A DNA stretch of 64,000 nucleotides from positions 496,001-560,000 of the forward strand of contig NZ_VORT01000001.1 of assembly GCF_007997155.1 (NCBI RefSeq). Reading direction: 5' to 3'. Positions 1 through 64,000 of this stretch are shown here, in pieces; position 1 is the stretch's first letter; the number at the start of each line of letters is the position of its first letter. The notes beneath the pieces are model-generated. The model was not told the DNA's origin, did no database searches, and saw nothing but the letters and a program-made list of their open reading frames with translations. Position numbers and translations under genes: made by a program. Source of the stretch: Aequorivita antarctica. GTDB lineage: Bacteria > Bacteroidota > Bacteroidia > Flavobacteriales > Flavobacteriaceae.

Positions 1-1
1 C

Positions 2-640
2 CGCTTTCATTTCAATGCACATAACATGGTGGTTTATGGGAAGAAAGACAATCGCTATTTAATCAGCGATCCCGTGATGGAAGACGTTACTTCCCTTTCT
101 GAAAAAGAATTGGAAAAGGTGCGTTTTGCTAAAGGCGCTTTCGCCCCAAAGGGACATATGTACTATCCCATCGCTTTTCCAGAAAAGTTGGAATTCGAAA
201 AAGCAATTGTACAGGGAATTAAAGATACCTGCAAAGCAATGTTAGCACCAGTTTCTTTTGTTGGAGTAAAAGGAATCCATAAAATAGCCGGCTTAATCCG
301 TAAATGGCCAAAGCAAAAAGGGATTAAAACTGCAAACCATTATTTAGGCCAAGTTGTAAGGATGCAGGAAGAAATAGGAACTGGCGGTGGCGGTTTTCGT
401 TATATTTACGCAGCATTCTTACAAGAATCCGGCAAGCTATTAGAAAATAAAAAGCTTATCGAACTTTCAAAAGAAATGACCGAAATAGGCGATTTGTGGC
501 GTGATTTTGCCCTTGAAGCTTCCCGGATTTATAAAAACCGAAGCGCCCAAACCGACAGTTACAATAAAGTTGCTGACCAATTGGACCATATTGCCGATTT
601 GGAAAAAGTGTTTTTTAAGAAGTTAAAAAAAGCAATATAA
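2..640 (+). CDS. BtrH-like acyltransferase (BtrH N-terminal/DUF4872 family), 5' end cut by window edge
   Basis: The reading frame is open from base 2, upstream of the first visible ATG at 26, so only the last 212 residues are present. The fragment looks like the C-terminal half of BtrH-type proteins (a sequence-pattern judgement). In butirosin synthesis BtrH moves an acyl group from an acyl carrier protein to an acceptor; its catalytic cysteine region would lie left of the window. Visible features include a Gly-rich GTGGGGFRYIY segment and a helical C-terminus. It is followed after about 50 bases by an ABC exporter pair and thioesterase/ketosynthase genes. By inference it could join the ACP-bound aryl polyene to its alcohol partner (the dialkylresorcinol in flexirubins). 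Family assignment is fairly sure, reaction is not. Confidence 0.7.
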   Translation, partial: RFHFNAHNMVVYGKKDNRYLISDPVMEDVTSLSEKELEKVRFAKGAFAPKGHMYYPIAFPEKLEFEKAIVQGIKDTCKAMLAPVSFVGVKGIHKIAGLIRKWPKQKGIKTANHYLGQVVRMQEEIGTGGGGFRYIYAAFLQESGKLLENKKLIELSKEMTEIGDLWRDFALEASRIYKNRSAQTDSYNKVADQLDHIADLEKVFFKKLKKAI

Positions 641-650
641 AAATGCCTAG

Positions 651-675
651 TTACTGAGCGAAATCGAAGTATGGC
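651..675 (+). repeat. Short dispersed repeat, copy 1 (GAGCGAAATCGAAG core)
   Basis: The gap between the BtrH-like gene and the ABC ATPase gene holds ACTGAGCGAAATCGAAG, a variant of the GAGCG-N-AGTCGA motif that recurs at 6228-6250 and, as an inverted pair, at 48621-48680. All copies are intergenic. Function is unknown. Confidence 0.45.
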
Positions 676-689
676 AAGTTTATGGGAAA

Positions 690-1433
690 ATGATACAAAT
701 AAACCAACTTTCAAAAAAATATAAAGGTGCCGAAGACTTTTCGGTTAAAGAGCTCACTTTGAAAGTTGAAGAAGGTCAAATCTATGGGTTACTCGGCCCG
801 AACGGCGCAGGAAAAACCACGCTGATTTCAATGTTAACTTCTTTGCTAAAACCTACTTCTGGTTCCTTCTCAATAAACGGACTGAATTTTAAAGAGCACA
901 AAAACCAATTAAAACAATTAATGGGGATTGTTCCACAGGAATACGCACTTTATCCAACGCTCACAGCTTACGAAAACTTGTATTACTTCGGAAGTATGTA
1001 TGGAATTAAAAGTGAAATCCTTAAAAAATCCATTAATGGGCATTTGGATATTATGGGTCTTTCAAAATTCGCCAATAAAAAAACCGCCACTTTTTCTGGC
1101 GGAATGAAACGCCGCGTAAACTTGATTGCCGGAATTCTTCACCAACCAAAAGTTTTGTTTTTGGACGAACCCACCGTTGGTGTGGACGTACAGTCCAAAA
1201 ATGTGATAATCGACCATTTGAAATTGCTGAACCAACAGGGAACAACCATTGTTTACACTTCACACCATTTAAATGAAGCTGAAATTTTCTGTACCCGCGT
1301 CGCCATTATCGACCGTGGTGAAATTGTTATAAAAGGCATTCCTTCAGAGTTGATAAAAAATCAAACTGGAGCAAACAGTCTTGAAGATGTATTTTTGGCA
1401 CAAACTGGTAAAGCCCTTCGCGATTATGCATAA
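690..1433 (+). CDS. ABC-2 type exporter, ATP-binding subunit
   Basis: This 247-residue protein is a complete ABC ATPase. It has Walker A GPNGAGKTT near residue 36, the signature FSGGMKRR near 136 and Walker B VLFLDEPT near 155, then an H-loop histidine in TSHH. The signature variant SGGM is common in DrrA-type drug or lipid exporters, and the length fits a single nucleotide-binding domain. The next gene, an ABC-2 permease, starts 8 bases before this stop codon, so the two very probably form one translationally coupled transporter. Placed between a BtrH-like acyltransferase and fatty-acid type synthases, it may help move pigment precursors or product across the inner membrane. The substrate is inferred from context only. 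Confidence 0.9.
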   Translation: MIQINQLSKKYKGAEDFSVKELTLKVEEGQIYGLLGPNGAGKTTLISMLTSLLKPTSGSFSINGLNFKEHKNQLKQLMGIVPQEYALYPTLTAYENLYYFGSMYGIKSEILKKSINGHLDIMGLSKFANKKTATFSGGMKRRVNLIAGILHQPKVLFLDEPTVGVDVQSKNVIIDHLKLLNQQGTTIVYTSHHLNEAEIFCTRVAIIDRGEIVIKGIPSELIKNQTGANSLEDVFLAQTGKALRDYA

Positions 1434-2694
1434 ACTTTGGGTTTCAACATATAAAGAAATGCTATTGCTGGTCCGAGATTTGGGGGGAATAGCAATACTT
1501 TTTATCATGCCAATATTGTTGTTGATTGTCATCACTTTGGTGCAGGACAGCACTTTTAAGACCATTAGTGATATTAAAATCCCAGTACTATTGGTAGATA
1601 ACGACAAAGGGGAAGTTTCAAAAAATATTATCGAAAACCTTTCCGAATCCAATTCGTTTGAGATCCTTCAGAAATCTTCCGAAGAACAAGCAAAAGAAGC
1701 TGTTTTTTTAGGAAAATATCAGCTTGCCATTGTAATTCCGGAAAATCTTTCAACCTCGCTTCAAAAGAAAGTGGATCAAAACGTGGAAGGAATTTTGTCA
1801 AAATTTGGGTTGGAAGAAGATAGTTTAGCTGTTGCCAAAGAAGTAATTCCGCAGAAAGAAGTTCGCCTGTATTTCGATCCCGCAACACAGGTAAGTTTTA
1901 AATCTTCAGTGAAGAACGGAATCGAAAAAATGATTTCAAAAATTGAAACACAAAGCATCTACAAAGCCTTTCAAACGGAATTGGGGGATGAGGATGCAGA
2001 GCCCATTTTCGAAACCGAAAACTTTATCGCTTTTAAAGAAATTTTACAGACAAAAAATAACGAAGAAATTATCCCGAACTCAGCACAGCACAATGTTCCA
2101 GCGTGGACGTTGTTTGCAATTTTCTTCATTATCGTCCCGCTTTCAATCAATTTGGTGAAAGAAAAAAACCAAGGCACTTTCGTGCGTTTACGCACCCAGC
2201 CAGTAAATTATGCTACGGTTTTGAGTGGAAAAACCATTGTTTATCTAGGCGTTTGTTTGATTCAATTTACGTTGATGTTGCTTGTTGGAATCTATCTTTT
2301 CCCAGCGATGGGACTTCCGGGAATCGACGTTTCAGGGAAATTATTGATGCTATATATTGTTGCGCTGTTTTCAGGTCTTGCCGCAATTGGATTGGGGCTT
2401 TTGTTGGGAACAATTGCAAAGACACAGGAACAATCGGCACCATTTGGATCTACTTTGGTTGTAATTTTAGCTGCCCTCGGCGGCGTTTGGGTTCCCGTTT
2501 TTGTGATGCCAAAATTTATGCAGATGATATCCAAAATTTCTCCAATGAACTGGGGCCTAGAGGCTTTTTATGATGTTTTTTTAAGAAATGTTGGTTTTGT
2601 TAAAATCCTTCCCGAAATTTCGTTATTATTGTTGTTCTTCCTTATTACAATCATAATAGCAATAATCTATAATCGAAGAAAAAATGCCGTCTGA
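1426..2694 (+). CDS. ABC-2 type exporter, permease subunit
   Basis: This is a 422-residue inner-membrane protein with ABC-2 permease topology: one hydrophobic helix near residues 15-35, a large extracytoplasmic domain to about residue 220, then a cluster of about five helices to the C-terminus. A TTG at 1381 would add 15 residues inside the upstream gene; the ATG at 1426 was chosen because it gives MHKLWVSTYKEM, a normal cytoplasmic start for this family, and the short 8-base overlap typical of coupled genes. It pairs with the ATPase at 690-1433. The downstream thioesterase gene starts 11 bases before its stop. The transported substrate is unknown; a pigment lipid is the contextual guess. Confidence 0.88.
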   Translation: MHKLWVSTYKEMLLLVRDLGGIAILFIMPILLLIVITLVQDSTFKTISDIKIPVLLVDNDKGEVSKNIIENLSESNSFEILQKSSEEQAKEAVFLGKYQLAIVIPENLSTSLQKKVDQNVEGILSKFGLEEDSLAVAKEVIPQKEVRLYFDPATQVSFKSSVKNGIEKMISKIETQSIYKAFQTELGDEDAEPIFETENFIAFKEILQTKNNEEIIPNSAQHNVPAWTLFAIFFIIVPLSINLVKEKNQGTFVRLRTQPVNYATVLSGKTIVYLGVCLIQFTLMLLVGIYLFPAMGLPGIDVSGKLLMLYIVALFSGLAAIGLGLLLGTIAKTQEQSAPFGSTLVVILAALGGVWVPVFVMPKFMQMISKISPMNWGLEAFYDVFLRNVGFVKILPEISLLLLFFLITIIIAIIYNRRKNAV

Positions 2695-3112
2695 CAAAAA
2701 GAATGAAATATGCTTCACTTCTGAAATTCGCGTGCGCTTCACGGAAACAGATCCTTTAGGAATAGTCTGGCATGGCAACTACATTCAATATTTTGAGGAT
2801 GGCCGCGAAGCTTTTGGGCGCGAGCACGGTATTTCCTATTTAGAGCAGAAAGCAAATGGCTTTACTTCACCAATTGTGAAATCTTCCTGTGAACATAAGC
2901 TGCCCTTACGCTATGGCGATGTGGCAACTATAAAGACCACATTTATAGATTCGCCGGCGGCAAAAATGATTTTTCGGTATCGAATTTTTGACCCCAAAGG
3001 AAGATTGGTCTGTCTGGGTGAAACAATTCAAGTTTTTTTGAATGAGGAAGGAGAGCTTTCATTGACAAAACCTGAGTTTTTCATAAACTGGAAAAAGAAA
3101 ATGGGATTGTAA
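2684..3112 (+). CDS. Hotdog-fold acyl-CoA/acyl-ACP thioesterase (4HBT/YbgC type)
   Basis: This 142-residue single-hotdog protein has the family's N-terminal active-site block, TETDPLGIVWHGNYIQYFED, with the conserved Asp and the HGNY turn near residues 24-35. Proteins of this type hydrolyse aromatic or acyl thioesters of CoA or ACP. It overlaps the permease by 11 bases and lies 3 bases before a ketosynthase gene, so it is part of the same operon. It may release or proofread polyene or fatty chains from the carrier protein. In flexirubin-type clusters such thioesterase genes commonly sit next to ketosynthases. Fold assignment is strong; substrate is inferred. Confidence 0.85.
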   Translation: MPSDKKNEICFTSEIRVRFTETDPLGIVWHGNYIQYFEDGREAFGREHGISYLEQKANGFTSPIVKSSCEHKLPLRYGDVATIKTTFIDSPAAKMIFRYRIFDPKGRLVCLGETIQVFLNEEGELSLTKPEFFINWKKKMGL

Positions 3113-3115
3113 ATA

Positions 3116-4264
3116 ATGACCAAAACCTTTCTTTCATATAACAATATTTTCAGCAACCTTGGTTTTGACAGTGAAACGGTTGTGGAAAATATCTCGAGAG
3201 GAAACTCTGGACTTGAAAAATTTAATGACCCTTCTCTTTTACCCGAACCTTTTTGTGCGTCAATAATTTCTTCTGAAAAAGTTGAGAATGAATTCAACAA
3301 AATCGGAACTGCTTCAAAATATACTAAACTGGAACAAATGATGATTCTTTCATTGAAAAGGGTTGTTGATGCTTCAACAGTTTCTTTGGATGAAAAAGTG
3401 GGATTGATAATTTCAACAACAAAAGGAAATATAGACGTCCTTGAAAAGGAAAGTAATTTTCCCGAAAGCCGTGCTTATTTAAGCGAACTGGGCAAGACAA
3501 TCCAGAACTATTTTGGCTTTAAAAATGAAGCAATTGTTCTTTCAAATGCATGTGTTTCGGGAGTTTTGGCAATTTCAGCAGCAAAGCGATTTATTTCGGA
3601 AGGAAAATATGATCACGTCTTTATAACCAGTGGCGATTTGGTTTCAAAATTCATTCTTTCGGGTTTCAATTCATTTCAGGCCTTATCAGCAGAACCTTGC
3701 AAACCCTATGACAAAAATCGTGTTGGGATCAACTTGGGAGAAGTGGCGGCAAGCATTTTGGTTACTTCTTCCACAGAAAATCTTCCGAAGGAAGCCGTCG
3801 AAATCTATGGTGACGCAACTTGCAATGACGCAAACCATATCTCTGGTCCATCGCGAACTGGCGAAGGACTCTTCAGAAGTGTAAAATCAGCCTTGAAAGA
3901 AGCAAATTTGGATGCTTCACAAATAGATTATATCTCCGCCCATGGAACGGCCACCCCTTTCAATGATGAAATGGAGGCCATTGCTTTCAGCAGATTGGAA
4001 ATGGAAGATGTTCCGCTCAATAGTTTAAAAGGTTACTTTGGTCACACTTTGGGCGCTTCGGGTTTGCTGGAAACTATTGTGGGAATGTGTTTTATGGAGA
4101 AAAATATTCTTTTTTCTTCCAAAGGATTTTCCGACCTTGGCGTCTCAAAAGGAATAAATATCATTAAAGATAACACATCAAAAAAAATGCAAATCTTTTT
4201 GAAAACCGCCTCAGGATTTGGAGGTTGCAACACCGCAGTGATTTTAAGAAAAGCAAACAACTAA
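3116..4264 (+). CDS. Beta-ketoacyl-ACP synthase (KAS I/II-like), catalytic
   Basis: This 382-residue thiolase-fold ketosynthase carries the full Cys-His-His triad: Cys146 in NACVSG, His276 in SAHGTAT and His310 in YFGHTLGAS. It would catalyse decarboxylative condensation of malonyl-ACP with an acyl-ACP. The N-terminus is unusual, starting MTKTFLSYNNIFSNLG rather than the typical VVITG block, which suggests a specialised branch rather than housekeeping FabF. It follows the thioesterase by 3 bases and precedes a methyltransferase by 10. It is one of two catalytic ketosynthases here, alongside two ketosynthase-like proteins without active sites, the arrangement seen in aryl polyene pathways. Confidence 0.9.
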   Translation: MTKTFLSYNNIFSNLGFDSETVVENISRGNSGLEKFNDPSLLPEPFCASIISSEKVENEFNKIGTASKYTKLEQMMILSLKRVVDASTVSLDEKVGLIISTTKGNIDVLEKESNFPESRAYLSELGKTIQNYFGFKNEAIVLSNACVSGVLAISAAKRFISEGKYDHVFITSGDLVSKFILSGFNSFQALSAEPCKPYDKNRVGINLGEVAASILVTSSTENLPKEAVEIYGDATCNDANHISGPSRTGEGLFRSVKSALKEANLDASQIDYISAHGTATPFNDEMEAIAFSRLEMEDVPLNSLKGYFGHTLGASGLLETIVGMCFMEKNILFSSKGFSDLGVSKGINIIKDNTSKKMQIFLKTASGFGGCNTAVILRKANN

Positions 4265-4274
4265 CCAATTACAA

Positions 4275-5342
4275 ATGTCAAATTCAACTAAAAAAATGAA
4301 TGCCGTTGAAGCTTTGGAAGAAGCCCACCGGATTGCCTTTGCACCTTTTGTCTTTCAAGCTTCGGTATCACTTCGGAAACTGGGAATACTCAATTATATT
4401 TTTGACCAACGCGATAAAGGTGGCCCTACCGTTGAAGAAATTTCTGAAAAACTTTTACTCAGCCTTTATGGCGTAGGAGTATTGCTTGAAATTGCAGAAA
4501 CCTCCAATATTGTTTGTAAAAATGATGAAAATCAATACGAGCTCACAAAAGTGGGTTATTTCTTGAATTATAACACAACGGCTGGCGTGAACCTTAATTT
4601 TGCTAACGATGTTTGTTACAAAGGTCTCTTTCATTTGAACGACTCTATCAAAAATGGTAAGCCTGAGGGATTAAAAGAACTTGGACAATGGAGCACTATT
4701 TATGAAGGGCTTTCCCAGCTAAAGCCAAACGAGCAAAAATCTTGGTTTGATTTTGACCATCATTATTCCGATGATGTTTTTGGAGAAGCTTTAGAAAAGA
4801 TATTTGAAAGAAAACCGAAAACACTTTTCGATGTTGGTGGAAATACGGGCAAGTTTTCCATTAAATGTTGCAGTTTTAATGAAGATGTTAATGTGAAAAT
4901 AGTTGATTTGCCAGGACAATTGAATATGGCTATGGCCAATGCCGAAAGCAACGGTTTTAAAGATAGAATTTCTGGCCACGCCATTGATTGGCTTTCTGAA
5001 AGCCCTCAAATCCCGAATGGTGCAGACCTTATCTGGATGTGCCAGTTTTTGGATTGTTTTTCTGAAGATGAAATAGTAAAGATTTTGAGCACTTGCGCGG
5101 AATCTATGGAAGACAATGCCGAATTGATAATTGTTGAAACCTTTACAGACAGACAGGCATTTCGTGCTTCGCAATTTATATTGGAAGCCACTTCGCTTTA
5201 TTTTACGGTACTTGCAAACGGAAACAGCAAAATGTATCCAGCCAGCGTTTTTATAAGATTGATTGATAAAGCAGGTTTGCAACTTCAGGAAGATATCCAA
5301 CTTGGGGAATACCACACCATGCTGGTTTGTAAAAAGAAGTAA
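4275..5342 (+). CDS. SAM-dependent methyltransferase, O-methyltransferase family 2 architecture
   Basis: This 355-residue protein has an N-terminal winged-helix/dimerisation region (about residues 15-110) and a C-terminal Rossmann methyltransferase domain. The SAM motif is LFDVGGNTGKF near residue 186. In plant and bacterial family-2 O-methyltransferases a catalytic His lies in a VLHDW-like motif; here the aligned stretch reads MCQFLDCFSEDE (around residue 258), so the usual base is absent. The enzyme may act by another mechanism, for example C-methylation of the aryl ring, which is a known decoration of flexirubins. It is embedded between ketosynthase genes. Methyltransferase fold is sure; substrate is inferred. 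Confidence 0.83.
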   Translation: MSNSTKKMNAVEALEEAHRIAFAPFVFQASVSLRKLGILNYIFDQRDKGGPTVEEISEKLLLSLYGVGVLLEIAETSNIVCKNDENQYELTKVGYFLNYNTTAGVNLNFANDVCYKGLFHLNDSIKNGKPEGLKELGQWSTIYEGLSQLKPNEQKSWFDFDHHYSDDVFGEALEKIFERKPKTLFDVGGNTGKFSIKCCSFNEDVNVKIVDLPGQLNMAMANAESNGFKDRISGHAIDWLSESPQIPNGADLIWMCQFLDCFSEDEIVKILSTCAESMEDNAELIIVETFTDRQAFRASQFILEATSLYFTVLANGNSKMYPASVFIRLIDKAGLQLQEDIQLGEYHTMLVCKKK

Positions 5343-5346
5343 TATT

Positions 5347-5964
5347 TTGTCTGAAATTTTTCACATAAAAAGTTATTGCAATATAAAAAACCAGACCGTT
5401 TCGGTGAATGGAGAATTACTTTTTAGTGATAATGCAGAAGATTTTCCGGCATTTATAAAGAAAGTATATAATTTTTTTAAAACAGATTATTCAAAGTTTT
5501 TCAAAATGGATAATCTCAGCAAACTCGCATTTTTGGCGGCTGATATTTTGCTGAAAAATGAAGGCTTAAACGAAGAAGAAAATAATATAGCCCTCGTTTT
5601 TTCAAATAAAGCTTCCAGTTTGGACACAGACAGGAAACACCAAGCTGCAATTGAAAACGAAGAAGAATACTTCCCCAGTCCGGCGGTTTTTGTTTACACA
5701 CTGCCAAATATATGTTTGGGCGAGATAAGTATTAAACACAGGCTGTATTCTGAAAATAGTTTTTTTATCTTTGATCGCTTTAACGCTGAACATATACAAC
5801 TTTACGCCAACAGTTTATTGCGAAACAAAAAGGCTGAAAAAGTACTTTGTGGTTGGGTAGATTTTGATGAAAATAGCTACGATGCCTTTCTCTATCTCGT
5901 TGAAAAGGAAGGTAAAATTGAACATAAAACGGAAGAAATAACCAGATTATACAACACATTATGA
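5347..5964 (+). CDS. Ketosynthase-like protein, N-terminal half only (no active-site Cys), TTG start
   Basis: This 205-residue protein resembles the N-terminal half of ketosynthases of the chain-length-factor type; the block YFPSPAVFVYTLPN aligns with the region just before the KS active-site Cys, but no Cys follows at the nucleophile position and the His motifs are absent because the protein ends early. TTG at 5347, four bases after the methyltransferase stop, is the first plausible start; the frame continues upstream into the methyltransferase gene. It overlaps the ACP gene by 4 bases (ATGA). It probably acts as a partner or scaffold subunit for a catalytic ketosynthase. Assignment rests on pattern recognition and context. 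Confidence 0.65.
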   Translation: MSEIFHIKSYCNIKNQTVSVNGELLFSDNAEDFPAFIKKVYNFFKTDYSKFFKMDNLSKLAFLAADILLKNEGLNEEENNIALVFSNKASSLDTDRKHQAAIENEEEYFPSPAVFVYTLPNICLGEISIKHRLYSENSFFIFDRFNAEHIQLYANSLLRNKKAEKVLCGWVDFDENSYDAFLYLVEKEGKIEHKTEEITRLYNTL

Positions 5965-6218
5965 GCGAATTAAAAGAAGAATTGAAAGCAAAAATCATAG
6001 AACAGTTGAACCTTGAAGATGTTTCAGTGGCAGACATTGCAGATGATGACGCACTTTTTGGTGATGGTCTTAGCTTGGATTCCATTGATGCTTTAGAACT
6101 TATCGTGATGCTAGATAAAGATTACGGCATCCGCTTAAGTGACCCAAAAGAAGGTAGAAAGATTTTTGAATCTGTTCAGGTAATGGCAGATTATATTAAA
6201 GAACACCGCACGAAGTAA
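5961..6218 (+). CDS. Acyl carrier protein
   Basis: This 85-residue acidic protein is an acyl carrier protein. Ser41 in the motif LSLDSIDALEL is the predicted 4'-phosphopantetheine site, and helix II carries the usual LELIVMLDKDYG pattern. It would tether the growing chain as a thioester for the flanking ketosynthases and dehydratase. Translation is coupled to the upstream ketosynthase-like gene by an ATGA overlap. It differs from housekeeping AcpP in its long loop before DSID and its GIRLSDPKEGRKIF stretch, features shared with aryl-polyene ACPs (general family impression). Only one ACP is visible in the window, while related clusters often have two. Confidence 0.93.
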   Translation: MSELKEELKAKIIEQLNLEDVSVADIADDDALFGDGLSLDSIDALELIVMLDKDYGIRLSDPKEGRKIFESVQVMADYIKEHRTK

Positions 6219-6227
6219 TTTTTGGGT

Positions 6228-6250
6228 GTCAGGCTGAACTTGTCGAAGCC
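6228..6250 (+). repeat. Short dispersed repeat, copy 2 (GTCAGGCTGAACTTGTCGAAG)
   Basis: In the 66-base gap between the ACP and ketosynthase genes lies GTCAGGCTGAACTTGTCGAA, related to the copies at 651-675 and 48621-48680. It interrupts an otherwise tightly packed operon. No function is known. Confidence 0.45.
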
Positions 6251-6284
6251 TATTTATTTTTCACAAAATCTCAGTTAATTTTAA

Positions 6285-7487
6285 ATGAGCAAAGGCGTAG
6301 CCATAACCGGAATGGGTATAATTTCTGCCATTGGCAACAATGTGGCGGAAAACTATGATGCACTCATAAACGCTAGAAAAGGCATCACTCGAGTTGACAA
6401 TGTTGAAACCATTCAGCGGAGCGAAATTATGGTGGGTGAAGTGAAATTCACAAATGACCAATTGATTGCCCAACTAAACCTTCCGACTTCAAACAACTAT
6501 TCCCGTACCGCAATGCTCGGAGCTATCGCCGCAAAAGAAGCGATTGCCGATGCAGGAATTACCGATATCAAAAAATATAAAACAGGAATTATCTCGGGCA
6601 CCAGCGTGGGCGGAATGGATATGACCGAAAAATATTATTACGAATACCTTACCGAAAAAGCTCCGCAAAAATATATTGAAAGCCATCATGCAGGCGATTC
6701 CACCCAAAAAATCGCAGAGCAATTGGGTCTTGAAGAAAGCTTGGTAACTACTATTAGTACTGCTTGTTCTTCGGCTGCCAACGCTATAATGCTTGGTGCA
6801 CGATTAATAAAATCAGGCAAACTTGACAGAGTTTTGGTCGGCGGTGCAGATTGTCTTTCAAAGTTTACTATCAACGGTTTTAAAACTTTGATGATTTTAA
6901 GCGATACTTTCAACACTCCTTTTGACGAAAACCGAAAAGGTTTGAATCTAGGTGAAGCCGCCGCATTCCTCGTCTTGGAAAGTGATGAAGTGGTAAAAGC
7001 CGAAAACAAAAAAGTACTTGCATACGTAAAAGGATATGGAAACGCCAACGATGCTTTCCACCAAACCGCTTCTTCAGATGATGGCGATGGCGCAACCTTG
7101 GCGATGGAAAAAGCATTGAAAGTTGCAAATCTAAAAGCTTCTGAAATAGATTACATAAACGCGCACGGAACTGCAACGGGTAATAACGACCTATCGGAAG
7201 GCAGGGCAATACTTCGTGTTTTTGGAGAAGAAATTCCCGAATTCAGTTCAACAAAAGCATACACCGGTCACACTTTGGCAGCCGCTGGTGCAATTGAGGC
7301 GGTTTATTCCGTTTTGGCATTGCGACACAACGTGATTTTTCCAAACCTTAATTTTAAAACCCCTATGAAGGAGTTTTCAATGAATCCACAAACAGAATTG
7401 AAGGAAAAAGAATTGAACACGGTTCTCTCAAATTCACTCGGTTTTGGCGGGAATTGTTCCACCGTAATATTTTCAAAAGAAGCCTAA
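6285..7487 (+). CDS. Beta-ketoacyl-ACP synthase (FabF-like), catalytic
   Basis: This 400-residue protein is a canonical KAS II fold: N-terminal GVAITGMGIISAIG, catalytic Cys161 in STACSSAAN, His294 in NAHGTATGN and His329 in YTGHTLAAAG, and the C-terminal GFGGNCSTV loop. It should elongate ACP-bound chains with malonyl-ACP. Its stop codon shares a base with the ATG of the next gene (TAATG), which encodes a ketosynthase-like protein lacking all three catalytic residues. That pairing strongly suggests a KS/chain-length-factor heterodimer, as known for type II polyketide and aryl polyene systems. It is the best candidate for the polyene-elongating enzyme. Confidence 0.92.
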   Translation: MSKGVAITGMGIISAIGNNVAENYDALINARKGITRVDNVETIQRSEIMVGEVKFTNDQLIAQLNLPTSNNYSRTAMLGAIAAKEAIADAGITDIKKYKTGIISGTSVGGMDMTEKYYYEYLTEKAPQKYIESHHAGDSTQKIAEQLGLEESLVTTISTACSSAANAIMLGARLIKSGKLDRVLVGGADCLSKFTINGFKTLMILSDTFNTPFDENRKGLNLGEAAAFLVLESDEVVKAENKKVLAYVKGYGNANDAFHQTASSDDGDGATLAMEKALKVANLKASEIDYINAHGTATGNNDLSEGRAILRVFGEEIPEFSSTKAYTGHTLAAAGAIEAVYSVLALRHNVIFPNLNFKTPMKEFSMNPQTELKEKELNTVLSNSLGFGGNCSTVIFSKEA

Positions 7488-8551
7488 TGAAGAAGGTTTA
7501 TATAAATAGCATCGCTTCCATTTCGCCTCAAAAAACCTTTGACAATAATTTATTTTTGGATGAAATTACTGATTATAATAACACAGTGATTTTTGCCCAA
7601 GATCCAGATTACAAACAATATATTCCACCAGCTGCTGCCCGTAGAATGGCCAAAGGCATAAAAATGGGCGTCGTTGCTTCCAAAATAGCAATGGATGAAG
7701 CAGGAATAGAAACCGTAGATGCCATTATTACCGGAACGGGAATGGGCTGTATGATTGATTCGGAGAAATTTGTGAGTGCCATTATTGACAATAACGAACA
7801 ATATTTAACGCCAACATCTTTCATTCAAAGTACCCACAATACGGTTGCCGGGCAGATTGCTTTAGGGATGGAATGTAAAGCTTATAATTTTACCTATGTT
7901 CATTCCGCGATTTCGTTTGAATCTGCTTTACTCGACGCCAAAATGCAACTTGAAAATGACGAAGCACAACATATTTTAGTAGGTGGTGTAGAAGAATTGG
8001 GAGCGCATACCACAAAAGTTCACCGAACGATAAACCATATAAAACCTGAAGCTGTAACTATTTCCGAAATTTTAAATTCCAAAACTGAAGGGGCGGTTTT
8101 CAGTGAAGGAGCAAATTTCTTTGTGGTTTCCAATGAAAAAAAGGAAAGTTGTTATGCCGAATTAGTTGCTGTTGAAACTTTTAATACACTAAAAAAAGAA
8201 AAGGTTTCTGAAACCATCGAGAGTTTTTTGGAAGGAAATAATTTAAAAGCTGCCGACATCGATGTTATAGTATTTGGAAATAACGGCGATGTGGATTTTG
8301 ACGATTTTTACAACCAACTTTCTGAAGGGATTTTCAATAAAACACAGCAGGTTTTTTACAAGCATTTGGTTGGCGAAAACAATACCATTTCCGCTTTTGG
8401 GGTTTGGCTGGCTTGCAAAATTTTGAAAACCCAATCCATTCCCGAAATTGTAAAAATCAACGAAATTAAAACTTCGGAAGTCAAAACGGTTCTTTGCTAC
8501 AACCAATATCGCGGCCAGAACCACAGCCTTTTATTACTAAAGAAATGTTGA
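7487..8551 (+). CDS. Ketosynthase-like chain-length-factor protein, catalytic residues missing
   Basis: This 354-residue thiolase-fold protein keeps the overall KS scaffold (TGTGMGCM, PTSFIQSTHNTVAGQIA, HILVGGVEELG) but not the chemistry. The nucleophile loop reads YVHSAISFESALL with no Cys, the HGTAT block is replaced by FGNNGDVDFD, and the GHT block by VGENNTISAFG. ATG at 7487 overlaps the stop of the catalytic ketosynthase by one base; a further-upstream TTG would extend into that gene and is unlikely. By analogy with chain length factors it should dimerise with the 6285-7487 product and set chain length. Its own stop overlaps the deacetylase start by 7 bases. Confidence 0.82.
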   Translation: MKKVYINSIASISPQKTFDNNLFLDEITDYNNTVIFAQDPDYKQYIPPAAARRMAKGIKMGVVASKIAMDEAGIETVDAIITGTGMGCMIDSEKFVSAIIDNNEQYLTPTSFIQSTHNTVAGQIALGMECKAYNFTYVHSAISFESALLDAKMQLENDEAQHILVGGVEELGAHTTKVHRTINHIKPEAVTISEILNSKTEGAVFSEGANFFVVSNEKKESCYAELVAVETFNTLKKEKVSETIESFLEGNNLKAADIDVIVFGNNGDVDFDDFYNQLSEGIFNKTQQVFYKHLVGENNTISAFGVWLACKILKTQSIPEIVKINEIKTSEVKTVLCYNQYRGQNHSLLLLKKC

Positions 8552-9321
8552 AGTTCTACACCATAAACGCGCTGGCTTTGGTAATATTTTCATTATTGCT
8601 GCTTGCGGGGTTTTTTGGTGATGTTCCGGCTTGGCTTTACGTTTTGTTTGTGCTAATATGGTTTATAATTACAGCTATAGGCTCCTTTCAGGTTAAATGG
8701 AACTATCATCTTCATTCCTTTAATCACAACTACAAGATTTCAGAAAATTTAATTTCAATCACTTTTGATGATGGTCCAAACCCAGAATTCACACCAAAAG
8801 TTTTATCACTTCTGAAAAAACACCAAGCAAAAGCTACTTTTTTTTTAATAGGAAAGAAGGTAGAAAAGTATCCTGATTTGGTTCGGCAAATTTTAACGGA
8901 AGGCCATACTATCGCTAATCATTCGTATTCACATTCTAAAAATTTTGGATTTTTCTCTGCTGAAAAAATTGCTACGGAATTAATGCAAACCAATTCACTA
9001 TTGAAAGAAATCACTGGAAAAGAATTAAAATTGTTTCGCCCGCCTTTCGGTGTAACCAATCCAAACATCAAAAAAGCATTGCGAAGAACCGGTCATCAGT
9101 CTATTGGATGGAGCAAGCGAAGCTATGATACGACAAACATTTCTGAAGAAAAAATCTTAAAGAGAATAACTTCTAATTTGAAAAAGGGCGATATCATCCT
9201 ACTCCACGATAGCAGCGCAAAAACCGTTGCCGTATTGGAACAGTTATTGCTATTTTTGCAATCGCACAAATTGCAGTCGGTTCAAGTGGACCGCTTGCTT
9301 GAAATGGAAGCTTATGCGTAA
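8545..9321 (+). CDS. Membrane-anchored polysaccharide deacetylase (NodB homology domain)
   Basis: This is a 258-residue protein with two N-terminal hydrophobic helices (about residues 7-30 and 33-50) and a NodB-type carbohydrate esterase 4 domain. The motifs are intact: ITFDDGPNPEF with the catalytic and metal Asp pair, NHSYSHS with the metal-binding HxxxH, RPPFG, and ILLHD. It would remove acetyl groups from a glycan or another N- or O-acetylated substrate in the periplasm. The ATG at 8545 overlaps the preceding stop (ATGTTGA); an upstream TTG at 8494 is inside the neighbour and is rejected. Its role in a pigment cluster is unclear; deacetylase genes are nevertheless common neighbours in flexirubin loci. 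Confidence 0.85.
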   Translation: MLKFYTINALALVIFSLLLLAGFFGDVPAWLYVLFVLIWFIITAIGSFQVKWNYHLHSFNHNYKISENLISITFDDGPNPEFTPKVLSLLKKHQAKATFFLIGKKVEKYPDLVRQILTEGHTIANHSYSHSKNFGFFSAEKIATELMQTNSLLKEITGKELKLFRPPFGVTNPNIKKALRRTGHQSIGWSKRSYDTTNISEEKILKRITSNLKKGDIILLHDSSAKTVAVLEQLLLFLQSHKLQSVQVDRLLEMEAYA

Positions 9322-9943
9322 TTATTGTTTATTGTTATTTTTAATTTTTATTGGCGGTTCTATTCAAGCGCAGGAAAGTGCAATGAATAGTACTGAAATT
9401 ACTTCTTTTAAAGAAAAAGTAATCGCCACAGCAAAAACCACCAAAACCATAAACACCGATTTTTTGCAGTATAAACATCTCGATTTTTTGGCTGACGACG
9501 TAAAAACTTCGGGTACGATGGTCTTTAAAGCACCAAATTTGGTAAAATGGGAATACACAAATCCCTATCAATACAGCGTGATATTTAAGGAAGACCAACT
9601 GCTCATAAACGATGGTGGTACCAAAAGCAAAGTAGATATCGGCAACAGTAAACTCTTTAAAAAGTTGAACCAGTTGATTGTGAACAGCGTAAAAGGCAAT
9701 ATGTTCAACGATGCCGATTTTACTGTTTCTTTCTTTAAATCTTCAAAATATAACAAAGCGGTTTTTATTCCGAAAGACAAGAAAATAGCTGGTTACATTG
9801 CTTCTTTTGAGTTGCTTTTCAATAAAAACGATGCGCAAGTTTATGAAGTGAAAATGGTGGAGCCCTCGCAGGATTTTACCCGTATCATTTTCAGCAACCG
9901 CACATTAAACAGCCCAATTAATGATTCGGTTTTTAGTAATTAG
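9314..9943 (+). CDS. LolA-like outer membrane lipoprotein carrier
   Basis: This 209-residue protein begins with a signal peptide (MRNYCLLLFLIFIGGSIQAQ) and continues as a LolA/LolB-fold periplasmic protein: NTDFLQYKHLDFLADDVKTSG, then FKAPNLVKWEY, a block diagnostic for LolA-like carriers. It probably ferries a hydrophobic molecule between inner and outer membranes. The ATG at 9314 overlaps the deacetylase by 8 bases, and the following lipoprotein gene starts 23 bases before its stop. Aryl polyene clusters typically encode a LolA-like carrier, a lipoprotein and an MMPL exporter, and all three occur here, so pigment transport rather than general lipoprotein sorting is the likely job. Confidence 0.85.
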   Translation: MRNYCLLLFLIFIGGSIQAQESAMNSTEITSFKEKVIATAKTTKTINTDFLQYKHLDFLADDVKTSGTMVFKAPNLVKWEYTNPYQYSVIFKEDQLLINDGGTKSKVDIGNSKLFKKLNQLIVNSVKGNMFNDADFTVSFFKSSKYNKAVFIPKDKKIAGYIASFELLFNKNDAQVYEVKMVEPSQDFTRIIFSNRTLNSPINDSVFSN

Positions 9944-10544
9944 CCTGTTGGCTTGCTCCATTTTAGTTTCGTGTTCTTTAAAGACTACGGAGGGTTTGCG
10001 GCAAGTGCATTTTAATAAATCGGATGTTGAAAACCCTTATTTTTCAAACTCTGAAATTGATTATGTTTATAAGGCGAAGATTGCCGTTTACGGGAAAAAC
10101 TTTGGTGGAATTTTAATTATAAAGAAGACAGGCCCCGAAAGTCACCGAGTGGTATTTACAACCGAATTTGGCAGTAAACTGTTTGATTTTCAGTTTGAAG
10201 GCAATACTTTTACTAAGAATTTTGTAGTGGAGGATTTGGATAAAAAATTCATCATCAACATTTTAAAGGATGACTTTATGCTGTTGGTAAACGAAAGTGC
10301 AACGGTTTTGGCAGTGTATCAATCTAATAATGAAAGAGTTTACAAAACGCAATCAGATGAAAGATTCAATTTTTATTTTTTGGAAGACACGTCCGAAAAG
10401 CTTGAAAAAATTGTAAACACCTCTAAAACAAAAGAAAAAGTTGAAATTGATTTTACTTCTTCCGAAGAAAATATTGCAGAAACAATTGCCATAAAGCACA
10501 ACAATATCAAGTTGGAAATCGACCTGAAGAAATTTAAAGAATAA
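9921..10544 (+). CDS. Outer-membrane lipoprotein of pigment cluster, unknown function
   Basis: This 207-residue protein has a lipoprotein signal peptide with lipobox LVSC and lipidated Cys18. The mature part is beta-strand rich (YKAKIAVYGKNFGGILIIKK, then HRVVFTTEFGSKLFDFQFEG), a pattern like LolB-type or DUF3261-like lipoproteins, although I cannot name the family with certainty. It overlaps the LolA-like gene by 23 bases, so the two are translated together and could form a LolA-LolB-like relay delivering the pigment to the outer membrane. Five bases separate it from the dehydratase gene. Confidence 0.7.
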   Translation: MIRFLVISLLACSILVSCSLKTTEGLRQVHFNKSDVENPYFSNSEIDYVYKAKIAVYGKNFGGILIIKKTGPESHRVVFTTEFGSKLFDFQFEGNTFTKNFVVEDLDKKFIINILKDDFMLLVNESATVLAVYQSNNERVYKTQSDERFNFYFLEDTSEKLEKIVNTSKTKEKVEIDFTSSEENIAETIAIKHNNIKLEIDLKKFKE

Positions 10545-10548
10545 CAGT

Positions 10549-10917
10549 ATGCTAATAGAAGGATTATACAGCCTAAGTGAAACCGAAACCACTCCTGAAG
10601 GGGTTTTGGCAAAGGTTCATTTAAATAAAGACCACGCGATTTTCAAAGGCCATTTCCCAGGAAACCCTGTGATGCCAGGTGTTTGTATGATTCAGATTAT
10701 AAAAGAACTCACCGAGAAATCAACTGGGAAAAAGTTGTTTTTGGCCGTTTCATCAAACATTAAATTTATGGCGATCATTAATCCGGAAAAGAACCCTGAC
10801 TTGCAACTGACCATTGATATTAAGGAGGAAAACGGCGAAGTGAAAGTGAAAAATACCACGTCTTATAAAGATATCGTGGCATTAAAGTTGAACGCTACTT
10901 TTAAAATTCTTGATTGA
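10549..10917 (+). CDS. Hotdog 3-hydroxyacyl-ACP dehydratase-like protein (FabZ/ApeI type)
   Basis: This 122-residue single-hotdog protein has the dehydratase block KGHFPGNPVMPGVCMIQI. His35 matches the catalytic His of FabZ, but the residue 14 positions later, where FabZ has its catalytic Glu, is Gln49. Dehydratases in aryl polyene clusters are divergent FabZ relatives, so the protein may still dehydrate 3-hydroxyacyl-ACP, perhaps with a partner subunit. It is shorter than FabZ (about 145-150 residues). The stop TGA overlaps the ATG of the next gene. A ketoreductase partner, needed to make its substrate, is not found in the window. Confidence 0.8.
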   Translation: MLIEGLYSLSETETTPEGVLAKVHLNKDHAIFKGHFPGNPVMPGVCMIQIIKELTEKSTGKKLFLAVSSNIKFMAIINPEKNPDLQLTIDIKEENGEVKVKNTTSYKDIVALKLNATFKILD

Positions 10918-11408
10918 TGAAATACCTTTTTATTATAGCGCTTCTTGTCTCTTTTGTTGGAAATGCGCAGGATTTGAAAGAAATCCGCTCGTCATATCCA
11001 AAAGCAGCAGGAAGTACTGAGATCACGACCAACCTTGACGAGAATCTTGCAAATATTACTTCCTCTGATAAACCTGTTTTACTGGCTTACCGAGGAGCAG
11101 TTTTGACTTTAAAAGCAAAATTCGCAAAATCAAGAAGCGAAAAAAAGGATTTTTTCAAAGAAGGCGTTTCCTTAATTGAAAGCGCAATAAAAACAGAGCC
11201 TTCAAATATTGAAATCCATTACATTCGTATGAGCGTTCAGGAAAATTCACCCCGATTTTTGGGCTATCATAAAAATATTGAAGATGACAAGCGGTTTCTT
11301 TTGGACAACTATGCAGCAGTTTCTTCAAAAGAGTTAAAAAGTGTAATTAAGGATTTTGTGTTGAAATCTGAAAACTTTGATGAATCTGAAAAAAAATCTA
11401 TCCAATAA
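10917..11408 (+). CDS. Small secreted protein, unknown function
   Basis: A 163-residue protein with a clear signal peptide (MKYLFIIALLVSFVGNAQ). ATG at 10917 overlaps the dehydratase stop (ATGA); a TTG three bases earlier is less likely. The mature protein is helical and charged, with a stretch (LIESAIKTEPSNIEIHYIR) like a tetratricopeptide or helical hairpin. No catalytic motif is seen. It is the last tightly coupled gene of the first block; a 112-base gap follows. Small periplasmic helical proteins at this place occur in related flavobacterial pigment clusters, but the function is unknown. Confidence 0.7.
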   Translation: MKYLFIIALLVSFVGNAQDLKEIRSSYPKAAGSTEITTNLDENLANITSSDKPVLLAYRGAVLTLKAKFAKSRSEKKDFFKEGVSLIESAIKTEPSNIEIHYIRMSVQENSPRFLGYHKNIEDDKRFLLDNYAAVSSKELKSVIKDFVLKSENFDESEKKSIQ

Positions 11409-11520
11409 TTTTCATCAAATAAATCCTCATCAAGACCTACTACTGTTATTTTTTTAATATTTTACCATTCTTTTAACACTTGTAGATTCTAAGAGTCATA
11501 AGTTTTTTAAATCGCTGTCA

Positions 11521-13434
11521 ATGAGTAAATTATTGTTCCCTCTTTTATTAGTCACAGCTTTTTGTGTGGCACAAAAAAATTCTGACCCCACTCCTGAAGA
11601 ATTAAATGAAGCAAAAATTCTAAAAATTCAATATCCAAACGATGATCTTGTATTTTTGGAAAGTAAAGATTATGTGACTTTCGATTTTAAAAAGGATAAT
11701 CGCCAGGTTTCTGTAAAACAAGAAATTAACGAGGAGATATTGAACATTTCTTCTCGAACCGATATTCAAAAGCATATATTTTATGATGGACAATCTGAAG
11801 TAAGCAATTTTGCTTTAAAGTATAGGAATAAAAAAAGCGCCTATTTTCAAGTAAAAGATGAGGCTTATACTGTAGAAGAATATTTTTTCAATGATGCACG
11901 CGTAAAATACGCAAGTATTGATTTTCCAGTTCAAGGGTATAAATATTATTTTGAAGCCTCAAAAAAAATATTCGATATAAAATATTTTACCTCCCTCTAT
12001 TTTACAGACGTTTACCCAATTAGTAAAAAGGAAATCACTTTAGTCGTGCCCAAATGGCTAAATCTTGAGATTAAGGAAATGAATTTTGAAGGATTTCAGA
12101 TTTCAAAAACCATCACTTTTGATGAGAAACAAAACGCAGATGTAATAAAATATTCAGTCTCTGGTTTGGATGCTGTTTATAAAGAAGAACAATCGCCTGG
12201 ACCTAGTTATATTTATCCACATTTGTTGATTTTGGCAAAATCATATACAAATGAAGGGGAGAGCTATACCTTGTTCAATGAAACCAAGGACTTGTATAAT
12301 TGGTACAAATCATTGGTTGATTCTATGAAAGATGATTCTTCCTTTTTGAAGGAAAAGGTTGCGGAGCTTACTGCAAATGCCAAAACGGATGAAGAAAAAA
12401 TCAAGAATATTTACTACTGGATTCAAGACAATATTCGTTACATAGCTTTTGAAGACGGACTGGCGGGTTTTAAGCCCGATGAATCTCAAAATGTATTCAA
12501 AAAAAGATATGGTGACTGTAAAGGAATGGCAAATCTTACCAAACAAATGCTTAATGAAGCTGGTTTTGACGCTCGTTTAACTTGGCTAGGCACTAAAAGA
12601 ATTGCCTATGATTATTCAATCCCTTCACTCTCTGTTGACAATCATATGATCTGTACTGTTTTTTATAATGGAGAAAAAATGTTTTTGGACGGTACCGAAA
12701 AATTCAACCCTTATGGCGAATATGCGGAGCGTATTCAAGGCAAGCAAGTAATGATTGAAGATGGAGATTCTTTTATATTGGAAACTGTTCCAATTGTAGC
12801 CCCAGAGACAAATAAAGAAACCCATATTTTTAATGCCAAAATCAATAATAATGCTCTGGAAGGAAATGTTTCGCTCACGTATTCAGGTGAAAGTAGGGCT
12901 TCATTCCTGTACGTTTTTAATAATTTAAGAACGGAAATGAAAAACGAAGCTTTAGAATATTATTTAAAAAGGGCAGACAGGAACATGTCCGTAAATAATA
13001 TTGAAACTTCAGATTTGGAAAACCGTGATGATCAACTTTCCATAGATTTTAATTTAAAACAAGACAACGCTGTTTCTTCTTTTGATGATGAAATCTATAT
13101 AAACCTAGATTATAATCAGGAATATGGCAAATGGCTCTTTAACGAGCGAAATACAGATTATGAATTTGCACATAAGGAATACCTGTCTTCAGAAATAAAC
13201 CTTGAACTTCCCAAAGGATACAAAATAACCGATTTACCCGAAGGAATTGATGTTAACACAAAAAATTATAAAATTTTTGTAGATTTTGAAATTACTGACA
13301 ACGTGCTTCATTATAAAAAGATATTCGTGATGAAAAATGCCGTTGTAAAAAAGTCGAATTTTAAAGAATGGAACGAAACTATTAAAAGCCTTCAGTCCAT
13401 TTACAATCAACAAATAATTCTTGTAAAAGACTAA
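11521..13434 (+). CDS. Secreted DUF3857/transglutaminase-like protein
   Basis: This 637-residue secreted protein has a short signal peptide (MSKLLFPLLLVTAFCVAQ), an N-terminal beta-rich DUF3857-like region, a central transglutaminase-like domain and a C-terminal beta domain. The papain-like triad appears intact: Cys333 in YGDCKGMAN, His375 in VDNHMIC and Asp390 in FLDGTE. Active members would be cysteine proteases or amidases acting in the periplasm, though substrates are unknown. A paralogue follows 28 bases downstream. It is separated from the previous gene by 112 bases with no clear promoter motif, so it may be read from the upstream operon. Confidence 0.8.
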   Translation: MSKLLFPLLLVTAFCVAQKNSDPTPEELNEAKILKIQYPNDDLVFLESKDYVTFDFKKDNRQVSVKQEINEEILNISSRTDIQKHIFYDGQSEVSNFALKYRNKKSAYFQVKDEAYTVEEYFFNDARVKYASIDFPVQGYKYYFEASKKIFDIKYFTSLYFTDVYPISKKEITLVVPKWLNLEIKEMNFEGFQISKTITFDEKQNADVIKYSVSGLDAVYKEEQSPGPSYIYPHLLILAKSYTNEGESYTLFNETKDLYNWYKSLVDSMKDDSSFLKEKVAELTANAKTDEEKIKNIYYWIQDNIRYIAFEDGLAGFKPDESQNVFKKRYGDCKGMANLTKQMLNEAGFDARLTWLGTKRIAYDYSIPSLSVDNHMICTVFYNGEKMFLDGTEKFNPYGEYAERIQGKQVMIEDGDSFILETVPIVAPETNKETHIFNAKINNNALEGNVSLTYSGESRASFLYVFNNLRTEMKNEALEYYLKRADRNMSVNNIETSDLENRDDQLSIDFNLKQDNAVSSFDDEIYINLDYNQEYGKWLFNERNTDYEFAHKEYLSSEINLELPKGYKITDLPEGIDVNTKNYKIFVDFEITDNVLHYKKIFVMKNAVVKKSNFKEWNETIKSLQSIYNQQIILVKD

Positions 13435-13462
13435 ATCTTATTTTACCTAACCACTACTTATT

Positions 13463-15646
13463 ATGATTAAAAAAATATTTGGCATTACCTTTTTTGTGCT
13501 ATTCTCGATTACTGCAATTTCACAATCGAAAAAGACACTTGAAAAGCAAGAAGAAATAAAAAATCTGGTGTGGAATGATAATGATCCGTACAAAAATGTG
13601 ATGGATATTCCCGAAAATTGGAAAAATGAATCTGCTGTGTTTCTTGTAAAAAACATCAAATATATCTACAACAGACCTGGCAATAGCATTGAATATACCA
13701 AAATAGAAAGAGACAGAATAAAACTTTTGGATCAAGCTGCTATTTCGGAATATTCAGAATTAAAGTATACCGAAGGAAACGTTTTTTATAGAGAGATGAG
13801 CCGGGTGACAAATACTTTTTTCTTGGGTGTAAAAGTGATAAAGCCCAATGGCGAAGAAATTGAAATAGACGTAAACCAAGAATCTGTTTCCAACAATGAA
13901 GAAAAGAAAATAGCAATCCCAGCTTTGGAAAAAGGAGACATTATTGACTATTATTTCTACACAAATACTATTGTGGGTGAAAATGATCTTTACCAATATA
14001 AACCAGTAGAAAACACGATAGGAGATGCCTATCCAATCGTCAAATTCGAATTTTTATTGGAAACTGAAGATGACTTCTTTTTAAACTTTAATACATACAA
14101 CGGCGCACCAAAACTTCAACAAATAGTTGAGCCTACAAAAAAGGATAAAAAAAGAGTCTATTCCTTTGAAGCAGAAAATGTGGAAAGAAATGATTTTCCA
14201 AGATGGTTTTTCCCTTTGGTAGAATTGCCTTCTTATAAATTTCAAGTGCTTTTTGCCCGTTCTGGAAAATATCAAAAGAAAGCGTATGCCTTCATCCCTG
14301 AAGAGTCAAACACTCTAAAGACAAATGTTTCCAAAGAGGAAATCTTCAACCTCTATGAAGATAAATTTAGACCCTACGGAGATCTTGGCGATGTAGAGCG
14401 TTTCTTAAAAAATAAAAATTTTGCCACAAATGAAGAGAAAGTAAAAGAAGTATTCTATTACATACGCCATGCTTATTATACCAACTATGTTGAGGCATTT
14501 GTCATGGACGAATCGAACATAATGTACCCTTTTGAACTGTATGGCAAAAACCCCATAATATTCAATAAAGACGAAGAGTTTGTTCGCTTTTTCACGGCTT
14601 TCTTGAAAGATAACAAGATAGATTATGAAATTATTATTGGCACCCAACGCTACAATGGCGATATAAAAGATTTGCTCTTGGAAAGCAACATCAGTTTTAT
14701 TCTGAAAGTAAACGCAGAAAACCCTGTTTACATAGAATATTTTGACGCATATGCAACGCCCAACCAAATATCACCATTGCTTGAAAACACGAAGGCCTAC
14801 GCATTAAAGGTTGTTGACAGAAAGCATATTGAAGATATTGAAATTGTAAACTTGCCAACCTCCACTTATAAAGAAAACAACTCCATAGAGAAAACAGAGT
14901 TGACAATCGCTCCGGATTTTTCAGGTATTTCTATAAACAGATCCTATACATACAATGGTCAAACAAAGATAGATGAGCAAAAAAATATGTTGATGTATTA
15001 CGATTATGTATATGAAGATCACGCAAAATATGAAACAGAACCTATTCTTGATAGGGTGAGAAACAAAAAGGATAAGGAAAAATACAAAAAGGAGTATGCA
15101 GCATTACTTAAAAAACTTAAGGATAAACAACAGGAAAAGATTAAAGAAAGAACTGCTGCTGAATACGCTTTAAAAATTGATAACTATTCCTTCAAAATTT
15201 TAAAAAACGGAAGATTTGGAAAAGAAGATTCTTTTGAATATACCGAGGAGTTTACTATCGGCAACGATTTAATTAAAACAGCTGGAAAAAATTACATACT
15301 GGACATAGGTAAACTGCTAGTAAGCCAAGTAGATTTGAGCAATAAAGAAAAGGGAAGGACAAACAATATTTATATGAGTTATCCCAGATCCTTCAACTAT
15401 CAAATAATAGTTAATATTCCAGATGGATTTTCGGTTTCAGGGCTTGAAAACCTTATAAGTAGTGTTGAAAATGAAACAGGTGGTTTTATTAGCAAGGCTT
15501 CAATAGATGGAAATAAACTCGTTATAGATATTCAAAAATTCTACAAGAAAAATTATGAGCCCAACGCAAACTGGCAAAAAATGGTAGCTTTTCTGGAGGC
15601 TGCTTCCCAGTTTACCCAATCAAAGATTTTATTGAAGAAAGAATAG
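13463..15646 (+). CDS. Secreted DUF3857 protein with degenerate transglutaminase domain
   Basis: This 727-residue secreted protein (signal peptide MIKKIFGITFFVLFSITAIS) is the paralogue of the preceding gene product. The DUF3857-like N-terminus is kept (TEGNVFYREMSRVTN, KKIAIPALEKGDIIDYYF), and the central domain keeps KVKEVFYYIRHAYYTNY. The nucleophile segment, however, reads IFNKDEEFVRFF instead of YGDCKG, and the His and Asp motifs are also lost. It is therefore probably non-enzymatic and may bind a partner or substrate. A lysine-rich linker (about residues 530-570) precedes a C-terminal beta domain. A small secreted protein gene follows after 7 bases. Confidence 0.78.
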   Translation: MIKKIFGITFFVLFSITAISQSKKTLEKQEEIKNLVWNDNDPYKNVMDIPENWKNESAVFLVKNIKYIYNRPGNSIEYTKIERDRIKLLDQAAISEYSELKYTEGNVFYREMSRVTNTFFLGVKVIKPNGEEIEIDVNQESVSNNEEKKIAIPALEKGDIIDYYFYTNTIVGENDLYQYKPVENTIGDAYPIVKFEFLLETEDDFFLNFNTYNGAPKLQQIVEPTKKDKKRVYSFEAENVERNDFPRWFFPLVELPSYKFQVLFARSGKYQKKAYAFIPEESNTLKTNVSKEEIFNLYEDKFRPYGDLGDVERFLKNKNFATNEEKVKEVFYYIRHAYYTNYVEAFVMDESNIMYPFELYGKNPIIFNKDEEFVRFFTAFLKDNKIDYEIIIGTQRYNGDIKDLLLESNISFILKVNAENPVYIEYFDAYATPNQISPLLENTKAYALKVVDRKHIEDIEIVNLPTSTYKENNSIEKTELTIAPDFSGISINRSYTYNGQTKIDEQKNMLMYYDYVYEDHAKYETEPILDRVRNKKDKEKYKKEYAALLKKLKDKQQEKIKERTAAEYALKIDNYSFKILKNGRFGKEDSFEYTEEFTIGNDLIKTAGKNYILDIGKLLVSQVDLSNKEKGRTNNIYMSYPRSFNYQIIVNIPDGFSVSGLENLISSVENETGGFISKASIDGNKLVIDIQKFYKKNYEPNANWQKMVAFLEAASQFTQSKILLKKE

Positions 15647-15653
15647 TATACAT

Positions 15654-16280
15654 ATGAAATTTTGCTACCTATTATTATTTTTAACTTTTTCACACACTTT
15701 TGCCCAAGATATTATTTATCTAAAAAGTGATAAAAAAATCGACGCTAAAATAATAGAGGCGAATGATGATGGCTTTAAATATAAAAGTCTTCAAAATCCT
15801 GACGGACCCGTATATAATGTTACTCGATCTGAAATAAAAGAAATTGTTTTTGAAAATGGCGAAGTTGAAGTTTTCCGAAACGCTCCGCCACCATCCTCGC
15901 TTTCTGTCGAGGAAGTAAAGTCAATTATTTTAGAAAAAATAAACAATTACGCCTTTGATGCAAAAAGTGCAAGCCGTCCCTATCAAGCCAGTTTTGAGGG
16001 AAATTATCTGAAATTATGGATTATGAGAAGTCGCGGGGAAGAGTTTTACTCCAATCCAGTTTTGTTTGATTTTTCCAGAGCTTATGATTTCCAAGATATT
16101 TCATATCGCGCCAATGAAGCTTATATAAATGTATTTGTTGGTTTTCTTGATAAAAAAGGAAAAGTGGACAAAGAGAAATTAGTGATTCGAGTGCTGGAAA
16201 AGGAACAAGCCGAAGAAATAGTGACTATTCTCAAAATCTATAATAGATTGCTAGCTGAAAAAAACATTCGGATTGATTAG
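15654..16280 (+). CDS. Secreted protein of unknown function
   Basis: This 208-residue protein has a signal peptide (MKFCYLLLFLTFSHTFAQ). Residues 19-75 form a small beta-rich module (DIIYLKSDKKIDAKIIEAND, then SEIKEIVFENGEVE) that resembles a domain frequent at the start of Bacteroidota secreted proteins. The rest (VEEVKSIILEKINNYAFD, then FDFSRAYDFQDISYRANEA) has no motif I recognise. It lies 7 bases after the second DUF3857 gene, so the three are probably co-transcribed, and it ends the first transcription block: the next gap has its own promoter. Confidence 0.65.
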   Translation: MKFCYLLLFLTFSHTFAQDIIYLKSDKKIDAKIIEANDDGFKYKSLQNPDGPVYNVTRSEIKEIVFENGEVEVFRNAPPPSSLSVEEVKSIILEKINNYAFDAKSASRPYQASFEGNYLKLWIMRSRGEEFYSNPVLFDFSRAYDFQDISYRANEAYINVFVGFLDKKGKVDKEKLVIRVLEKEQAEEIVTILKIYNRLLAEKNIRID

Positions 16281-16317
16281 CATTAAATTCTCTATGTGTT
16301 TAATCATTTTCTGAAAT

Positions 16318-16349
16318 TTTGAAACTTATAGTTATAAAACATACTTTTG
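16318..16349 (+). promoter_or_regulatory. Bacteroidota promoter driving the second half of the pigment cluster
   Basis: TTTG at 16318-16321 and TACTTTTG at 16342-16349 are separated by 20 bases, close to the Bacteroidota consensus (TTTG, about 19-21 bases, TAnnTTTG). The likely start site near 16356 gives a leader of about 65 bases before the ATG at 16421. This is the best-matched promoter in the window. Confidence 0.7.
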
Positions 16350-16420
16350 CCCGAACTAGATTTGTATTTTTATAACATAAGCTACAGACTTTTTTTGCAG
16401 ATTTTGGAAAAGAATCCTCA

Positions 16421-17614
16421 ATGAACCAGAAACTACTTTCAGAAAAAATCAAAACCCTGAAATGTTGCGTAATTATTCCTACCTACAATAATTACAAAAC
16501 ACTGCAACAGGTTATTGAAGGCGTATTGGTTTACACCGAAGATATTATTGTGGTGAACGATGGTTCCACAGATTCCACTTCTGAAATAGTAGCCCAGTTT
16601 CCTCAAATTCAACAAATACATCTTTCAAAAAATATAGGAAAAGGCAATGCACTCCGCCAAGGTTTTCAAAAAGCCTATAGTTTGGGCTATCACTATGCAT
16701 TGACCATTGACAGTGACGGCCAGCATTTTCCAGAAGATATTCCATTATTTATTGAAGCACTTAAAAAAGATTCAAATAAAGAAATTCTGCTCATCGGTTC
16801 ACGAAATATGACCCAACAAGGCGTTCCGAAAAAAAGCAGTTTTGGCAACAAATTCTCCAACTTTTGGTTTTGGGTGGAAACGGGAACTCGCTTGCAAGAC
16901 ACACAATCGGGCTTTAGATTATACCCGCTTTTTGCGATGAAAAAGCTGAAATTCTACACCAAAAAATTTGAGTTTGAAATAGAAGCTATCGTAAAGGCCG
17001 CATGGAGCGGTATTGAAGTGAAAAATGTCCCAATCCAAATTCATTATGAGCTGGAAGATAGAGTTTCGCATTTCCGTCCTTTCAAAGATTTTACACGAAT
17101 AAGCATCTTGAATACCTGGTTCGTGCTAGTTACCTTTCTCTATATAAAACCCCGCAACCTTTTCAGAAAACTAAAAAAAAAAGGTCTCAAACGGTTTCTG
17201 ATGGAAGACCTTTTGAGCAGTGATGACTCTGCTGAAAAAAAGGCATTCTCCATTGCACTAGGCCTTTTCATTGGTCTTTCGCCACTTTGGGGCTTTCACA
17301 CTGTTGTAGTTATTTTTTTGGCGCTGCTTTTTAATTTAAACAAAGTAATTGCCTTTGCTTTTTCCAACATAAGCATTCCGCCCTTCATTCCGCTGATTCT
17401 TTATTTCAGTCTTAAATTGGGCAGTTGGCTGTTGGGTGAAAACTTTGTGCTTTCTATGAGTGAAATTGATCCAAGTATTGAGTTGGTAAAATATTTAAAA
17501 TCCTATATTGTCGGTAGTTTGGTGCTTTCGGTTACTGCAGCTATTGTTTGCGGTCTTGTGGGCTACCTTTTCTTAACGTTGTTTGAACGTAAAAAGATTC
17601 TGGACAATGGGTAA
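16421..17614 (+). CDS. Family 2 glycosyltransferase fused to DUF2062 membrane domain
   Basis: This 397-residue protein has a GT2 domain (about residues 12-240) with CCVIIPTYNNYKT, VVNDGSTDST near residue 44 and the metal-binding DSDGQH near residue 97. The C-terminus (about 265-395) is a DUF2062 membrane domain: SIALGLFIGLSPLWGFHT, then hydrophobic helices. The GT half resembles dolichol-phosphate-mannose synthase type enzymes, which use lipid acceptors. The stop overlaps the start of the MMPL gene by 8 bases. GT2 enzymes are standard members of aryl polyene clusters, where their exact sugar and acceptor remain uncertain. By inference it glycosylates a lipid-linked intermediate at the inner membrane. 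Confidence 0.85.
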   Translation: MNQKLLSEKIKTLKCCVIIPTYNNYKTLQQVIEGVLVYTEDIIVVNDGSTDSTSEIVAQFPQIQQIHLSKNIGKGNALRQGFQKAYSLGYHYALTIDSDGQHFPEDIPLFIEALKKDSNKEILLIGSRNMTQQGVPKKSSFGNKFSNFWFWVETGTRLQDTQSGFRLYPLFAMKKLKFYTKKFEFEIEAIVKAAWSGIEVKNVPIQIHYELEDRVSHFRPFKDFTRISILNTWFVLVTFLYIKPRNLFRKLKKKGLKRFLMEDLLSSDDSAEKKAFSIALGLFIGLSPLWGFHTVVVIFLALLFNLNKVIAFAFSNISIPPFIPLILYFSLKLGSWLLGENFVLSMSEIDPSIELVKYLKSYIVGSLVLSVTAAIVCGLVGYLFLTLFERKKILDNG

Positions 17615-20600
17615 ATGGTTTTTCAAAGCATATCAATTTCTGCTTAAAAATAAAATAGGAAGTGCATTTGCATTGCTATTGCTGCTCTTTGGACTTACGG
17701 TGCTGGTTTCACAAATTCGTTTTGAAGAAGATATTTCAAAATTGATTCCCGTAAATAGTGAAAATCAGGATTTTCAAAAGGTATTAAAGACCGTCAATTT
17801 CACAGACAAGATTATCGTTAACATCCATCGAAATGATTCCTCGGAAGTTGACGAACTTACCCAATATGCCACGGAATTTGTAGACAGTTTACAAATCCAT
17901 TCTTCACAATACATCAAAAACATCCGTGGAAAAGTAAACGACGACGATTTGTTGCGCACCATGGATTTTGTTTACGAAAACCTGCCGCTTTTTTTGGATA
18001 AAGCGGATTATAAAACCATTTCCGGAAAACTTCAAAAGGATAGTATTTCCGCTATTACCGAAGCGAATTACCGAACACTAATATCTCCATCGGGCATTGT
18101 TTCAAAAGACATGATTTTGAGAGACCCGCTGGGGCTTTCTTTTATTGCATTAAAGAAATTGAAGCAACTCGGCATTTCGGATGACTTTATTTTGAAAGAC
18201 GGTTTTCTGGTAAGCAAAAACGAAAAAAATATTTTGCTATTCATCACCCCAAAATTTTCAAGTAGCGAAACTGCCGAAAACTCTAAGTTTGCCGAAGAAC
18301 TGTACGCACTTCAAAATACACTGAACCAGAAATATTCTGGAAATGTGAGTAGTGAATATTTTGGTGCCGCACTGATTGCTGTTGCCAATGCAGAACAAAT
18401 TAAAAGCGACATTCAATTTACAGTAGGAATTGCAATGTCCCTGCTTATTTTGGTATTTATCTTTTTCTACAGAAAAATTTACATACCTATCATTTTGTTT
18501 GTGCCAACAATTTTTGGCGGTCTATTGGCTGTGGCACTTTTGTATTTGTTTCGTGGAGAGATTTCGGCAATTTCCCTCGGAATTGGCTCGGTATTGCTAG
18601 GGGTGACGCTGGATTATTCGTTACATATTTTAACGCACATCCGCAATAATGAAACGCTGGAAAGCCTTTACACAGATGTAACCGAACCAATTTTAATGAG
18701 CAGCCTAACAACCGCTTTGGCGTTTTTGTGCCTTCTTTTTTTAGATTCGCAGGCCTTACAGGACTTAGGAATTTTTGCAGCCGTTAGCGTTTTGGGAGCT
18801 TCGGTTTTTGCGCTGTTTTTTATTCCGTTGGTTTACAAAAATCCACTTTCGAGAAAACAGCAAATCAATGTTTTGGACAAAGTTGCGGATTATCCATTTC
18901 ACAAAAACAAATGGTTATTGATAGGTTTGGCGGTGGTTTTGGTCATGAGTATTTTTACATATCCTCGAGTGGAATTCAACAAAGACATTTCAAAGTTAAA
19001 TTATGAAACAGCGGAAATAAAGGCCGCAATGCAGCATTTGGATGAACTGACCGATATTTCTTCAAAATCGGTCTATCTGGCAACTTACGGTAAGTCGGTT
19101 GAAGGTACGCTACAGTTAAACGATTCCATCCACGCAACCTTGGAATTGCTGAAACAAGAAGGAAAAATAAGCAGTTTTAGTTCCATTGGTGCTTTGGTAC
19201 ATTCGCAACGGGATCAAAGCAAAAAAATAAAGGAGTGGAAACAGTTTTGGAGCGAAGCTCGTAAAGACAGCACCGAAGTTAATTTGATTGAAAGCGGGAC
19301 CGAAAGAGGCTTCAAACCTACAACTTTCAATAGGTTTTACACTTTTTTGGATGAAGATTTCGAAACGCTGAAACCCGAAGATTACCAACAAATTCCTTCG
19401 GTTCTTTTGGAAGATTACATCACAACCGAAGCTGATTTTACAACAATCACCACCCTTGTTAAACTAGACGATGAAAATGCTGCGGAAATAAAAAGGGCTT
19501 TTAAGGAAATTCCGAATACCCTTGTAATTGACCGTCAAGAAATGAACGAGACATTTTTAGGGAATTTGAAAAACGATTTCAACAGCCTCATTGGGTATTG
19601 TTTGCTGGCTGTGCTTTTTATACTTTTTCTCTTCTTCCGAAGTTTTGCTCTAACGCTCGTCACCGCAGTTCCTATATTTCTTACTTGGTTTTTAACTTTG
19701 GGAATAATGGGGCTTTTTCACATTCAATTCAATATTTTCAATATTATCATATCCACGTTCATCTTCGGGTTGGGCATTGATTACAGTATATTTATGACCA
19801 AAGGCCTGCTAAAGGAACTCCGCATTGGCGAAAAAGTAATGGCCACGCACAAAACTTCCATTATGCTTTCGGTACTGACAACTATTTTGGGCGTTGGCGT
19901 TTTAGTTTTCGCAAAGCATCCCGCGCTGTATTCCATCTCCATTGTTTCAATAATTGGAATATTTTCAGCAATGATTACAGCGTTTACAGTACAGCCGTTA
20001 TTGTTTAGACTTTTTATTGGAAGTCGCACAAAACGTCCAATAACACCTCGAATGTTTGTACATTCTCTTTTTTCCTTCGGCTACTTCGGTTTGGGTGGAA
20101 TTTGTCTCTCGGTTTATAGTGTAACTTTAATGCCGCTTTTGCCCATCAGCAAAAAAATAAAAATGGGCTGGTTTCATAAAGTGATTTCAAAATTTATGAA
20201 ATCGGTGCTCTACACCAATCCGTTTGTGAAGAAAAAGATTATCAACACAACGCACGAGGATTTTTCGAAACCTGCCGTAATTATTGCAAACCACACGTCT
20301 TTTCTCGATATTTTAGCTGTTGGAATGTTGCATCCAAAGATTTGTTTTTTAGTGAACGATTGGGTTTATAATTCCCCTGTTTTTGGGAAGGCAGTGCAAC
20401 GCGCAGATTTCTATCCGGTTTCCAGCGGAATTGAAAATAGTTTGGAGCCGCTTCAGAAAAAAATAAAGCAAGGATATTCATTGATGGCTTTTCCCGAAGG
20501 AACGCGAAGCCAAAGCAACAAGATTAAGCGTTTTCATAAAGGGGCATTCTATTTAGCGAATGAATTTGATTTAGATATTCTACCCGTTTTGATTCACGGA

Positions 20601-21305
20601 AACAGTGAGGTGAATCCGAAAGGAAGTTTTATAATAAAAGACGGAAGCATCACGGTTGAAATTTTACCGCGAATAAAAGCCGAAGACATTACTTTTGGTA
20701 AAAACCACACACAACAGGCTAAGCAAATTGGCGTATTTTTTAAAAGTGAATTACTAAAACTGCGCGAAAAGATGGAAGGGCCAAAATATTTCCATAAAAT
20801 CGTTTTGGAGGAATATCGCTATAAAGGCGATACGCTTTACCGAAACGTGAAAAAGGATTTGAAAGAGAATGCTGAAAATTATTTTGAAATCATTCGCCAC
20901 CTTGAAAAAAGCGGAAACATTGCGCATATTTCTGAAGATTTTGGTCAGCTAGACTTTCTTTTGGCCCTCGATGGTCCCGATCGAAAAATCTTCAGCTTTA
21001 TTGAAGATGTTGAAACGCGAACCATACTTCAAAATAGCTATATCACCCAAAAATACGGAAGACTTTATTTTAACGATTCTGCTTCGGAAACTTTACTTCC
21101 AAACACTGAAATTTTGATTATTTCTTCAGGAAAAAAAGCTTCGGAAGTGATTTCAAAATTGCCTGATTTTTCTATAAAAACGATTGTTTTATTAAAAGAA
21201 TGTGTTTCTTCACAAACCGAAAATATTAGTACCTTAGGCTATCAAAACGTGTATGTAAATACTAATATTAGTATCTTTAAACCATTGGGAAACACAACAA
21301 AATGA
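17607..21305 (+). CDS. MMPL/RND-family exporter fused to PlsC-type acyltransferase and a C-terminal extra domain
   Basis: This 1232-residue inner-membrane protein has two RND/MMPL repeats. Each has one helix, a periplasmic loop (about residues 35-265 and 455-655) and a helix bundle (about 270-415 and 660-810). After a further helix pair near 820-845 comes a cytoplasmic PlsC acyltransferase domain with NHTSFLDI near residue 893 and FPEGTRSQ near 962. The last 150 residues form an alpha/beta region that resembles a methyltransferase fold without a SAM motif; this is tentative. ATG at 17607 is preferred to the TTG at 17583 because it gives MGKWFFKAYQFLLK. MMPL exporters in aryl polyene clusters are thought to extrude the pigment lipid; the fused acyltransferase could attach it to a glycerol or sugar backbone first. 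Confidence 0.85.
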   Translation: MGKWFFKAYQFLLKNKIGSAFALLLLLFGLTVLVSQIRFEEDISKLIPVNSENQDFQKVLKTVNFTDKIIVNIHRNDSSEVDELTQYATEFVDSLQIHSSQYIKNIRGKVNDDDLLRTMDFVYENLPLFLDKADYKTISGKLQKDSISAITEANYRTLISPSGIVSKDMILRDPLGLSFIALKKLKQLGISDDFILKDGFLVSKNEKNILLFITPKFSSSETAENSKFAEELYALQNTLNQKYSGNVSSEYFGAALIAVANAEQIKSDIQFTVGIAMSLLILVFIFFYRKIYIPIILFVPTIFGGLLAVALLYLFRGEISAISLGIGSVLLGVTLDYSLHILTHIRNNETLESLYTDVTEPILMSSLTTALAFLCLLFLDSQALQDLGIFAAVSVLGASVFALFFIPLVYKNPLSRKQQINVLDKVADYPFHKNKWLLIGLAVVLVMSIFTYPRVEFNKDISKLNYETAEIKAAMQHLDELTDISSKSVYLATYGKSVEGTLQLNDSIHATLELLKQEGKISSFSSIGALVHSQRDQSKKIKEWKQFWSEARKDSTEVNLIESGTERGFKPTTFNRFYTFLDEDFETLKPEDYQQIPSVLLEDYITTEADFTTITTLVKLDDENAAEIKRAFKEIPNTLVIDRQEMNETFLGNLKNDFNSLIGYCLLAVLFILFLFFRSFALTLVTAVPIFLTWFLTLGIMGLFHIQFNIFNIIISTFIFGLGIDYSIFMTKGLLKELRIGEKVMATHKTSIMLSVLTTILGVGVLVFAKHPALYSISIVSIIGIFSAMITAFTVQPLLFRLFIGSRTKRPITPRMFVHSLFSFGYFGLGGICLSVYSVTLMPLLPISKKIKMGWFHKVISKFMKSVLYTNPFVKKKIINTTHEDFSKPAVIIANHTSFLDILAVGMLHPKICFLVNDWVYNSPVFGKAVQRADFYPVSSGIENSLEPLQKKIKQGYSLMAFPEGTRSQSNKIKRFHKGAFYLANEFDLDILPVLIHGNSEVNPKGSFIIKDGSITVEILPRIKAEDITFGKNHTQQAKQIGVFFKSELLKLREKMEGPKYFHKIVLEEYRYKGDTLYRNVKKDLKENAENYFEIIRHLEKSGNIAHISEDFGQLDFLLALDGPDRKIFSFIEDVETRTILQNSYITQKYGRLYFNDSASETLLPNTEILIISSGKKASEVISKLPDFSIKTIVLLKECVSSQTENISTLGYQNVYVNTNISIFKPLGNTTK

Positions 21306-22840
21306 GCGAAAAATATGATGTAGTAATCATCGGAAGTGGACTTGGCGGGCTAGTTTCGGCGATTATTCTTGCTAGGGAGGGTTACAGTGTTTGCATACTT
21401 GAAAAAAACCAGCAGTTTGGGGGTAACCTACAAACTTTTGTTAGGGACAAAACCATCTTTGATACTGGCGTTCATTACATTGGCGGCCTTTCTGAAGGGC
21501 AGAATCTGTATCGATATTTTAAGTATTTGGACATTTTGGATGACATCACTATTAAAAAAATGGACGAGAATGGTTTTGACAGAATCACATTTGACAACGA
21601 TCCAAAAGAATACTGCCACGCCCAGGGTTATGAAAATTTCAAAAAAACCCTTTTTGATGAATTTCCTGAAGAGGAAAAAGCTATCGATGCCTATTGCCAA
21701 AAAATGCTTGATACTTGTAGTTTTTTCCCTCTTTACGGCCTAAAACTTGGAAAGCCTTATTATGAAAACACATCGCTTTTTGAAGTAAGGGCGAAGGAAT
21801 TTATAGATTCTATAACTGAAAATGAGAAGCTCCGCGCCGTTTTGGGCGGCAGCAACTTGCTTTATGCGGGTGAAGGCGAGCGCACACCCTTTTATATGCA
21901 CGCGCTTTCAGTAAACTCATATATTGAAAGTTCATACCGTTGTATTAACGGTGGGAGCCAAATAACCAAAGCCTTGCTTGCCCGATTTCGAGAAAAAGGT
22001 GGAAAAGCATACAAACGTCACGAGGTAATAAAATTTGAAACCGAAAACGGACTGGTAACTGCCGTGCAAACCGCAAACGGAAAAACCATATACGGCGATA
22101 TTTTTATTTCAAACGTTGATCCAAAAATGACGCTTGAAATGATTGGGCAGGAAAATTTTAGAAAATCATACGCCAGCCGTATCCAAAATATAGAGAGCAC
22201 GGTTGCTGCTTTTAGCCTCTATTTGGTGCTAAAACCCAATTGCTTCAAGTATCGAAATTACAATTATTATCATTTTAAAGATTACCGCAGCATTTGGGAT
22301 GTTCATAATTATACGCAGGAAAGTTGGCCCGAGGCTTATATGCTTTCTATGGGAATAAAAAAGGACATGGAGGAATATGGTGATAATATTACGGTTATGA
22401 CCTATATGCACTTTGATGAGGTAAAGCCTTGGGCAAACACCTTTAACACAGCTGCACAAAAGAACGATCGTGGGCAGACTTATGAAGAATTCAAAGCTTA
22501 TAAATCTGAAGTAATTATTAAAGAATTGGAGAAAAAATTTCCTAATATTCGCAATTGTATTGAAGCAGTTTATTCGTCCACTCCGCTGTCATATCGCGAT
22601 TACATTGGCTGTAACAAAGGCTCAATGTATGGTTATGTGAAAGATGCCAACAACCCTTTAAAATCCTTCGTTTCACCACGCACCAAAATCAAAAACTTGT
22701 ATTTTACTGGACAAAGTTTGAATATGCACGGCATTTTGGGCGTTACAATTAGTGGTGTGGTTACCTGTTCGGAAATTTTGGGAGGCGAATATTTGCTTAA
22801 CAAAATATTGGAAGCTACAAAAAAGGAAGAAATAACTTAA
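21302..22840 (+). CDS. CrtI-like FAD-dependent oxidoreductase (phytoene desaturase/retinol saturase family)
   Basis: This 512-residue flavoprotein starts with a dinucleotide-binding motif, VVIIGSGLGGLVSAI, then ILEKNQQFGGNLQTF, the pattern of phytoene desaturases and retinol saturases. The C-terminus has LYFTGQSLNMHGILGVTISG, matching the FAD-contacting end of that family. It overlaps the MMPL gene by 4 bases (ATGA). Such enzymes oxidise, isomerise or reduce conjugated polyenes. Within this cluster it may modify the polyene chain, but no carotenoid genes such as crtB lie nearby, so a carotenoid substrate is not supported. Family is confident, substrate is inferred. Confidence 0.87.
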   Translation: MSEKYDVVIIGSGLGGLVSAIILAREGYSVCILEKNQQFGGNLQTFVRDKTIFDTGVHYIGGLSEGQNLYRYFKYLDILDDITIKKMDENGFDRITFDNDPKEYCHAQGYENFKKTLFDEFPEEEKAIDAYCQKMLDTCSFFPLYGLKLGKPYYENTSLFEVRAKEFIDSITENEKLRAVLGGSNLLYAGEGERTPFYMHALSVNSYIESSYRCINGGSQITKALLARFREKGGKAYKRHEVIKFETENGLVTAVQTANGKTIYGDIFISNVDPKMTLEMIGQENFRKSYASRIQNIESTVAAFSLYLVLKPNCFKYRNYNYYHFKDYRSIWDVHNYTQESWPEAYMLSMGIKKDMEEYGDNITVMTYMHFDEVKPWANTFNTAAQKNDRGQTYEEFKAYKSEVIIKELEKKFPNIRNCIEAVYSSTPLSYRDYIGCNKGSMYGYVKDANNPLKSFVSPRTKIKNLYFTGQSLNMHGILGVTISGVVTCSEILGGEYLLNKILEATKKEEIT

Positions 22841-22852
22841 AATCTTTTGAAT

Positions 22853-23740
22853 ATGGGACAAATCAAAACTACACCTATTGAAAGGGTCCGAAATATTTCT
22901 AAAGAGGATTTCATTAAATATTATTACAAACCCCAGAAACCTGTTTTAATTGAAGGATTGACAGAGCATTGGGAAGCATTCAAAAAATGGAATTTGGACT
23001 ACATCCAGCAGCACGCTGGCGAACAAATTGTGCCACTCTACAACAACGAGCCTACCAAAGGAAAACAAAATTCAGCCGAGCCAGCTACCGAAATGAAAAT
23101 GGCCGATTACATTGAATTGATAAAAACAAAACCTACGGATCTGCGTATTTTCTTTTACGATTTAAAAGTAAAGCTGCCCGAGCTTTTGAAGGACTTTGAA
23201 TACCCCAATATTGGTTTGAAATTTTTCAAAAGGCTTCCCGTGCTTTTCTTTGGCGGCGAAGGTTCTAAGGTATTACCTCATTATGATATGGATTTGGCAG
23301 ATTTGGTGCATTTTCACTTCCAGGGCACTAAAAGTGTAACGCTTTTTTCACCCAAGCAAACAAAATATTTATATAAAATTCCTTTCGCAGTACATAATCT
23401 TGAAAGCATAGATTTGGATAATCCAGATTTTGAAAAATATCCCGCGCTTCAATATTTGGAAGGTCTTCACGCCACAATGAAACACGGCGATGCGCTTTAT
23501 ATGCCTAGCGGTTATTGGCATTACATAAAATATCTGGATGGCGGTTTTTCAATGACACTTCGTGCTTTTCCAAAACATTTGGGTCGTTTAGGGAATATGC
23601 TTTACAATGTTTTTTTTATGCGGAATTTTGAAAACGTAATGAGGAAAACACTGGGCCAAAAATGGATTGATTACAAAGAAAACCGCACACTATCAAAAAC
23701 CAATAAATACGCTGTAAAACTGAAAAAACAAAACGGTTAA
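22853..23740 (+). CDS. Cupin-like/JmjC-type Fe(II) and 2-oxoglutarate-dependent oxygenase
   Basis: This 295-residue protein is of the cupin_8/JmjC type. The metal triad is visible: His143 and Asp145 in LPHYDMDLADLVHFHFQG and His223 in MPSGYWHYIKYL; the 2-oxoglutarate-binding region follows the usual spacing. ATG at 22853 was chosen over a TTG two codons earlier. It would hydroxylate a protein or small-molecule substrate. It sits 12 bases after the oxidoreductase gene and 1 base before the Ntn-hydrolase gene. JmjC-like cupins are recurrent flexirubin-cluster members with no assigned step; ring hydroxylation is one possibility. Confidence 0.82.
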   Translation: MGQIKTTPIERVRNISKEDFIKYYYKPQKPVLIEGLTEHWEAFKKWNLDYIQQHAGEQIVPLYNNEPTKGKQNSAEPATEMKMADYIELIKTKPTDLRIFFYDLKVKLPELLKDFEYPNIGLKFFKRLPVLFFGGEGSKVLPHYDMDLADLVHFHFQGTKSVTLFSPKQTKYLYKIPFAVHNLESIDLDNPDFEKYPALQYLEGLHATMKHGDALYMPSGYWHYIKYLDGGFSMTLRAFPKHLGRLGNMLYNVFFMRNFENVMRKTLGQKWIDYKENRTLSKTNKYAVKLKKQNG

Positions 23741-23741
23741 G

Positions 23742-25403
23742 ATGAAGAATTTGGAAAAATTATTCACGTTTGCGGTTTTGATTATTTTTCTGAATTCATG
23801 CGGCGTTTCAAAATCTATCCACAATCGACCAGATGTTAGTGGCTACGATGCGGCAATCCCCAAAAAAGTAAAAGTAAACGATTCCACTTTTGTTGCTGGA
23901 AACAATTTTTTCCTGAAAAACAAACAAGGCCAATGGGAGCTTTATGTAGAAGGAAACCCATTGCAAATTGGTGAAATTACAGGAAGCCTCACGCAGAATT
24001 TGATGCAAAAACAGGAAGCCATTTTTTTTGACAAAGTGGAAGATTTGGTACCTTCAAAAGCGCAACAATATTTGCTTCGAAAGTTCTTGGCTTGGTACAA
24101 TCGGAAAATGTACCAGCATATTCCCGAGGAATATAAAGCTGAAATTTACGGCCTTTCACAATATTCATCCTCAAATTTCAGTGAAATCGGCGAGCCTTAT
24201 CTGCGATTACTTTATTTGCACGGCGCACACGATATTGGCCATGCTATGCAGGATTTGATGCTTGTGGGTTGTTCGTCTTTTGCTGTTTGGGGCGATAAAA
24301 CTGTTGATGGTGAATTACTAATAGGGAGAAATTTCGACTTTTATGCGGGCGATGATTTTGCTAAAGAAAAAATAATCGCTTTCGTAAATCCTTCTGAAGG
24401 ACACAAATTTATGTCTGTAACCTGGGGCGGGATGATTGGTGTTGTCTCGGGGATGAACGACCAAGGCTTAACAGTAACCATCAACGCAGGAAAATCGGAA
24501 ATTCCGTTGGTTGCAAAAACGCCTATTTCCATTGTAACACGAGAGATTTTGCAATATGCCTCAACCATTGAAGAAGCTATTGAAATTGCCAAAAAACGTA
24601 AAGTTTTTGTTTCAGAAGCTATTTTTGTGGGAAGTGCAAAGGATAGAAAAGCCGCTATTATAGAAGTTGCACCCGATAATTTCGATGTTTATGAAGTTGA
24701 AAATACAAATGAATTGATTTGTAGTAATCACTTTCAAAGTGATGCCTATAAAAACGACGAACGAAATTTGAAGTGGATAGCAGAGAGCCACTCGATGTAT
24801 CGTTTTGAAAGAATGGAAGAATTGATTTCTGAAGAAAACAAACTGAATGTGTCCGATGCCGTTTCCATTCTCCGAAACAAAAAGGGATTGAACGACAGAG
24901 AGATTGGTTTTGGGAACGAAAAAGCTTTAAACCAACTTTTGGCGCACCACGGCATCGTGTTTAAACCTGAAAGTAGAAAAGTTTGGGTTTCTTCAAATCC
25001 ATATCAGTTGGGAGAATTTGTGGAGTACGATCTGGATGAGATTTTCAGGAATAGGGAAGGAAATCCTGCAACTTCAACCATTTCAAACCCGAAGGGAAAT
25101 GTGGAGGAGGATCCATTTGTTCGGTCAAAAGAATATAAAGAGTACGAAGAATACCGAATTCTGGAGCGGGAAGTGGAGGCTGCTATTGAAAACAAAGAAA
25201 TTATTTCTGCAGAGACGATTACTTCTTTACAGCAAAAAAATCCTGAGTACTGGAAAGCCTATTATTTAAGTGGAAAGTATTACTTTGAAAAAAATTACGA
25301 TGCCGCCGCAAAAAAATCTTTTAAAACGGCTTTGACCAAAGAAATAACAACCGTTCCAGACAAAGAAAATATTGCCCAATATTTAAAAAAATTAGGAGAA
25401 TGA
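23742..25403 (+). CDS. C45-family Ntn hydrolase (acyl-CoA:6-APA acyltransferase-like), lipoprotein
   Basis: This 553-residue protein has a lipoprotein signal with lipobox LNSC and Cys20 as the lipidated residue. The catalytic domain is an N-terminal-nucleophile fold: Cys177 in LVGCSSFAVWG is the predicted nucleophile, followed by IGRNFDFYAGD and a GGMIGVVSGMNDQGL block typical of the choloylglycine hydrolase/AAT superfamily. In most relatives the Cys is exposed by cleavage; here about 155 residues precede it. It would cleave or exchange amide or ester bonds outside the inner membrane. A single TPR-like repeat lies at the C-terminus. It is the penultimate cluster gene and overlaps the ligase by 4 bases. 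Confidence 0.78.
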   Translation: MKNLEKLFTFAVLIIFLNSCGVSKSIHNRPDVSGYDAAIPKKVKVNDSTFVAGNNFFLKNKQGQWELYVEGNPLQIGEITGSLTQNLMQKQEAIFFDKVEDLVPSKAQQYLLRKFLAWYNRKMYQHIPEEYKAEIYGLSQYSSSNFSEIGEPYLRLLYLHGAHDIGHAMQDLMLVGCSSFAVWGDKTVDGELLIGRNFDFYAGDDFAKEKIIAFVNPSEGHKFMSVTWGGMIGVVSGMNDQGLTVTINAGKSEIPLVAKTPISIVTREILQYASTIEEAIEIAKKRKVFVSEAIFVGSAKDRKAAIIEVAPDNFDVYEVENTNELICSNHFQSDAYKNDERNLKWIAESHSMYRFERMEELISEENKLNVSDAVSILRNKKGLNDREIGFGNEKALNQLLAHHGIVFKPESRKVWVSSNPYQLGEFVEYDLDEIFRNREGNPATSTISNPKGNVEEDPFVRSKEYKEYEEYRILEREVEAAIENKEIISAETITSLQQKNPEYWKAYYLSGKYYFEKNYDAAAKKSFKTALTKEITTVPDKENIAQYLKKLGE

Positions 25404-26689
25404 TCCCAGAAATAGAAAAAGCGACAATTAATGAAATCAAGGCCTTTCAGGAAGATAAACTGAAGGAAACACTTCAATATTTGAATATAAATTCGCCATT
25501 CTACAAACGCTTTTTCAAAGAGAACAACCTTCAGGTCTCAGAAATAATAACATTAGAGGATCTTCAGAAAATTCCGGTTACCACCAAAGATCATCTGCAG
25601 CAATTCAATGATGATTTCTGCTGTGTTCCAAAATCTGAAATCATAGATTATGTAACTACTTCGGGTACCTTGGGAGATCCCGTGACTTTTGCGCTAACCG
25701 ATAAAGATTTGGAAAGGTTGGCGTACAACGAAGCAATTTCCTTCGCTTGTTGTGGTGTTAGTAAAGAAGATACTTTACAATTGATGACAACGATGGACCG
25801 CCGTTTTATGGCTGGGTTGGCTTATTTTTTAGGAGCGCGAAAACTTGGCTCGGGTATCATCCGTGTGGGTTCAGGCATTCCGGAGCTGCAATGGGATTCC
25901 ATTTTGAAATTCAAACCCACCTATTTAATTACTGTTCCATCCTTTCTTTTAAAACTGATTGAATACGCAAAACAACAACAAATAGATATTAATAACACGG
26001 GAATAAAAGCTGCAATCTGCATCGGAGAACCTATTCGTGAGCAAGATTTTTCGTTGAATATTTTAGCGAAAAAAATAAAAATGGATTGGAACATTGAATT
26101 GTTTTCAACATACGCTTCCACCGAAATGAGCACGGCTTTCAACGAATGTGAAATGCACAACGGAGGTCACCATCACCCCGAACTTATTATTGCTGAAATC
26201 CTGGATGATAATAATCTGCCAGTTTCCAATGGCGAAGTTGGGGAGCTAACCATAACTACTTTAGGTGTTGAAGCAATGCCTTTGTTGCGTTTTAAAACTG
26301 GCGACATGGTTCAAGTGTTCAATAGACCTTGTAAATGTGGGAGAAACACATTGCGTTTGGGGCCAGTGGTGGGTCGCAAAAAGCAGATGATTAAATATAA
26401 AGGAACTACGCTCTATCCGCCAGCGATGTATAATATTCTGAATGTTTTTTCGGAGATTGAAAGTTATGTCATTGAAATTTTTCACAATGAATTGGGCACG
26501 GATGAGATATTGATAAAAATTGTTTCGGAAGCTGTTTCAGATGAATTATTGCTGGAAATAAAAGACCATTTTCGAGCAAAGCTACGCGTAGCTCCAAAAG
26601 TTGAATTTGCTAGGCCTGAAGAAATTGAAGCGCTTCGCTTTCCTCCATTAAGCCGAAAACCTGTCGATTTGATAGATCGCAGGCTTTAG
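25400..26689 (+). CDS. PaaK-like adenylate-forming ligase (aryl acid activation)
   Basis: This 429-residue protein matches phenylacetate-CoA ligase type AMP-forming enzymes. It has the P-loop variant TTSGTLGDPVTFAL (residues about 86-99), the STYASTEM block, RFKTGDMVQVF, a CKCGR cysteine pair and the hinge region VVGRKKQMIKYKGTTLYPP. It would activate an aromatic or fatty acid as acyl-AMP and transfer it to CoA or ACP. Aryl polyene pathways need such an enzyme to load 4-hydroxycinnamate-type starters, so this is its likely role. Start overlaps the preceding stop (ATGA). A convergent gene ends 20 bases downstream with no evident terminator between them. Confidence 0.87.
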   Translation: MIPEIEKATINEIKAFQEDKLKETLQYLNINSPFYKRFFKENNLQVSEIITLEDLQKIPVTTKDHLQQFNDDFCCVPKSEIIDYVTTSGTLGDPVTFALTDKDLERLAYNEAISFACCGVSKEDTLQLMTTMDRRFMAGLAYFLGARKLGSGIIRVGSGIPELQWDSILKFKPTYLITVPSFLLKLIEYAKQQQIDINNTGIKAAICIGEPIREQDFSLNILAKKIKMDWNIELFSTYASTEMSTAFNECEMHNGGHHHPELIIAEILDDNNLPVSNGEVGELTITTLGVEAMPLLRFKTGDMVQVFNRPCKCGRNTLRLGPVVGRKKQMIKYKGTTLYPPAMYNILNVFSEIESYVIEIFHNELGTDEILIKIVSEAVSDELLLEIKDHFRAKLRVAPKVEFARPEEIEALRFPPLSRKPVDLIDRRL

Positions 26690-26709
26690 CAAAATGTATG
26701 TTTTAATGA

Positions 26710-27531
26710 TTAAATCTTAAAAGTTATCACTGGCATATTGGCGTGGTTCACCATGTCTTCACTGATGCTTCCATTGAAGAAGTGTGAGATACCTTTACGG
26801 CCGTGCGTGCCCATCCCGATCAGTTTTGCGTTTATGTGTTGTGTAAAATTGAGAATCCCTTTCTCTACGGAAGTGTCGTTATAAATGTTGAGCGTATAGT
26901 TTTCAACCCCCATTCCTCTAACAAAATTTTCCATAATAGCCTGAGCTTGAAAAGAAGTTTTAAAATTTGCGGGAGTGTTTACAAAGAGTAAATGCATTTT
27001 GGCGCCAACCATTTTGGCAAATTTTTGCGCTTTGTCCAAGGCGCCGCGGCCTTCCTCGGAAAAATCAGTAGCGAAAACAAAATCTTTGATATTAAATTCA
27101 GGGTGATTGTTTTTGATAACGAGAACGGGCGTATTGGAAGTTCGTACCACTTTTTCAGTATTGCTTCCCACAAACATTTCCTTAAAACCGCTTGCCCCTG
27201 TGGAACCCATCACTATCAAATCTATGTTGTTTTTGTTGCAAGCTTCTTCAATATCTTCGTATATTTCGTTGTGGCCTATGGCTTCGTTTAAGGTAATTCC
27301 ATCCAAATATTTCTTTTTGCGAAGGTCTCCAAAGCGTTTTTCAGCAAGTTTTATAAAAAATAGGGACTCCGGAAGGTTGCCGGTATCGCCTGAAGATGAC
27401 AAATGCAGCGGCATTTCCATGGAATGGAGTACAAAGATTTCACTGTTGTGTCTTTCAGCAAGTTTTAAGGCGACTTTAAGCGCGTTTTCTGCTTGTTCGG
27501 AAAAATCTGTAGGGACGAGAATACGTTTCAT
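26710..27531 (-). CDS. Universal stress protein, tandem UspA domains
   Basis: This 273-residue cytoplasmic protein has two UspA-type domains (about residues 1-145 and 150-273). Both carry the ATP-binding signature G-x2-G-x9-G(S/N): GSTGASGFKEMFVGSN in the first and GTHGRKGISHFFNGSIS in the second. It begins MKRILVPTDFSEQAENAL, a standard Usp start. Tandem Usp proteins in Flavobacteria are linked to stress survival, with no defined substrate. A minus-strand -7 box lies 44 bases upstream of the start. The gene diverges from rimP and converges on the pigment cluster, so it marks the cluster's right border. Confidence 0.92.
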   Translation of the reverse strand: MKRILVPTDFSEQAENALKVALKLAERHNSEIFVLHSMEMPLHLSSSGDTGNLPESLFFIKLAEKRFGDLRKKKYLDGITLNEAIGHNEIYEDIEEACNKNNIDLIVMGSTGASGFKEMFVGSNTEKVVRTSNTPVLVIKNNHPEFNIKDFVFATDFSEEGRGALDKAQKFAKMVGAKMHLLFVNTPANFKTSFQAQAIMENFVRGMGVENYTLNIYNDTSVEKGILNFTQHINAKLIGMGTHGRKGISHFFNGSISEDMVNHANMPVITFKI

Positions 27532-27574
27532 AAATAATGAGGTTAGTTTTATGTTTTTTAGAACCCTTAAATTA

Positions 27575-27582
27575 CAAAAATA
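27575..27582 (-). promoter_or_regulatory. Predicted -7 promoter box of the universal stress gene
   Basis: Read on the minus strand this is TATTTTTG, a match to TAnnTTTG, placing transcription start near 27568 and giving a leader of about 37 bases. No convincing -33 element was found. Confidence 0.45.
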
Positions 27583-27622
27583 AATCCTTTGCCCTTGGTT
27601 TTTATAATATTAAAAAATATAG

Positions 27623-27630
27623 TATATTTG
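27623..27630 (+). promoter_or_regulatory. Predicted -7 promoter box of rimP-nusA-infB
   Basis: TATATTTG matches TAnnTTTG and would start transcription near 27637, leaving a leader of about 54 bases that contains the hairpin at 27656-27680. The upstream TTGG at 27595 is further away than ideal. Confidence 0.6.
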
Positions 27631-27655
27631 CACAGAATTTGATACGAAATTATCT

Positions 27656-27680
27656 GAGGGGACTAAAGTCCCCTCTTTTT
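27656..27680 (+). terminator. Terminator-like hairpin in the rimP leader (possible attenuator)
   Basis: GAGGGGAC (27656-27663) and GTCCCCTC (27668-27675) form a perfect 8-bp GC-rich stem with a TAAA loop, followed by five T. It has the form of an intrinsic terminator but lies downstream of the predicted promoter and 10 bases before the rimP start, so it should either attenuate the operon or terminate an upstream transcript. Confidence 0.65.
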
Positions 27681-27690
27681 ATAGCTTAAA

Positions 27691-28155
27691 ATGATGCGTG
27701 AAAAAGTAGCACAACTCCTAGAAAGTGCGCTGGAAGAAAACAAATCACTGTTTTTAATTGACCTAAACATTTCTGAAGAAAATCAAATACGGGTCATTCT
27801 GGACGGCGATAAGGGCGTTACGGTAGAGGATTGTATGATGGTTAGCCGTGCAATTGAGCACAATCTGGACCGTGAGGAATATGATTTTTCTTTGGAAGTT
27901 ATGTCGGCCGGAGCTTCGGAGCCGTTGACATTTCCTAGGCAGTATAAAAAAAATATTGGTAGAAGCTTAAAGGTTAAAACCAAAAACGATGAAAAAATTG
28001 AAGGTGAATTAACCGAAGCAAACGAAGATAGCATTACCTTAAAGTGGTCTGCGCGAGAGCCCAAGCCTATTGGTAAAGGAAAAGTTACCGTTCAAAAGGT
28101 GGCAACCTTGCCTTATAAAGATATTATGGAAGCAAAAGTGATGATAACATTTTAA
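27691..28155 (+). CDS. rimP: Ribosome maturation factor RimP
   Basis: This 154-residue protein is RimP, needed for 30S ribosomal subunit maturation. Typical blocks are [34 protein letters not shown] and [15 protein letters not shown], and a C-terminal SH3-like part ([17 protein letters not shown]). Two ATG codons open the frame (27691, 27694); either could be used. It starts the conserved rimP-nusA-infB translation/transcription operon, with nusA 10 bases downstream. The terminator-like hairpin just upstream suggests regulated read-through. Confidence 0.95.
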
Positions 28156-28165
28156 TTGGATTGAT

Positions 28166-29398
28166 ATGGAAAATTTAGCGCTGATCGATTCTTTTTCAGA
28201 ATTTAAAGACGACAAGCAAATAGACAGAGTAACGCTAATGGCGATACTTGAAGACGTTTTCAGAAACGCATTGAAGAAAAAATACGGAAGTGACGACAAC
28301 TTTGATATAATCGTGAACCCTGACAAGGGTGACCTTGAAATATGGAGAAACAGGGTAGTAGTTGCCGATGGCGAAGTAGAGGACCCGAACGAGGAAATCT
28401 CTTTGAGTGAAGCACAAAAAATAGAACCGGATTTTGAGATTGGCGAAGATGTTTCAGAAGAAGTTAAATTAATCGACCTTGGCCGCCGTTCTATTTTAGC
28501 ATTGCGCCAAAATCTTATTTCAAAAATACACGAGCACGACAACACTATAATATATAAGCAATTCAAGGATCTTGAAGGCGAAATTTATACTGCCGAAGTA
28601 CATCACATTCGCCATCGAGCCGTGATTCTTTTGGATGATGATGGTAACGAAATAATTCTTCCGAAGGAAAAACAAATTCCTTCAGACTTTTTTAGAAAAG
28701 GAGACAACGTTCGTGGAATTATTGAAAGTGTTGATCTTAAAGGAAACAAACCCACAATTATAATGTCTAGGGTAGCACCAGTCTTCCTTGAAAAATTATT
28801 CGAACAAGAAATTCCAGAGGTTTTTGACGGTTTGATCACAGTGAAGAAAGTAGTTCGTATTCCAGGAGAAAAAGCAAAAGTTGCGGTAGATTCTTACGAT
28901 GACCGTATTGACCCAGTAGGTGCCTGTGTAGGTATGAAAGGATCTCGAATCCACGGAATTGTTCGTGAATTGGGCAATGAAAACATAGACGTAATAAATT
29001 ATACTAGCAACCTTAACCTATACATTACGCGTGCATTAAGCCCCGCAAAAGTAACTTCAATCAAAATAGACGAAGTGAAAAAACGCGCTGAGGTTATTCT
29101 TCGCCCAGAGGAAGTGAGTAAAGCAATTGGCCGTGGTGGTCACAATATTCGCTTGGCTGGACAGTTAACGGGTTATGAAATTGATGTGCTTCGTGAAGGT
29201 GCGGAAGAAGATGTGGAATTGAGCGAATTCTCAGATGAAATAGAAGGATGGGTTATTCAGGAATTCCATAAAATTGGACTGGATACCGCTAAGAGTATAC
29301 TAGAGCATGACATCAACGATTTGGTAAAACGAACCGATTTGGAAGAGGAAACCATCCGCGATGTAATTAACATATTAAAAGAGGAATTTGAAGAGTAA
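28166..29398 (+). CDS. nusA: Transcription termination/antitermination factor NusA
   Basis: This 410-residue RNA-polymerase-binding factor has the expected order: N-terminal domain (about 1-130), S1 domain (about 130-200), and two KH domains with VGACVGMKGSRIHGIVREL and AIGRGGHNIRLAGQLTG. It is shorter than E. coli NusA (495 residues) because it has only one C-terminal acidic helix-hairpin-helix repeat (about residues 350-410) rather than two. In E. coli NusA influences expression of its own operon through leader terminators, and the hairpin upstream of rimP is a candidate site for the same control here. It lies between rimP and infB with short gaps. Confidence 0.96.
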   Translation: MENLALIDSFSEFKDDKQIDRVTLMAILEDVFRNALKKKYGSDDNFDIIVNPDKGDLEIWRNRVVVADGEVEDPNEEISLSEAQKIEPDFEIGEDVSEEVKLIDLGRRSILALRQNLISKIHEHDNTIIYKQFKDLEGEIYTAEVHHIRHRAVILLDDDGNEIILPKEKQIPSDFFRKGDNVRGIIESVDLKGNKPTIIMSRVAPVFLEKLFEQEIPEVFDGLITVKKVVRIPGEKAKVAVDSYDDRIDPVGACVGMKGSRIHGIVRELGNENIDVINYTSNLNLYITRALSPAKVTSIKIDEVKKRAEVILRPEEVSKAIGRGGHNIRLAGQLTGYEIDVLREGAEEDVELSEFSDEIEGWVIQEFHKIGLDTAKSILEHDINDLVKRTDLEEETIRDVINILKEEFEE

Positions 29399-29457
29399 TT
29401 AAAACTTTAATTACTTTTATACAAATTTTTTAAAAAGACAAAACAGGAAAAGCATTT

Positions 29458-32226
29458 ATGGCTGAAGTAAAAACGAAAAGACTAAGTCAGGTATTACGTG
29501 AGTTCAACATCTCGTTGGATCGTGCCGTGGAATTTTTGAGTTCCAAAGGGTTCGATGTGGACGCAAGTCCCAATACCAAAATAACGGGTGGTGAGTACGA
29601 AGTTCTTTTTGAAGAGTTTGAAACCGACAAGAGTAAAAAAGTAGCTTCTAAGGAAGTGGGCGAAGAAAAACGCAAGGAAAAGGAAGAATTCCGTTTGGAG
29701 CGCGAGCGCGAGCTGGAAGAAAAACACAAAAAAGAAGAAGCTTCTCGTATTATAAGGGCGGAAACAAAACTTGAGGGTCCAAAGCAAGTAGGTAAAATTG
29801 ACCTTGATGCTGGAAAGACCAAGAAAGAAGTAGTTAAGACTGAAGAAAAACCAGTTGAAGCCAAGAAAGAAGAAAAACCTGAAGTTGTAATTGAAAAACC
29901 TAAGGAAGAGAAAAAAGAGGTAGAAGAGAAACCAGTGGCCAAACCTGTTGCTCCGATCAAAGAGGAAAAGGAAAAGGAGAAGGAAAAGGAAAAAAAGGAA
30001 GAGAAACCTGCTGAAAAAGTAAAAGAAACTCCTGTAGCCAAAACAGAGCCAAAGGAAGAAGTTCCTAAAGAATCTGATACTGTTACAACCCAATATCGCA
30101 AACTGGATGGGCCTAACTTTACTGGCCAGAAAATTGACCTTACCCAATTCAAGAAGCCGGAAAAGAAAAAAGATCCCAAGGCTGACGATAAAAAGGACAA
30201 AAAAGGCAAAAGACGTCGTATAAGTAAGGAAGCTCCTAAAACTGGTGCTTCTGGAGGTGGAAATTCTAAAGACAATCGCGGAGGAGTTAGAAAAGGCCGT
30301 ACCAATACACCTAAAGAAGAGCCAAGCGAGGAAGAAGTACAAAAACAAGTACGTGAAACCTTAGAAAAACTTCAGGGAAAATCATCTAAAGGTAAAGGCG
30401 CCAAGTATCGTCGTGAAAAACGTGATACTCACCGTCAAAAATCTGATGAACTTGCACAACAAGAAGCGGACAATAAACTTATAAAAGTTACTGAATTCGT
30501 TACCGCAAGCGAAATGGCTACGATGATGGACGTTCCTGTTACCAAAATTATTTCAGCTTGTATGAGTTTGGGAATGATGGTTACGATGAACCAACGTCTC
30601 GATGCCGAAACCTTAAGCATTGTTGCTGATGAATTTGGCTATGAAGTAGAATTCGTAACTGCTGATCTTGAAGAATCAATAGATCAAAGAGTAGATGCCC
30701 CAGAAGATCTTGAGCCACGCGCTCCGATTGTTACCGTAATGGGTCACGTTGACCACGGTAAAACTTCACTTTTGGATTATATACGTAAAGAAAACGTAAT
30801 TGCTGGCGAGTCCGGTGGAATAACCCAGCACATCGGTGCATACGGAGTTGAACTGGATGGTGGACAAAAAATAGCATTCCTTGATACTCCTGGTCACGAA
30901 GCGTTTACTGCGATGCGTGCCCGTGGAGCTCAAGTTACCGACCTTGCAATTATTGTAGTTGCAGCGGACGATGATATTATGCCACAAACCAAGGAGGCTA
31001 TCAGCCACGCTCAAGCAGCAGGTGTTCCGATAGTTTTCGCGATAAATAAAATTGATAAACAAGGTGCAAATCCTGAAAAAATTAAAGAAGGACTTGCTCA
31101 AATGAATCTTTTGGTAGAAGATTGGGGTGGAAAAATTCAATCACACGATATTTCAGCAAAAACTGGTGAAGGCGTAAAGGAATTGCTTGAGAAAGTATTG
31201 CTTGAGGCTGAATTACTGGAACTAACCGCAAATCCAAACCGTCAAGCATATGGTACCGTTGTGGAAGCATTCCTTGGCAAAGGCCGTGGCTATGTTTCAA
31301 CTGTATTGGTGCAAGGTGGAACCCTAAGGGTTGGAGATTACCTTCTTGCAGGACAGAACAGTGGAAAAGTAAAAGCAATGCAGGATGAGCGTGGCAATAG
31401 CGTGAAAGAAGCTGGCCCATCAACCCCAGTTTCCGTGCTTGGTTTGGACGGTGCGCCACAAGCGGGAGATAAGTTCAGCGTATTTGAAGACGAACGCGAA
31501 GCAAAAGCAATTGCTACTAAGCGTACCCAACTTCAGCGTGAGCAATCAGTTAGAACACAACGACACATTACACTTGATGAAATTGGAAGGCGTATCGCTC
31601 TTGGTGATTTTAAAGAATTGAACATTATCCTTAAAGGTGATGTGGATGGTTCTGTGGAAGCGCTGACAGATTCGTTCCAAAAACTTTCTACGGAAGAAGT
31701 TCAAGTGAATATTATTCACAAAGCAGTTGGTCCAATTACCGAAAGCGATGTATTGTTGGCTTCGGCTTCTGATGCAATCATTATCGGTTTCAACGTTCGC
31801 CCGATGGGTAACGCACGCCAAATTGCAGATAAGGAAGAAATAGATATCCGTACTTACTCTATCATTTACGACGCTATTAACGACGTGAAAGATGCTATGG
31901 AAGGAATGCTTTCACCGGAAATGAAAGAAGAAATTACCGGTACAGCTGAAATTCGCGAAACTTTCAAAATTTCGAAAGTGGGAACTATTGCAGGATGTAT
32001 GGTTACCAGCGGAAAAATATTCCGTAATTCTGGAATTCGTCTAATTCGCGAAGGAGTAGTAATTTATACTGGAGAGCTTGCTTCATTGAAACGTTTTAAA
32101 GACGATGTAAAAGAAGTGGCAAAAGGATACGATTGTGGTATTCAGGTTAAAAACTATAACGACATCTATGAGAACGATATTATTGAAGCGTTCCAAGAAG
32201 TAATGATTAAGAAAAAACTGAAATAA
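29458..32226 (+). CDS. infB: Translation initiation factor IF-2
   Basis: This 922-residue GTPase brings initiator tRNA to the ribosome. The G domain has G1 GHVDHGKTS near residue 428, G3 DTPGHE near 477, G4 NKID near 530 and G5 SAKTG near 567, followed by domains II, III and IV. The N-terminal 330 residues form a long Lys/Glu/Pro-rich linker, common in Bacteroidota IF-2, encoded by a polypurine stretch around 29860-30010. The low complexity creates long open frames on the opposite strand that are not genes. A 59-base AT-rich gap separates it from nusA, and a strong terminator follows. Confidence 0.97.
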
Positions 32227-32248
32227 TACAATCATAAATTTAATTTTT

Positions 32249-32285
32249 AAACGACCTGAAAAATTTATTTTCAGGTCGTTTTTTA
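32249..32285 (+). terminator. Intrinsic terminator of rimP-nusA-infB
   Basis: AACGACCTGAAAA (32250-32262) pairs with TTTTCAGGTCGTT (32268-32280) in a 13-bp stem with a 5-base loop and a following T run. It lies 23 bases after the infB stop. Confidence 0.9.
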
Positions 32286-32337
32286 TTTCAATCCAATTTT
32301 AAATTTTCTATAAAAGTGTAACAACAAGTTTTTTTGG

Positions 32338-34869
32338 ATGTCTATTAAGAAAACTTTCCAAATGAACATTTGCTTTAAAGCCATTCTTCTATCCCTTTTT
32401 TTTCCTGTGTGCTTTTCTGTAAATGCCCAGACTGCAGACAGCATTCTAAGAAAAAAAATAACCATTCCACGTATAATTGAAGCTCCAAAAATTGATGGGA
32501 TTTTAAATGATGAGGCATGGCAAAATGCCCCAATAGCAACTAATTTTGTTGAACGGCAGCCTAACAATGGAAAGCCGATTGCTGATAGCCTAAAAACAGA
32601 AGTAAAAATAGTTTATGACGATTTGGGAATCTATTTTGGCGCGACCATGAAAGATCCGCAGCCTGATCAAATTTTAAAAGAACTTACCGAAAGAGACGGT
32701 ATTGGAAATGATGATTTCTTCTTTGTTCTTTTAAATGGTTACAACGATAGACAACAAAGCTTGCAATTTATAGTCACAGCTGCGGGGGTACAGTACGATG
32801 CGAAAATGACCAATGAAAACGAAGACAATTCGTGGAACGGAATATGGTACAGTGCAGTGCAAATTAATGATGATGGCTGGGTGGCAGAAATTTTCATTCC
32901 CTATTCTGAAGTTCGCTTTCCCAATAAGAATGTACAGTTGTGGGGCCTAAATATGGAGCGTGAAATGCGCCGTACCCGAACCAGATATAGCTGGAGTCAT
33001 GTTGATAATACCAAAGGCTCTTTTTCTATATATGATGGTGAAATCTATGGAATAGAAAATATAAAATCACCCACCAGACTTTCTTTTCAGCCTTATGTTT
33101 CGGCTTATGTTAACGACTATGACGGTAAAACCGAAACTATTTTTAATGGTGGAATGGATCTTAAATATGGAATAAATGATGCCTTCACGCTAGATATGAT
33201 TTTGATCCCAGATTTTGGGCAATCAAAATTTGACGCACAGGTTTTGAACCTTTCTGCCTTTGAAGTACAATATGAAGAAAATCGGCCATTTTTTACAGAA
33301 GGAACGGAACTTTTCACAAAAGGAAATCTTTTTTATTCACGCCGCGTTGGAGGTTATCCTTCAGGGCATGTTACTCTTACTGAAAATGAGGAAACTGAAA
33401 ACTTTCCTCCTTCCGTAGATCTTATAAATGCTTTTAAAATTTCTGGAAGAACAGATGGAAATTTGGGAATTGGTATTTTTAACGCTATTACGGAAAGAAC
33501 CTATGCAAATATAAAAAATACCGAAACAGAAGAAACCCGAAAAGAACTGGTTGAACCTCTTGCAAACTATAACATTTTAGTTTTGGACCAGCGTTTTGGC
33601 GATAACTCCTCTGTTTCTTTTGTGAACACAAATGTAATTCGAGAAGATGGTTTTAGAGACGCCGATGCCACAGGGTTATATATGGACTTAACCAACAAAA
33701 AAAATACATTGAATTATTTCGCCAATGCCGAAGGAAGTTGGGTAAAGGATGGCTCCGCAAAATTTGGAATGGAAGGGAATGCGGGAATGGCAAAAATAAA
33801 TGGGAGCCACCGTATTTCTGGTGAAATAAATTTCAGGACAATGGAATATGATATTAATGATTTGGGCTATTCAAGCAATACAAATTTTATTAACTATTCG
33901 GGTTATTACGGGTATCGTTATCTTCAACCAAAAGGATTTCTAAACAATCTAAATCTTAATTTCAATCTCATTTATACCCGAAGATTGGAGACTGACCTTT
34001 ACAACAACTTTGTGTTCAATTTCAATTCCAGTTTTACGACCAAGAAATTTTTAGGGTTTGGTGGAGGTTTTGAAATGACCCCATTTGGAACAAATGATAT
34101 TTACGAGCCGCGAATAGAAGGACGTTACGTGAAAGTTCCGGATTATTATGATGTTTGGGGATGGTTCTCCACTGATTATAGAAAAAAATTAGCGACTGAC
34201 GTAAAGGTAGATTGGTATAAATACAATGAAGAGGGCCGTGGCGAGTTACACCTGGAGTTTAGCCCACGATATCGAGTTTCAGACAAATTAAAAATGTTTT
34301 TGGGCACCAACGTGATTCTTTCGGACAAAGAAGAAGGTTTTGTGGATTCTGTAAACGACGACATTATTTTCGGAAAACGGGACAGGAATACGGTGATAAA
34401 TTCTTTGGAATCACAATATATTTTCAACAACAAAATGGCTTTGAACCTGGCATTCCGTCATTATTATTCAGAAGTAGAATACAGTCAATTTTACACTTTG
34501 CAAAGCGATGGTGGGCTTTTGGAAAATGCAATATATGATGAAAATCGTGATGCAACCTACAACAATTGGAACATAGATTTGCGGTTTTCGTGGTGGTTTG
34601 CTCCTGGAAGCCAACTTACCTTATTGTACAGAAATGCCATGGACAGTTATGTAGGCGATTCACGGGTGAATTTTTCCAATAACTTCAGAAATTTGTTTGA
34701 CGAATCACAGCTAAACAGCTTATCCTTTAGGGTTAGCTATTATTTAGATTATAATAGAGTAAAAAACTGGGTTGGCCCTAAAAACAAAACACAACCCGTT
34801 GGTGCTGCGTTTCGTGATGATAAAATGAATAAATCTGCTTTTTCCAATAGAAGCGATTTAAAGATTTAA
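32338..34869 (+). CDS. DUF5916 outer-membrane protein with CBM9-like N-terminal domain
   Basis: This 843-residue secreted protein has a signal peptide ending near SVNAQ (about residue 30). Next comes a carbohydrate-binding-family-9-like domain (about 40-215: KIDGILNDEAWQNAP, then NDDFFFVLLNGYNDRQQS, and AEIFIPYSEVRFPN), then a DUF5916 beta-strand-rich region that looks like an outer-membrane barrel. The C-terminal part has alternating aromatic strands (WWFAPGSQLTLLYRNAM). Such proteins are widespread in Flavobacteria with no established function; carbohydrate uptake or protein anchoring are guesses. It lies 50 bases after the infB terminator without a clear promoter motif and converges with a SPOR-domain gene 6 bases away. 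Confidence 0.8.
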   Translation: MSIKKTFQMNICFKAILLSLFFPVCFSVNAQTADSILRKKITIPRIIEAPKIDGILNDEAWQNAPIATNFVERQPNNGKPIADSLKTEVKIVYDDLGIYFGATMKDPQPDQILKELTERDGIGNDDFFFVLLNGYNDRQQSLQFIVTAAGVQYDAKMTNENEDNSWNGIWYSAVQINDDGWVAEIFIPYSEVRFPNKNVQLWGLNMEREMRRTRTRYSWSHVDNTKGSFSIYDGEIYGIENIKSPTRLSFQPYVSAYVNDYDGKTETIFNGGMDLKYGINDAFTLDMILIPDFGQSKFDAQVLNLSAFEVQYEENRPFFTEGTELFTKGNLFYSRRVGGYPSGHVTLTENEETENFPPSVDLINAFKISGRTDGNLGIGIFNAITERTYANIKNTETEETRKELVEPLANYNILVLDQRFGDNSSVSFVNTNVIREDGFRDADATGLYMDLTNKKNTLNYFANAEGSWVKDGSAKFGMEGNAGMAKINGSHRISGEINFRTMEYDINDLGYSSNTNFINYSGYYGYRYLQPKGFLNNLNLNFNLIYTRRLETDLYNNFVFNFNSSFTTKKFLGFGGGFEMTPFGTNDIYEPRIEGRYVKVPDYYDVWGWFSTDYRKKLATDVKVDWYKYNEEGRGELHLEFSPRYRVSDKLKMFLGTNVILSDKEEGFVDSVNDDIIFGKRDRNTVINSLESQYIFNNKMALNLAFRHYYSEVEYSQFYTLQSDGGLLENAIYDENRDATYNNWNIDLRFSWWFAPGSQLTLLYRNAMDSYVGDSRVNFSNNFRNLFDESQLNSLSFRVSYYLDYNRVKNWVGPKNKTQPVGAAFRDDKMNKSAFSNRSDLKI

Positions 34870-34875
34870 ACATTT

Positions 34876-35271
34876 TTATTTTCTTCTTTCAGGTTTTAAA
34901 ATAAAGGCTGCCGAAAAGTTATTTTGAATTTCAATCAATGCGCGTTCGGCTTCAATTCGCGAAGCAAAATTTCCTGCCCAAACTTTATAATTCGGAGTTT
35001 CGTATTCAATGGAGGCAGGCCAGTTGCTATAGCTTCCTTTATACTTTCTAAGTGTTTGATTTGCTTTGTCCAGTTCGCCATAGTATAACTGTATTGTAAA
35101 CCCATCTGAAAACTCACGTTCTTTTTCAAGATTTTTTTTCAATTCAAGCAACTGAGTGATTTTTGGATCTTGATTTACTGTTAAAGTTGCACTTTGCGCA
35201 ATGCTTTTGGCAGAAATAAACAATAGTAAGATACTGGCAATAAAAAGTTTCGGAAAAGTAAGTGAATTCAT
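34876..35271 (-). CDS. Secreted SPOR-domain protein
   Basis: This 131-residue protein has a signal peptide (about residues 1-25, ending KSIAQ) and a C-terminal SPOR domain (about 55-128: FTIQLYYGELDKANQTLRKY, then YKVWAGNFASRIEAERAL). SPOR domains bind denuded peptidoglycan glycan strands at division sites. Being so small, it is probably a periplasmic septal peptidoglycan-binding protein. It diverges from the act/cox operon and has its own -7 box at 35290-35297. The 3' end is 6 bases from the end of the DUF5916 gene with no terminator seen. Confidence 0.85.
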   Translation of the reverse strand: MNSLTFPKLFIASILLLFISAKSIAQSATLTVNQDPKITQLLELKKNLEKEREFSDGFTIQLYYGELDKANQTLRKYKGSYSNWPASIEYETPNYKVWAGNFASRIEAERALIEIQNNFSAAFILKPERRK

Positions 35272-35289
35272 ATAATTCTATCTTTGGTG

Positions 35290-35297
35290 CAAATGTA
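35290..35297 (-). promoter_or_regulatory. Predicted -7 promoter box of the SPOR gene
   Basis: On the minus strand this reads TACATTTG, matching TAnnTTTG, and would start transcription near 35283, 12 bases before the start codon. The -33 element is weak. Confidence 0.5.
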
Positions 35298-35395
35298 AAA
35301 CTTAATAACTTCGTGAAGTGCAAAAATATTATTTAGAACAAATATAAATTAATAGTTAACACTTTATTTGCATTTTCAAAATCGACTTAATAATG

Positions 35396-35403
35396 TACTT
35401 TTG
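35396..35403 (+). promoter_or_regulatory. Predicted -7 promoter box of the act/cox operon
   Basis: TACTTTTG matches TAnnTTTG. It implies a start near 35410 and an 85-90 base leader before actA, which contains the inverted repeat at 35417-35466. A TTTG at 35367 is 25 bases upstream, longer than the usual spacing. Confidence 0.55.
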
Positions 35404-35416
35404 CTGCTTTATTTGT

Positions 35417-35466
35417 GGTACAGAATGAGCATTAAGATTACATATGTTCGTAACTAATTCTGTTCC
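35417..35466 (+). promoter_or_regulatory. Inverted repeat in the actA leader
   Basis: GGTACAGAAT (35417-35426) and ATTCTGTTCC (35457-35466) pair at 9 of 10 positions around a 30-base loop. It may be a leader hairpin or, as a DNA palindrome, a regulator site. There is no T run, so it is not a terminator. Confidence 0.35.
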
Positions 35467-35495
35467 AAACTATCGACCATAATTTAACCATTAGT

Positions 35496-36809
35496 ATGAA
35501 AAAGGTGAATTTTATACATCTACGCTCAAAATTGCCGTTTCTTTTGTTAGTGTTTTCACTAACTTTTTCAACTACCATATATTCTCAGGATGCAGCTCCG
35601 GCGGATGCGAATGCAAGCTCTGGGGGCGATGTTGCTGCTGGTGAAGCTTTGTTTAAAGCTAATTGCGCTGCTTGCCACAAACTGGATAATAAATCTGTTG
35701 GCCCTGCTTTGCGTGGTGTTGCAGACAAGTATGGCAGAGATTGGCTATACAAATGGATCAATAACAGTTCCGCTCTTATAGCCTCGGGTGATCCAGACGC
35801 TGTAAAAATTTTTGAAGCCAATAATAAAACTGTAATGACTGCTTTTCCAGCGCTTTCAAATACAGATATTGACAATATTCTTGCCTATACTAGTCAACCT
35901 AAAGCAGCCCCCGTTGTGGCCGTTACTGCTGCTGGGGCTGCTGACACTACTGCAGGCGATGGGGGCGGAGTTTCAAACTCATTGGTTTTAGGAGCTTTAG
36001 CGCTTATTTTCTTGTTATTGGTAATCATGCTTTTCTTGGTAACAAACACCTTAAAAAGAATTGCAGAGGCTAATGGAGTTGAGTATGAGGAAAAAGAAAA
36101 GCGTACTCCACTATGGAAAGCTTTTGTGCAAAATCAATTCTTGGTCTTGGTGGTATCTATCTTTATGATACTTGCTGCTGGGTATTTTGCTTATGGTTAT
36201 TTGATGCAAGTTGGGGTTGACCAAGGCTATGCTCCTGTTCAACCAATACACTATTCACATAAAATCCACGCTGGCGATAATCAGATAGATTGTAATTTCT
36301 GTCATAGTTCAGCAAGAAAGAGTAAAACTTCAGGTATACCGTCGTTGAATGTTTGTATGAACTGTCACAAAAATATTTCGGAAGTTGCTCCAGAAACAGC
36401 AACAGAAGAATATTCAAAAGAATTTTACGATGGCGAAATTGCCAAACTATACCAAGCTGTTGGTTGGGATGCTGCCAATCAGCAATACACTGGTAAAACC
36501 GAACCTGTAAAATGGGTTCGAATCCATAACCTTCCTGATTTTGTTTACTTCAACCACTCCCAACACGTAACAGTAGCTGGTGTGGCTTGCCAAACATGTC
36601 ACGGAGAAATTCAGACTATGGAAATTGTTGAGCAGTTTGCGCCACTCACTATGGGCTGGTGTTTAGATTGTCACAAGAAAACCAATGTGAATTTGGAAGA
36701 CAATGAATATTACGCCAAAATACACGAAGAGCTTTCTAAAAAGTACGGTGTTGCAAAACTAACAATCGCCGAAATGGGTGGGTTGGAATGTGGCAAATGT
36801 CACTATTAA
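35496..36809 (+). CDS. actA: Alternative complex III subunit ActA, multihaem cytochrome c with extra N-terminal haem domain
   Basis: This 437-residue multihaem protein of the quinol-oxidising alternative complex III has six CxxCH haem sites. The first, CAACH near residue 57, lies in a small class-I cytochrome c domain with a likely Met ligand in VMTAFP. Two transmembrane segments follow (about residues 160-185 and 210-240). The remaining five (CNFCH, CMNCH, CQTCH, CLDCH, CGKCH) form the pentahaem ActA domain. A signal peptide precedes. It starts the operon actA-F-coxB-coxA. Electrons from menaquinol would pass along these haems toward the oxidase. Confidence 0.9.
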   Translation: MKKVNFIHLRSKLPFLLLVFSLTFSTTIYSQDAAPADANASSGGDVAAGEALFKANCAACHKLDNKSVGPALRGVADKYGRDWLYKWINNSSALIASGDPDAVKIFEANNKTVMTAFPALSNTDIDNILAYTSQPKAAPVVAVTAAGAADTTAGDGGGVSNSLVLGALALIFLLLVIMLFLVTNTLKRIAEANGVEYEEKEKRTPLWKAFVQNQFLVLVVSIFMILAAGYFAYGYLMQVGVDQGYAPVQPIHYSHKIHAGDNQIDCNFCHSSARKSKTSGIPSLNVCMNCHKNISEVAPETATEEYSKEFYDGEIAKLYQAVGWDAANQQYTGKTEPVKWVRIHNLPDFVYFNHSQHVTVAGVACQTCHGEIQTMEIVEQFAPLTMGWCLDCHKKTNVNLEDNEYYAKIHEELSKKYGVAKLTIAEMGGLECGKCHY

Positions 36810-36839
36810 TTAATTAAAAGGATTATTACATATACTAAT

Positions 36840-39800
36840 ATGGCATCAAACAAGAAATACTGGAAAAGTGTTGAAGAGCTGAACGAAGACAGCGCAATTG
36901 TTAAGGCGCTGCAGGACAATGAATTTGTAACCGAAATTCCAACGGACGAATTTCTTGGCAATAAAGAAGCCTTAGAAACTTCTTCAACTACACGTCGTGA
37001 TTTCTTAAAATACGTTGGCTTTACTACGGCTGCAGCTACTTTGGCAGCTTGTGAAGGGCCAGTCGTTAAATCCATTCCTTACGTTATTCAGCCAGATGAA
37101 ATCGTTCCTGGAGTTGCAAATTACTACGCTTCCACAATGGCCGATGGTTTTGATTTTGCCAATATTTTGGTTAAAACACGCGAAGGCCGCCCTATTAAGA
37201 TTGAAAGAAACGATTTAGCAGTGAATGGTGGAAGCGTAAATGCACGTGTGCATGCTTCGGTGCTTTCATTGTATGATAAAAATAGATTAACTGGCCCAAT
37301 GGTCGACGGTGCCGAAGTTAGCTGGGCTGAATTTGATACTGCCGTTGCCCAGAAGTTGGATGGAATGACCGGAAAAGATGTTGTATTGCTTACGCAAACA
37401 TTCGCAAGTCCTTCCGCGTCAAAATTGATTTCTGAATTTACCGCGAAATACCCAAACGTACGTCACGTTGTTTATGACAGCGTATCTTGTTCAGGCGCGT
37501 TGGACGCTTTTCAAAATAAATATGGAACCCGTGCATTGCCAGATTACGATTTCTCAAAAGCAGATGTAATTGTATCTGTTGGTGCAGATTTCTTGGGAGA
37601 TTGGCAAGGTGGAAGCTATAGCAAAAGCTATGCTCAAGGCCGAATTCCTAAAAACGGAAAAATTTCTAGACACGTTCAGTTCGAAGCTAACCTAACCTTA
37701 ACTGGAGGTAAAGCAGATAAACGTGTTTTGGCAACACCGTCACAACAAATGCAAATTCTTAAAGCATTGACAGGTGGAAGTGCTTCAGGTTTACCAGAAA
37801 ATGTAGCTGATGCCGTAAACAAAGCAAAAGCTCAACTTCAAAAAGCTGGGAATAAAGCATTGTTGGTAACTAGTTTGCCAGATGTTGAATCACAAACTAT
37901 GGCTTTGAATTTCAATGCCAATAGTGAAGCAATGGACGTTAATAAACCATTGCTTATCAGACAAGGAAACAATAGCGAAGTGATGAACGTTGTTAACGGC
38001 GTAGTTTCAGGAAGCATCAAAGGTTTAATTACCGTTGGCGTAAACCCTGTATACTCATTGCCAAATAATGTAGAATTTACTGAAGCATATCAAAAACTTG
38101 AAATGAGTCTTGCTTTCGCAATGAAACAGGACGAAACTGCTTCATTGGCAAAAATGGTTGCTGCAACACCACACTACCTAGAATCTTGGGGCGATGCGCA
38201 GATTAAAAAAGGCACTTATAGCCTTATGCAACCAACAATCCGTCCGTTATTCAATACGCGTCAGTTTCAAGACTGTTTGTTGCAATGGACCGGTAACGCA
38301 CCAAAATATTTCGATTATATAAAGGAAAACTGGACTACTTCTATTTTGGAAGGCGGTTCTTGGAACAAAGCTTTGGAAGCTGGCGTTTTGGTTAGTAGTA
38401 CCGAAATGATAATGGAAGAAGTGAAGCCTACGACTGAAGGTGCAGGCGCAATTGAAGGAAGCACTTCCAACGGTTCGCTTTCTTCACTTTCTCAGGAGGG
38501 TGGCTATGAACTTACCTTATACACTTCAACTGGTTTAGGAGATGGACAACAGGCCAATAACCCTTGGTTGCAAGAATTTCCTGATCCTATAACAAGAGCT
38601 TCTTGGGATAACTATCTTACAGTTTCAGCTGCCGATGCAGAAGCATTGGGTCTTGAAAATTATCACGTTTCCAATGGCGCCTTGAACGGAAGTTATGTAA
38701 ATATAACGATGGGCAATGTAGTCCTTGAAAAAGTTCCCGTAATCATCCAGCCAGGACAAGCCAAGGGCTCAGTAGGTATGGCTTTGGGTTATGGAAAAAC
38801 AGCTTCTATTCAAGAGGAAATGCAGACGGGTATTAATGCCTATCCGCTTTATCAGAACTTTTCTGATGTTCAGAAAGTTTCTATTGAAAAAACGAACGGA
38901 ACGCACGAATTTGCCTGTGTACAATTGCAAAGCACCATGGCAGGTCGCAGTGAAGATATTATAAAGGATACTACGCTTGAAATTTTCAACACAAAAGATA
39001 AAGAGTATTTCAACAGTGTTCCGGTGACTGATTATGATCACAGTGCAATTTCAGTACGTGATAAAAAAGCTGATATTTGGAGTCCTTTTGATGACACCAT
39101 TGGACACCATTTCAACCTTTCCATAGATTTAAATGCTTGTACTGGTTGTGGGGCTTGTGTTATTGCCTGTCACGCAGAAAACAACGTTCCAGTCGTAGGG
39201 AAAGAAGAAGTTAGGAAATTCCGAGATATGCACTGGCTGCGTATTGATAGATATTATTCTGCTGGGGAAACTTTCCAAGAGGAAATTGAAAAACTTGAAA
39301 ATCTTCCTGCTTTTGACAGTTATAAAGTGGTAGAAGTACCCGCTTATGAAAACCCTCAGGTTGCATTTCAACCGGTAATGTGCCAGCACTGTAACCACGC
39401 ACCTTGTGAAACTGTTTGTCCAGTTGCGGCAACATCACACGGACGCCAAGGGCAAAATCATATGGCTTACAACCGTTGTGTGGGTACACGTTACTGCGCA
39501 AACAACTGTCCTTATAAAGTACGTCGTTTCAACTGGTTTTTATACAATGAAAATGATGAATTTGATTACAACATGAACAATGACCTTGGTAGAATGGTAC
39601 TTAACCCAGATGTGGTGGTGCGATCTCGTGGTGTTATGGAAAAATGTTCTATGTGTATCCAAATGACACAAAAAACAATTCTCGATGCTAAACGTGATGG
39701 CAGGGCAATAAAAGATGGTGAATTCCATACTGCTTGTTCAAGCGCTTGCGAAACCGGAGCAATGGTATTTGGGGATGTAAATGATAAAGATTCCGAAATA

Positions 39801-39905
39801 TTAAGGTTGAAAAATGACGATCGTATGTATCACCTTTTGGAAAATGTGGGAACTAAACCGAACGTTTTCTACCATATGATTGTAAAAAACACCTCGGAAG
39901 CATAA
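36840..39905 (+). CDS. actB: Alternative complex III subunit ActB, molybdopterin-oxidoreductase-like iron-sulfur protein
   Basis: This 1021-residue peripheral subunit of complex III carries a Tat-like motif (TRRDFLKYVGF, Arg52-Arg53) after a 50-residue N-terminal extension, followed by a hydrophobic stretch ending LAAC. Residues to about 730 form a molybdopterin-oxidoreductase-like region that in this family has lost its cofactor. The C-terminal ferredoxin-like region holds cysteine clusters: CTGCGACVIAC, CQHCNHAPCETVCP, CVGTRYCANNCP and CSMCIQ. These bind iron-sulfur centres as in DMSO reductase type subunits. It is co-transcribed with actA and actC. Confidence 0.93.
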   Translation: MASNKKYWKSVEELNEDSAIVKALQDNEFVTEIPTDEFLGNKEALETSSTTRRDFLKYVGFTTAAATLAACEGPVVKSIPYVIQPDEIVPGVANYYASTMADGFDFANILVKTREGRPIKIERNDLAVNGGSVNARVHASVLSLYDKNRLTGPMVDGAEVSWAEFDTAVAQKLDGMTGKDVVLLTQTFASPSASKLISEFTAKYPNVRHVVYDSVSCSGALDAFQNKYGTRALPDYDFSKADVIVSVGADFLGDWQGGSYSKSYAQGRIPKNGKISRHVQFEANLTLTGGKADKRVLATPSQQMQILKALTGGSASGLPENVADAVNKAKAQLQKAGNKALLVTSLPDVESQTMALNFNANSEAMDVNKPLLIRQGNNSEVMNVVNGVVSGSIKGLITVGVNPVYSLPNNVEFTEAYQKLEMSLAFAMKQDETASLAKMVAATPHYLESWGDAQIKKGTYSLMQPTIRPLFNTRQFQDCLLQWTGNAPKYFDYIKENWTTSILEGGSWNKALEAGVLVSSTEMIMEEVKPTTEGAGAIEGSTSNGSLSSLSQEGGYELTLYTSTGLGDGQQANNPWLQEFPDPITRASWDNYLTVSAADAEALGLENYHVSNGALNGSYVNITMGNVVLEKVPVIIQPGQAKGSVGMALGYGKTASIQEEMQTGINAYPLYQNFSDVQKVSIEKTNGTHEFACVQLQSTMAGRSEDIIKDTTLEIFNTKDKEYFNSVPVTDYDHSAISVRDKKADIWSPFDDTIGHHFNLSIDLNACTGCGACVIACHAENNVPVVGKEEVRKFRDMHWLRIDRYYSAGETFQEEIEKLENLPAFDSYKVVEVPAYENPQVAFQPVMCQHCNHAPCETVCPVAATSHGRQGQNHMAYNRCVGTRYCANNCPYKVRRFNWFLYNENDEFDYNMNNDLGRMVLNPDVVVRSRGVMEKCSMCIQMTQKTILDAKRDGRAIKDGEFHTACSSACETGAMVFGDVNDKDSEILRLKNDDRMYHLLENVGTKPNVFYHMIVKNTSEA

Positions 39906-39942
39906 TAATAGTAGTTAAGAACCAATTTTTTAAGAATTATAT

Positions 39943-41745
39943 ATGTCGTCACATTACGAAGCACCTATTAGAGAGCCGTTGGTTCTGGGAGAGAAGTCCT
40001 ATCATGACATCAGTGTAGATGTTGGGGCACCCGTTCTGGGAAAGGCCAATAAATCTTGGTGGATTGTTTTTACCATTGCCCTTGTTGCATTTTTATGGGG
40101 ATTGGGATGTATCATTTATACAATCTCAACCGGAATCGGGGTTTGGGGATTGAACAAGACCATTGGATGGGCTTGGGATATCACAAACTTTGTTTGGTGG
40201 GTAGGTATTGGTCACGCTGGGACACTTATTTCGGCGGTATTGTTGCTTTTTCGCCAAAAATGGAGAATGGCCGTTAACCGCTCTGCGGAAGCGATGACCA
40301 TCTTTGCCGTTGTGCAGGCTGGTTTGTTCCCTATTATTCACATGGGTCGTCCGTGGTTGGCATATTGGGTGCTTCCAATTCCAAACCAATTCGGTTCACT
40401 TTGGGTAAACTTCAACTCGCCGCTGCTTTGGGATGTATTTGCAATTTCTACGTATCTATCAATTTCATTGGTATTCTGGTGGACAGGTTTGTTACCTGAT
40501 TTTGCGATGATTCGCGATAGAACAAAAAGTCCTTTTCAGAAGAAAATATACGGAATTTTAAGCTTTGGATGGAGCGGACGTGTAAAAGACTGGCAACGTT
40601 TTGAAGAAGTGTCGCTTGTCTTGGCAGGTTTAGCAACACCTTTGGTGCTTTCAGTACACACCATTGTATCCTTTGACTTTGCAACTTCAGTAGTTCCAGG
40701 TTGGCACAGTACCATTTTTCCTCCATACTTTGTGGCTGGGGCAATCTTTTCAGGATTTGCAATGGTGCAAACGCTACTTATCATAATGCGAAAAGTATCA
40801 AACCTTGAAAGCTATATTACTGTATTACACATAGAATATATGAACAAGGTAATCTTGTTAACCGGTGGTATTGTTACCGTGGCTTATATTACTGAATATT
40901 TTATTGGCTGGTATTCTGGTGTGCCTTATGAAAACTATACCTACCTTTCCTTTGGTGCCGCAACTGGTCCATATTGGTGGGCATTTTGGGCATTGATTAC
41001 GTGTAACTTGATTGTGCCGCTTTCACTTTGGGTAAAAAAATTAAGAAGAAACATTAGATGGACATTCTTCGTAGCCCTTGTTATCAACATTGGGATGTGG
41101 TTTGAGCGTTTTGATATTATTGTTGTGGATTTGAGCAAGGATAGATTAACTTCCTCTTGGGCGATGTTTCAACCAACTTTTGTTGACATAGGAACCTTTA
41201 TGGGAACCATCGGATTCTTCTTTGTGCTTTTCCTTCTTTATGCTCGCACCTTCCCTGTAATTGCGCAGGCAGAGGTGAAAACGATTTTGAAATCTTCTGG
41301 TGAATCTTTTAAAAGATTACGTGCTGAACATGGTGACGATCACAGCCACGTTCAAACTGTAGAAGAATATCCTGCAGATGCTGGACCGGCCGCTAACGTG
41401 GAAGGAAAACATTTTGATACCGTTTTTGATGATTCAAAAGAAGAAGATTCAGAAAATAATGAAGTGGATTACGAACTTCACAGAGGTAAAATAGACAACC
41501 TGCTTAGTGGCGTTGGAATCTTTGACCCCGCAGTTCACAAACAGGATGACCTTAAAATGATTAACGGAGTTGGTCCAGTTATGGAACAAAAGCTTCATCA
41601 GTTGGGAATTTTTACCTTTGAACAGGTAAGTAGAATGACCGACCGCGAATACGACTTATTGGACGAGATAGTTAGTGAATTCCCAGGAAGAGCCAAACGC
41701 GACGATTGGGCCGGACAGGCACTAACACTTAAAAACAAGAACTAA
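39943..41745 (+). CDS. actC: Alternative complex III subunit ActC (NrfD/PsrC) with C-terminal helix-hairpin-helix extension
   Basis: This 600-residue quinol-binding membrane subunit has about ten hydrophobic helices in the NrfD/PsrC arrangement up to about residue 440. A soluble tail follows, with an acidic linker and, at about residues 535-597, a helix-hairpin-helix-like module (DDLKMINGVGPVMEQKLHQL, then DEIVSEFPGRAKRDDWAGQA). This module resembles the small domain found on some NADH dehydrogenase and ribosomal proteins. Its role in complex III is unknown. The downstream actD starts 2 bases after its stop. Menaquinol oxidation in the membrane is the core function. Confidence 0.92.
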   Translation: MSSHYEAPIREPLVLGEKSYHDISVDVGAPVLGKANKSWWIVFTIALVAFLWGLGCIIYTISTGIGVWGLNKTIGWAWDITNFVWWVGIGHAGTLISAVLLLFRQKWRMAVNRSAEAMTIFAVVQAGLFPIIHMGRPWLAYWVLPIPNQFGSLWVNFNSPLLWDVFAISTYLSISLVFWWTGLLPDFAMIRDRTKSPFQKKIYGILSFGWSGRVKDWQRFEEVSLVLAGLATPLVLSVHTIVSFDFATSVVPGWHSTIFPPYFVAGAIFSGFAMVQTLLIIMRKVSNLESYITVLHIEYMNKVILLTGGIVTVAYITEYFIGWYSGVPYENYTYLSFGAATGPYWWAFWALITCNLIVPLSLWVKKLRRNIRWTFFVALVINIGMWFERFDIIVVDLSKDRLTSSWAMFQPTFVDIGTFMGTIGFFFVLFLLYARTFPVIAQAEVKTILKSSGESFKRLRAEHGDDHSHVQTVEEYPADAGPAANVEGKHFDTVFDDSKEEDSENNEVDYELHRGKIDNLLSGVGIFDPAVHKQDDLKMINGVGPVMEQKLHQLGIFTFEQVSRMTDREYDLLDEIVSEFPGRAKRDDWAGQALTLKNKN

Positions 41746-41747
41746 TT

Positions 41748-42284
41748 ATGGCTGCAACTAAGATACACGCAATTTATACAGACGATGACCTGTTGATGCA
41801 GGCTGTTAAACAAACACGTTCAGCAAATTATCACATTTCCGAAGTGTTTACGCCCTTTCCGGTACACGGCTTAGACCATGCAGTAGGGATAGCTCCAACT
41901 AGAATAGCAATTACGTCTTTTCTATACGGGTTGGTTGGCTTGAGTGTTGCCGTATTGATGATGAACTATATGATGATCCAAGATTGGCCACAAAATATCG
42001 GAGGTAAACCAAGTTTCACATTTTATCAAAACATGCCAGCTTTTATACCTATTATGTTCGAGCTTACTGTATTTTTCGCTGGACATTTAATGGTAATTAC
42101 TTTTTATATGAGAAGTAAGCTGTGGCCATTTAAAAAAGCCGAAAATCCAGACCCTCGTACCACAGACGATCACTTTCTAATGGAAGTTGACGCTGATAAT
42201 CACGACGTCGAAAAATTGACGAAGTTCTTATATGATACGGGTGCATCGGAAATTAGTCTAATTGAAAACGAGCAAGACCATTAA
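41748..42284 (+). CDS. actD: Alternative complex III subunit ActD
   Basis: This 178-residue membrane subunit (DUF3341 family) has an N-terminal soluble part (KIHAIYTDDDLLMQAVKQTR), two transmembrane helices (about residues 60-85 and 95-125) and a short soluble C-terminus. It begins with the characteristic YTDDDLL and HGLDHAVGI blocks that place the family. It supports complex assembly next to ActC and ActF. Two bases separate it from actC and one base from actE, consistent with one operon. Confidence 0.92.
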   Translation: MAATKIHAIYTDDDLLMQAVKQTRSANYHISEVFTPFPVHGLDHAVGIAPTRIAITSFLYGLVGLSVAVLMMNYMMIQDWPQNIGGKPSFTFYQNMPAFIPIMFELTVFFAGHLMVITFYMRSKLWPFKKAENPDPRTTDDHFLMEVDADNHDVEKLTKFLYDTGASEISLIENEQDH

Positions 42285-42285
42285 T

Positions 42286-42936
42286 ATGAAAAAATTAATA
42301 AACATAGTAATTGCCATTGTTGCTTCGGTTAGCATGGTTTCTTGTTTTAACAATAAAAAACCAAACTATCAATATTTCCCAAATATGTATGCACCAGTAG
42401 GCTATGAAACATACGGTGAATACGGTATTTTTCCAGACCAACAGGAAGCTATGACCCCGCCGGAACATACAGTGCCACGTGGTTTTACACCTTATGAATA
42501 CGAAAATAGTATAGCTGGACTTGAGTTGGCAAAAGCGGAGCTAAAAAGTCCGTATGAGGTAACTGAAGAAAACTTGGCAGTAGGAAGTCAGTTGTTTGCA
42601 ATTTATTGCGCTGTTTGTCACGGAGATAAAGGTGATGGAAAAGGAATTTTGGCAACACGCGAGAAGTTTTTGGGAATTCCTAGCTATGCTGATCCGGGAC
42701 GTAATATTGTACTCGGTGGTATTTATCATGTAGAAACTTACGGTTTGAATGCAATGGGTTCTTATGTCTCACAGACCAATGAAAAGGAACGTTGGCAAAT
42801 CGCAATGCATGTAATGGATTTAAAAGCTGCCCTTAATGGAGAGCCAGGCATATTAGAAACTTCAAAAGCTGGTGCTACTGTAGACAGCACTGTTGTTGAA
42901 ACAAAAATGGCTGGAACAAACACAGCTTCCAAATAG
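42286..42936 (+). CDS. actE: Alternative complex III subunit ActE, monohaem cytochrome c lipoprotein
   Basis: This 216-residue lipoprotein has a lipobox MVSC (Cys20) and one CxxCH site, CAVCHGDKGDGKG, in a class-I cytochrome c domain, with a candidate Met ligand in NAMGSYVS. ATG at 42286, one base after the actD stop, was chosen over an upstream start inside actD. ActE lies on the electron path from ActA toward the oxidase. The window's ActA already has an extra haem domain, so two monohaem modules are present in this complex. Confidence 0.92.
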   Translation: MKKLINIVIAIVASVSMVSCFNNKKPNYQYFPNMYAPVGYETYGEYGIFPDQQEAMTPPEHTVPRGFTPYEYENSIAGLELAKAELKSPYEVTEENLAVGSQLFAIYCAVCHGDKGDGKGILATREKFLGIPSYADPGRNIVLGGIYHVETYGLNAMGSYVSQTNEKERWQIAMHVMDLKAALNGEPGILETSKAGATVDSTVVETKMAGTNTASK

Positions 42937-42974
42937 GAGCCTAAATAAAGATTTAAAAGAGAATAGCTAAAGAT

Positions 42975-44351
42975 ATGTACACGCTACCAAGTAAATTAAA
43001 ACTGTTTTCTATTGTTCTGATAGTCCTAGGACTTGCCGGAATAATCTTCGGTTTTTTAACCACGCCGAAAACCATCGATGATGTTAAAAAAATAATGGCA
43101 GAGCAAGAAAGCCTTCACGGTGACAGCCATGCCGTTGCAGGAAACGAGGAAGGCGAAACTGCCAACTTTGTTGATGAAGCCCGTGGACAGGAAGGTTACT
43201 CAGAAAACGCCATGAAACATGCCACTGATTTAAAACCAGAAGGTCATGGTGCCGCATCACACGAAGAACATGTTTTGCATCAATTGCAAACCAGACCTTG
43301 GTCTGCAACTTTTGTTGCTGCATTTTTCTTTATGATGCTTGCCTTGGGAGCATTGGTTTTTTATGCAATTCAATATGCTTCACAAGCAGGATGGTCTCCA
43401 GTTCTTTATAGAATAATAGAGGGTATTACCACTTATTTACTTCCTGGTTCTATTATTGTATTCTTAATTGTTGTTTTTGCGGGAACACATTTCTATCCTT
43501 GGCAGGATCACGAATTGGTTGCAGGTGATAAAATTCTTCAGGAAAAATCTACATACTTAAACTTTCCTTTCTTTTTAATAAGGGCCGTTATTTATCTTTT
43601 GGGTTGGAACCTATATCGTTATTTTTCACGAAAAAACTCATTGGTGCAAGCTGATACGAATAACTACGGACCTTACAGGAAAAACTTCAAGATATCCGTG
43701 TTTTTCCTTATATTCTTTATAGTAACAGAAGCAACAATGTCATGGGATTGGTTTATGTCTATGACGCCACACTGGTACAGTACACTTTTTGCTTGGTATA
43801 TTTTTGCAAGTATGTTTGTTTCTGCAATTACGGTGATTGCTTTGGTAACCATTCATTTAAAAGGACTTGGACTTATTCCATTTGTAAGTGATAAACATCT
43901 TCACGATCTTGCAAAATATATGTTTGCCTTTAGTATTTTTTGGACTTATTTATGGTTCAGTCAGTTTATGCTTATCTGGTATGCAAACATTCCAGAGGAA
44001 GTAACCTATTTTATTATAAGAATACAAGAATATAAATTGTTGTTTTTTGGAATGCTTATCCTTAATTTTGTTTTCCCCATTCTCGTATTGATGAATAGTG
44101 ATTACAAAAGAATTCCGTGGTTTGTGGTTATAGCAGCCGTATTTATTTTGGTGGGACACTATATAGATATTTTCCTATTGGTTATGCCTTCCACAGTAGG
44201 TCACAACTGGCATTTTGGAATTCCAGAAATAGCAGCATTACTGTTCTTTTTGGGTCTTTTCATTTTAGTTGTTGGAAAGGGACTTAGCAAGGTTTCCTTA
44301 AAACCGGAAAACGATCCATTTATTAAGGAAAGTGAAAACTACCATTTTTAA
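42975..44351 (+). CDS. actF: Alternative complex III subunit ActF
   Basis: This 458-residue integral membrane protein has an N-terminal helix (about residues 8-30), a soluble His-rich segment (to about residue 105) and about nine further helices. It is the second quinone-type membrane subunit, homologous to but shorter than ActC. Features such as TMSWDWFMSMTPHWYSTLFA match the family. It is 38 bases after actE and 29 bases before coxB. Confidence 0.92.
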   Translation: MYTLPSKLKLFSIVLIVLGLAGIIFGFLTTPKTIDDVKKIMAEQESLHGDSHAVAGNEEGETANFVDEARGQEGYSENAMKHATDLKPEGHGAASHEEHVLHQLQTRPWSATFVAAFFFMMLALGALVFYAIQYASQAGWSPVLYRIIEGITTYLLPGSIIVFLIVVFAGTHFYPWQDHELVAGDKILQEKSTYLNFPFFLIRAVIYLLGWNLYRYFSRKNSLVQADTNNYGPYRKNFKISVFFLIFFIVTEATMSWDWFMSMTPHWYSTLFAWYIFASMFVSAITVIALVTIHLKGLGLIPFVSDKHLHDLAKYMFAFSIFWTYLWFSQFMLIWYANIPEEVTYFIIRIQEYKLLFFGMLILNFVFPILVLMNSDYKRIPWFVVIAAVFILVGHYIDIFLLVMPSTVGHNWHFGIPEIAALLFFLGLFILVVGKGLSKVSLKPENDPFIKESENYHF

Positions 44352-44380
44352 TCATTTAGTTTAAAGAAGAAATTGTAAAG

Positions 44381-45451
44381 ATGACCGCATTTTTAGTTGT
44401 ATTAGTAATCATTCTTTTTGGGATCTCTGTTTGGCAGATGAGCCGGATTTTCAATTTGGCGCAAACAAAGCCAACCATCTATTCCGAAATAGCTTCGGAT
44501 AAGGACAATAACACACATGGTTATTTGATGATTGGCTTTTTGGCTTTCATCTATATTCTGACCATTCTTAGCTTCTGGTTCTGGGGAGATACTCTTTTAC
44601 CCAAAGCTGGATCTGAACACGGTAGTAAGATAGACAACCTCATGTTGATCTCGATGATCCTCATTTTCTTTGTGGGAATTATTACCCAGGCTGTATTGCA
44701 TTACTTTGCTTTTATATATCGCGGTAATAAAGTTAAGAGAGCAACCTTTTATGCCGACAACGATAAATTGGAATTTATTTGGACAATAATCCCAGTAATT
44801 ACCTTGGCAGGGCTTATAATTTATGGATTATTTACCTGGACAGACATTATGGATGTTGATAAAGACGATGATCCATTAATAGTAGAGCTTTATGCACAAC
44901 AATTTAACTGGAAGGCCCGATATGGTGGAAATGACAACACACTTGGTGACGCCAATGTTCGTTTAATTCAAGGCATTAATCAATTGGGTGTTGATCCTGG
45001 CGATCCAAATGGACAGGATGATAAAATAGTAACAGAATTACACTTGCCCGTAGGCAGAAGAATATTGTTTAAAATGCGTTCACAAGACGTACTTCACTCT
45101 GCGTATATGCCCCATTTTAGAGCACAGATGAATTGTGTGCCTGGAATGATTACCCAGTTTGCCTTCACACCAACAATAACTACTGAAGAAATGAGGCAAG
45201 ATGATTATATGATTGATAAAGTAACAAATATTAATAATATAAGAACTGAAAAAAGCAAAGCCCTCACCGCAGCTGGAGAAGAAGCCTTGGAACCATACCA
45301 ATTTGATTACGTACTTATTTGCAACAAAATTTGTGGGATTAGCCACTACAACATGCAAATGAAAATAATTGTTGAATCTGAAGAAGATTATAAAGCCTGG
45401 TTGGCACAACAACCTTCTTTGGCAGAACAACTTAGCAACGAAAATAAATAA
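44381..45451 (+). CDS. coxB: Cytochrome c oxidase subunit II
   Basis: This 356-residue subunit holds the CuA centre: Cys314, Cys318, His322 and Met325 in CNKICGISHYNM, with an upstream His in SQDVLHSAYMPHF. Three hydrophobic helices precede, an N-terminal one (residues 1-25) plus the usual two, the last in FIWTIIPVITLAGLIIY. No CxxCH site is present, so it is not a cytochrome-c-fused caa3 subunit. Electrons enter here from complex III. It follows actF by 29 bases and precedes coxA by 18, so complex III and oxidase are made from one transcript, which supports a supercomplex. Confidence 0.95.
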   Translation: MTAFLVVLVIILFGISVWQMSRIFNLAQTKPTIYSEIASDKDNNTHGYLMIGFLAFIYILTILSFWFWGDTLLPKAGSEHGSKIDNLMLISMILIFFVGIITQAVLHYFAFIYRGNKVKRATFYADNDKLEFIWTIIPVITLAGLIIYGLFTWTDIMDVDKDDDPLIVELYAQQFNWKARYGGNDNTLGDANVRLIQGINQLGVDPGDPNGQDDKIVTELHLPVGRRILFKMRSQDVLHSAYMPHFRAQMNCVPGMITQFAFTPTITTEEMRQDDYMIDKVTNINNIRTEKSKALTAAGEEALEPYQFDYVLICNKICGISHYNMQMKIIVESEEDYKAWLAQQPSLAEQLSNENK

Positions 45452-45469
45452 TATTAGCTTTAAAAATAT

Positions 45470-47299
45470 ATGTCAGCACACGCACAGGTCCCCGCATTAG
45501 AAGATCATCACGATGATCACGGGCATCATCATAAACAAACCTTTGTAACTAAATATATATTTAGTACAGATCATAAAATGATCTCAAAACAATATATGAT
45601 TACCGGTATATTTATGGGTGTCATCGGAATTTTGATGTCTTTATTGTTCAGGTTGCAACTAGCTTGGCCAGACCACAAGTTTACTATTTTTGAGATATTC
45701 CTCGGAAAATGGGGAACAGATGGGGTTATGGATCCAAGTGTTTACTTGGCCTTGGTGACAATTCACGGAACCATAATGGTGTTTTTTGTTTTGACAGCTG
45801 GATTGAGCGGAACCTTTAGTAATCTACTTATCCCACTTCAAATTGGAGCAAGAGACATGGCTTCTGGCTTCCTTAATATGGTTTCCTATTGGTTGTTCTT
45901 TATATCTAGTGTAATAATGCTAGGATCACTATTTGTTGAAGCAGGACCGGCTTCTGCGGGATGGACAATCTACCCTCCTTTAAGTGCATTGCCTCAAGCA
46001 ATACCTGGATCTGGTGCAGGTATGACTTTGTGGTTAATTTCCATGGCAATATTTATTGCAGCATCATTATTGGGCTCTCTTAACTTTATTGTTACAGTGC
46101 TTAACCTGAGGACTAAAGGAATGTCCATGACCAGACTTCCACTTACAATTTGGTCATTCTTTTTAACCGCAATTATTGGTGTTGTTTCTTTTCCGGTTCT
46201 TTTTTCAGCAGCTCTGATGTTGATTATGGATAGAAGTTTCGGTACATCCTTCTTCCTCTCGGATATTTATATAGCTGGGGAAGTATTGCATCACCAAGGT
46301 GGTTCGCCAGTTTTGTTTGAACACCTTTTCTGGTTCTTAGGACACCCAGAAGTTTACATCGTGATTCTTCCCGCAATGGGAATCGTTTCCGAAGTCATGG
46401 CTACTAACTCACGAAAACCTATTTTCGGTTATCGAGCCATGGTCGCTTCCCTATTAAGCATTGCTTTCCTTTCTACAATTGTATGGGGGCACCATATGTT
46501 TATTTCAGGAATGAACCCATTCTTAGGATCGGTATTTACATTTACAACGCTTCTTATTGCAATTCCTTCTGCAGTAAAATCTTTTAACTGGATAACCACA
46601 CTGTGGCGTGGAAAACTACAAATGAACGTAGCAATGCTATGGAGTATAGCATTTGTATCTACCTTTATTACTGGAGGTTTAACAGGTATTATCATGGGTG
46701 ATAGTGCTTTGGATATTAACATTCACGATACCTATTTCATTGTAGCTCACTTCCACTTGGTAATGGGTATTTCTGCCGCTTACGGCTTTTTGGCTGGGGT
46801 GTATCATTGGTTCCCAAAAATGTTTGAAGGTAGAATGATGAACAAAAAATTGGGCTATATCCACTTTTGGGTAACTGCCATTGGTGCCTACGGAATATTT
46901 CTTCCAATGCACTTTGTTGGATTGGCGGGGCTTCCTCGTAGATACTATACCAATACCAACTTCCCTTATTTTGATGATTTAGCAGATATCAATGTGGTTA
47001 TGACCATTTTTGCTATCATTACAATATCAGCCCAAGTGATCTTTCTATACAACTTTATCCACTCTATGTTCTTTGGAAAAATAGGCCCAAAAAACCCTTG
47101 GAATTCCACTACTTTAGAATGGACTGCCGAAGTGAAACACATCCACGGAAACTGGGATGGTCCAATTCCACATGTTTACCGTTGGTCTTATGACTATAGC
47201 AAGTTGAATAAAGACGAAACCGATTTCGTGATTCCGGGACAAGACTTTATTCCTCAGCATGTTCCGTTACAGGACAACGAAGATGAATTAGATCATTAA
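45470..47299 (+). CDS. coxA: Cytochrome c oxidase subunit I
   Basis: This 609-residue haem-copper oxidase catalytic subunit has about twelve helices and the family A signatures: the FLGHPEVYIVILP loop with the CuB His and the His-Tyr crosslink, WGHHMFISGM, and the haem a3/a histidines in HDTYFIVAHFHLVMG. The His-rich N-terminus (EDHHDDHGHHHKQ) may bind metal but its role is unknown. It ends the operon before a terminator. Subunit III (coxC) is not adjacent and may be encoded elsewhere. Confidence 0.96.
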   Translation: MSAHAQVPALEDHHDDHGHHHKQTFVTKYIFSTDHKMISKQYMITGIFMGVIGILMSLLFRLQLAWPDHKFTIFEIFLGKWGTDGVMDPSVYLALVTIHGTIMVFFVLTAGLSGTFSNLLIPLQIGARDMASGFLNMVSYWLFFISSVIMLGSLFVEAGPASAGWTIYPPLSALPQAIPGSGAGMTLWLISMAIFIAASLLGSLNFIVTVLNLRTKGMSMTRLPLTIWSFFLTAIIGVVSFPVLFSAALMLIMDRSFGTSFFLSDIYIAGEVLHHQGGSPVLFEHLFWFLGHPEVYIVILPAMGIVSEVMATNSRKPIFGYRAMVASLLSIAFLSTIVWGHHMFISGMNPFLGSVFTFTTLLIAIPSAVKSFNWITTLWRGKLQMNVAMLWSIAFVSTFITGGLTGIIMGDSALDINIHDTYFIVAHFHLVMGISAAYGFLAGVYHWFPKMFEGRMMNKKLGYIHFWVTAIGAYGIFLPMHFVGLAGLPRRYYTNTNFPYFDDLADINVVMTIFAIITISAQVIFLYNFIHSMFFGKIGPKNPWNSTTLEWTAEVKHIHGNWDGPIPHVYRWSYDYSKLNKDETDFVIPGQDFIPQHVPLQDNEDELDH

Positions 47300-47324
47300 T
47301 AAAACAAGTACATAAACCACAATC

Positions 47325-47353
47325 AAGCCCTTTCAATTTTGAAAGGGCTTTTT
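47325..47353 (+). terminator. Intrinsic terminator of the act/cox operon
   Basis: AAGCCCTTTC (47325-47334) pairs perfectly with GAAAGGGCTT (47341-47350), loop AATTTT, followed by a T run. It lies 25 bases after the coxA stop. Confidence 0.88.
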
Positions 47354-47355
47354 GC

Positions 47356-47388
47356 TTCTACGTAATTTTTAAGTAGGACTACGTAGAA
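47356..47388 (+). repeat. Inverted repeat between cox terminator and candidate small RNA
   Basis: TTCTACGTA (47356-47364) and TACGTAGAA (47380-47388) are perfect inverted arms with a 15-base loop. It lies just upstream of the -7 box at 47409, where an operator could act. No regulator is known. Confidence 0.35.
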
Positions 47389-47408
47389 AGAATTTTAAAG
47401 CAATACAC

Positions 47409-47416
47409 TATCTTTG
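47409..47416 (+). promoter_or_regulatory. Predicted -7 promoter box of the candidate small RNA
   Basis: TATCTTTG matches TAnnTTTG, downstream of the cox terminator and upstream of an orphan terminator. A clear -33 element was not seen. Confidence 0.5.
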
Positions 47417-47421
47417 AACTG

Positions 47422-47508
47422 TTGAGTTTATAATAAGTAGGAAGTGAGGAACCTACCATTTATTTCACTTGGTCGTCTAAATCTAATTTAGGCGGCCTTT
47501 TTTTATTT
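47422..47508 (+). ncRNA. Candidate small RNA between coxA and ruvB
   Basis: The interval starts about 6 bases after a -7 box and ends in a strong terminator. It contains no open reading frame of note. A small hairpin (GTAGG 47437-47441 with CCTAC 47452-47456) precedes the terminator stem (47471-47497). Transcript length would be about 85 bases. It does not match the SRP RNA loop, tRNA or tmRNA. A link to the flavobacterial 6S-like RNAs is possible but untested. Boundaries are approximate. Confidence 0.5.
47471..47508 (+). terminator. Orphan intrinsic terminator (end of candidate small RNA)
   Basis: GGTCGTCTAAAT (47471-47482) pairs with ATTTAGGCGGCC (47486-47497) over 12 bp, including two G-U pairs, with a CTA loop and a T-rich tail TTTTTTTATTTTT. 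The cox operon already ends at 47353, so this terminator needs another transcript. Confidence 0.85.
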
Positions 47509-47573
47509 TTCAAATTTATAAACTTCCTATTCTATCTGCTTCAAAACTATAGAAGTGATACCAAGTGTTTTCC

Positions 47574-47581
47574 TATATTTG
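47574..47581 (+). promoter_or_regulatory. Predicted -7 promoter box of ruvB, directly at the start codon
   Basis: TATATTTG matches TAnnTTTG and ends 4 bases before the ATG at 47586, so the transcript would start at or next to the start codon. Confidence 0.5.
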
Positions 47582-47585
47582 TGTT

Positions 47586-48608
47586 ATGAACGAAAACCTC
47601 GATCCCACCGGAGAAAACCTCTCGCCACAGGAATTGGATATTGAAAAAAAACTACGCCCACTTAGTTTTGACGATTTCACAGGGCAGGATCAGGCTTTGG
47701 AAAATCTTCAAATATTTGTGCAAGCCGCAAACTTGCGCAGCGAAGCGTTGGATCATACTCTTTTTCACGGTCCTCCAGGTTTGGGAAAAACCACCCTTGC
47801 GTATATTCTTGCGAATGAATTGAATGTAAACATTAGGGTTACCTCGGGCCCAGTTCTAGACAAGCCAGGCGATCTTGCTGGATTACTTACGAATCTGGAA
47901 GAACGCGATGTGCTATTTATTGATGAAATTCACCGTTTAAGCCCTATTGTTGAAGAATATCTTTACTCGGCAATGGAAGATTATAAAATTGATATTATGA
48001 TTGAATCCGGGCCCAATGCCCGTTCGGTTCAAATTAATCTCAATCCTTTTACCCTTATTGGAGCAACTACGCGTTCAGGATTGTTAACTGCGCCTATGCG
48101 TGCACGTTTCGGAATCTCTTCGAGATTACAATATTATACTACAGAATTACTCACCACAATTTTACAGCGAAGCGCAGGAATTTTAAACGTTCCCATTACT
48201 ATGGAAGCGGCAATAGAAATTGCGGGTAGAAGTAGGGGAACACCGCGAATTGCAAATGCCCTTTTACGCAGAATCCGTGACTTTGCGCAAATAAAAGGAA
48301 ACGGAAAGATTGATATTCAAATCGCAAGATTTGGTTTGGAAGCTTTACACGTAGATGCACACGGCTTGGACGAAATGGACAATAGAATTCTTAGAACAAT
48401 CATCGAAAAATTTAAAGGCGGCCCCGTTGGAATTACTACAATAGCAACAGCCGTTTCTGAAAGTCCCGAAACTATTGAAGAGGTTTATGAACCGTTTTTA
48501 ATCCAACAAGGTTTTATAATGCGAACTCCACGTGGACGTGAAGTTACCGAAGCTGCTTACAAGCATCTCGGTAAATTGAAAGGCCCAACACAGGGCGGAT
48601 TGTTTTAG
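47586..48608 (+). CDS. ruvB: Holliday junction branch migration ATPase RuvB
   Basis: This 340-residue AAA+ motor drives branch migration with RuvA. Walker A is GPPGLGKTT (near residue 63), Walker [10 protein letters not shown], sensor GATTRSG, and the C-terminal winged helix includes [13 protein letters not shown]. The start [13 protein letters not shown] at 47586 matches RuvB starts in other Flavobacteria; an upstream in-frame start at 47565 lies within the promoter region. ruvA is separate (55421), unlike the ruvAB operons of many bacteria. A P450 gene follows, with the repeat pair in the gap. Confidence 0.96.
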
Positions 48609-48620
48609 ATTGAAATGTCT

Positions 48621-48680
48621 CCCCGAGCCGCAGTCGAGGGGTAATTTTAAATTAACTTGAGGTATCGACTGCGCTCGACC
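48621..48680. repeat. Short dispersed repeat, copy 3, as an inverted pair
   Basis: CCCCGAGCCGCAGTCGAGGG (48621-48640) and, inverted, GGTATCGACTGCGCTCGACC (48661-48680) share the GAGC-GCAGTCGA core and could fold into a stem with a loop of about 27 bases. They relate to copies at 651-675 and 6228-6250. They fill the gap between ruvB and the P450 gene. Confidence 0.55.
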
Positions 48681-48691
48681 AAACATTAAAA

Positions 48692-50023
48692 ATGCCAGAA
48701 AAAAAAATCCCCTCAGTTTCTGTTTTCCGCTTTTTAATACATTCCACAAATATTATTAAAAACCCCCTGCCATTTCATCATAAAAATTTTGAATTGCATG
48801 GAGATACTTTTCGTTTAAAATTGGGTTTTGGAAAATCCGTGATCTTTTCAAGGGATCCGGGATTTGCTCAATATGCACTTCAGAAAAACCATAAAAATTA
48901 TACAAAATCGCCTATCCAAACTCGTGATCTTTCAAAATACGTAGGTTTTGGACTGCTCACTTCGGAAGGGGAGCTTTGGCAAAAGCAGCGCAAACTTATA
49001 CAGCCCGCTTTTCATAAAAAACAATTAATAAATTTGTTGGAAACCATTCAGGCCGCCATTAAAACCGAACTCAGAAAAATAGAAATAGATAAACCGATGG
49101 ATGTTTTTCCAATGTTTAACGATCTTGCCTTCCAAACAGTTGTACAATCACTTTTCAGCAGCGCGGTAAATCAAAAGGAAATAAATAAACTTCAACATAT
49201 AACAGAATCCGCCCAAAAAATGCTCGTAAAGGAATTGCGCCAACCGCATCTTGGGTGGTGGTTTATACTCAGTGGAAAAATAAAAAAACATATTTCTGAA
49301 ACTCAAGAAGCCCGAAACATTTTAAAAAAACTGGTCAATGAAAGGAAGCAAAGCGGAAAACGGGAAGATGATCTGCTGGATATGCTTTTGGATGCACGTT
49401 ATGAAGATGGAATGCCAATGGAAATGGAACAACTTGTTGACGAAATACTTATTTTATTTGTTGCCGGCCACGAAACCACATCAAACGCTCTTACTTTTAC
49501 TTGCGAATTATTGGCCCGAAACCCAGAAATTCAAGAAAAACTTTATTCAGAAATAATTGAAGCAAAAGAGAATTCAGAAACTTTGATGGAGTTTATAAAA
49601 AATTGCTCCTTCACAAAAAATGTAATTGAAGAATCATTGCGACTTTATCCGCCAGCCTATTTTATTGACCGTGTAAATATTGAAGTAGACGAATTTAATG
49701 GAATGAAAATTCCGAAAAATTCAAGTTTGTTATTTTCTTTATTAGAAATCCACACCAATCCTGCAAATTGGGAGGAACCCCAAAAGTTTAAACCGGAGCG
49801 TTTTTCAGAAGGTAAACCCAATCATTTTTCTGGACAATATTTTCCTTTTGGCGCGGGTCCGCGAATGTGTATTGGTAATAATTTTGCGATGTATGAAATG
49901 GTTTTGGCCATTGCAGAAATTATGGGGAAATATAAGATTTCTGAAAAGTTAACGCCCATCGAAATAAAACCACTAATTACTTTAAAGCCAAAAAACGCTA
50001 CATTGAAATTCAATTTAAGATAG
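48692..50023 (+). CDS. Cytochrome P450
   Basis: This 443-residue P450 has all hallmarks: I-helix [12 protein letters not shown], ExxR in EESLRLYPP, and the haem-binding loop [14 protein letters not shown] with axial Cys393. There is no N-terminal membrane anchor, so it is probably soluble, depending on ferredoxin or flavodoxin partners not encoded nearby. The sequence pattern recalls CYP102/CYP4-like fatty-acid hydroxylases; the substrate is unknown. queG follows 4 bases downstream, and this ruvB-P450-queG order looks like a chromosomal neighbourhood rather than a pathway. Confidence 0.94.
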
Positions 50024-50027
50024 TTTA

Positions 50028-50954
50028 GTGATTCAAAATCCTTTAAAATATTCGCAATTGATAAAAGTCGAGGCCAAACGCTTGGGTTTCATTTCCTGCG
50101 GAATAAGCAAAGCAGAATTTTTGGAAGAAGAAGCGCCGCGTCTTGAAAACTGGCTTAACAAAAATATGAATGGCGAAATGGCCTATATGGAAAACCATTT
50201 CGACAAAAGACTTGACCCAACAATTTTGGTTCCCGATTCCAAAAGTGTTATTTCTTTATTGCTGAATTATTTCCCTTCTGAAATACAAACTTCTGAAACC
50301 TATAAAATTTCAAAATACGCTTACGGCACCGATTATCACTTCATCATAAAAGCTAAATTGAAGCAGTTGATGGATTTCATTTCCGAAGAAATAGGGGAAG
50401 TTCACGGTCGGGCTTTTGTAGATTCAGCACCGGTTTTAGACAAGGCTTGGGCTGCCAAAAGCGGTTTGGGTTGGATTGGGAAACACAGCAATTTGCTTAC
50501 AAAACAGTTGGGCTCCTTTTATTTTATTGCTGAATTGATAATCGATCTCGATTTGGAATACGATACGCCCGTAACCGATCATTGCGGAAGCTGCACAGCC
50601 TGTATTGACGCTTGTCCAACACAAGCAATCGTTGCTGATAAAGTAGTGGACGGCAGTAAGTGCATTTCATATTTTACGATTGAATTGAAAAACGAAATCC
50701 CAACTTCACAAAAAGGTCACTTTGAAGATTGGATGTTCGGCTGCGATATTTGCCAAGATGTATGCCCGTGGAACCGTTTCAGTAAACTACACAGCGAACC
50801 GATTTTTAACCCACACCCTGAAATGCTTTCTATGACCAAGAAAGACTGGGAAGAAATCACTGAGGAGGTTTTTCAAAAACTTTTTAAAAATAGCGCAGTG
50901 AAACGAACCAAATTTTCAGGATTACAGCGAAATATTAATTTTTTGAAAGATTAA
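50028..50954 (+). CDS. queG: Epoxyqueuosine reductase QueG
   Basis: This 308-residue cobalamin- and iron-sulfur-dependent enzyme performs the last step of queuosine synthesis in tRNA. Two [4Fe-4S] ligand sets are visible, [12 protein letters not shown] and [11 protein letters not shown], and the core block [18 protein letters not shown] is typical. The frame opens with GTG at 50028, 4 bases after the P450 stop; no nearby ATG fits. The gene overlaps the convergent outer-membrane gene by 4 bases at their 3' ends. Confidence 0.95.
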
Positions 50955-52825
50955 TTATACATAACAGTTCGTGGCTTTCCAATCTGAAAGTCCTGAAAAC
51001 CAAAATCGTCACTTTCAAAAGCATTGGTTTTAAAAACATTATTTCCCTCTTCGGGCATTTGTGGAAAATAGGCCAAGGAGAGTTGAAAGGAACTGAATAC
51101 CAAATAGTCGTTACGAATAATGCAGCCCACGCCAAAAGAAGAATATATAGAGTTGCGTCCCCAACTGCGGTTGTTTTCAGCCAGCATTCCCACCGACATA
51201 TTTAGAAAAGGGTTGAAATGAAACCCTAATAATTCCCAAGGCGCATAAAATTGTGTTTGCAGCTTAATTACATATTTTGATGTCCCTACCTCGCGACTTT
51301 CAAAACCTTGAATGTTTCCGTTTCTATAGTCCAGATATAGATTGCCGTAAACTCCATTAAAATCTGAGTTTTCATTAAGGCTTAACCTATCACCTACAGA
51401 ATTTAATCTATTAATGCCAATAACAATTTGTGGTTTTATAAACTGTCTCATCTTCCATTTACTGCCCAACGAAATAAGGTGTGAGAAATAACTTGCCTGA
51501 AAACTGTATGTGGTTTGCTCTGTTTTTGAATGGTTGAAGAAGCTTCCCAATTCAAAGTTCATACTCAAAAACCCCCATTTAAAATAGTTGCCGTAGGAAG
51601 CCTTTGCGCCAAGATACAATCTGTTTGACCGATTTTTATTTTGAATTCCACCAGTTAGGGAGTAAATAAGCCCTATGGGCACATCTTCCGTAATGCCATC
51701 ATTAAATATATAACTATCTTCCACAAATTGGCGTGAGGCAATACCAATGCTGCCCAAAAAAAACTTTTCGTCCGAAAAAAAGCGGATACTATCATATTCT
51801 AAGGTGGGGAAGGTTTTATAATCTACTAACAAGGCACGTGCGCTTATAATTAGATTGGTAGTGCGTTCTTTTTCAGAATTTCCTTTAAACATCCGAAAGG
51901 AATGTCCGCCCCAATAATCTTGTGTACTGAATTTGAAATTTTGATTAACATAAGCCAATGTATCATTCTGAAGTTCTCTTGCCAAGTAGCGTTCCTGCAA
52001 AAATAGTCCCCCCGCCCATCGTGTTAATGGAGAATAAAACATTCTGTCCAAGGCTATTGTTTTTTCATAATAGTCTTCATAGTCAATTGCATAACTTCCC
52101 GTGGCACTAATGAAGGTGTTTTTAAAATTCGGAACTGTATACCTTGCTTCATAAGCGTAATTGCCATCCTCTAAGCGTTTTGAATACCCAATTCTAAACT
52201 GATGCCCCGTCCCAATAAAGCTGCGCTCTCTTAAATTAAGCTTGGTCTGTGTGCCTGAAAGTTGTGCTTTTGCAATAATGCTCCAAGAATCCAAAACGGT
52301 TATGGAAATATCTACCGAATCTTGGGCTGAAGAAACAAACTCTGGCGAAATTTTAACCTCACGAATGTAATTTTCAGCGCGCAACAAGCGTTCGGATTCC
52401 TCCATTAAAAGTGTGTCCAATGGTTGGTTTTCCTTTAAAAGCAAAAAATTTCGAATAGCCAGTTTTTTTGATTTAATATGCAGGGCATTTCCGGTTTTTT
52501 CGAGCCAGCTATTGGCAACCTCGGTGCTATCTGTAAAGGAATACCCAAACGGGTCTTTAGTGTCTATGGTTATATTCCGAATTATTTTCCCTTCAAACTT
52601 TTTGTAATCTGGGCTTTCCACTGGGATAGGCGCTCTTTTGGATTTTGGAACTTTGGGCCTAAAGATCCATCGGTGGACCATTTTAGTATACTTACTTTTT
52701 TTGGAATAAGTTTCTATTTTGTTATATAGATACGTACTATCCTGTGCCGTTTTCTTGTCCTGTGCAGAAAGCTGGAGGCAAGAAGCGAATGCAAATAAAA
52801 AAAATAAAAAGCGAGTCGGTTTCAA
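50951..52825 (-). CDS. BamA/TamA-like outer membrane beta-barrel protein with POTRA-like domain
   Basis: This protein of about 624 residues has a signal peptide ([21 protein letters not shown]). A POTRA-like region follows ([20 protein letters not shown], then [18 protein letters not shown] and [20 protein letters not shown]), then a beta-barrel with alternating strands. The frame is open to a TTG at 52855, but that codon lies inside a -7 promoter box (52853-52860). A TTG at 52825 immediately before the signal peptide is therefore preferred. It is smaller than BamA and has a single POTRA-like unit, so it may insert a subset of outer membrane proteins or have another role. Convergent with queG. 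Confidence 0.72.
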
Positions 52826-52852
52826 TTCTTCTATTAAATAGCGGTTAAGACT

Positions 52853-52860
52853 CAAAAGTA
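52853..52860 (-). promoter_or_regulatory. Predicted -7 promoter box of the BamA-like gene
   Basis: On the minus strand this reads TACTTTTG, matching TAnnTTTG. It overlaps the upstream in-frame TTG at 52855, which supports a later start at 52825 with a leader of about 20 bases. Confidence 0.5.
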
Positions 52861-52964
52861 TTGAAACCTATTTTGATTATATAAAAAATCATGGAAAGTT
52901 AGATTTTAATTTTCTTAGCGAAAACGTAAGTCTTAATTTGTGTTTTCGATTCTTTCAAAACCCG

Positions 52965-52972
52965 TACCTTTG
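52965..52972 (+). promoter_or_regulatory. Predicted -7 promoter box of maeB
   Basis: TACCTTTG matches TAnnTTTG; start near 52979 leaves a leader of about 53 bases containing a repeated TCGAGTT. TTTG at 52937 is 24 bases upstream, slightly far for a -33 element. Confidence 0.5.
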
Positions 52973-53031
52973 ATTTTACTTCTCGAGTTCTACTATATCG
53001 AGTTGATTTTATTAAAAAAACCAAAAGAAAT

Positions 53032-55323
53032 ATGAGCAAGCAAAGCAAACGCCGCGAGGCCTTATTATATCACGCAAAACCAAAACCGGGTAAAATTCAA
53101 GTTGTTCCCACGAAAAGTTATTCTACACAACGTGATCTTTCTTTGGCGTATTCGCCTGGCGTTGCAGATCCTTGTCTTGAGATTGAAAAGGATACTAATA
53201 ATGTTTATAAATATACAAACAAAGGAAACTTAGTTGCTGTAATTTCGAATGGAACTGCCGTTTTGGGTTTGGGTAACATTGGGCCCGAAGCCTCTAAACC
53301 TGTGATGGAGGGAAAAGCATTGCTGTTCAAAATCTTTGCAGATATTGACGTTTTCGATATTGAAGTAAATACTGAAAATATTGATGAATTCATTGCAACA
53401 GTAAAAAACATCGCCCCAACCTTCGGCGGAATAAATTTAGAGGACATAAAAGCTCCCGAAGCTTTCGAAATTGAAAGAAGACTTAAAGAAGAGCTGAATA
53501 TTCCAGTAATGCATGACGACCAGCATGGAACGGCAATCATTTCATCAGCTGCACTACTCAATGCCTTGGAAATTTCTGAAAAAAAGATTGAAGATGTTTC
53601 AATAGTAATTAGCGGTGCAGGTGCTGCGGCAATTTCGTGTACGCGACTTTACAAAGCCTTTGGCGCAAAGACTGAAAATATTGTAATGCTAGATAGCAAA
53701 GGCGTTATCCGTAAAGACCGTGAAAGCCTTTCCGAAGAAAAAGCAGAGTTTGCAACACATCGAAAAATTGATACTTTGGATGAAGCTATGAAAGATGCCG
53801 ATGTGTTTTTAGGCCTTTCTGTTAAAGATATAGTTACGCCCGAGATGCTGCTAAGTATGGCGCCTAATCCTATCGTTTTTGCAATGGCAAATCCTGACCC
53901 TGAGATTGAATACGATTTGGCGGTGAAAACACGAAAGGATATCATTATGGCAACTGGCCGTAGCGACCATCCTAACCAAGTGAACAATGTACTTGGATTC
54001 CCGTTCATTTTCCGCGGAGCGCTTGATGTTAGAGCTACAAAAATAAACGAAGCCATGAAAATGGCAGCAGTAAAAGCCTTGGCGGAATTAGCCAAAGAGC
54101 CTGTGCCTGAACAAGTAAATATTGCTTACGGAGAAACGAAACTCACTTTTGGGAAGGAATACATCATCCCTAAGCCTTTTGACCCACGTTTGATTACCAA
54201 TGTTCCACCTGCTGTGGCAAAAGCTGCTATGGAAAGTGGTGTTGCAACTACAGAAATCACTGATTGGGCAAAATATCAAGATGAACTTAGCGAACGCATG
54301 GGCAGCGATAATAAAATCATTCGCTTGTTGGTGAATCGCGCAAAATTGAACCCGAAACGAATTGTTTTTGCGGAGGCAGATCATTTGGATGTTTTAAAAG
54401 CCGCGCAGATAGTTCATGAAGAAGGTATCGGTATTCCTGTTTTGTTGGGAAGAAAGGATATCATTCTCGAATTAATGAAGCAAATCGATTTTGACGACGA
54501 TATTGAAATTATTGACCCGAAAAGTGACGAACATACTGATAAGCTTCAACATTACGCCCAAAAACTTTGGGAAAAGCGAAGAAGAAGCGGTATTTCACTT
54601 TACACTGCTGAAAAGTTGGTGCGCGAACGAAATTATTTTGCTGGAATGATGCTCAGCGAAGGCGATGTGGATTGTATGATTTCTGGATATGCACGTTCCT
54701 ATCCTTCGGTAGTGATTCCCGTTTTTGAAACCGTGGGAAGATTTGAGGGAGTTACCAAAGTAGCGACCACCAACTTGATGCTTACCAAGCGTGGCCCATT
54801 GTTTTTTTCAGATACTTCCATAAATATTGATCCAACAGCGAAGGAGCTTGCCAAGATTGCGCAAATGACGAATCATACAATGAAAATGTTCGGTTTGCAA
54901 CCCGTAATCGCTATGATTTCGTATGCCAACTTTGGTTCTTCCAAAGATCCGCACGCAACAAAAGTTCGTGAGGCTGTGGATTTGCTTCACAAAAGCAATC
55001 CAGATATGATTGTAGATGGTGAACTGCAAGCCGATTTTGCTTTAAACCCAGAATTACTTCAAAAGAAATTTCCCTTTTCAAAGTTGGCAGGTAAAAAAGT
55101 GAACGCGCTTATTTTTCCAAATCTTGATTCAGCAAACAGTAATTATAAATTGTTGAAAGAACTTAATAATGTTGAATCCATTGGCCCCATTATGTTGGGA
55201 ATGCGTAAACCAGTACATATTCTGCAGTTAGGCGCCAGTGTAGAAGAAATGGTAAATATGTCTGCAGTTGCGGTTGTAGATGCACAGCAAAAAGAGAGGC
55301 GAGCAAGGGAGGAAAGGAAGTGA
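53032..55323 (+). CDS. maeB: NADP-dependent malic enzyme with phosphotransacetylase-like domain
   Basis: This 763-residue protein joins a malic enzyme (about residues 1-425; YSPGVADPCLEIEKD, HDDQHGTAII, and the nucleotide-binding ISGAGAAAISC) to a C-terminal phosphotransacetylase-like domain (about 430-763; NPKRIVFAEADHLDVLKAA). The two-domain form is that of MaeB, which converts malate to pyruvate and CO2 with NADP reduction. The PTA part usually is regulatory (acetyl-CoA sensing), not catalytic. It is a single gene with its own promoter, and the next gene has a separate one. Confidence 0.94.
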   Translation: MSKQSKRREALLYHAKPKPGKIQVVPTKSYSTQRDLSLAYSPGVADPCLEIEKDTNNVYKYTNKGNLVAVISNGTAVLGLGNIGPEASKPVMEGKALLFKIFADIDVFDIEVNTENIDEFIATVKNIAPTFGGINLEDIKAPEAFEIERRLKEELNIPVMHDDQHGTAIISSAALLNALEISEKKIEDVSIVISGAGAAAISCTRLYKAFGAKTENIVMLDSKGVIRKDRESLSEEKAEFATHRKIDTLDEAMKDADVFLGLSVKDIVTPEMLLSMAPNPIVFAMANPDPEIEYDLAVKTRKDIIMATGRSDHPNQVNNVLGFPFIFRGALDVRATKINEAMKMAAVKALAELAKEPVPEQVNIAYGETKLTFGKEYIIPKPFDPRLITNVPPAVAKAAMESGVATTEITDWAKYQDELSERMGSDNKIIRLLVNRAKLNPKRIVFAEADHLDVLKAAQIVHEEGIGIPVLLGRKDIILELMKQIDFDDDIEIIDPKSDEHTDKLQHYAQKLWEKRRRSGISLYTAEKLVRERNYFAGMMLSEGDVDCMISGYARSYPSVVIPVFETVGRFEGVTKVATTNLMLTKRGPLFFSDTSINIDPTAKELAKIAQMTNHTMKMFGLQPVIAMISYANFGSSKDPHATKVREAVDLLHKSNPDMIVDGELQADFALNPELLQKKFPFSKLAGKKVNALIFPNLDSANSNYKLLKELNNVESIGPIMLGMRKPVHILQLGASVEEMVNMSAVAVVDAQQKERRAREERK

Positions 55324-55389
55324 GAAAATGCATACTTTTCCGCTCAATATTTTCATAAAAACCCCAATGGCTGTTGCAAATAATTATGC

Positions 55390-55397
55390 TATATTTG
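55390..55397 (+). promoter_or_regulatory. Predicted -7 promoter box of ruvA-sprA
   Basis: TATATTTG matches TAnnTTTG, 23 bases before the ruvA ATG, giving a leader of about 17 bases. Confidence 0.55.
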
Positions 55398-55420
55398 ACC
55401 CTTTAAGTTTTCGTTAACAT

Positions 55421-56002
55421 ATGATAACCCATATACAGGGCAGATTAGTTGAAAAGAACCCGACCGACGTAGTGATAGATTGCAATGGAGTAGGGTACTT
55501 TATTAATATTTCGTTGCACACATTTTCCGAACTCCCCACTAGTGAAAATGTTAAACTATTTACTCATTTGCTTGTTCGGGAAGATGCCCATACATTGTAC
55601 GGTTTTTCAAGTGTAGCGGAACGTGAAATATTTAAGTTGTTGATTAGCGTTTCTGGAGTGGGGGCGAGTATCGCAAGAACGATGCTATCATCATTAGCAC
55701 CTGAGCAAGTTTTGGATGCTATTTCTTTAAACGACATAGCAACAATTCAATCAGTGAAAGGAATAGGGGCCAAGACCGCACAGCGCGTTGTTTTGGATTT
55801 AAAAGATAAGATTTTAAAAGTATACGGTTTGTCGTCTATTTCTGCCGGATCGAGCAATACGAACAAAAATGAAGCGTTATCTGCTTTGGAGACCTTGGGC
55901 TTTGTTCGTAAACAGTCTGAAAAAGCGGTAGATGCCATTGTGAAAGAAAACCCACAGGCTTCGGTAGAAATGATCATTAAACAAGCTTTAAAAAATTTGT
56001 AA
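55421..56002 (+). CDS. ruvA: Holliday junction DNA-binding protein RuvA
   Basis: This 193-residue protein binds four-way junctions and targets RuvB. It has the N-terminal OB fold (MITHIQGRLVEKNPTDVVID), two helix-hairpin-helix motifs (LISVSGVGASIARTML and IQSVKGIGAKTAQRVV) and the C-terminal RuvB-binding domain. It lies 3 bases upstream of sprA, an association found in many Flavobacteria, so both are probably co-transcribed from the promoter at 55390. Confidence 0.96.
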   Translation: MITHIQGRLVEKNPTDVVIDCNGVGYFINISLHTFSELPTSENVKLFTHLLVREDAHTLYGFSSVAEREIFKLLISVSGVGASIARTMLSSLAPEQVLDAISLNDIATIQSVKGIGAKTAQRVVLDLKDKILKVYGLSSISAGSSNTNKNEALSALETLGFVRKQSEKAVDAIVKENPQASVEMIIKQALKNL

Positions 56003-56005
56003 AAT

Positions 56006-59000
56006 TTGAAGGCAAAAAATTACGTTTATAAGGGTGGCTTTTTTAAGCTTTTAGCAATAGTAAGTTTCATTCTGGTCAGCAATATTTCTCTGGCACAGGA
56101 CTCAACAGCAATCGGAAACGAGATGGGAAGAATGGATCTTCCCAACCCCACCAGCATCCAGGATTTATATACTTATGATCCTATTACGGATAGGTATATT
56201 TATACCCAAACCTTGGGTAGTTTTAATATAACCTACCCCATTATTCTTACGCCTCAAGAATACCAGCGCCTCATTCAAGAGGAGCAGATGAAGGCATATT
56301 TCAAACAAAAAATTGATGCAGCTGATGGTAGAAAAGAAGGTTCTGAGGAAGAACAGAAAAATCTACTTCCAACTTTTTATGTGAATTCAAACTTCTTTGA
56401 ATCCGTTTTTGGCGGAAATACCATCGAAGTAATCCCCCAGGGTTCCGTTGAGATGGACCTTGGTTTGCTTTACACCAAACAGGATAATCCTGCCTATTCC
56501 CCAAGAAACCGAAGCAACTTCTCTTTCGATTTTGACCAAAGAATTAGTTTAAGTCTATTGGCAAAAGTGGGAACAAGACTTCAGGTTACCGCAAATTACG
56601 ACACCGAAAGTACTTTTGATTTCCAGAATCAAATAAAACTGGAATACACCCCAACAGAAGACGATATCATTCAAAAAATTGAAGTGGGTAATGTAAGCAT
56701 GCCGCTGAACAGCTCATTAATTCAAGGGGCACAAAGCCTTTTCGGGGTAAAAACACAACTTCAGTTTGGTAAAACCACCATAACAGGAGTTTTCTCTGAG
56801 CAAAAATCGGAAACAAGAACAGTTACCGCCGAAGGTGGTGCTACCATTACGGATTATGAACTTTTCGCCTTAGATTATGACGACAACCGCCACTTCTTTT
56901 TGTCACACTATTTTAGAGACAATTATGATCGTGCTTTAAAACAATATCCGTTCATCAATAGTAACGTCCAGATTACCCGAATGGAAGTTTGGATAACCAA
57001 CCGAACCAGCCGTACCGAAAACGTACGAAACATTGTAGCAGTGCAGGATATTGGTGAATCCGATCCAACAAATATTGGATTGAATACTCCTCCAGGGGGC
57101 TTTATTAGAGCATCCCAAAATGCGTATCCAGATAATGCGAACAACCTTTTTAATCCCTTTGGTATAAACGGAGGGACACCATCATTGTTAAACCCAGCAA
57201 TCCGAGATATAGCTAGTGTAGAGCAAGGGTTCACAGGTGTTCAAGTAAATGAGGGGACGGACTATGTTACACTTGAAAACGCCCGAAGATTAGATTCAGG
57301 TGAATATTCCCTTAACTCACAATTAGGTTACATATCATTGAATCAACGTTTGACCAATGATGAGGTGTTGGCTATTTCGTTTCAATTTACCGTTAATGGA
57401 AAGGTTTATCAAGTGGGTGAATTTTCCAATGATGGTGTAGAAGCAAACGGCGGCACAAATAACAATGGCGGTGGCGGTGGAAATCCTCCAGGCGGAGAAG
57501 TTGGACTTGCCCAAAACCTTGTTGTAAAACTTCTGAAGAGCAGTATTACCAATGTACAAGAGCCAGCTTGGGACTTGATGATGAAAAACATCTACCCAAT
57601 TGGCGCATACCAACTTGAAAAAGAAGATTTTAGACTGAATATACTTTATACAGATCCTTCACCGCTTAACTATATAGAACAAGCTCAAGGAGGGCCAGAA
57701 CTTCCCGATGATGTGAAGAATCAAATTCTTTTAAAGGTATTCAATGTTGACAGGTTAAACTTTACCAATGATCCGGTGCAAGATGGCGATGGTTTCTTTG
57801 ATTTTCTTCCGGGAATAACAGTAGATGCACAAAACGGACGGATTATTTTTACAACTGTAGAACCTTTTGGAAAACACTTGTTTGATAAACTAAATGTACC
57901 CACCATACCAGCTACCTATTCTATGCCAGCTACCTACAACGCCAATCAAGCGAAGTACGTTTTCCGAACCCTTTATACGGGAACAAAAACACAGGCAGAA
58001 CAGCAGGAAAGTGAGAAAAATAAATTTCAATTAAAGGGAAGTTACAAATCCACCGGCGCAGATGGAATTCCAATTGGGGCTTTCAATATTCCTCAAGGTT
58101 CGGTTACCGTAACCGCTGGAGGACGAACTTTGGTGGAAGGAGTTGATTATACCGTTAACTATCAATTGGGAAGGGTTCAGATTATAGATCCTGCATTGTT
58201 GAACAGCAACATTCCAATTTCTGTAAGTACGGAAAACAATTCACTTTTTGGACAACAGAGCAAACGTTTTACGGGCTTAAACGTGGAGCATAAGATTAGT
58301 GATGAATTTTTAGTGGGTGCAACCTACTTAAATCTTAACGAACGCCCATTAACTCAAAAATCATCTTATGGCGTAGAACCCATCAATAATAGTATTTACG
58401 GGATAAATTTAAATTATTCAACTGAGGTTCCATTCCTGACCAGAATGGTGAACCATCTACCAAATATTGATACGGATGTTGAATCCAATATTTCTTTGCG
58501 CGGCGAATTTGCATATTTAAACCCAGGCGCTCCAAAAGTTTCCGACTTCGATGGAAAAACTACCGTATATGTAGATGATTTTGAATCTTCGCAAACTGGA
58601 AACGATATAAGCACGCCATCTAGTTGGTTCTTGTCCAGTTCGCCAATTAATTACGGAGGTGAATTTGAAAATGAAAATCTTCAATATAACTTTAAGCGTG
58701 CAAAATTGGCATGGTACACTATTGACCCTATTTTTTACAGTAGCCAAAGACCGGAAGGCATTAACGACGAAGATCTTTCTTCTCCCTTTACCCGCCGCGT
58801 TTTTAGGGATGAAATTTTCCCTAACCAAGATATAATTCAAGGACAAACACAGGCCTTGTTCACTTTAGATTTGGCTTATTACCCATCACAGCGTGGAGAG
58901 TATAACTTTAGTCCAAATGCGAACGGCACTAATACACTTCAGAATCCACAAGACAATTTTGGAGGGATAATGAGACCCATTACCACCACCGACTTTGAAA

Positions 59001-62000
59001 AGTCAAATGTAGAATACATCCAGTTTTGGGTAATGGATCCTTTCATCTACGAAGAAAACAATGCAAACCCAGGGGGGACAATAAATTTTAACCTTGGAAG
59101 CATTTCGGAAGATGTGTTGAAAGACGGAAGAAAACAATACGAAAACGGATTGCCTAAAGATGGGGGGAATAACAATACAACTTATACAGCTTTTGGTAAG
59201 GTACCTACCAATCAATCTCTGGTTTATACCTTTGATTCCGAAGGACAGGAACGCCTAAATCAAGATATTGGATTGGATGGACTTAATGATATTGATGAAT
59301 TAACTGATCCTATAAATCCTCAAAATGCAGCCTTAAGATCTGCTTTTGGTGGTTTACCCGATCCCGCAAATGACAACTATCAATACTTTCTGCAGGCAGA
59401 TGGAAGTATTTTGGACCGATATCTAAAATATAATGGAACCCAAGGAAACTCTCCTGTAGAATTTTCAAATACTAATCGTGGTAGCACCGCACAACCAGAT
59501 GTGGAAGATATAAATCGTGACAATAGCATGAACACGATTGACAGCTATTTTGAATACAATGTGCCTTTCAAAAACGTTAACGGCCAGCTGGATACCGATA
59601 ACAACAAATATGTTACCGATGTAAAGTTACAACAAATAACCACCCCAGATAACAGCACTATCGACGTGCGTTGGGTACAATTTAAAGTTCCAATCAGTAA
59701 GCCTGATCAAGCTATAAATGGTATTTCAGACTTTAGATCTATCCGTTTTATGCGAATGTTCCTTTCACAGTTTTCACAAAAGACTGTATTGCGTTTTGGA
59801 ACTTTGGAGCTGATTCGTGGCGATTACAGAAGATTCGAAAAAACATTAGACGATGTAACCTTTGAAGATCCTGCTAATGACGATACCCTTTTTGAAGTAG
59901 GATCGGTAAGCATTGAAGAAAACGAAAATCGCGAGCCTATTCCTTATGTATTGCCTCCAGGACTTGAGCGTGAACAGTTAAACAACAACAATAACATTAT
60001 TCGCGAGAACGAGCAATCGCTTTCATTACGGGTTTGCGGTTTGGAACAAAATGACGGCCGCGCTGTTTATAAAAACTTTAATGTGGATATGCGCCAGTAT
60101 AAAAACCTGGAAATGTTCATTCACGCAGAATCCATTATAGATAATATCAATTCAACAGAATTGCAGGACGGGCAGTTGGTAGCGTTCATGCGTTTGGGGA
60201 ATGACCTTACTAATAACTATTACGAAGTTCAAATACCCTTAAATCCAACAAACTTTGGTGCCAGAAGTGCCGAGGAAATTTGGCCACTCGCGAACCGTTT
60301 AAATTTACCTTTGGAATTGCTTCAGCAAATAAAAACAAAAGTGCTTGGCGATCAAAGCTATGATCAAACCGAGGTGAACTTCTTTAACCAATCTGAACTT
60401 GATGGTGGTGGAACCAATGGCGAAAACGAATTGCGGATAGGTATAAAAGGAAATCCAAGTTTCGGAAACGTTCGTACTATTATGCTCGGTGTAAGAAACT
60501 CAACAAATGATGAGTTATGTGGTGAAGTTTGGTTCAACGAACTCAGGATGTCCGAACTTAAAAACAAAGGTGGCTGGGCAGCGGTAGTTAGTATGGATGC
60601 CAATATTGCAGATTTTGCGACAATTAGTGCCACAGGAAAAAGAAGTACTTTAGGTTTTGGTACCTTGGAGCAAGGTCCAAATCAAAGAAGCCGAGAAGAC
60701 CTACAACAATATGATGTAGTTACAAACTTGAATATTGGACAACTATTGCCAAAAAAATGGGGCATTCAACTCCCATTCAATTATGGGCGTTCAGAAGAAT
60801 TGATAACACCGCAATACGATCCCGAATTCCAGGATATAGAGTTAGAGACTAGACTGGACAACGCAGAAGATCAAGACGAAAAAGATAGGATAAAGAATCA
60901 ATCAGTAAATTATACCAAGCGTGAAAGTGTAAACTTAATTGGAGTCCGTAAAGAACGGACAGGAGATTCCAAAGCTAAAGTGTATGATATAGAAAACTTT
61001 ACAGGATCCTTTTCATACAACCAATTAGACCATCACGATTTTGAGGTGGAAGATGCACTAGAACAAAACGTTCGTGTAGGGGCAACTTATAATTACAACT
61101 TTATAGCAAAACCAGTAGAACCTTTCAAAAAGAATGATTCCATATTTATGGGGCAATACTGGAGGTTTATGAAAGATTTAAACTTTAATTACTTGCCTAC
61201 CAATATTTCAGTAAGCTCTAACATTACACGACAGTACAACGAGCAGAAATTTAGGGAAATTGATTTGCAAGCTGGGAATATTGGTTTGCCAAGATTATAT
61301 CAACGCAATTACCTTTTTGACTGGCAATACACCATCAATCACAACTTGACCAAATCATTGCGATTAAACTTCACGTCTTCAAATAACATGATTGTAAATA
61401 ATTATTTGAGCGATGACGGTGTAGTTAACAACGAAATTGGTGTTTGGGACGGTTTCTTTGATGTGGGAGATCCAAACCAACATTTCCAATCTCTACAATT
61501 AAATTATGATTTACCGTTCAGCAAGTTTCCATTTCTAAAATTTGTTAGAGCTACCTATTCATATACTGGCGATTACCAATGGCAACGCGGAAGTGAACAG
61601 TTTAATAATTTGCCCATTGAGTTGAGTGATGGTACTGTAAATACTTATAATTTGGGTAACTCTATCCAGAATGCAAGCACACATCAAATTAACTCTAGCA
61701 TAGATATGAATGGTTTTTACCGTTATGTTGGACTTACTAAAATTAAGAAGAGTAAGGCAAAAAAATCTTCTGCTGGTGAAGGTGACGAAAAAGGTAATGG
61801 CAAAGAAGGAAAAGAGAGTAGGGAAAGCAAATTGGAACCTGAAGGGAAAGGTGCTCTTTCAAATGGAAAAACCGGTTCTCCCAACGTTCTTGGAAAAGGT
61901 GCTGGAGGAGGCTTAAATACAGGTGATAAAGCATTGAATACCGCCATTGGTTTTGCAAGCATGCTGAAGAAAATACAATTCAACTATCAGGAAAACAACG

Positions 62001-63274
62001 GTATTTATTTACCCGGATACACACCATCCATTGGTTTTATCGGTACGCTTAAGCCAACTACTGGTTTTGTTTTCGGAAGTCAGGCTGAAGTTAGGGACCT
62101 GGCCGCCCGAAAAGGTTGGTTGACATTATATCCGGAATTTAACGAACAATATACAGAGGTTGAAAGTCGCCAAATGGACATTCAAGCTAATTTGGAGCCT
62201 ATAAATGATTTGACTATTGACGTAAACGGAAGCAGGATTTATTCTGAAAACTATGCCGAAAATTATATTGTGCAGAACGACTTGTACAATTCGTTGACGC
62301 CAAATACCTTTGGTAACTTCAACATTTCAACAATCTTGATTAAAACCGCATTTAGTGCGAGTGATGAAATCAGTTCTGCTGCTTTTGATGAATTCCGAAG
62401 CAATAGATTGGTCATTGCAAACAGGCTTGCCGAAGATTACTATCAAGGTGGACCAATTCCTCGAGACACACTCGGATATCCAGTTGGTTTCGGAAGAAAT
62501 AGTCAAGATGTCTTGCTGCCTTCCTTCCTTGCTGCATATAAAGGAAGTAATGCTTCCAAAGAAAAAACAGGAATTTTTAGAGACATACCACTTCCAAATT
62601 GGGACATTAAATACACCGGTTTGATGAACATTCCTTGGTTTAAGAAAAACTTCAAACGTTTTTCACTTGCCCATGGATATAGAGCCAGTTATACTGTGAA
62701 TCAGTTTCAATCTAATTTAGATTATGATCCAAATAGTCCTGAAGCGCCAGACCAAGCAGGTAACTTTAAAGTAAAGACTTTATTGACTAATGTAAACTTG
62801 ACAGAGCAATTTTCACCATTATTGCGCGTGGATTTTGAAATGAACAACTCAGTTAAAATCCTTGCCGAAATGCGAAAAGACCGAGCGCTTTCTATGAGCT
62901 TCGCCAACAACCTGCTTACCGAAATAAAAGGGAATGAATACATTGTTGGTCTTGGATACAGAGTCAAGGATCTGCGCATTTCAACTAACTTTGGCGGAAA
63001 GAAATCGGTAATAACTAGTGATTTGAACTTTAAGGTCGATCTTTCAAGAAGAGATAATATAACAATCGTTCGGTATTTAGATATTCAAAACAACCAAACC
63101 ACGGCTGGTCAGACCATCTACGGCGCACAGCTTTCCATTGATTATGCTTTGAGCAAAAATCTAACGGCATTGTTCTATTACGACCATACATTCTCTAAAT
63201 ATGCCATCTCGACGGCATTCCCACAAACAACAATCAGAAGTGGATTTACCCTTCGTTATAACTTTGGAAACTAA
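56006..63274 (+). CDS. sprA: Type IX secretion outer-membrane translocon SprA (Sov)
   Basis: This 2422-residue protein is SprA, the giant beta-barrel translocon of the Bacteroidota type IX secretion system, needed for secretion of surface proteins and for gliding. A signal peptide (residues about 8-31, ending SLAQ) precedes. TTG at 56006 is the first possible start: the in-frame codon two before it is the ruvA stop TAA, and no ATG occurs before the signal peptide. Two low-complexity stretches occur: a Gly-rich one near residues 484-499 and a Lys/Gly/Glu-rich one near 1911-1973. gcvH follows 21 bases later. Confidence 0.95.
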   Translation: MKAKNYVYKGGFFKLLAIVSFILVSNISLAQDSTAIGNEMGRMDLPNPTSIQDLYTYDPITDRYIYTQTLGSFNITYPIILTPQEYQRLIQEEQMKAYFKQKIDAADGRKEGSEEEQKNLLPTFYVNSNFFESVFGGNTIEVIPQGSVEMDLGLLYTKQDNPAYSPRNRSNFSFDFDQRISLSLLAKVGTRLQVTANYDTESTFDFQNQIKLEYTPTEDDIIQKIEVGNVSMPLNSSLIQGAQSLFGVKTQLQFGKTTITGVFSEQKSETRTVTAEGGATITDYELFALDYDDNRHFFLSHYFRDNYDRALKQYPFINSNVQITRMEVWITNRTSRTENVRNIVAVQDIGESDPTNIGLNTPPGGFIRASQNAYPDNANNLFNPFGINGGTPSLLNPAIRDIASVEQGFTGVQVNEGTDYVTLENARRLDSGEYSLNSQLGYISLNQRLTNDEVLAISFQFTVNGKVYQVGEFSNDGVEANGGTNNNGGGGGNPPGGEVGLAQNLVVKLLKSSITNVQEPAWDLMMKNIYPIGAYQLEKEDFRLNILYTDPSPLNYIEQAQGGPELPDDVKNQILLKVFNVDRLNFTNDPVQDGDGFFDFLPGITVDAQNGRIIFTTVEPFGKHLFDKLNVPTIPATYSMPATYNANQAKYVFRTLYTGTKTQAEQQESEKNKFQLKGSYKSTGADGIPIGAFNIPQGSVTVTAGGRTLVEGVDYTVNYQLGRVQIIDPALLNSNIPISVSTENNSLFGQQSKRFTGLNVEHKISDEFLVGATYLNLNERPLTQKSSYGVEPINNSIYGINLNYSTEVPFLTRMVNHLPNIDTDVESNISLRGEFAYLNPGAPKVSDFDGKTTVYVDDFESSQTGNDISTPSSWFLSSSPINYGGEFENENLQYNFKRAKLAWYTIDPIFYSSQRPEGINDEDLSSPFTRRVFRDEIFPNQDIIQGQTQALFTLDLAYYPSQRGEYNFSPNANGTNTLQNPQDNFGGIMRPITTTDFEKSNVEYIQFWVMDPFIYEENNANPGGTINFNLGSISEDVLKDGRKQYENGLPKDGGNNNTTYTAFGKVPTNQSLVYTFDSEGQERLNQDIGLDGLNDIDELTDPINPQNAALRSAFGGLPDPANDNYQYFLQADGSILDRYLKYNGTQGNSPVEFSNTNRGSTAQPDVEDINRDNSMNTIDSYFEYNVPFKNVNGQLDTDNNKYVTDVKLQQITTPDNSTIDVRWVQFKVPISKPDQAINGISDFRSIRFMRMFLSQFSQKTVLRFGTLELIRGDYRRFEKTLDDVTFEDPANDDTLFEVGSVSIEENENREPIPYVLPPGLEREQLNNNNNIIRENEQSLSLRVCGLEQNDGRAVYKNFNVDMRQYKNLEMFIHAESIIDNINSTELQDGQLVAFMRLGNDLTNNYYEVQIPLNPTNFGARSAEEIWPLANRLNLPLELLQQIKTKVLGDQSYDQTEVNFFNQSELDGGGTNGENELRIGIKGNPSFGNVRTIMLGVRNSTNDELCGEVWFNELRMSELKNKGGWAAVVSMDANIADFATISATGKRSTLGFGTLEQGPNQRSREDLQQYDVVTNLNIGQLLPKKWGIQLPFNYGRSEELITPQYDPEFQDIELETRLDNAEDQDEKDRIKNQSVNYTKRESVNLIGVRKERTGDSKAKVYDIENFTGSFSYNQLDHHDFEVEDALEQNVRVGATYNYNFIAKPVEPFKKNDSIFMGQYWRFMKDLNFNYLPTNISVSSNITRQYNEQKFREIDLQAGNIGLPRLYQRNYLFDWQYTINHNLTKSLRLNFTSSNNMIVNNYLSDDGVVNNEIGVWDGFFDVGDPNQHFQSLQLNYDLPFSKFPFLKFVRATYSYTGDYQWQRGSEQFNNLPIELSDGTVNTYNLGNSIQNASTHQINSSIDMNGFYRYVGLTKIKKSKAKKSSAGEGDEKGNGKEGKESRESKLEPEGKGALSNGKTGSPNVLGKGAGGGLNTGDKALNTAIGFASMLKKIQFNYQENNGIYLPGYTPSIGFIGTLKPTTGFVFGSQAEVRDLAARKGWLTLYPEFNEQYTEVESRQMDIQANLEPINDLTIDVNGSRIYSENYAENYIVQNDLYNSLTPNTFGNFNISTILIKTAFSASDEISSAAFDEFRSNRLVIANRLAEDYYQGGPIPRDTLGYPVGFGRNSQDVLLPSFLAAYKGSNASKEKTGIFRDIPLPNWDIKYTGLMNIPWFKKNFKRFSLAHGYRASYTVNQFQSNLDYDPNSPEAPDQAGNFKVKTLLTNVNLTEQFSPLLRVDFEMNNSVKILAEMRKDRALSMSFANNLLTEIKGNEYIVGLGYRVKDLRISTNFGGKKSVITSDLNFKVDLSRRDNITIVRYLDIQNNQTTAGQTIYGAQLSIDYALSKNLTALFYYDHTFSKYAISTAFPQTTIRSGFTLRYNFGN

Positions 63275-63295
63275 GAATTTTATATATTAATTATT

Positions 63296-63676
63296 ATGAA
63301 TATACCATCAAATTTAAAATACACAAAGGACCACGAATGGGTTCTAATTGAAGGCGATTTAGCAACTATAGGAGTTACTGATTTTGCTCAGGGTGAGCTC
63401 GGCGATATTGTTTACGTAGAAGTTGAAACCGTTGGCGATACTATGGATAAAGATGAAGTATTCGGCACAGTTGAAGCAGTAAAAACGGTTTCAGATCTAT
63501 TTTTGCCGCTATCTGGAGAAATCATAGAGTTCAACGATAACCTTGAATCTGAACCCGAAAAGGTCAATACTGATGCCTATGGCGAAGGTTGGATGATAAA
63601 GATCAAAATTTCAAATCCCGATGAAATAGCAGAACTATTGGATGATGCCGCATATAAAGAACTTATTGGGGGATAA
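63296..63676 (+). CDS. gcvH: Glycine cleavage system H protein
   Basis: This 126-residue lipoyl carrier shuttles the aminomethyl group in glycine cleavage. The lipoyl-lysine is Lys63 in [10 protein letters not shown], and the block [20 protein letters not shown] is standard. Other glycine cleavage genes are not adjacent; the sprA-gcvH-VanZ order is a flavobacterial neighbourhood. It overlaps the VanZ start by 32 bases if the ATG at 63645 is used. Confidence 0.96.
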
Positions 63677-64000
63677 GCCACTTTTGCTTATAGCAATATT
63701 TTACACTTGCTTTATTTCGGTTCTGTTCTTTATTCCTAGCCAAGATTTGCCGAAAGTCCAATTTTCAGCATTAGATAAAATAGTTCACAGTTTGATTTAT
63801 TTTATATTGGTGAATCTTTGGATGCTGTATTTGTATATAAAAAACGACTTCCAATTTAACAATAAATGGATCTTGATTTTGTTACTTTCAGCACTGCTTT
63901 ATGGCATAATAATTGAGATATTACAAGGGCTGTTAACAATTTCACGCAGTGCAGATATTTTTGATGTAGCCGCGAACTTTATAGGTTCATTGATTGGAAT
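63645..64000 (+). CDS. VanZ-family membrane protein, 3' end cut by window edge
   Basis: The frame runs off the window. The visible 118 residues show three hydrophobic segments and the VanZ-like pattern: a Lys-Asp-Lys-x2-His block ([13 protein letters not shown]), Glu-x3-Gln ([10 protein letters not shown]) and [18 protein letters not shown] at 63645 gives [15 protein letters not shown] and overlaps gcvH by 32 bases; a TTG at 63666 is the alternative. Function of non-glycopeptide VanZ proteins is unclear. Confidence 0.8.

Follow-up and report, generated by a model that had tools for sequence, protein, structure and literature searches.

A candidate small non-coding RNA gene between coxA and ruvB in Aequorivita with its own predicted promoter and terminator and a shared operator-like palindrome

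The window (i.e., the whole stretch of 64,000 nucleotides from Aequorivita antarctica that was analysed) contains, between two genes which we take to be coxA and ruvB, the succession of elements compiled in Table 1. Concerning the beginning of ruvB, the mechanical ORF list puts it at a GTG at position 47565, versus the ATG at 47586 indicated by the protein match. The -7 box of ruvB is situated 4 nt upstream of this ATG, such that its mRNA is predicted to be leaderless or nearly so. Downstream of ruvB follows a gene (48692-50023) that is presumably cytochrome P450-like, as judged from its sequence.

Table 1. Positions (in the window) of the genes and predicted elements at the coxA-ruvB locus
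Feature	Position	Strand	Basis and remarks
coxA (cytochrome c oxidase subunit I)	45470-47299	+	ORF of 609 aa; upstream neighbour
coxA terminator	47325-47350	+	11-pair stem; terminator scan
Operator-like region	47358-47386		TACGTA-type half-sites at 47359, 47370 and 47380
-7 box TATCTTTG	47409-47416	+	sequence; TATCTTTA in most relatives
Predicted small RNA, about 84 nt	47421-47504	+	start placed by means of the -7 box, end by means of the T-run
Outer A/T helix of the small RNA	47430-47433 with 47460-47463	+	predicted fold
Core hairpin GTAGG-AAGTGAGGAA-CCTAC	47437-47456	+	loop 47442-47451; fold and comparison
Small-RNA intrinsic terminator	47471-47504	+	12-pair stem 47471-47497, followed by seven Ts
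ruvB -7 box	47574-47581	+	sequence; kept in the genus alignment
ruvB (Holliday junction helicase)	47586-48608	+	340-aa match from the ATG; downstream neighbour

A preliminary description of this DNA had proposed a -7 box behind the cox terminator, followed by a gene-free stretch and a second strong terminator. All of these elements were recovered. The scan of 46500-48500 for terminators yielded four sites on both strands (shuffled sequences: 1.7 +/- 1.5), the two on the plus strand being the cox terminator and the second terminator. According to the ORF listing, the coxA-ruvB interval is devoid of ORFs of at least 60 aa, and the sole ORF of at least 20 aa overlapping 47400-47520 comprises 26 aa and is located on the minus strand, such that the window copy possesses no sense ORF of 20 aa across the predicted unit. 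Two repeats pointed out in the same description call for a correction. The 9-base direct repeat TAAGTAGGA does occur twice on the plus strand (at 47370 and 47434; it is absent from the minus strand of the window), but both copies exist in only one of 25 loci, the window's own, and the repeat was rejected as a functional element. The inverted repeat CTACGTA..TACGTAG is present as well, but it forms part of an operator-like palindrome that precedes the promoter, and not of the RNA.

The distribution of the element was examined by several searches. Positions 47354-47585, compared with 99 genomes, matched in 26 of them, namely in the own genome, in 23 of the 27 others of the genus, and in G056 and G095, where the matches are short (<50 bases). 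Protein matches place 23 loci (L001-L023, the own and 22 others) between coxA and ruvB; L024 (from G001) and the second matches L027-L030, which cover query positions 118-173 only, were left out. These 23 loci served to construct a covariance model of the 52-nt core, which found one match each in 25 of the 28 Aequorivita genomes, and the two loci added by the model (L054 and L055) are again situated in the coxA-ruvB gap. The comparison of synteny that had been suggested together with the preliminary description thus finds the RNA core in this gap in all 25 loci, each with coxA before and ruvB behind it. When 397 genomes sampled from the family were searched with strict filters, the model had three matches, all of them in Aequorivita (the kinship of the 374 genomes without a match is unlisted). 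In 27 ruvB loci of other genera (3-4 kb each), the model found nothing up to E = 1, and the best occurrence of the 14-nt core contained two mismatches (L101), the others three to five. A pattern search of the genome collection detected 27 stretches, of which 20 belong to Aequorivita, one to Flavobacteriaceae UBA3591, and six to others (two to Arenibacter, four to Flavihumibacter, Gastranaerophilales, Zixiibacteriota, and Patescibacteria). Among the latter, the two from Arenibacter (L056 and L078) were inspected and lie in similar sequence, the one in L078 inside an ORF of 416 aa. As far as searched, the small RNA appears to be genus-specific and is so far known only in Aequorivita.

Within the genus, the most conserved part is the 20-nt core hairpin, with a mean pairwise identity of 94.5% among all 25 loci, a figure somewhat favoured by anchoring the block on the core itself. 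In ruvB of the same 25 loci, identity amounts to 52.1% at third and to 95.6% at first and second codon positions, and none of 1001 ruvB windows of 20 nt reaches 94.5% (maximum 92.9%). Measured against the third positions, the hairpin is conserved beyond the level of neutral DNA. The core helix is formed in 97.8% of 180 pair cells. Two-sided covariation was not found in it, the changes being one-sided only because the helix is so conserved. The terminator, with its stem and T-run present in 25 of 25 loci, behaves differently: its stem differs between two groups of species, and yet all of the 250 pair cells are standard. Its ten pairs are standard in 6/6 and 19/19 loci of the two groups, and three of the ten exhibit compensatory changes in each group, with the register of the 3' arm in the six-locus group picked by best pairing.

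Concerning the predicted fold of the entire unit, 4 of 200 shuffled sequences fold as well as the 87-nt unit of the window (z -2.64), and 0 to 4 of 200 do so for five single folds; for L012, the fold of lowest energy gives the loop region other pairing partners. The stretch AGGAAGUGAGGA, which contains two GGA motifs flanking the hairpin loop, is invariant in all 23 loci of alignment A2. Only one of the 25 loci shows a changed loop, L054 of G012 (1501-1552, GTAAGATGTGAGGA), in which the targets or the partner of the RNA may have changed too. A pseudoknot seen in the window was rejected, as the stretch TTTCACT that it needs is found in only 4 of the 25 loci (L001-L004).

The preliminary description had also considered a 6S-like RNA. 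A covariance search against Rfam, proposed with it, left the window without any family reaching its gathering threshold, and a lenient search of 47300-47600 produced 15 weak matches (lowest E 0.13), all below the gathering scores and none to a 6S family. Besides the earlier suggestion itself, the small size and intergenic position of the RNA are all that speaks for a 6S-type RNA. A separate 6S-Flavo RNA exists elsewhere in all five Aequorivita genomes searched, including the own genome (G000:C22:403785-403892, 100.9 bits at a cut-off of 85). Membership in 6S-Flavo is refuted by this separate copy and by the lack of a model match in the window, and the probability of any 6S-type RNA here is close to nil.

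In flavobacteria, the promoter consensus TAnnTTTG occupies positions -12 to -5, according to two papers (PMC9723704, PMC6847099), from which a start near 47421 and a length of about 84 nt are predicted for the RNA. The -7 box was recognised by script in 24 of 25 loci, the exception being L055 (G026); in some loci the script gives a second candidate box at another distance. No -33 element is evident by eye upstream of the small RNA, and in PMC6847099 this motif is described as much less evident in Flavobacterium johnsoniae, too. The TACGTA half-sites of the operator-like region align across species at spacings of 11 and 10 bases; the second and the third form an imperfect 16-bp palindrome (47370-47385) with its centre about 44 nt before the predicted start. 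This palindrome ends 23 nt before the -7 box in most loci (22 of 25, of which the script gave 21 and inspection by eye L003) and 22 nt before it in L009 and L054, L055 being the locus without a recognised box.

These upstream elements bear on the question whether the RNA might be derived from the 3'-UTR of the cox operon, lacking a promoter of its own. In L022 and L023 the cox terminator is missing and cox transcripts should run into the RNA, so that in these two loci the RNA may be a product of the cox 3'-UTR. In the other 23 of 25 loci, however, a terminator, seen by eye, separates coxA from the RNA, and the -7 box and the operator are conserved at nearly fixed spacing; for the genus as a whole, an origin from the cox 3'-UTR is improbable.

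The RNA might also be a cis-acting leader of ruvB (in the manner of an attenuator or a riboswitch), the terminator of which would decide on ruvB transcription. It immediately precedes ruvB and has the same orientation, the T-run ending about 80 nt before the ATG, and ruvB follows downstream in all 25 loci. An attenuator is nevertheless unlikely, because ruvB possesses its own conserved -7 box, which was also seen by eye in several genera without the RNA. Furthermore, none of the five predicted folds pairs the terminator stem with the core, and there is no Rfam match at threshold, as reported above.

An independent small non-coding RNA gene is strongly supported by the comparison of these sequences, i.e., by synteny, by the -7 box, by the conserved hairpin, and by the compensatory changes in the terminator; a predicted promoter and a terminator enclose the non-coding stretch in 24 and 25 of the 25 loci, respectively. 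This part of the preliminary description stands, whereas its 6S-like part does not.

The palindrome is not confined to this gene. In its strict form TACGTNNTANNACGTA it is present in 27 of 28 genomes with 67 sites, versus 18 for the reversed control; a looser form is weakly enriched (60 sites versus 36 in 13 genomes). The window's own operator copy TAAGTAGGACTACGTA is degenerate and is missed by the strict patterns, and a 14-base version finds the small-RNA operator in 11 of 28 genomes. A variant, TACGTAGACCTACGTA, is found on four contigs of G008 (C25, C35, C36, C37), as if on a repeated element. Beyond the small RNA, three classes of the palindrome recur among the genus genomes.

Sites of class one are located directly behind a response-regulator gene and before an ORF of about 50 codons, convergent to sucB. 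For the box nATnTTTAC, which was written after the alignment had been seen, 15 of 16 loci show an offset of 23 (the general TAHHTTW occurs at this offset in 1 of 16); the sixteenth locus, L223, has CATCTTTAC there by eye. At the class-one sites L197:3277-3292 (corresponding to C11:416276-416291 of the own genome), L115, L206, and L212, the small ORF encodes a hydrophobic, membrane-like segment, and only a few bases separate its start from the predicted -7 box. Its product is a candidate membrane miniprotein, translated from a nearly leaderless mRNA and belonging to the same regulon.

Class two is situated before a methyltransferase-like gene (so named by eye; no Pfam match), which in the own genome precedes genes for a histidine kinase and for a second response regulator. 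Here, all nine loci have TAHHTTW at an offset of 23. At several sites of this class (L198:3492-3507, L117, L120, L128), the methyltransferase-like gene, with a histidine kinase behind it, is arranged divergently to a small secreted-looking gene and to genes that we take to be tail-collar-like, some of these names having been given by eye. In class three, upstream of prfC (release factor 3), no box is found at offset 23 in 7 of 7 loci. The prfC palindromes (L200:1802-1817, L207, L213, L219) lie beside a GTAGGAAAAA block that is common to most of the seven loci.

Three kinds of promoter thus have the operator 23 nt before the -7 box, that of the small RNA in 22 of 25 loci, class two in 9 of 9, and class one in 15 of 16, and an activator shared by the RNA and by classes one and two, bound at a fixed face of the promoter, would be the simplest reading. 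As to its identity, the gene adjoining the class-one sites encodes a receiver with a LuxR-type HTH and itself adjoins a gene for a TPR-HisKA_3 kinase. This response regulator is present in 28 of 28 genomes, and, by inspection, a strict palindrome lies within about 100 nt of its gene in 23 of them. In G002 the response regulator is present and the strict palindrome absent, a variant adjoining the gene; in G012, G014, G016, and G023, there is no strict site beside it. The 7-2-7 layout of the palindrome with outer TAC resembles that of NarL sites. On account of this adjacency, of the LuxR-type domain, and of the NarL-like layout, the NarL/LuxR-type response regulator of the TPR-kinase pair is the most likely candidate for binding the palindrome.

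In other genera, 13 of the 27 ruvB loci have coxA upstream, with a gap of 59-174 nt in 12 of them and of 595 nt in L109, and by eye these gaps mostly contain one cox terminator and the ruvB -7 box. The ancestral state was likely of this kind, i.e., a coxA terminator and a ruvB promoter with nothing between them, an arrangement that other genera still show. A tree built from ruvB plus coxA puts G007 at the base of the genus as its earliest branch (support 93); this genome carries the RNA, and the three genomes without it occupy two nested places: G002 together with G008 (support 100), and G001 (weakly placed). A filter-free model search of the loci of G001, G002, and G008 gave no significant match. 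Both G002 (L085) and G008 (L084) keep a hairpin similar to the RNA terminator as the sole terminator behind coxA, for which reason a loss is the better reading. Altogether, the small RNA seems to have been lost at least twice, a count that rests on parsimony and on a tree with weak nodes (28, 37, and 39 at three of them). Absence in two nested places fits a dispensable regulator acting in trans.

Targets were sought by means of the loop. Nine genomes contain 108 exact complements of its ten bases (reversed control: 64); eight of these 108 sites represent the RNA gene itself. Of these loci, 104 were inspected (the four left out are matches in the RNA gene): 63 are antisense in ORFs, 32 are sense in ORFs, and 9 are intergenic, four of which again represent the RNA gene. 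Twelve-base complements outside the RNA gene are not clearly enriched (15 sites versus 12 for the reversed control in 28 genomes). No convincing target, i.e., a conserved sense complement of the full loop close to a start, was found among the exact matches in the nine genomes, a search that would miss short or wobble pairing. Among the sense sites, one alone recurs at an orthologous position and has a start no more than 250 nt away (L263/L321). It is shared by two close relatives, falls within an ORF, 120 nt ahead of the following one, and was not counted as a target.

Because the target search gave nothing convincing, the mechanism is argued from anatomy: a short stem carries a purine loop that hardly varies, and a terminator with a U tail follows. 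With moderate confidence, we favour a trans-acting RNA of about 84 nt whose gene would be activated from about -44 by a two-component regulator and whose purine loop would be the contact site. The NarL/LuxR-type response regulator would bind the palindrome centred near -44 and recruit the sigma-A polymerase to the -7 box, which lacks an evident -33 element. The transcript is predicted to fold into a short stem presenting the ten-base purine loop AAGUGAGGAA, an A/U-rich linker, and the terminator with its U tail. The loop would most likely base-pair with pyrimidine-rich stretches (CCUCACUU-like) near the starts of mRNAs, and this pairing would repress or stabilise them, as trans-encoded small RNAs do. 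Acting in trans, the RNA would not control its neighbours coxA and ruvB.

Two other functions of the loop were considered. The GGA motifs at or in the loop might titrate an RNA-binding protein in the manner of CsrB or RsmZ, and the invariance of the stretch that carries both motifs would suit such a protein sponge. However, a CsrA homologue is absent from the four Aequorivita genomes searched (the control search was positive in Escherichia coli, Bacillus subtilis, and Thermotoga maritima), and each RNA contains a single hairpin, unlike Csr sponges, which carry many; a sponge appears rather unlikely, although a protein other than CsrA might be the one titrated. It is very doubtful that the loop acts on the ribosome instead, occupying the free anti-Shine-Dalgarno and retuning translation under two-component control. 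In support of such a role, GGAAGUGA would be complementary, at 7 of 8 positions, to the anti-Shine-Dalgarno tail in its generally given 16S rRNA sequence. The mRNAs of the phylum lack Shine-Dalgarno sequences, as stated in PMC6847099.

Few flavobacterial small RNAs have been studied so far. In the open-access literature on small RNAs of Aequorivita, no study of the coxA-ruvB RNA was among the matches listed; a gene count in PMC10663628 includes one unnamed small RNA. The present RNA comes with a predicted activator site of nearly exact promoter geometry that is common to other genes, and a rule of palindrome, 23 nt, and -7 box would define a class of activated promoters in this group. Its confinement to the genus (as far as searched), the likely ancestral state of the locus, its apparent losses, and the shared activator geometry make the regulator and the function directly testable.

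Among known systems, the predicted control is similar to that of OmrA/B and MicF, trans-encoded small RNAs of enterobacteria under two-component control: in both cases a response regulator activates (here, as predicted) from just upstream of the core promoter, and the RNA ends at a terminator. They differ in phylum, promoter type, and sequence. With 6S-Flavo (RF01685), the RNA shares its being a small non-coding RNA of flavobacteria, whereas that family comprises 108 model positions and has its own copy in the same genome, the present RNA remaining below its threshold. The nearest comparison within the same family, as described in PMC9723704, is with the independent small RNAs of Flavobacterium psychrophilum, among them Rfp18, an intergenic RNA the deletion of which lowers two protease mRNAs. 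Equally to the RNA studied here, Rfp18 is short, has a predicted structure, and is conserved in its genus; its own transcription is reported in that source, whereas that of the present RNA is predicted. Going by this description, the two are set apart by Rfp18 having at least three stem-loops and being widely conserved in Flavobacterium, whereas the present RNA was found only in Aequorivita.
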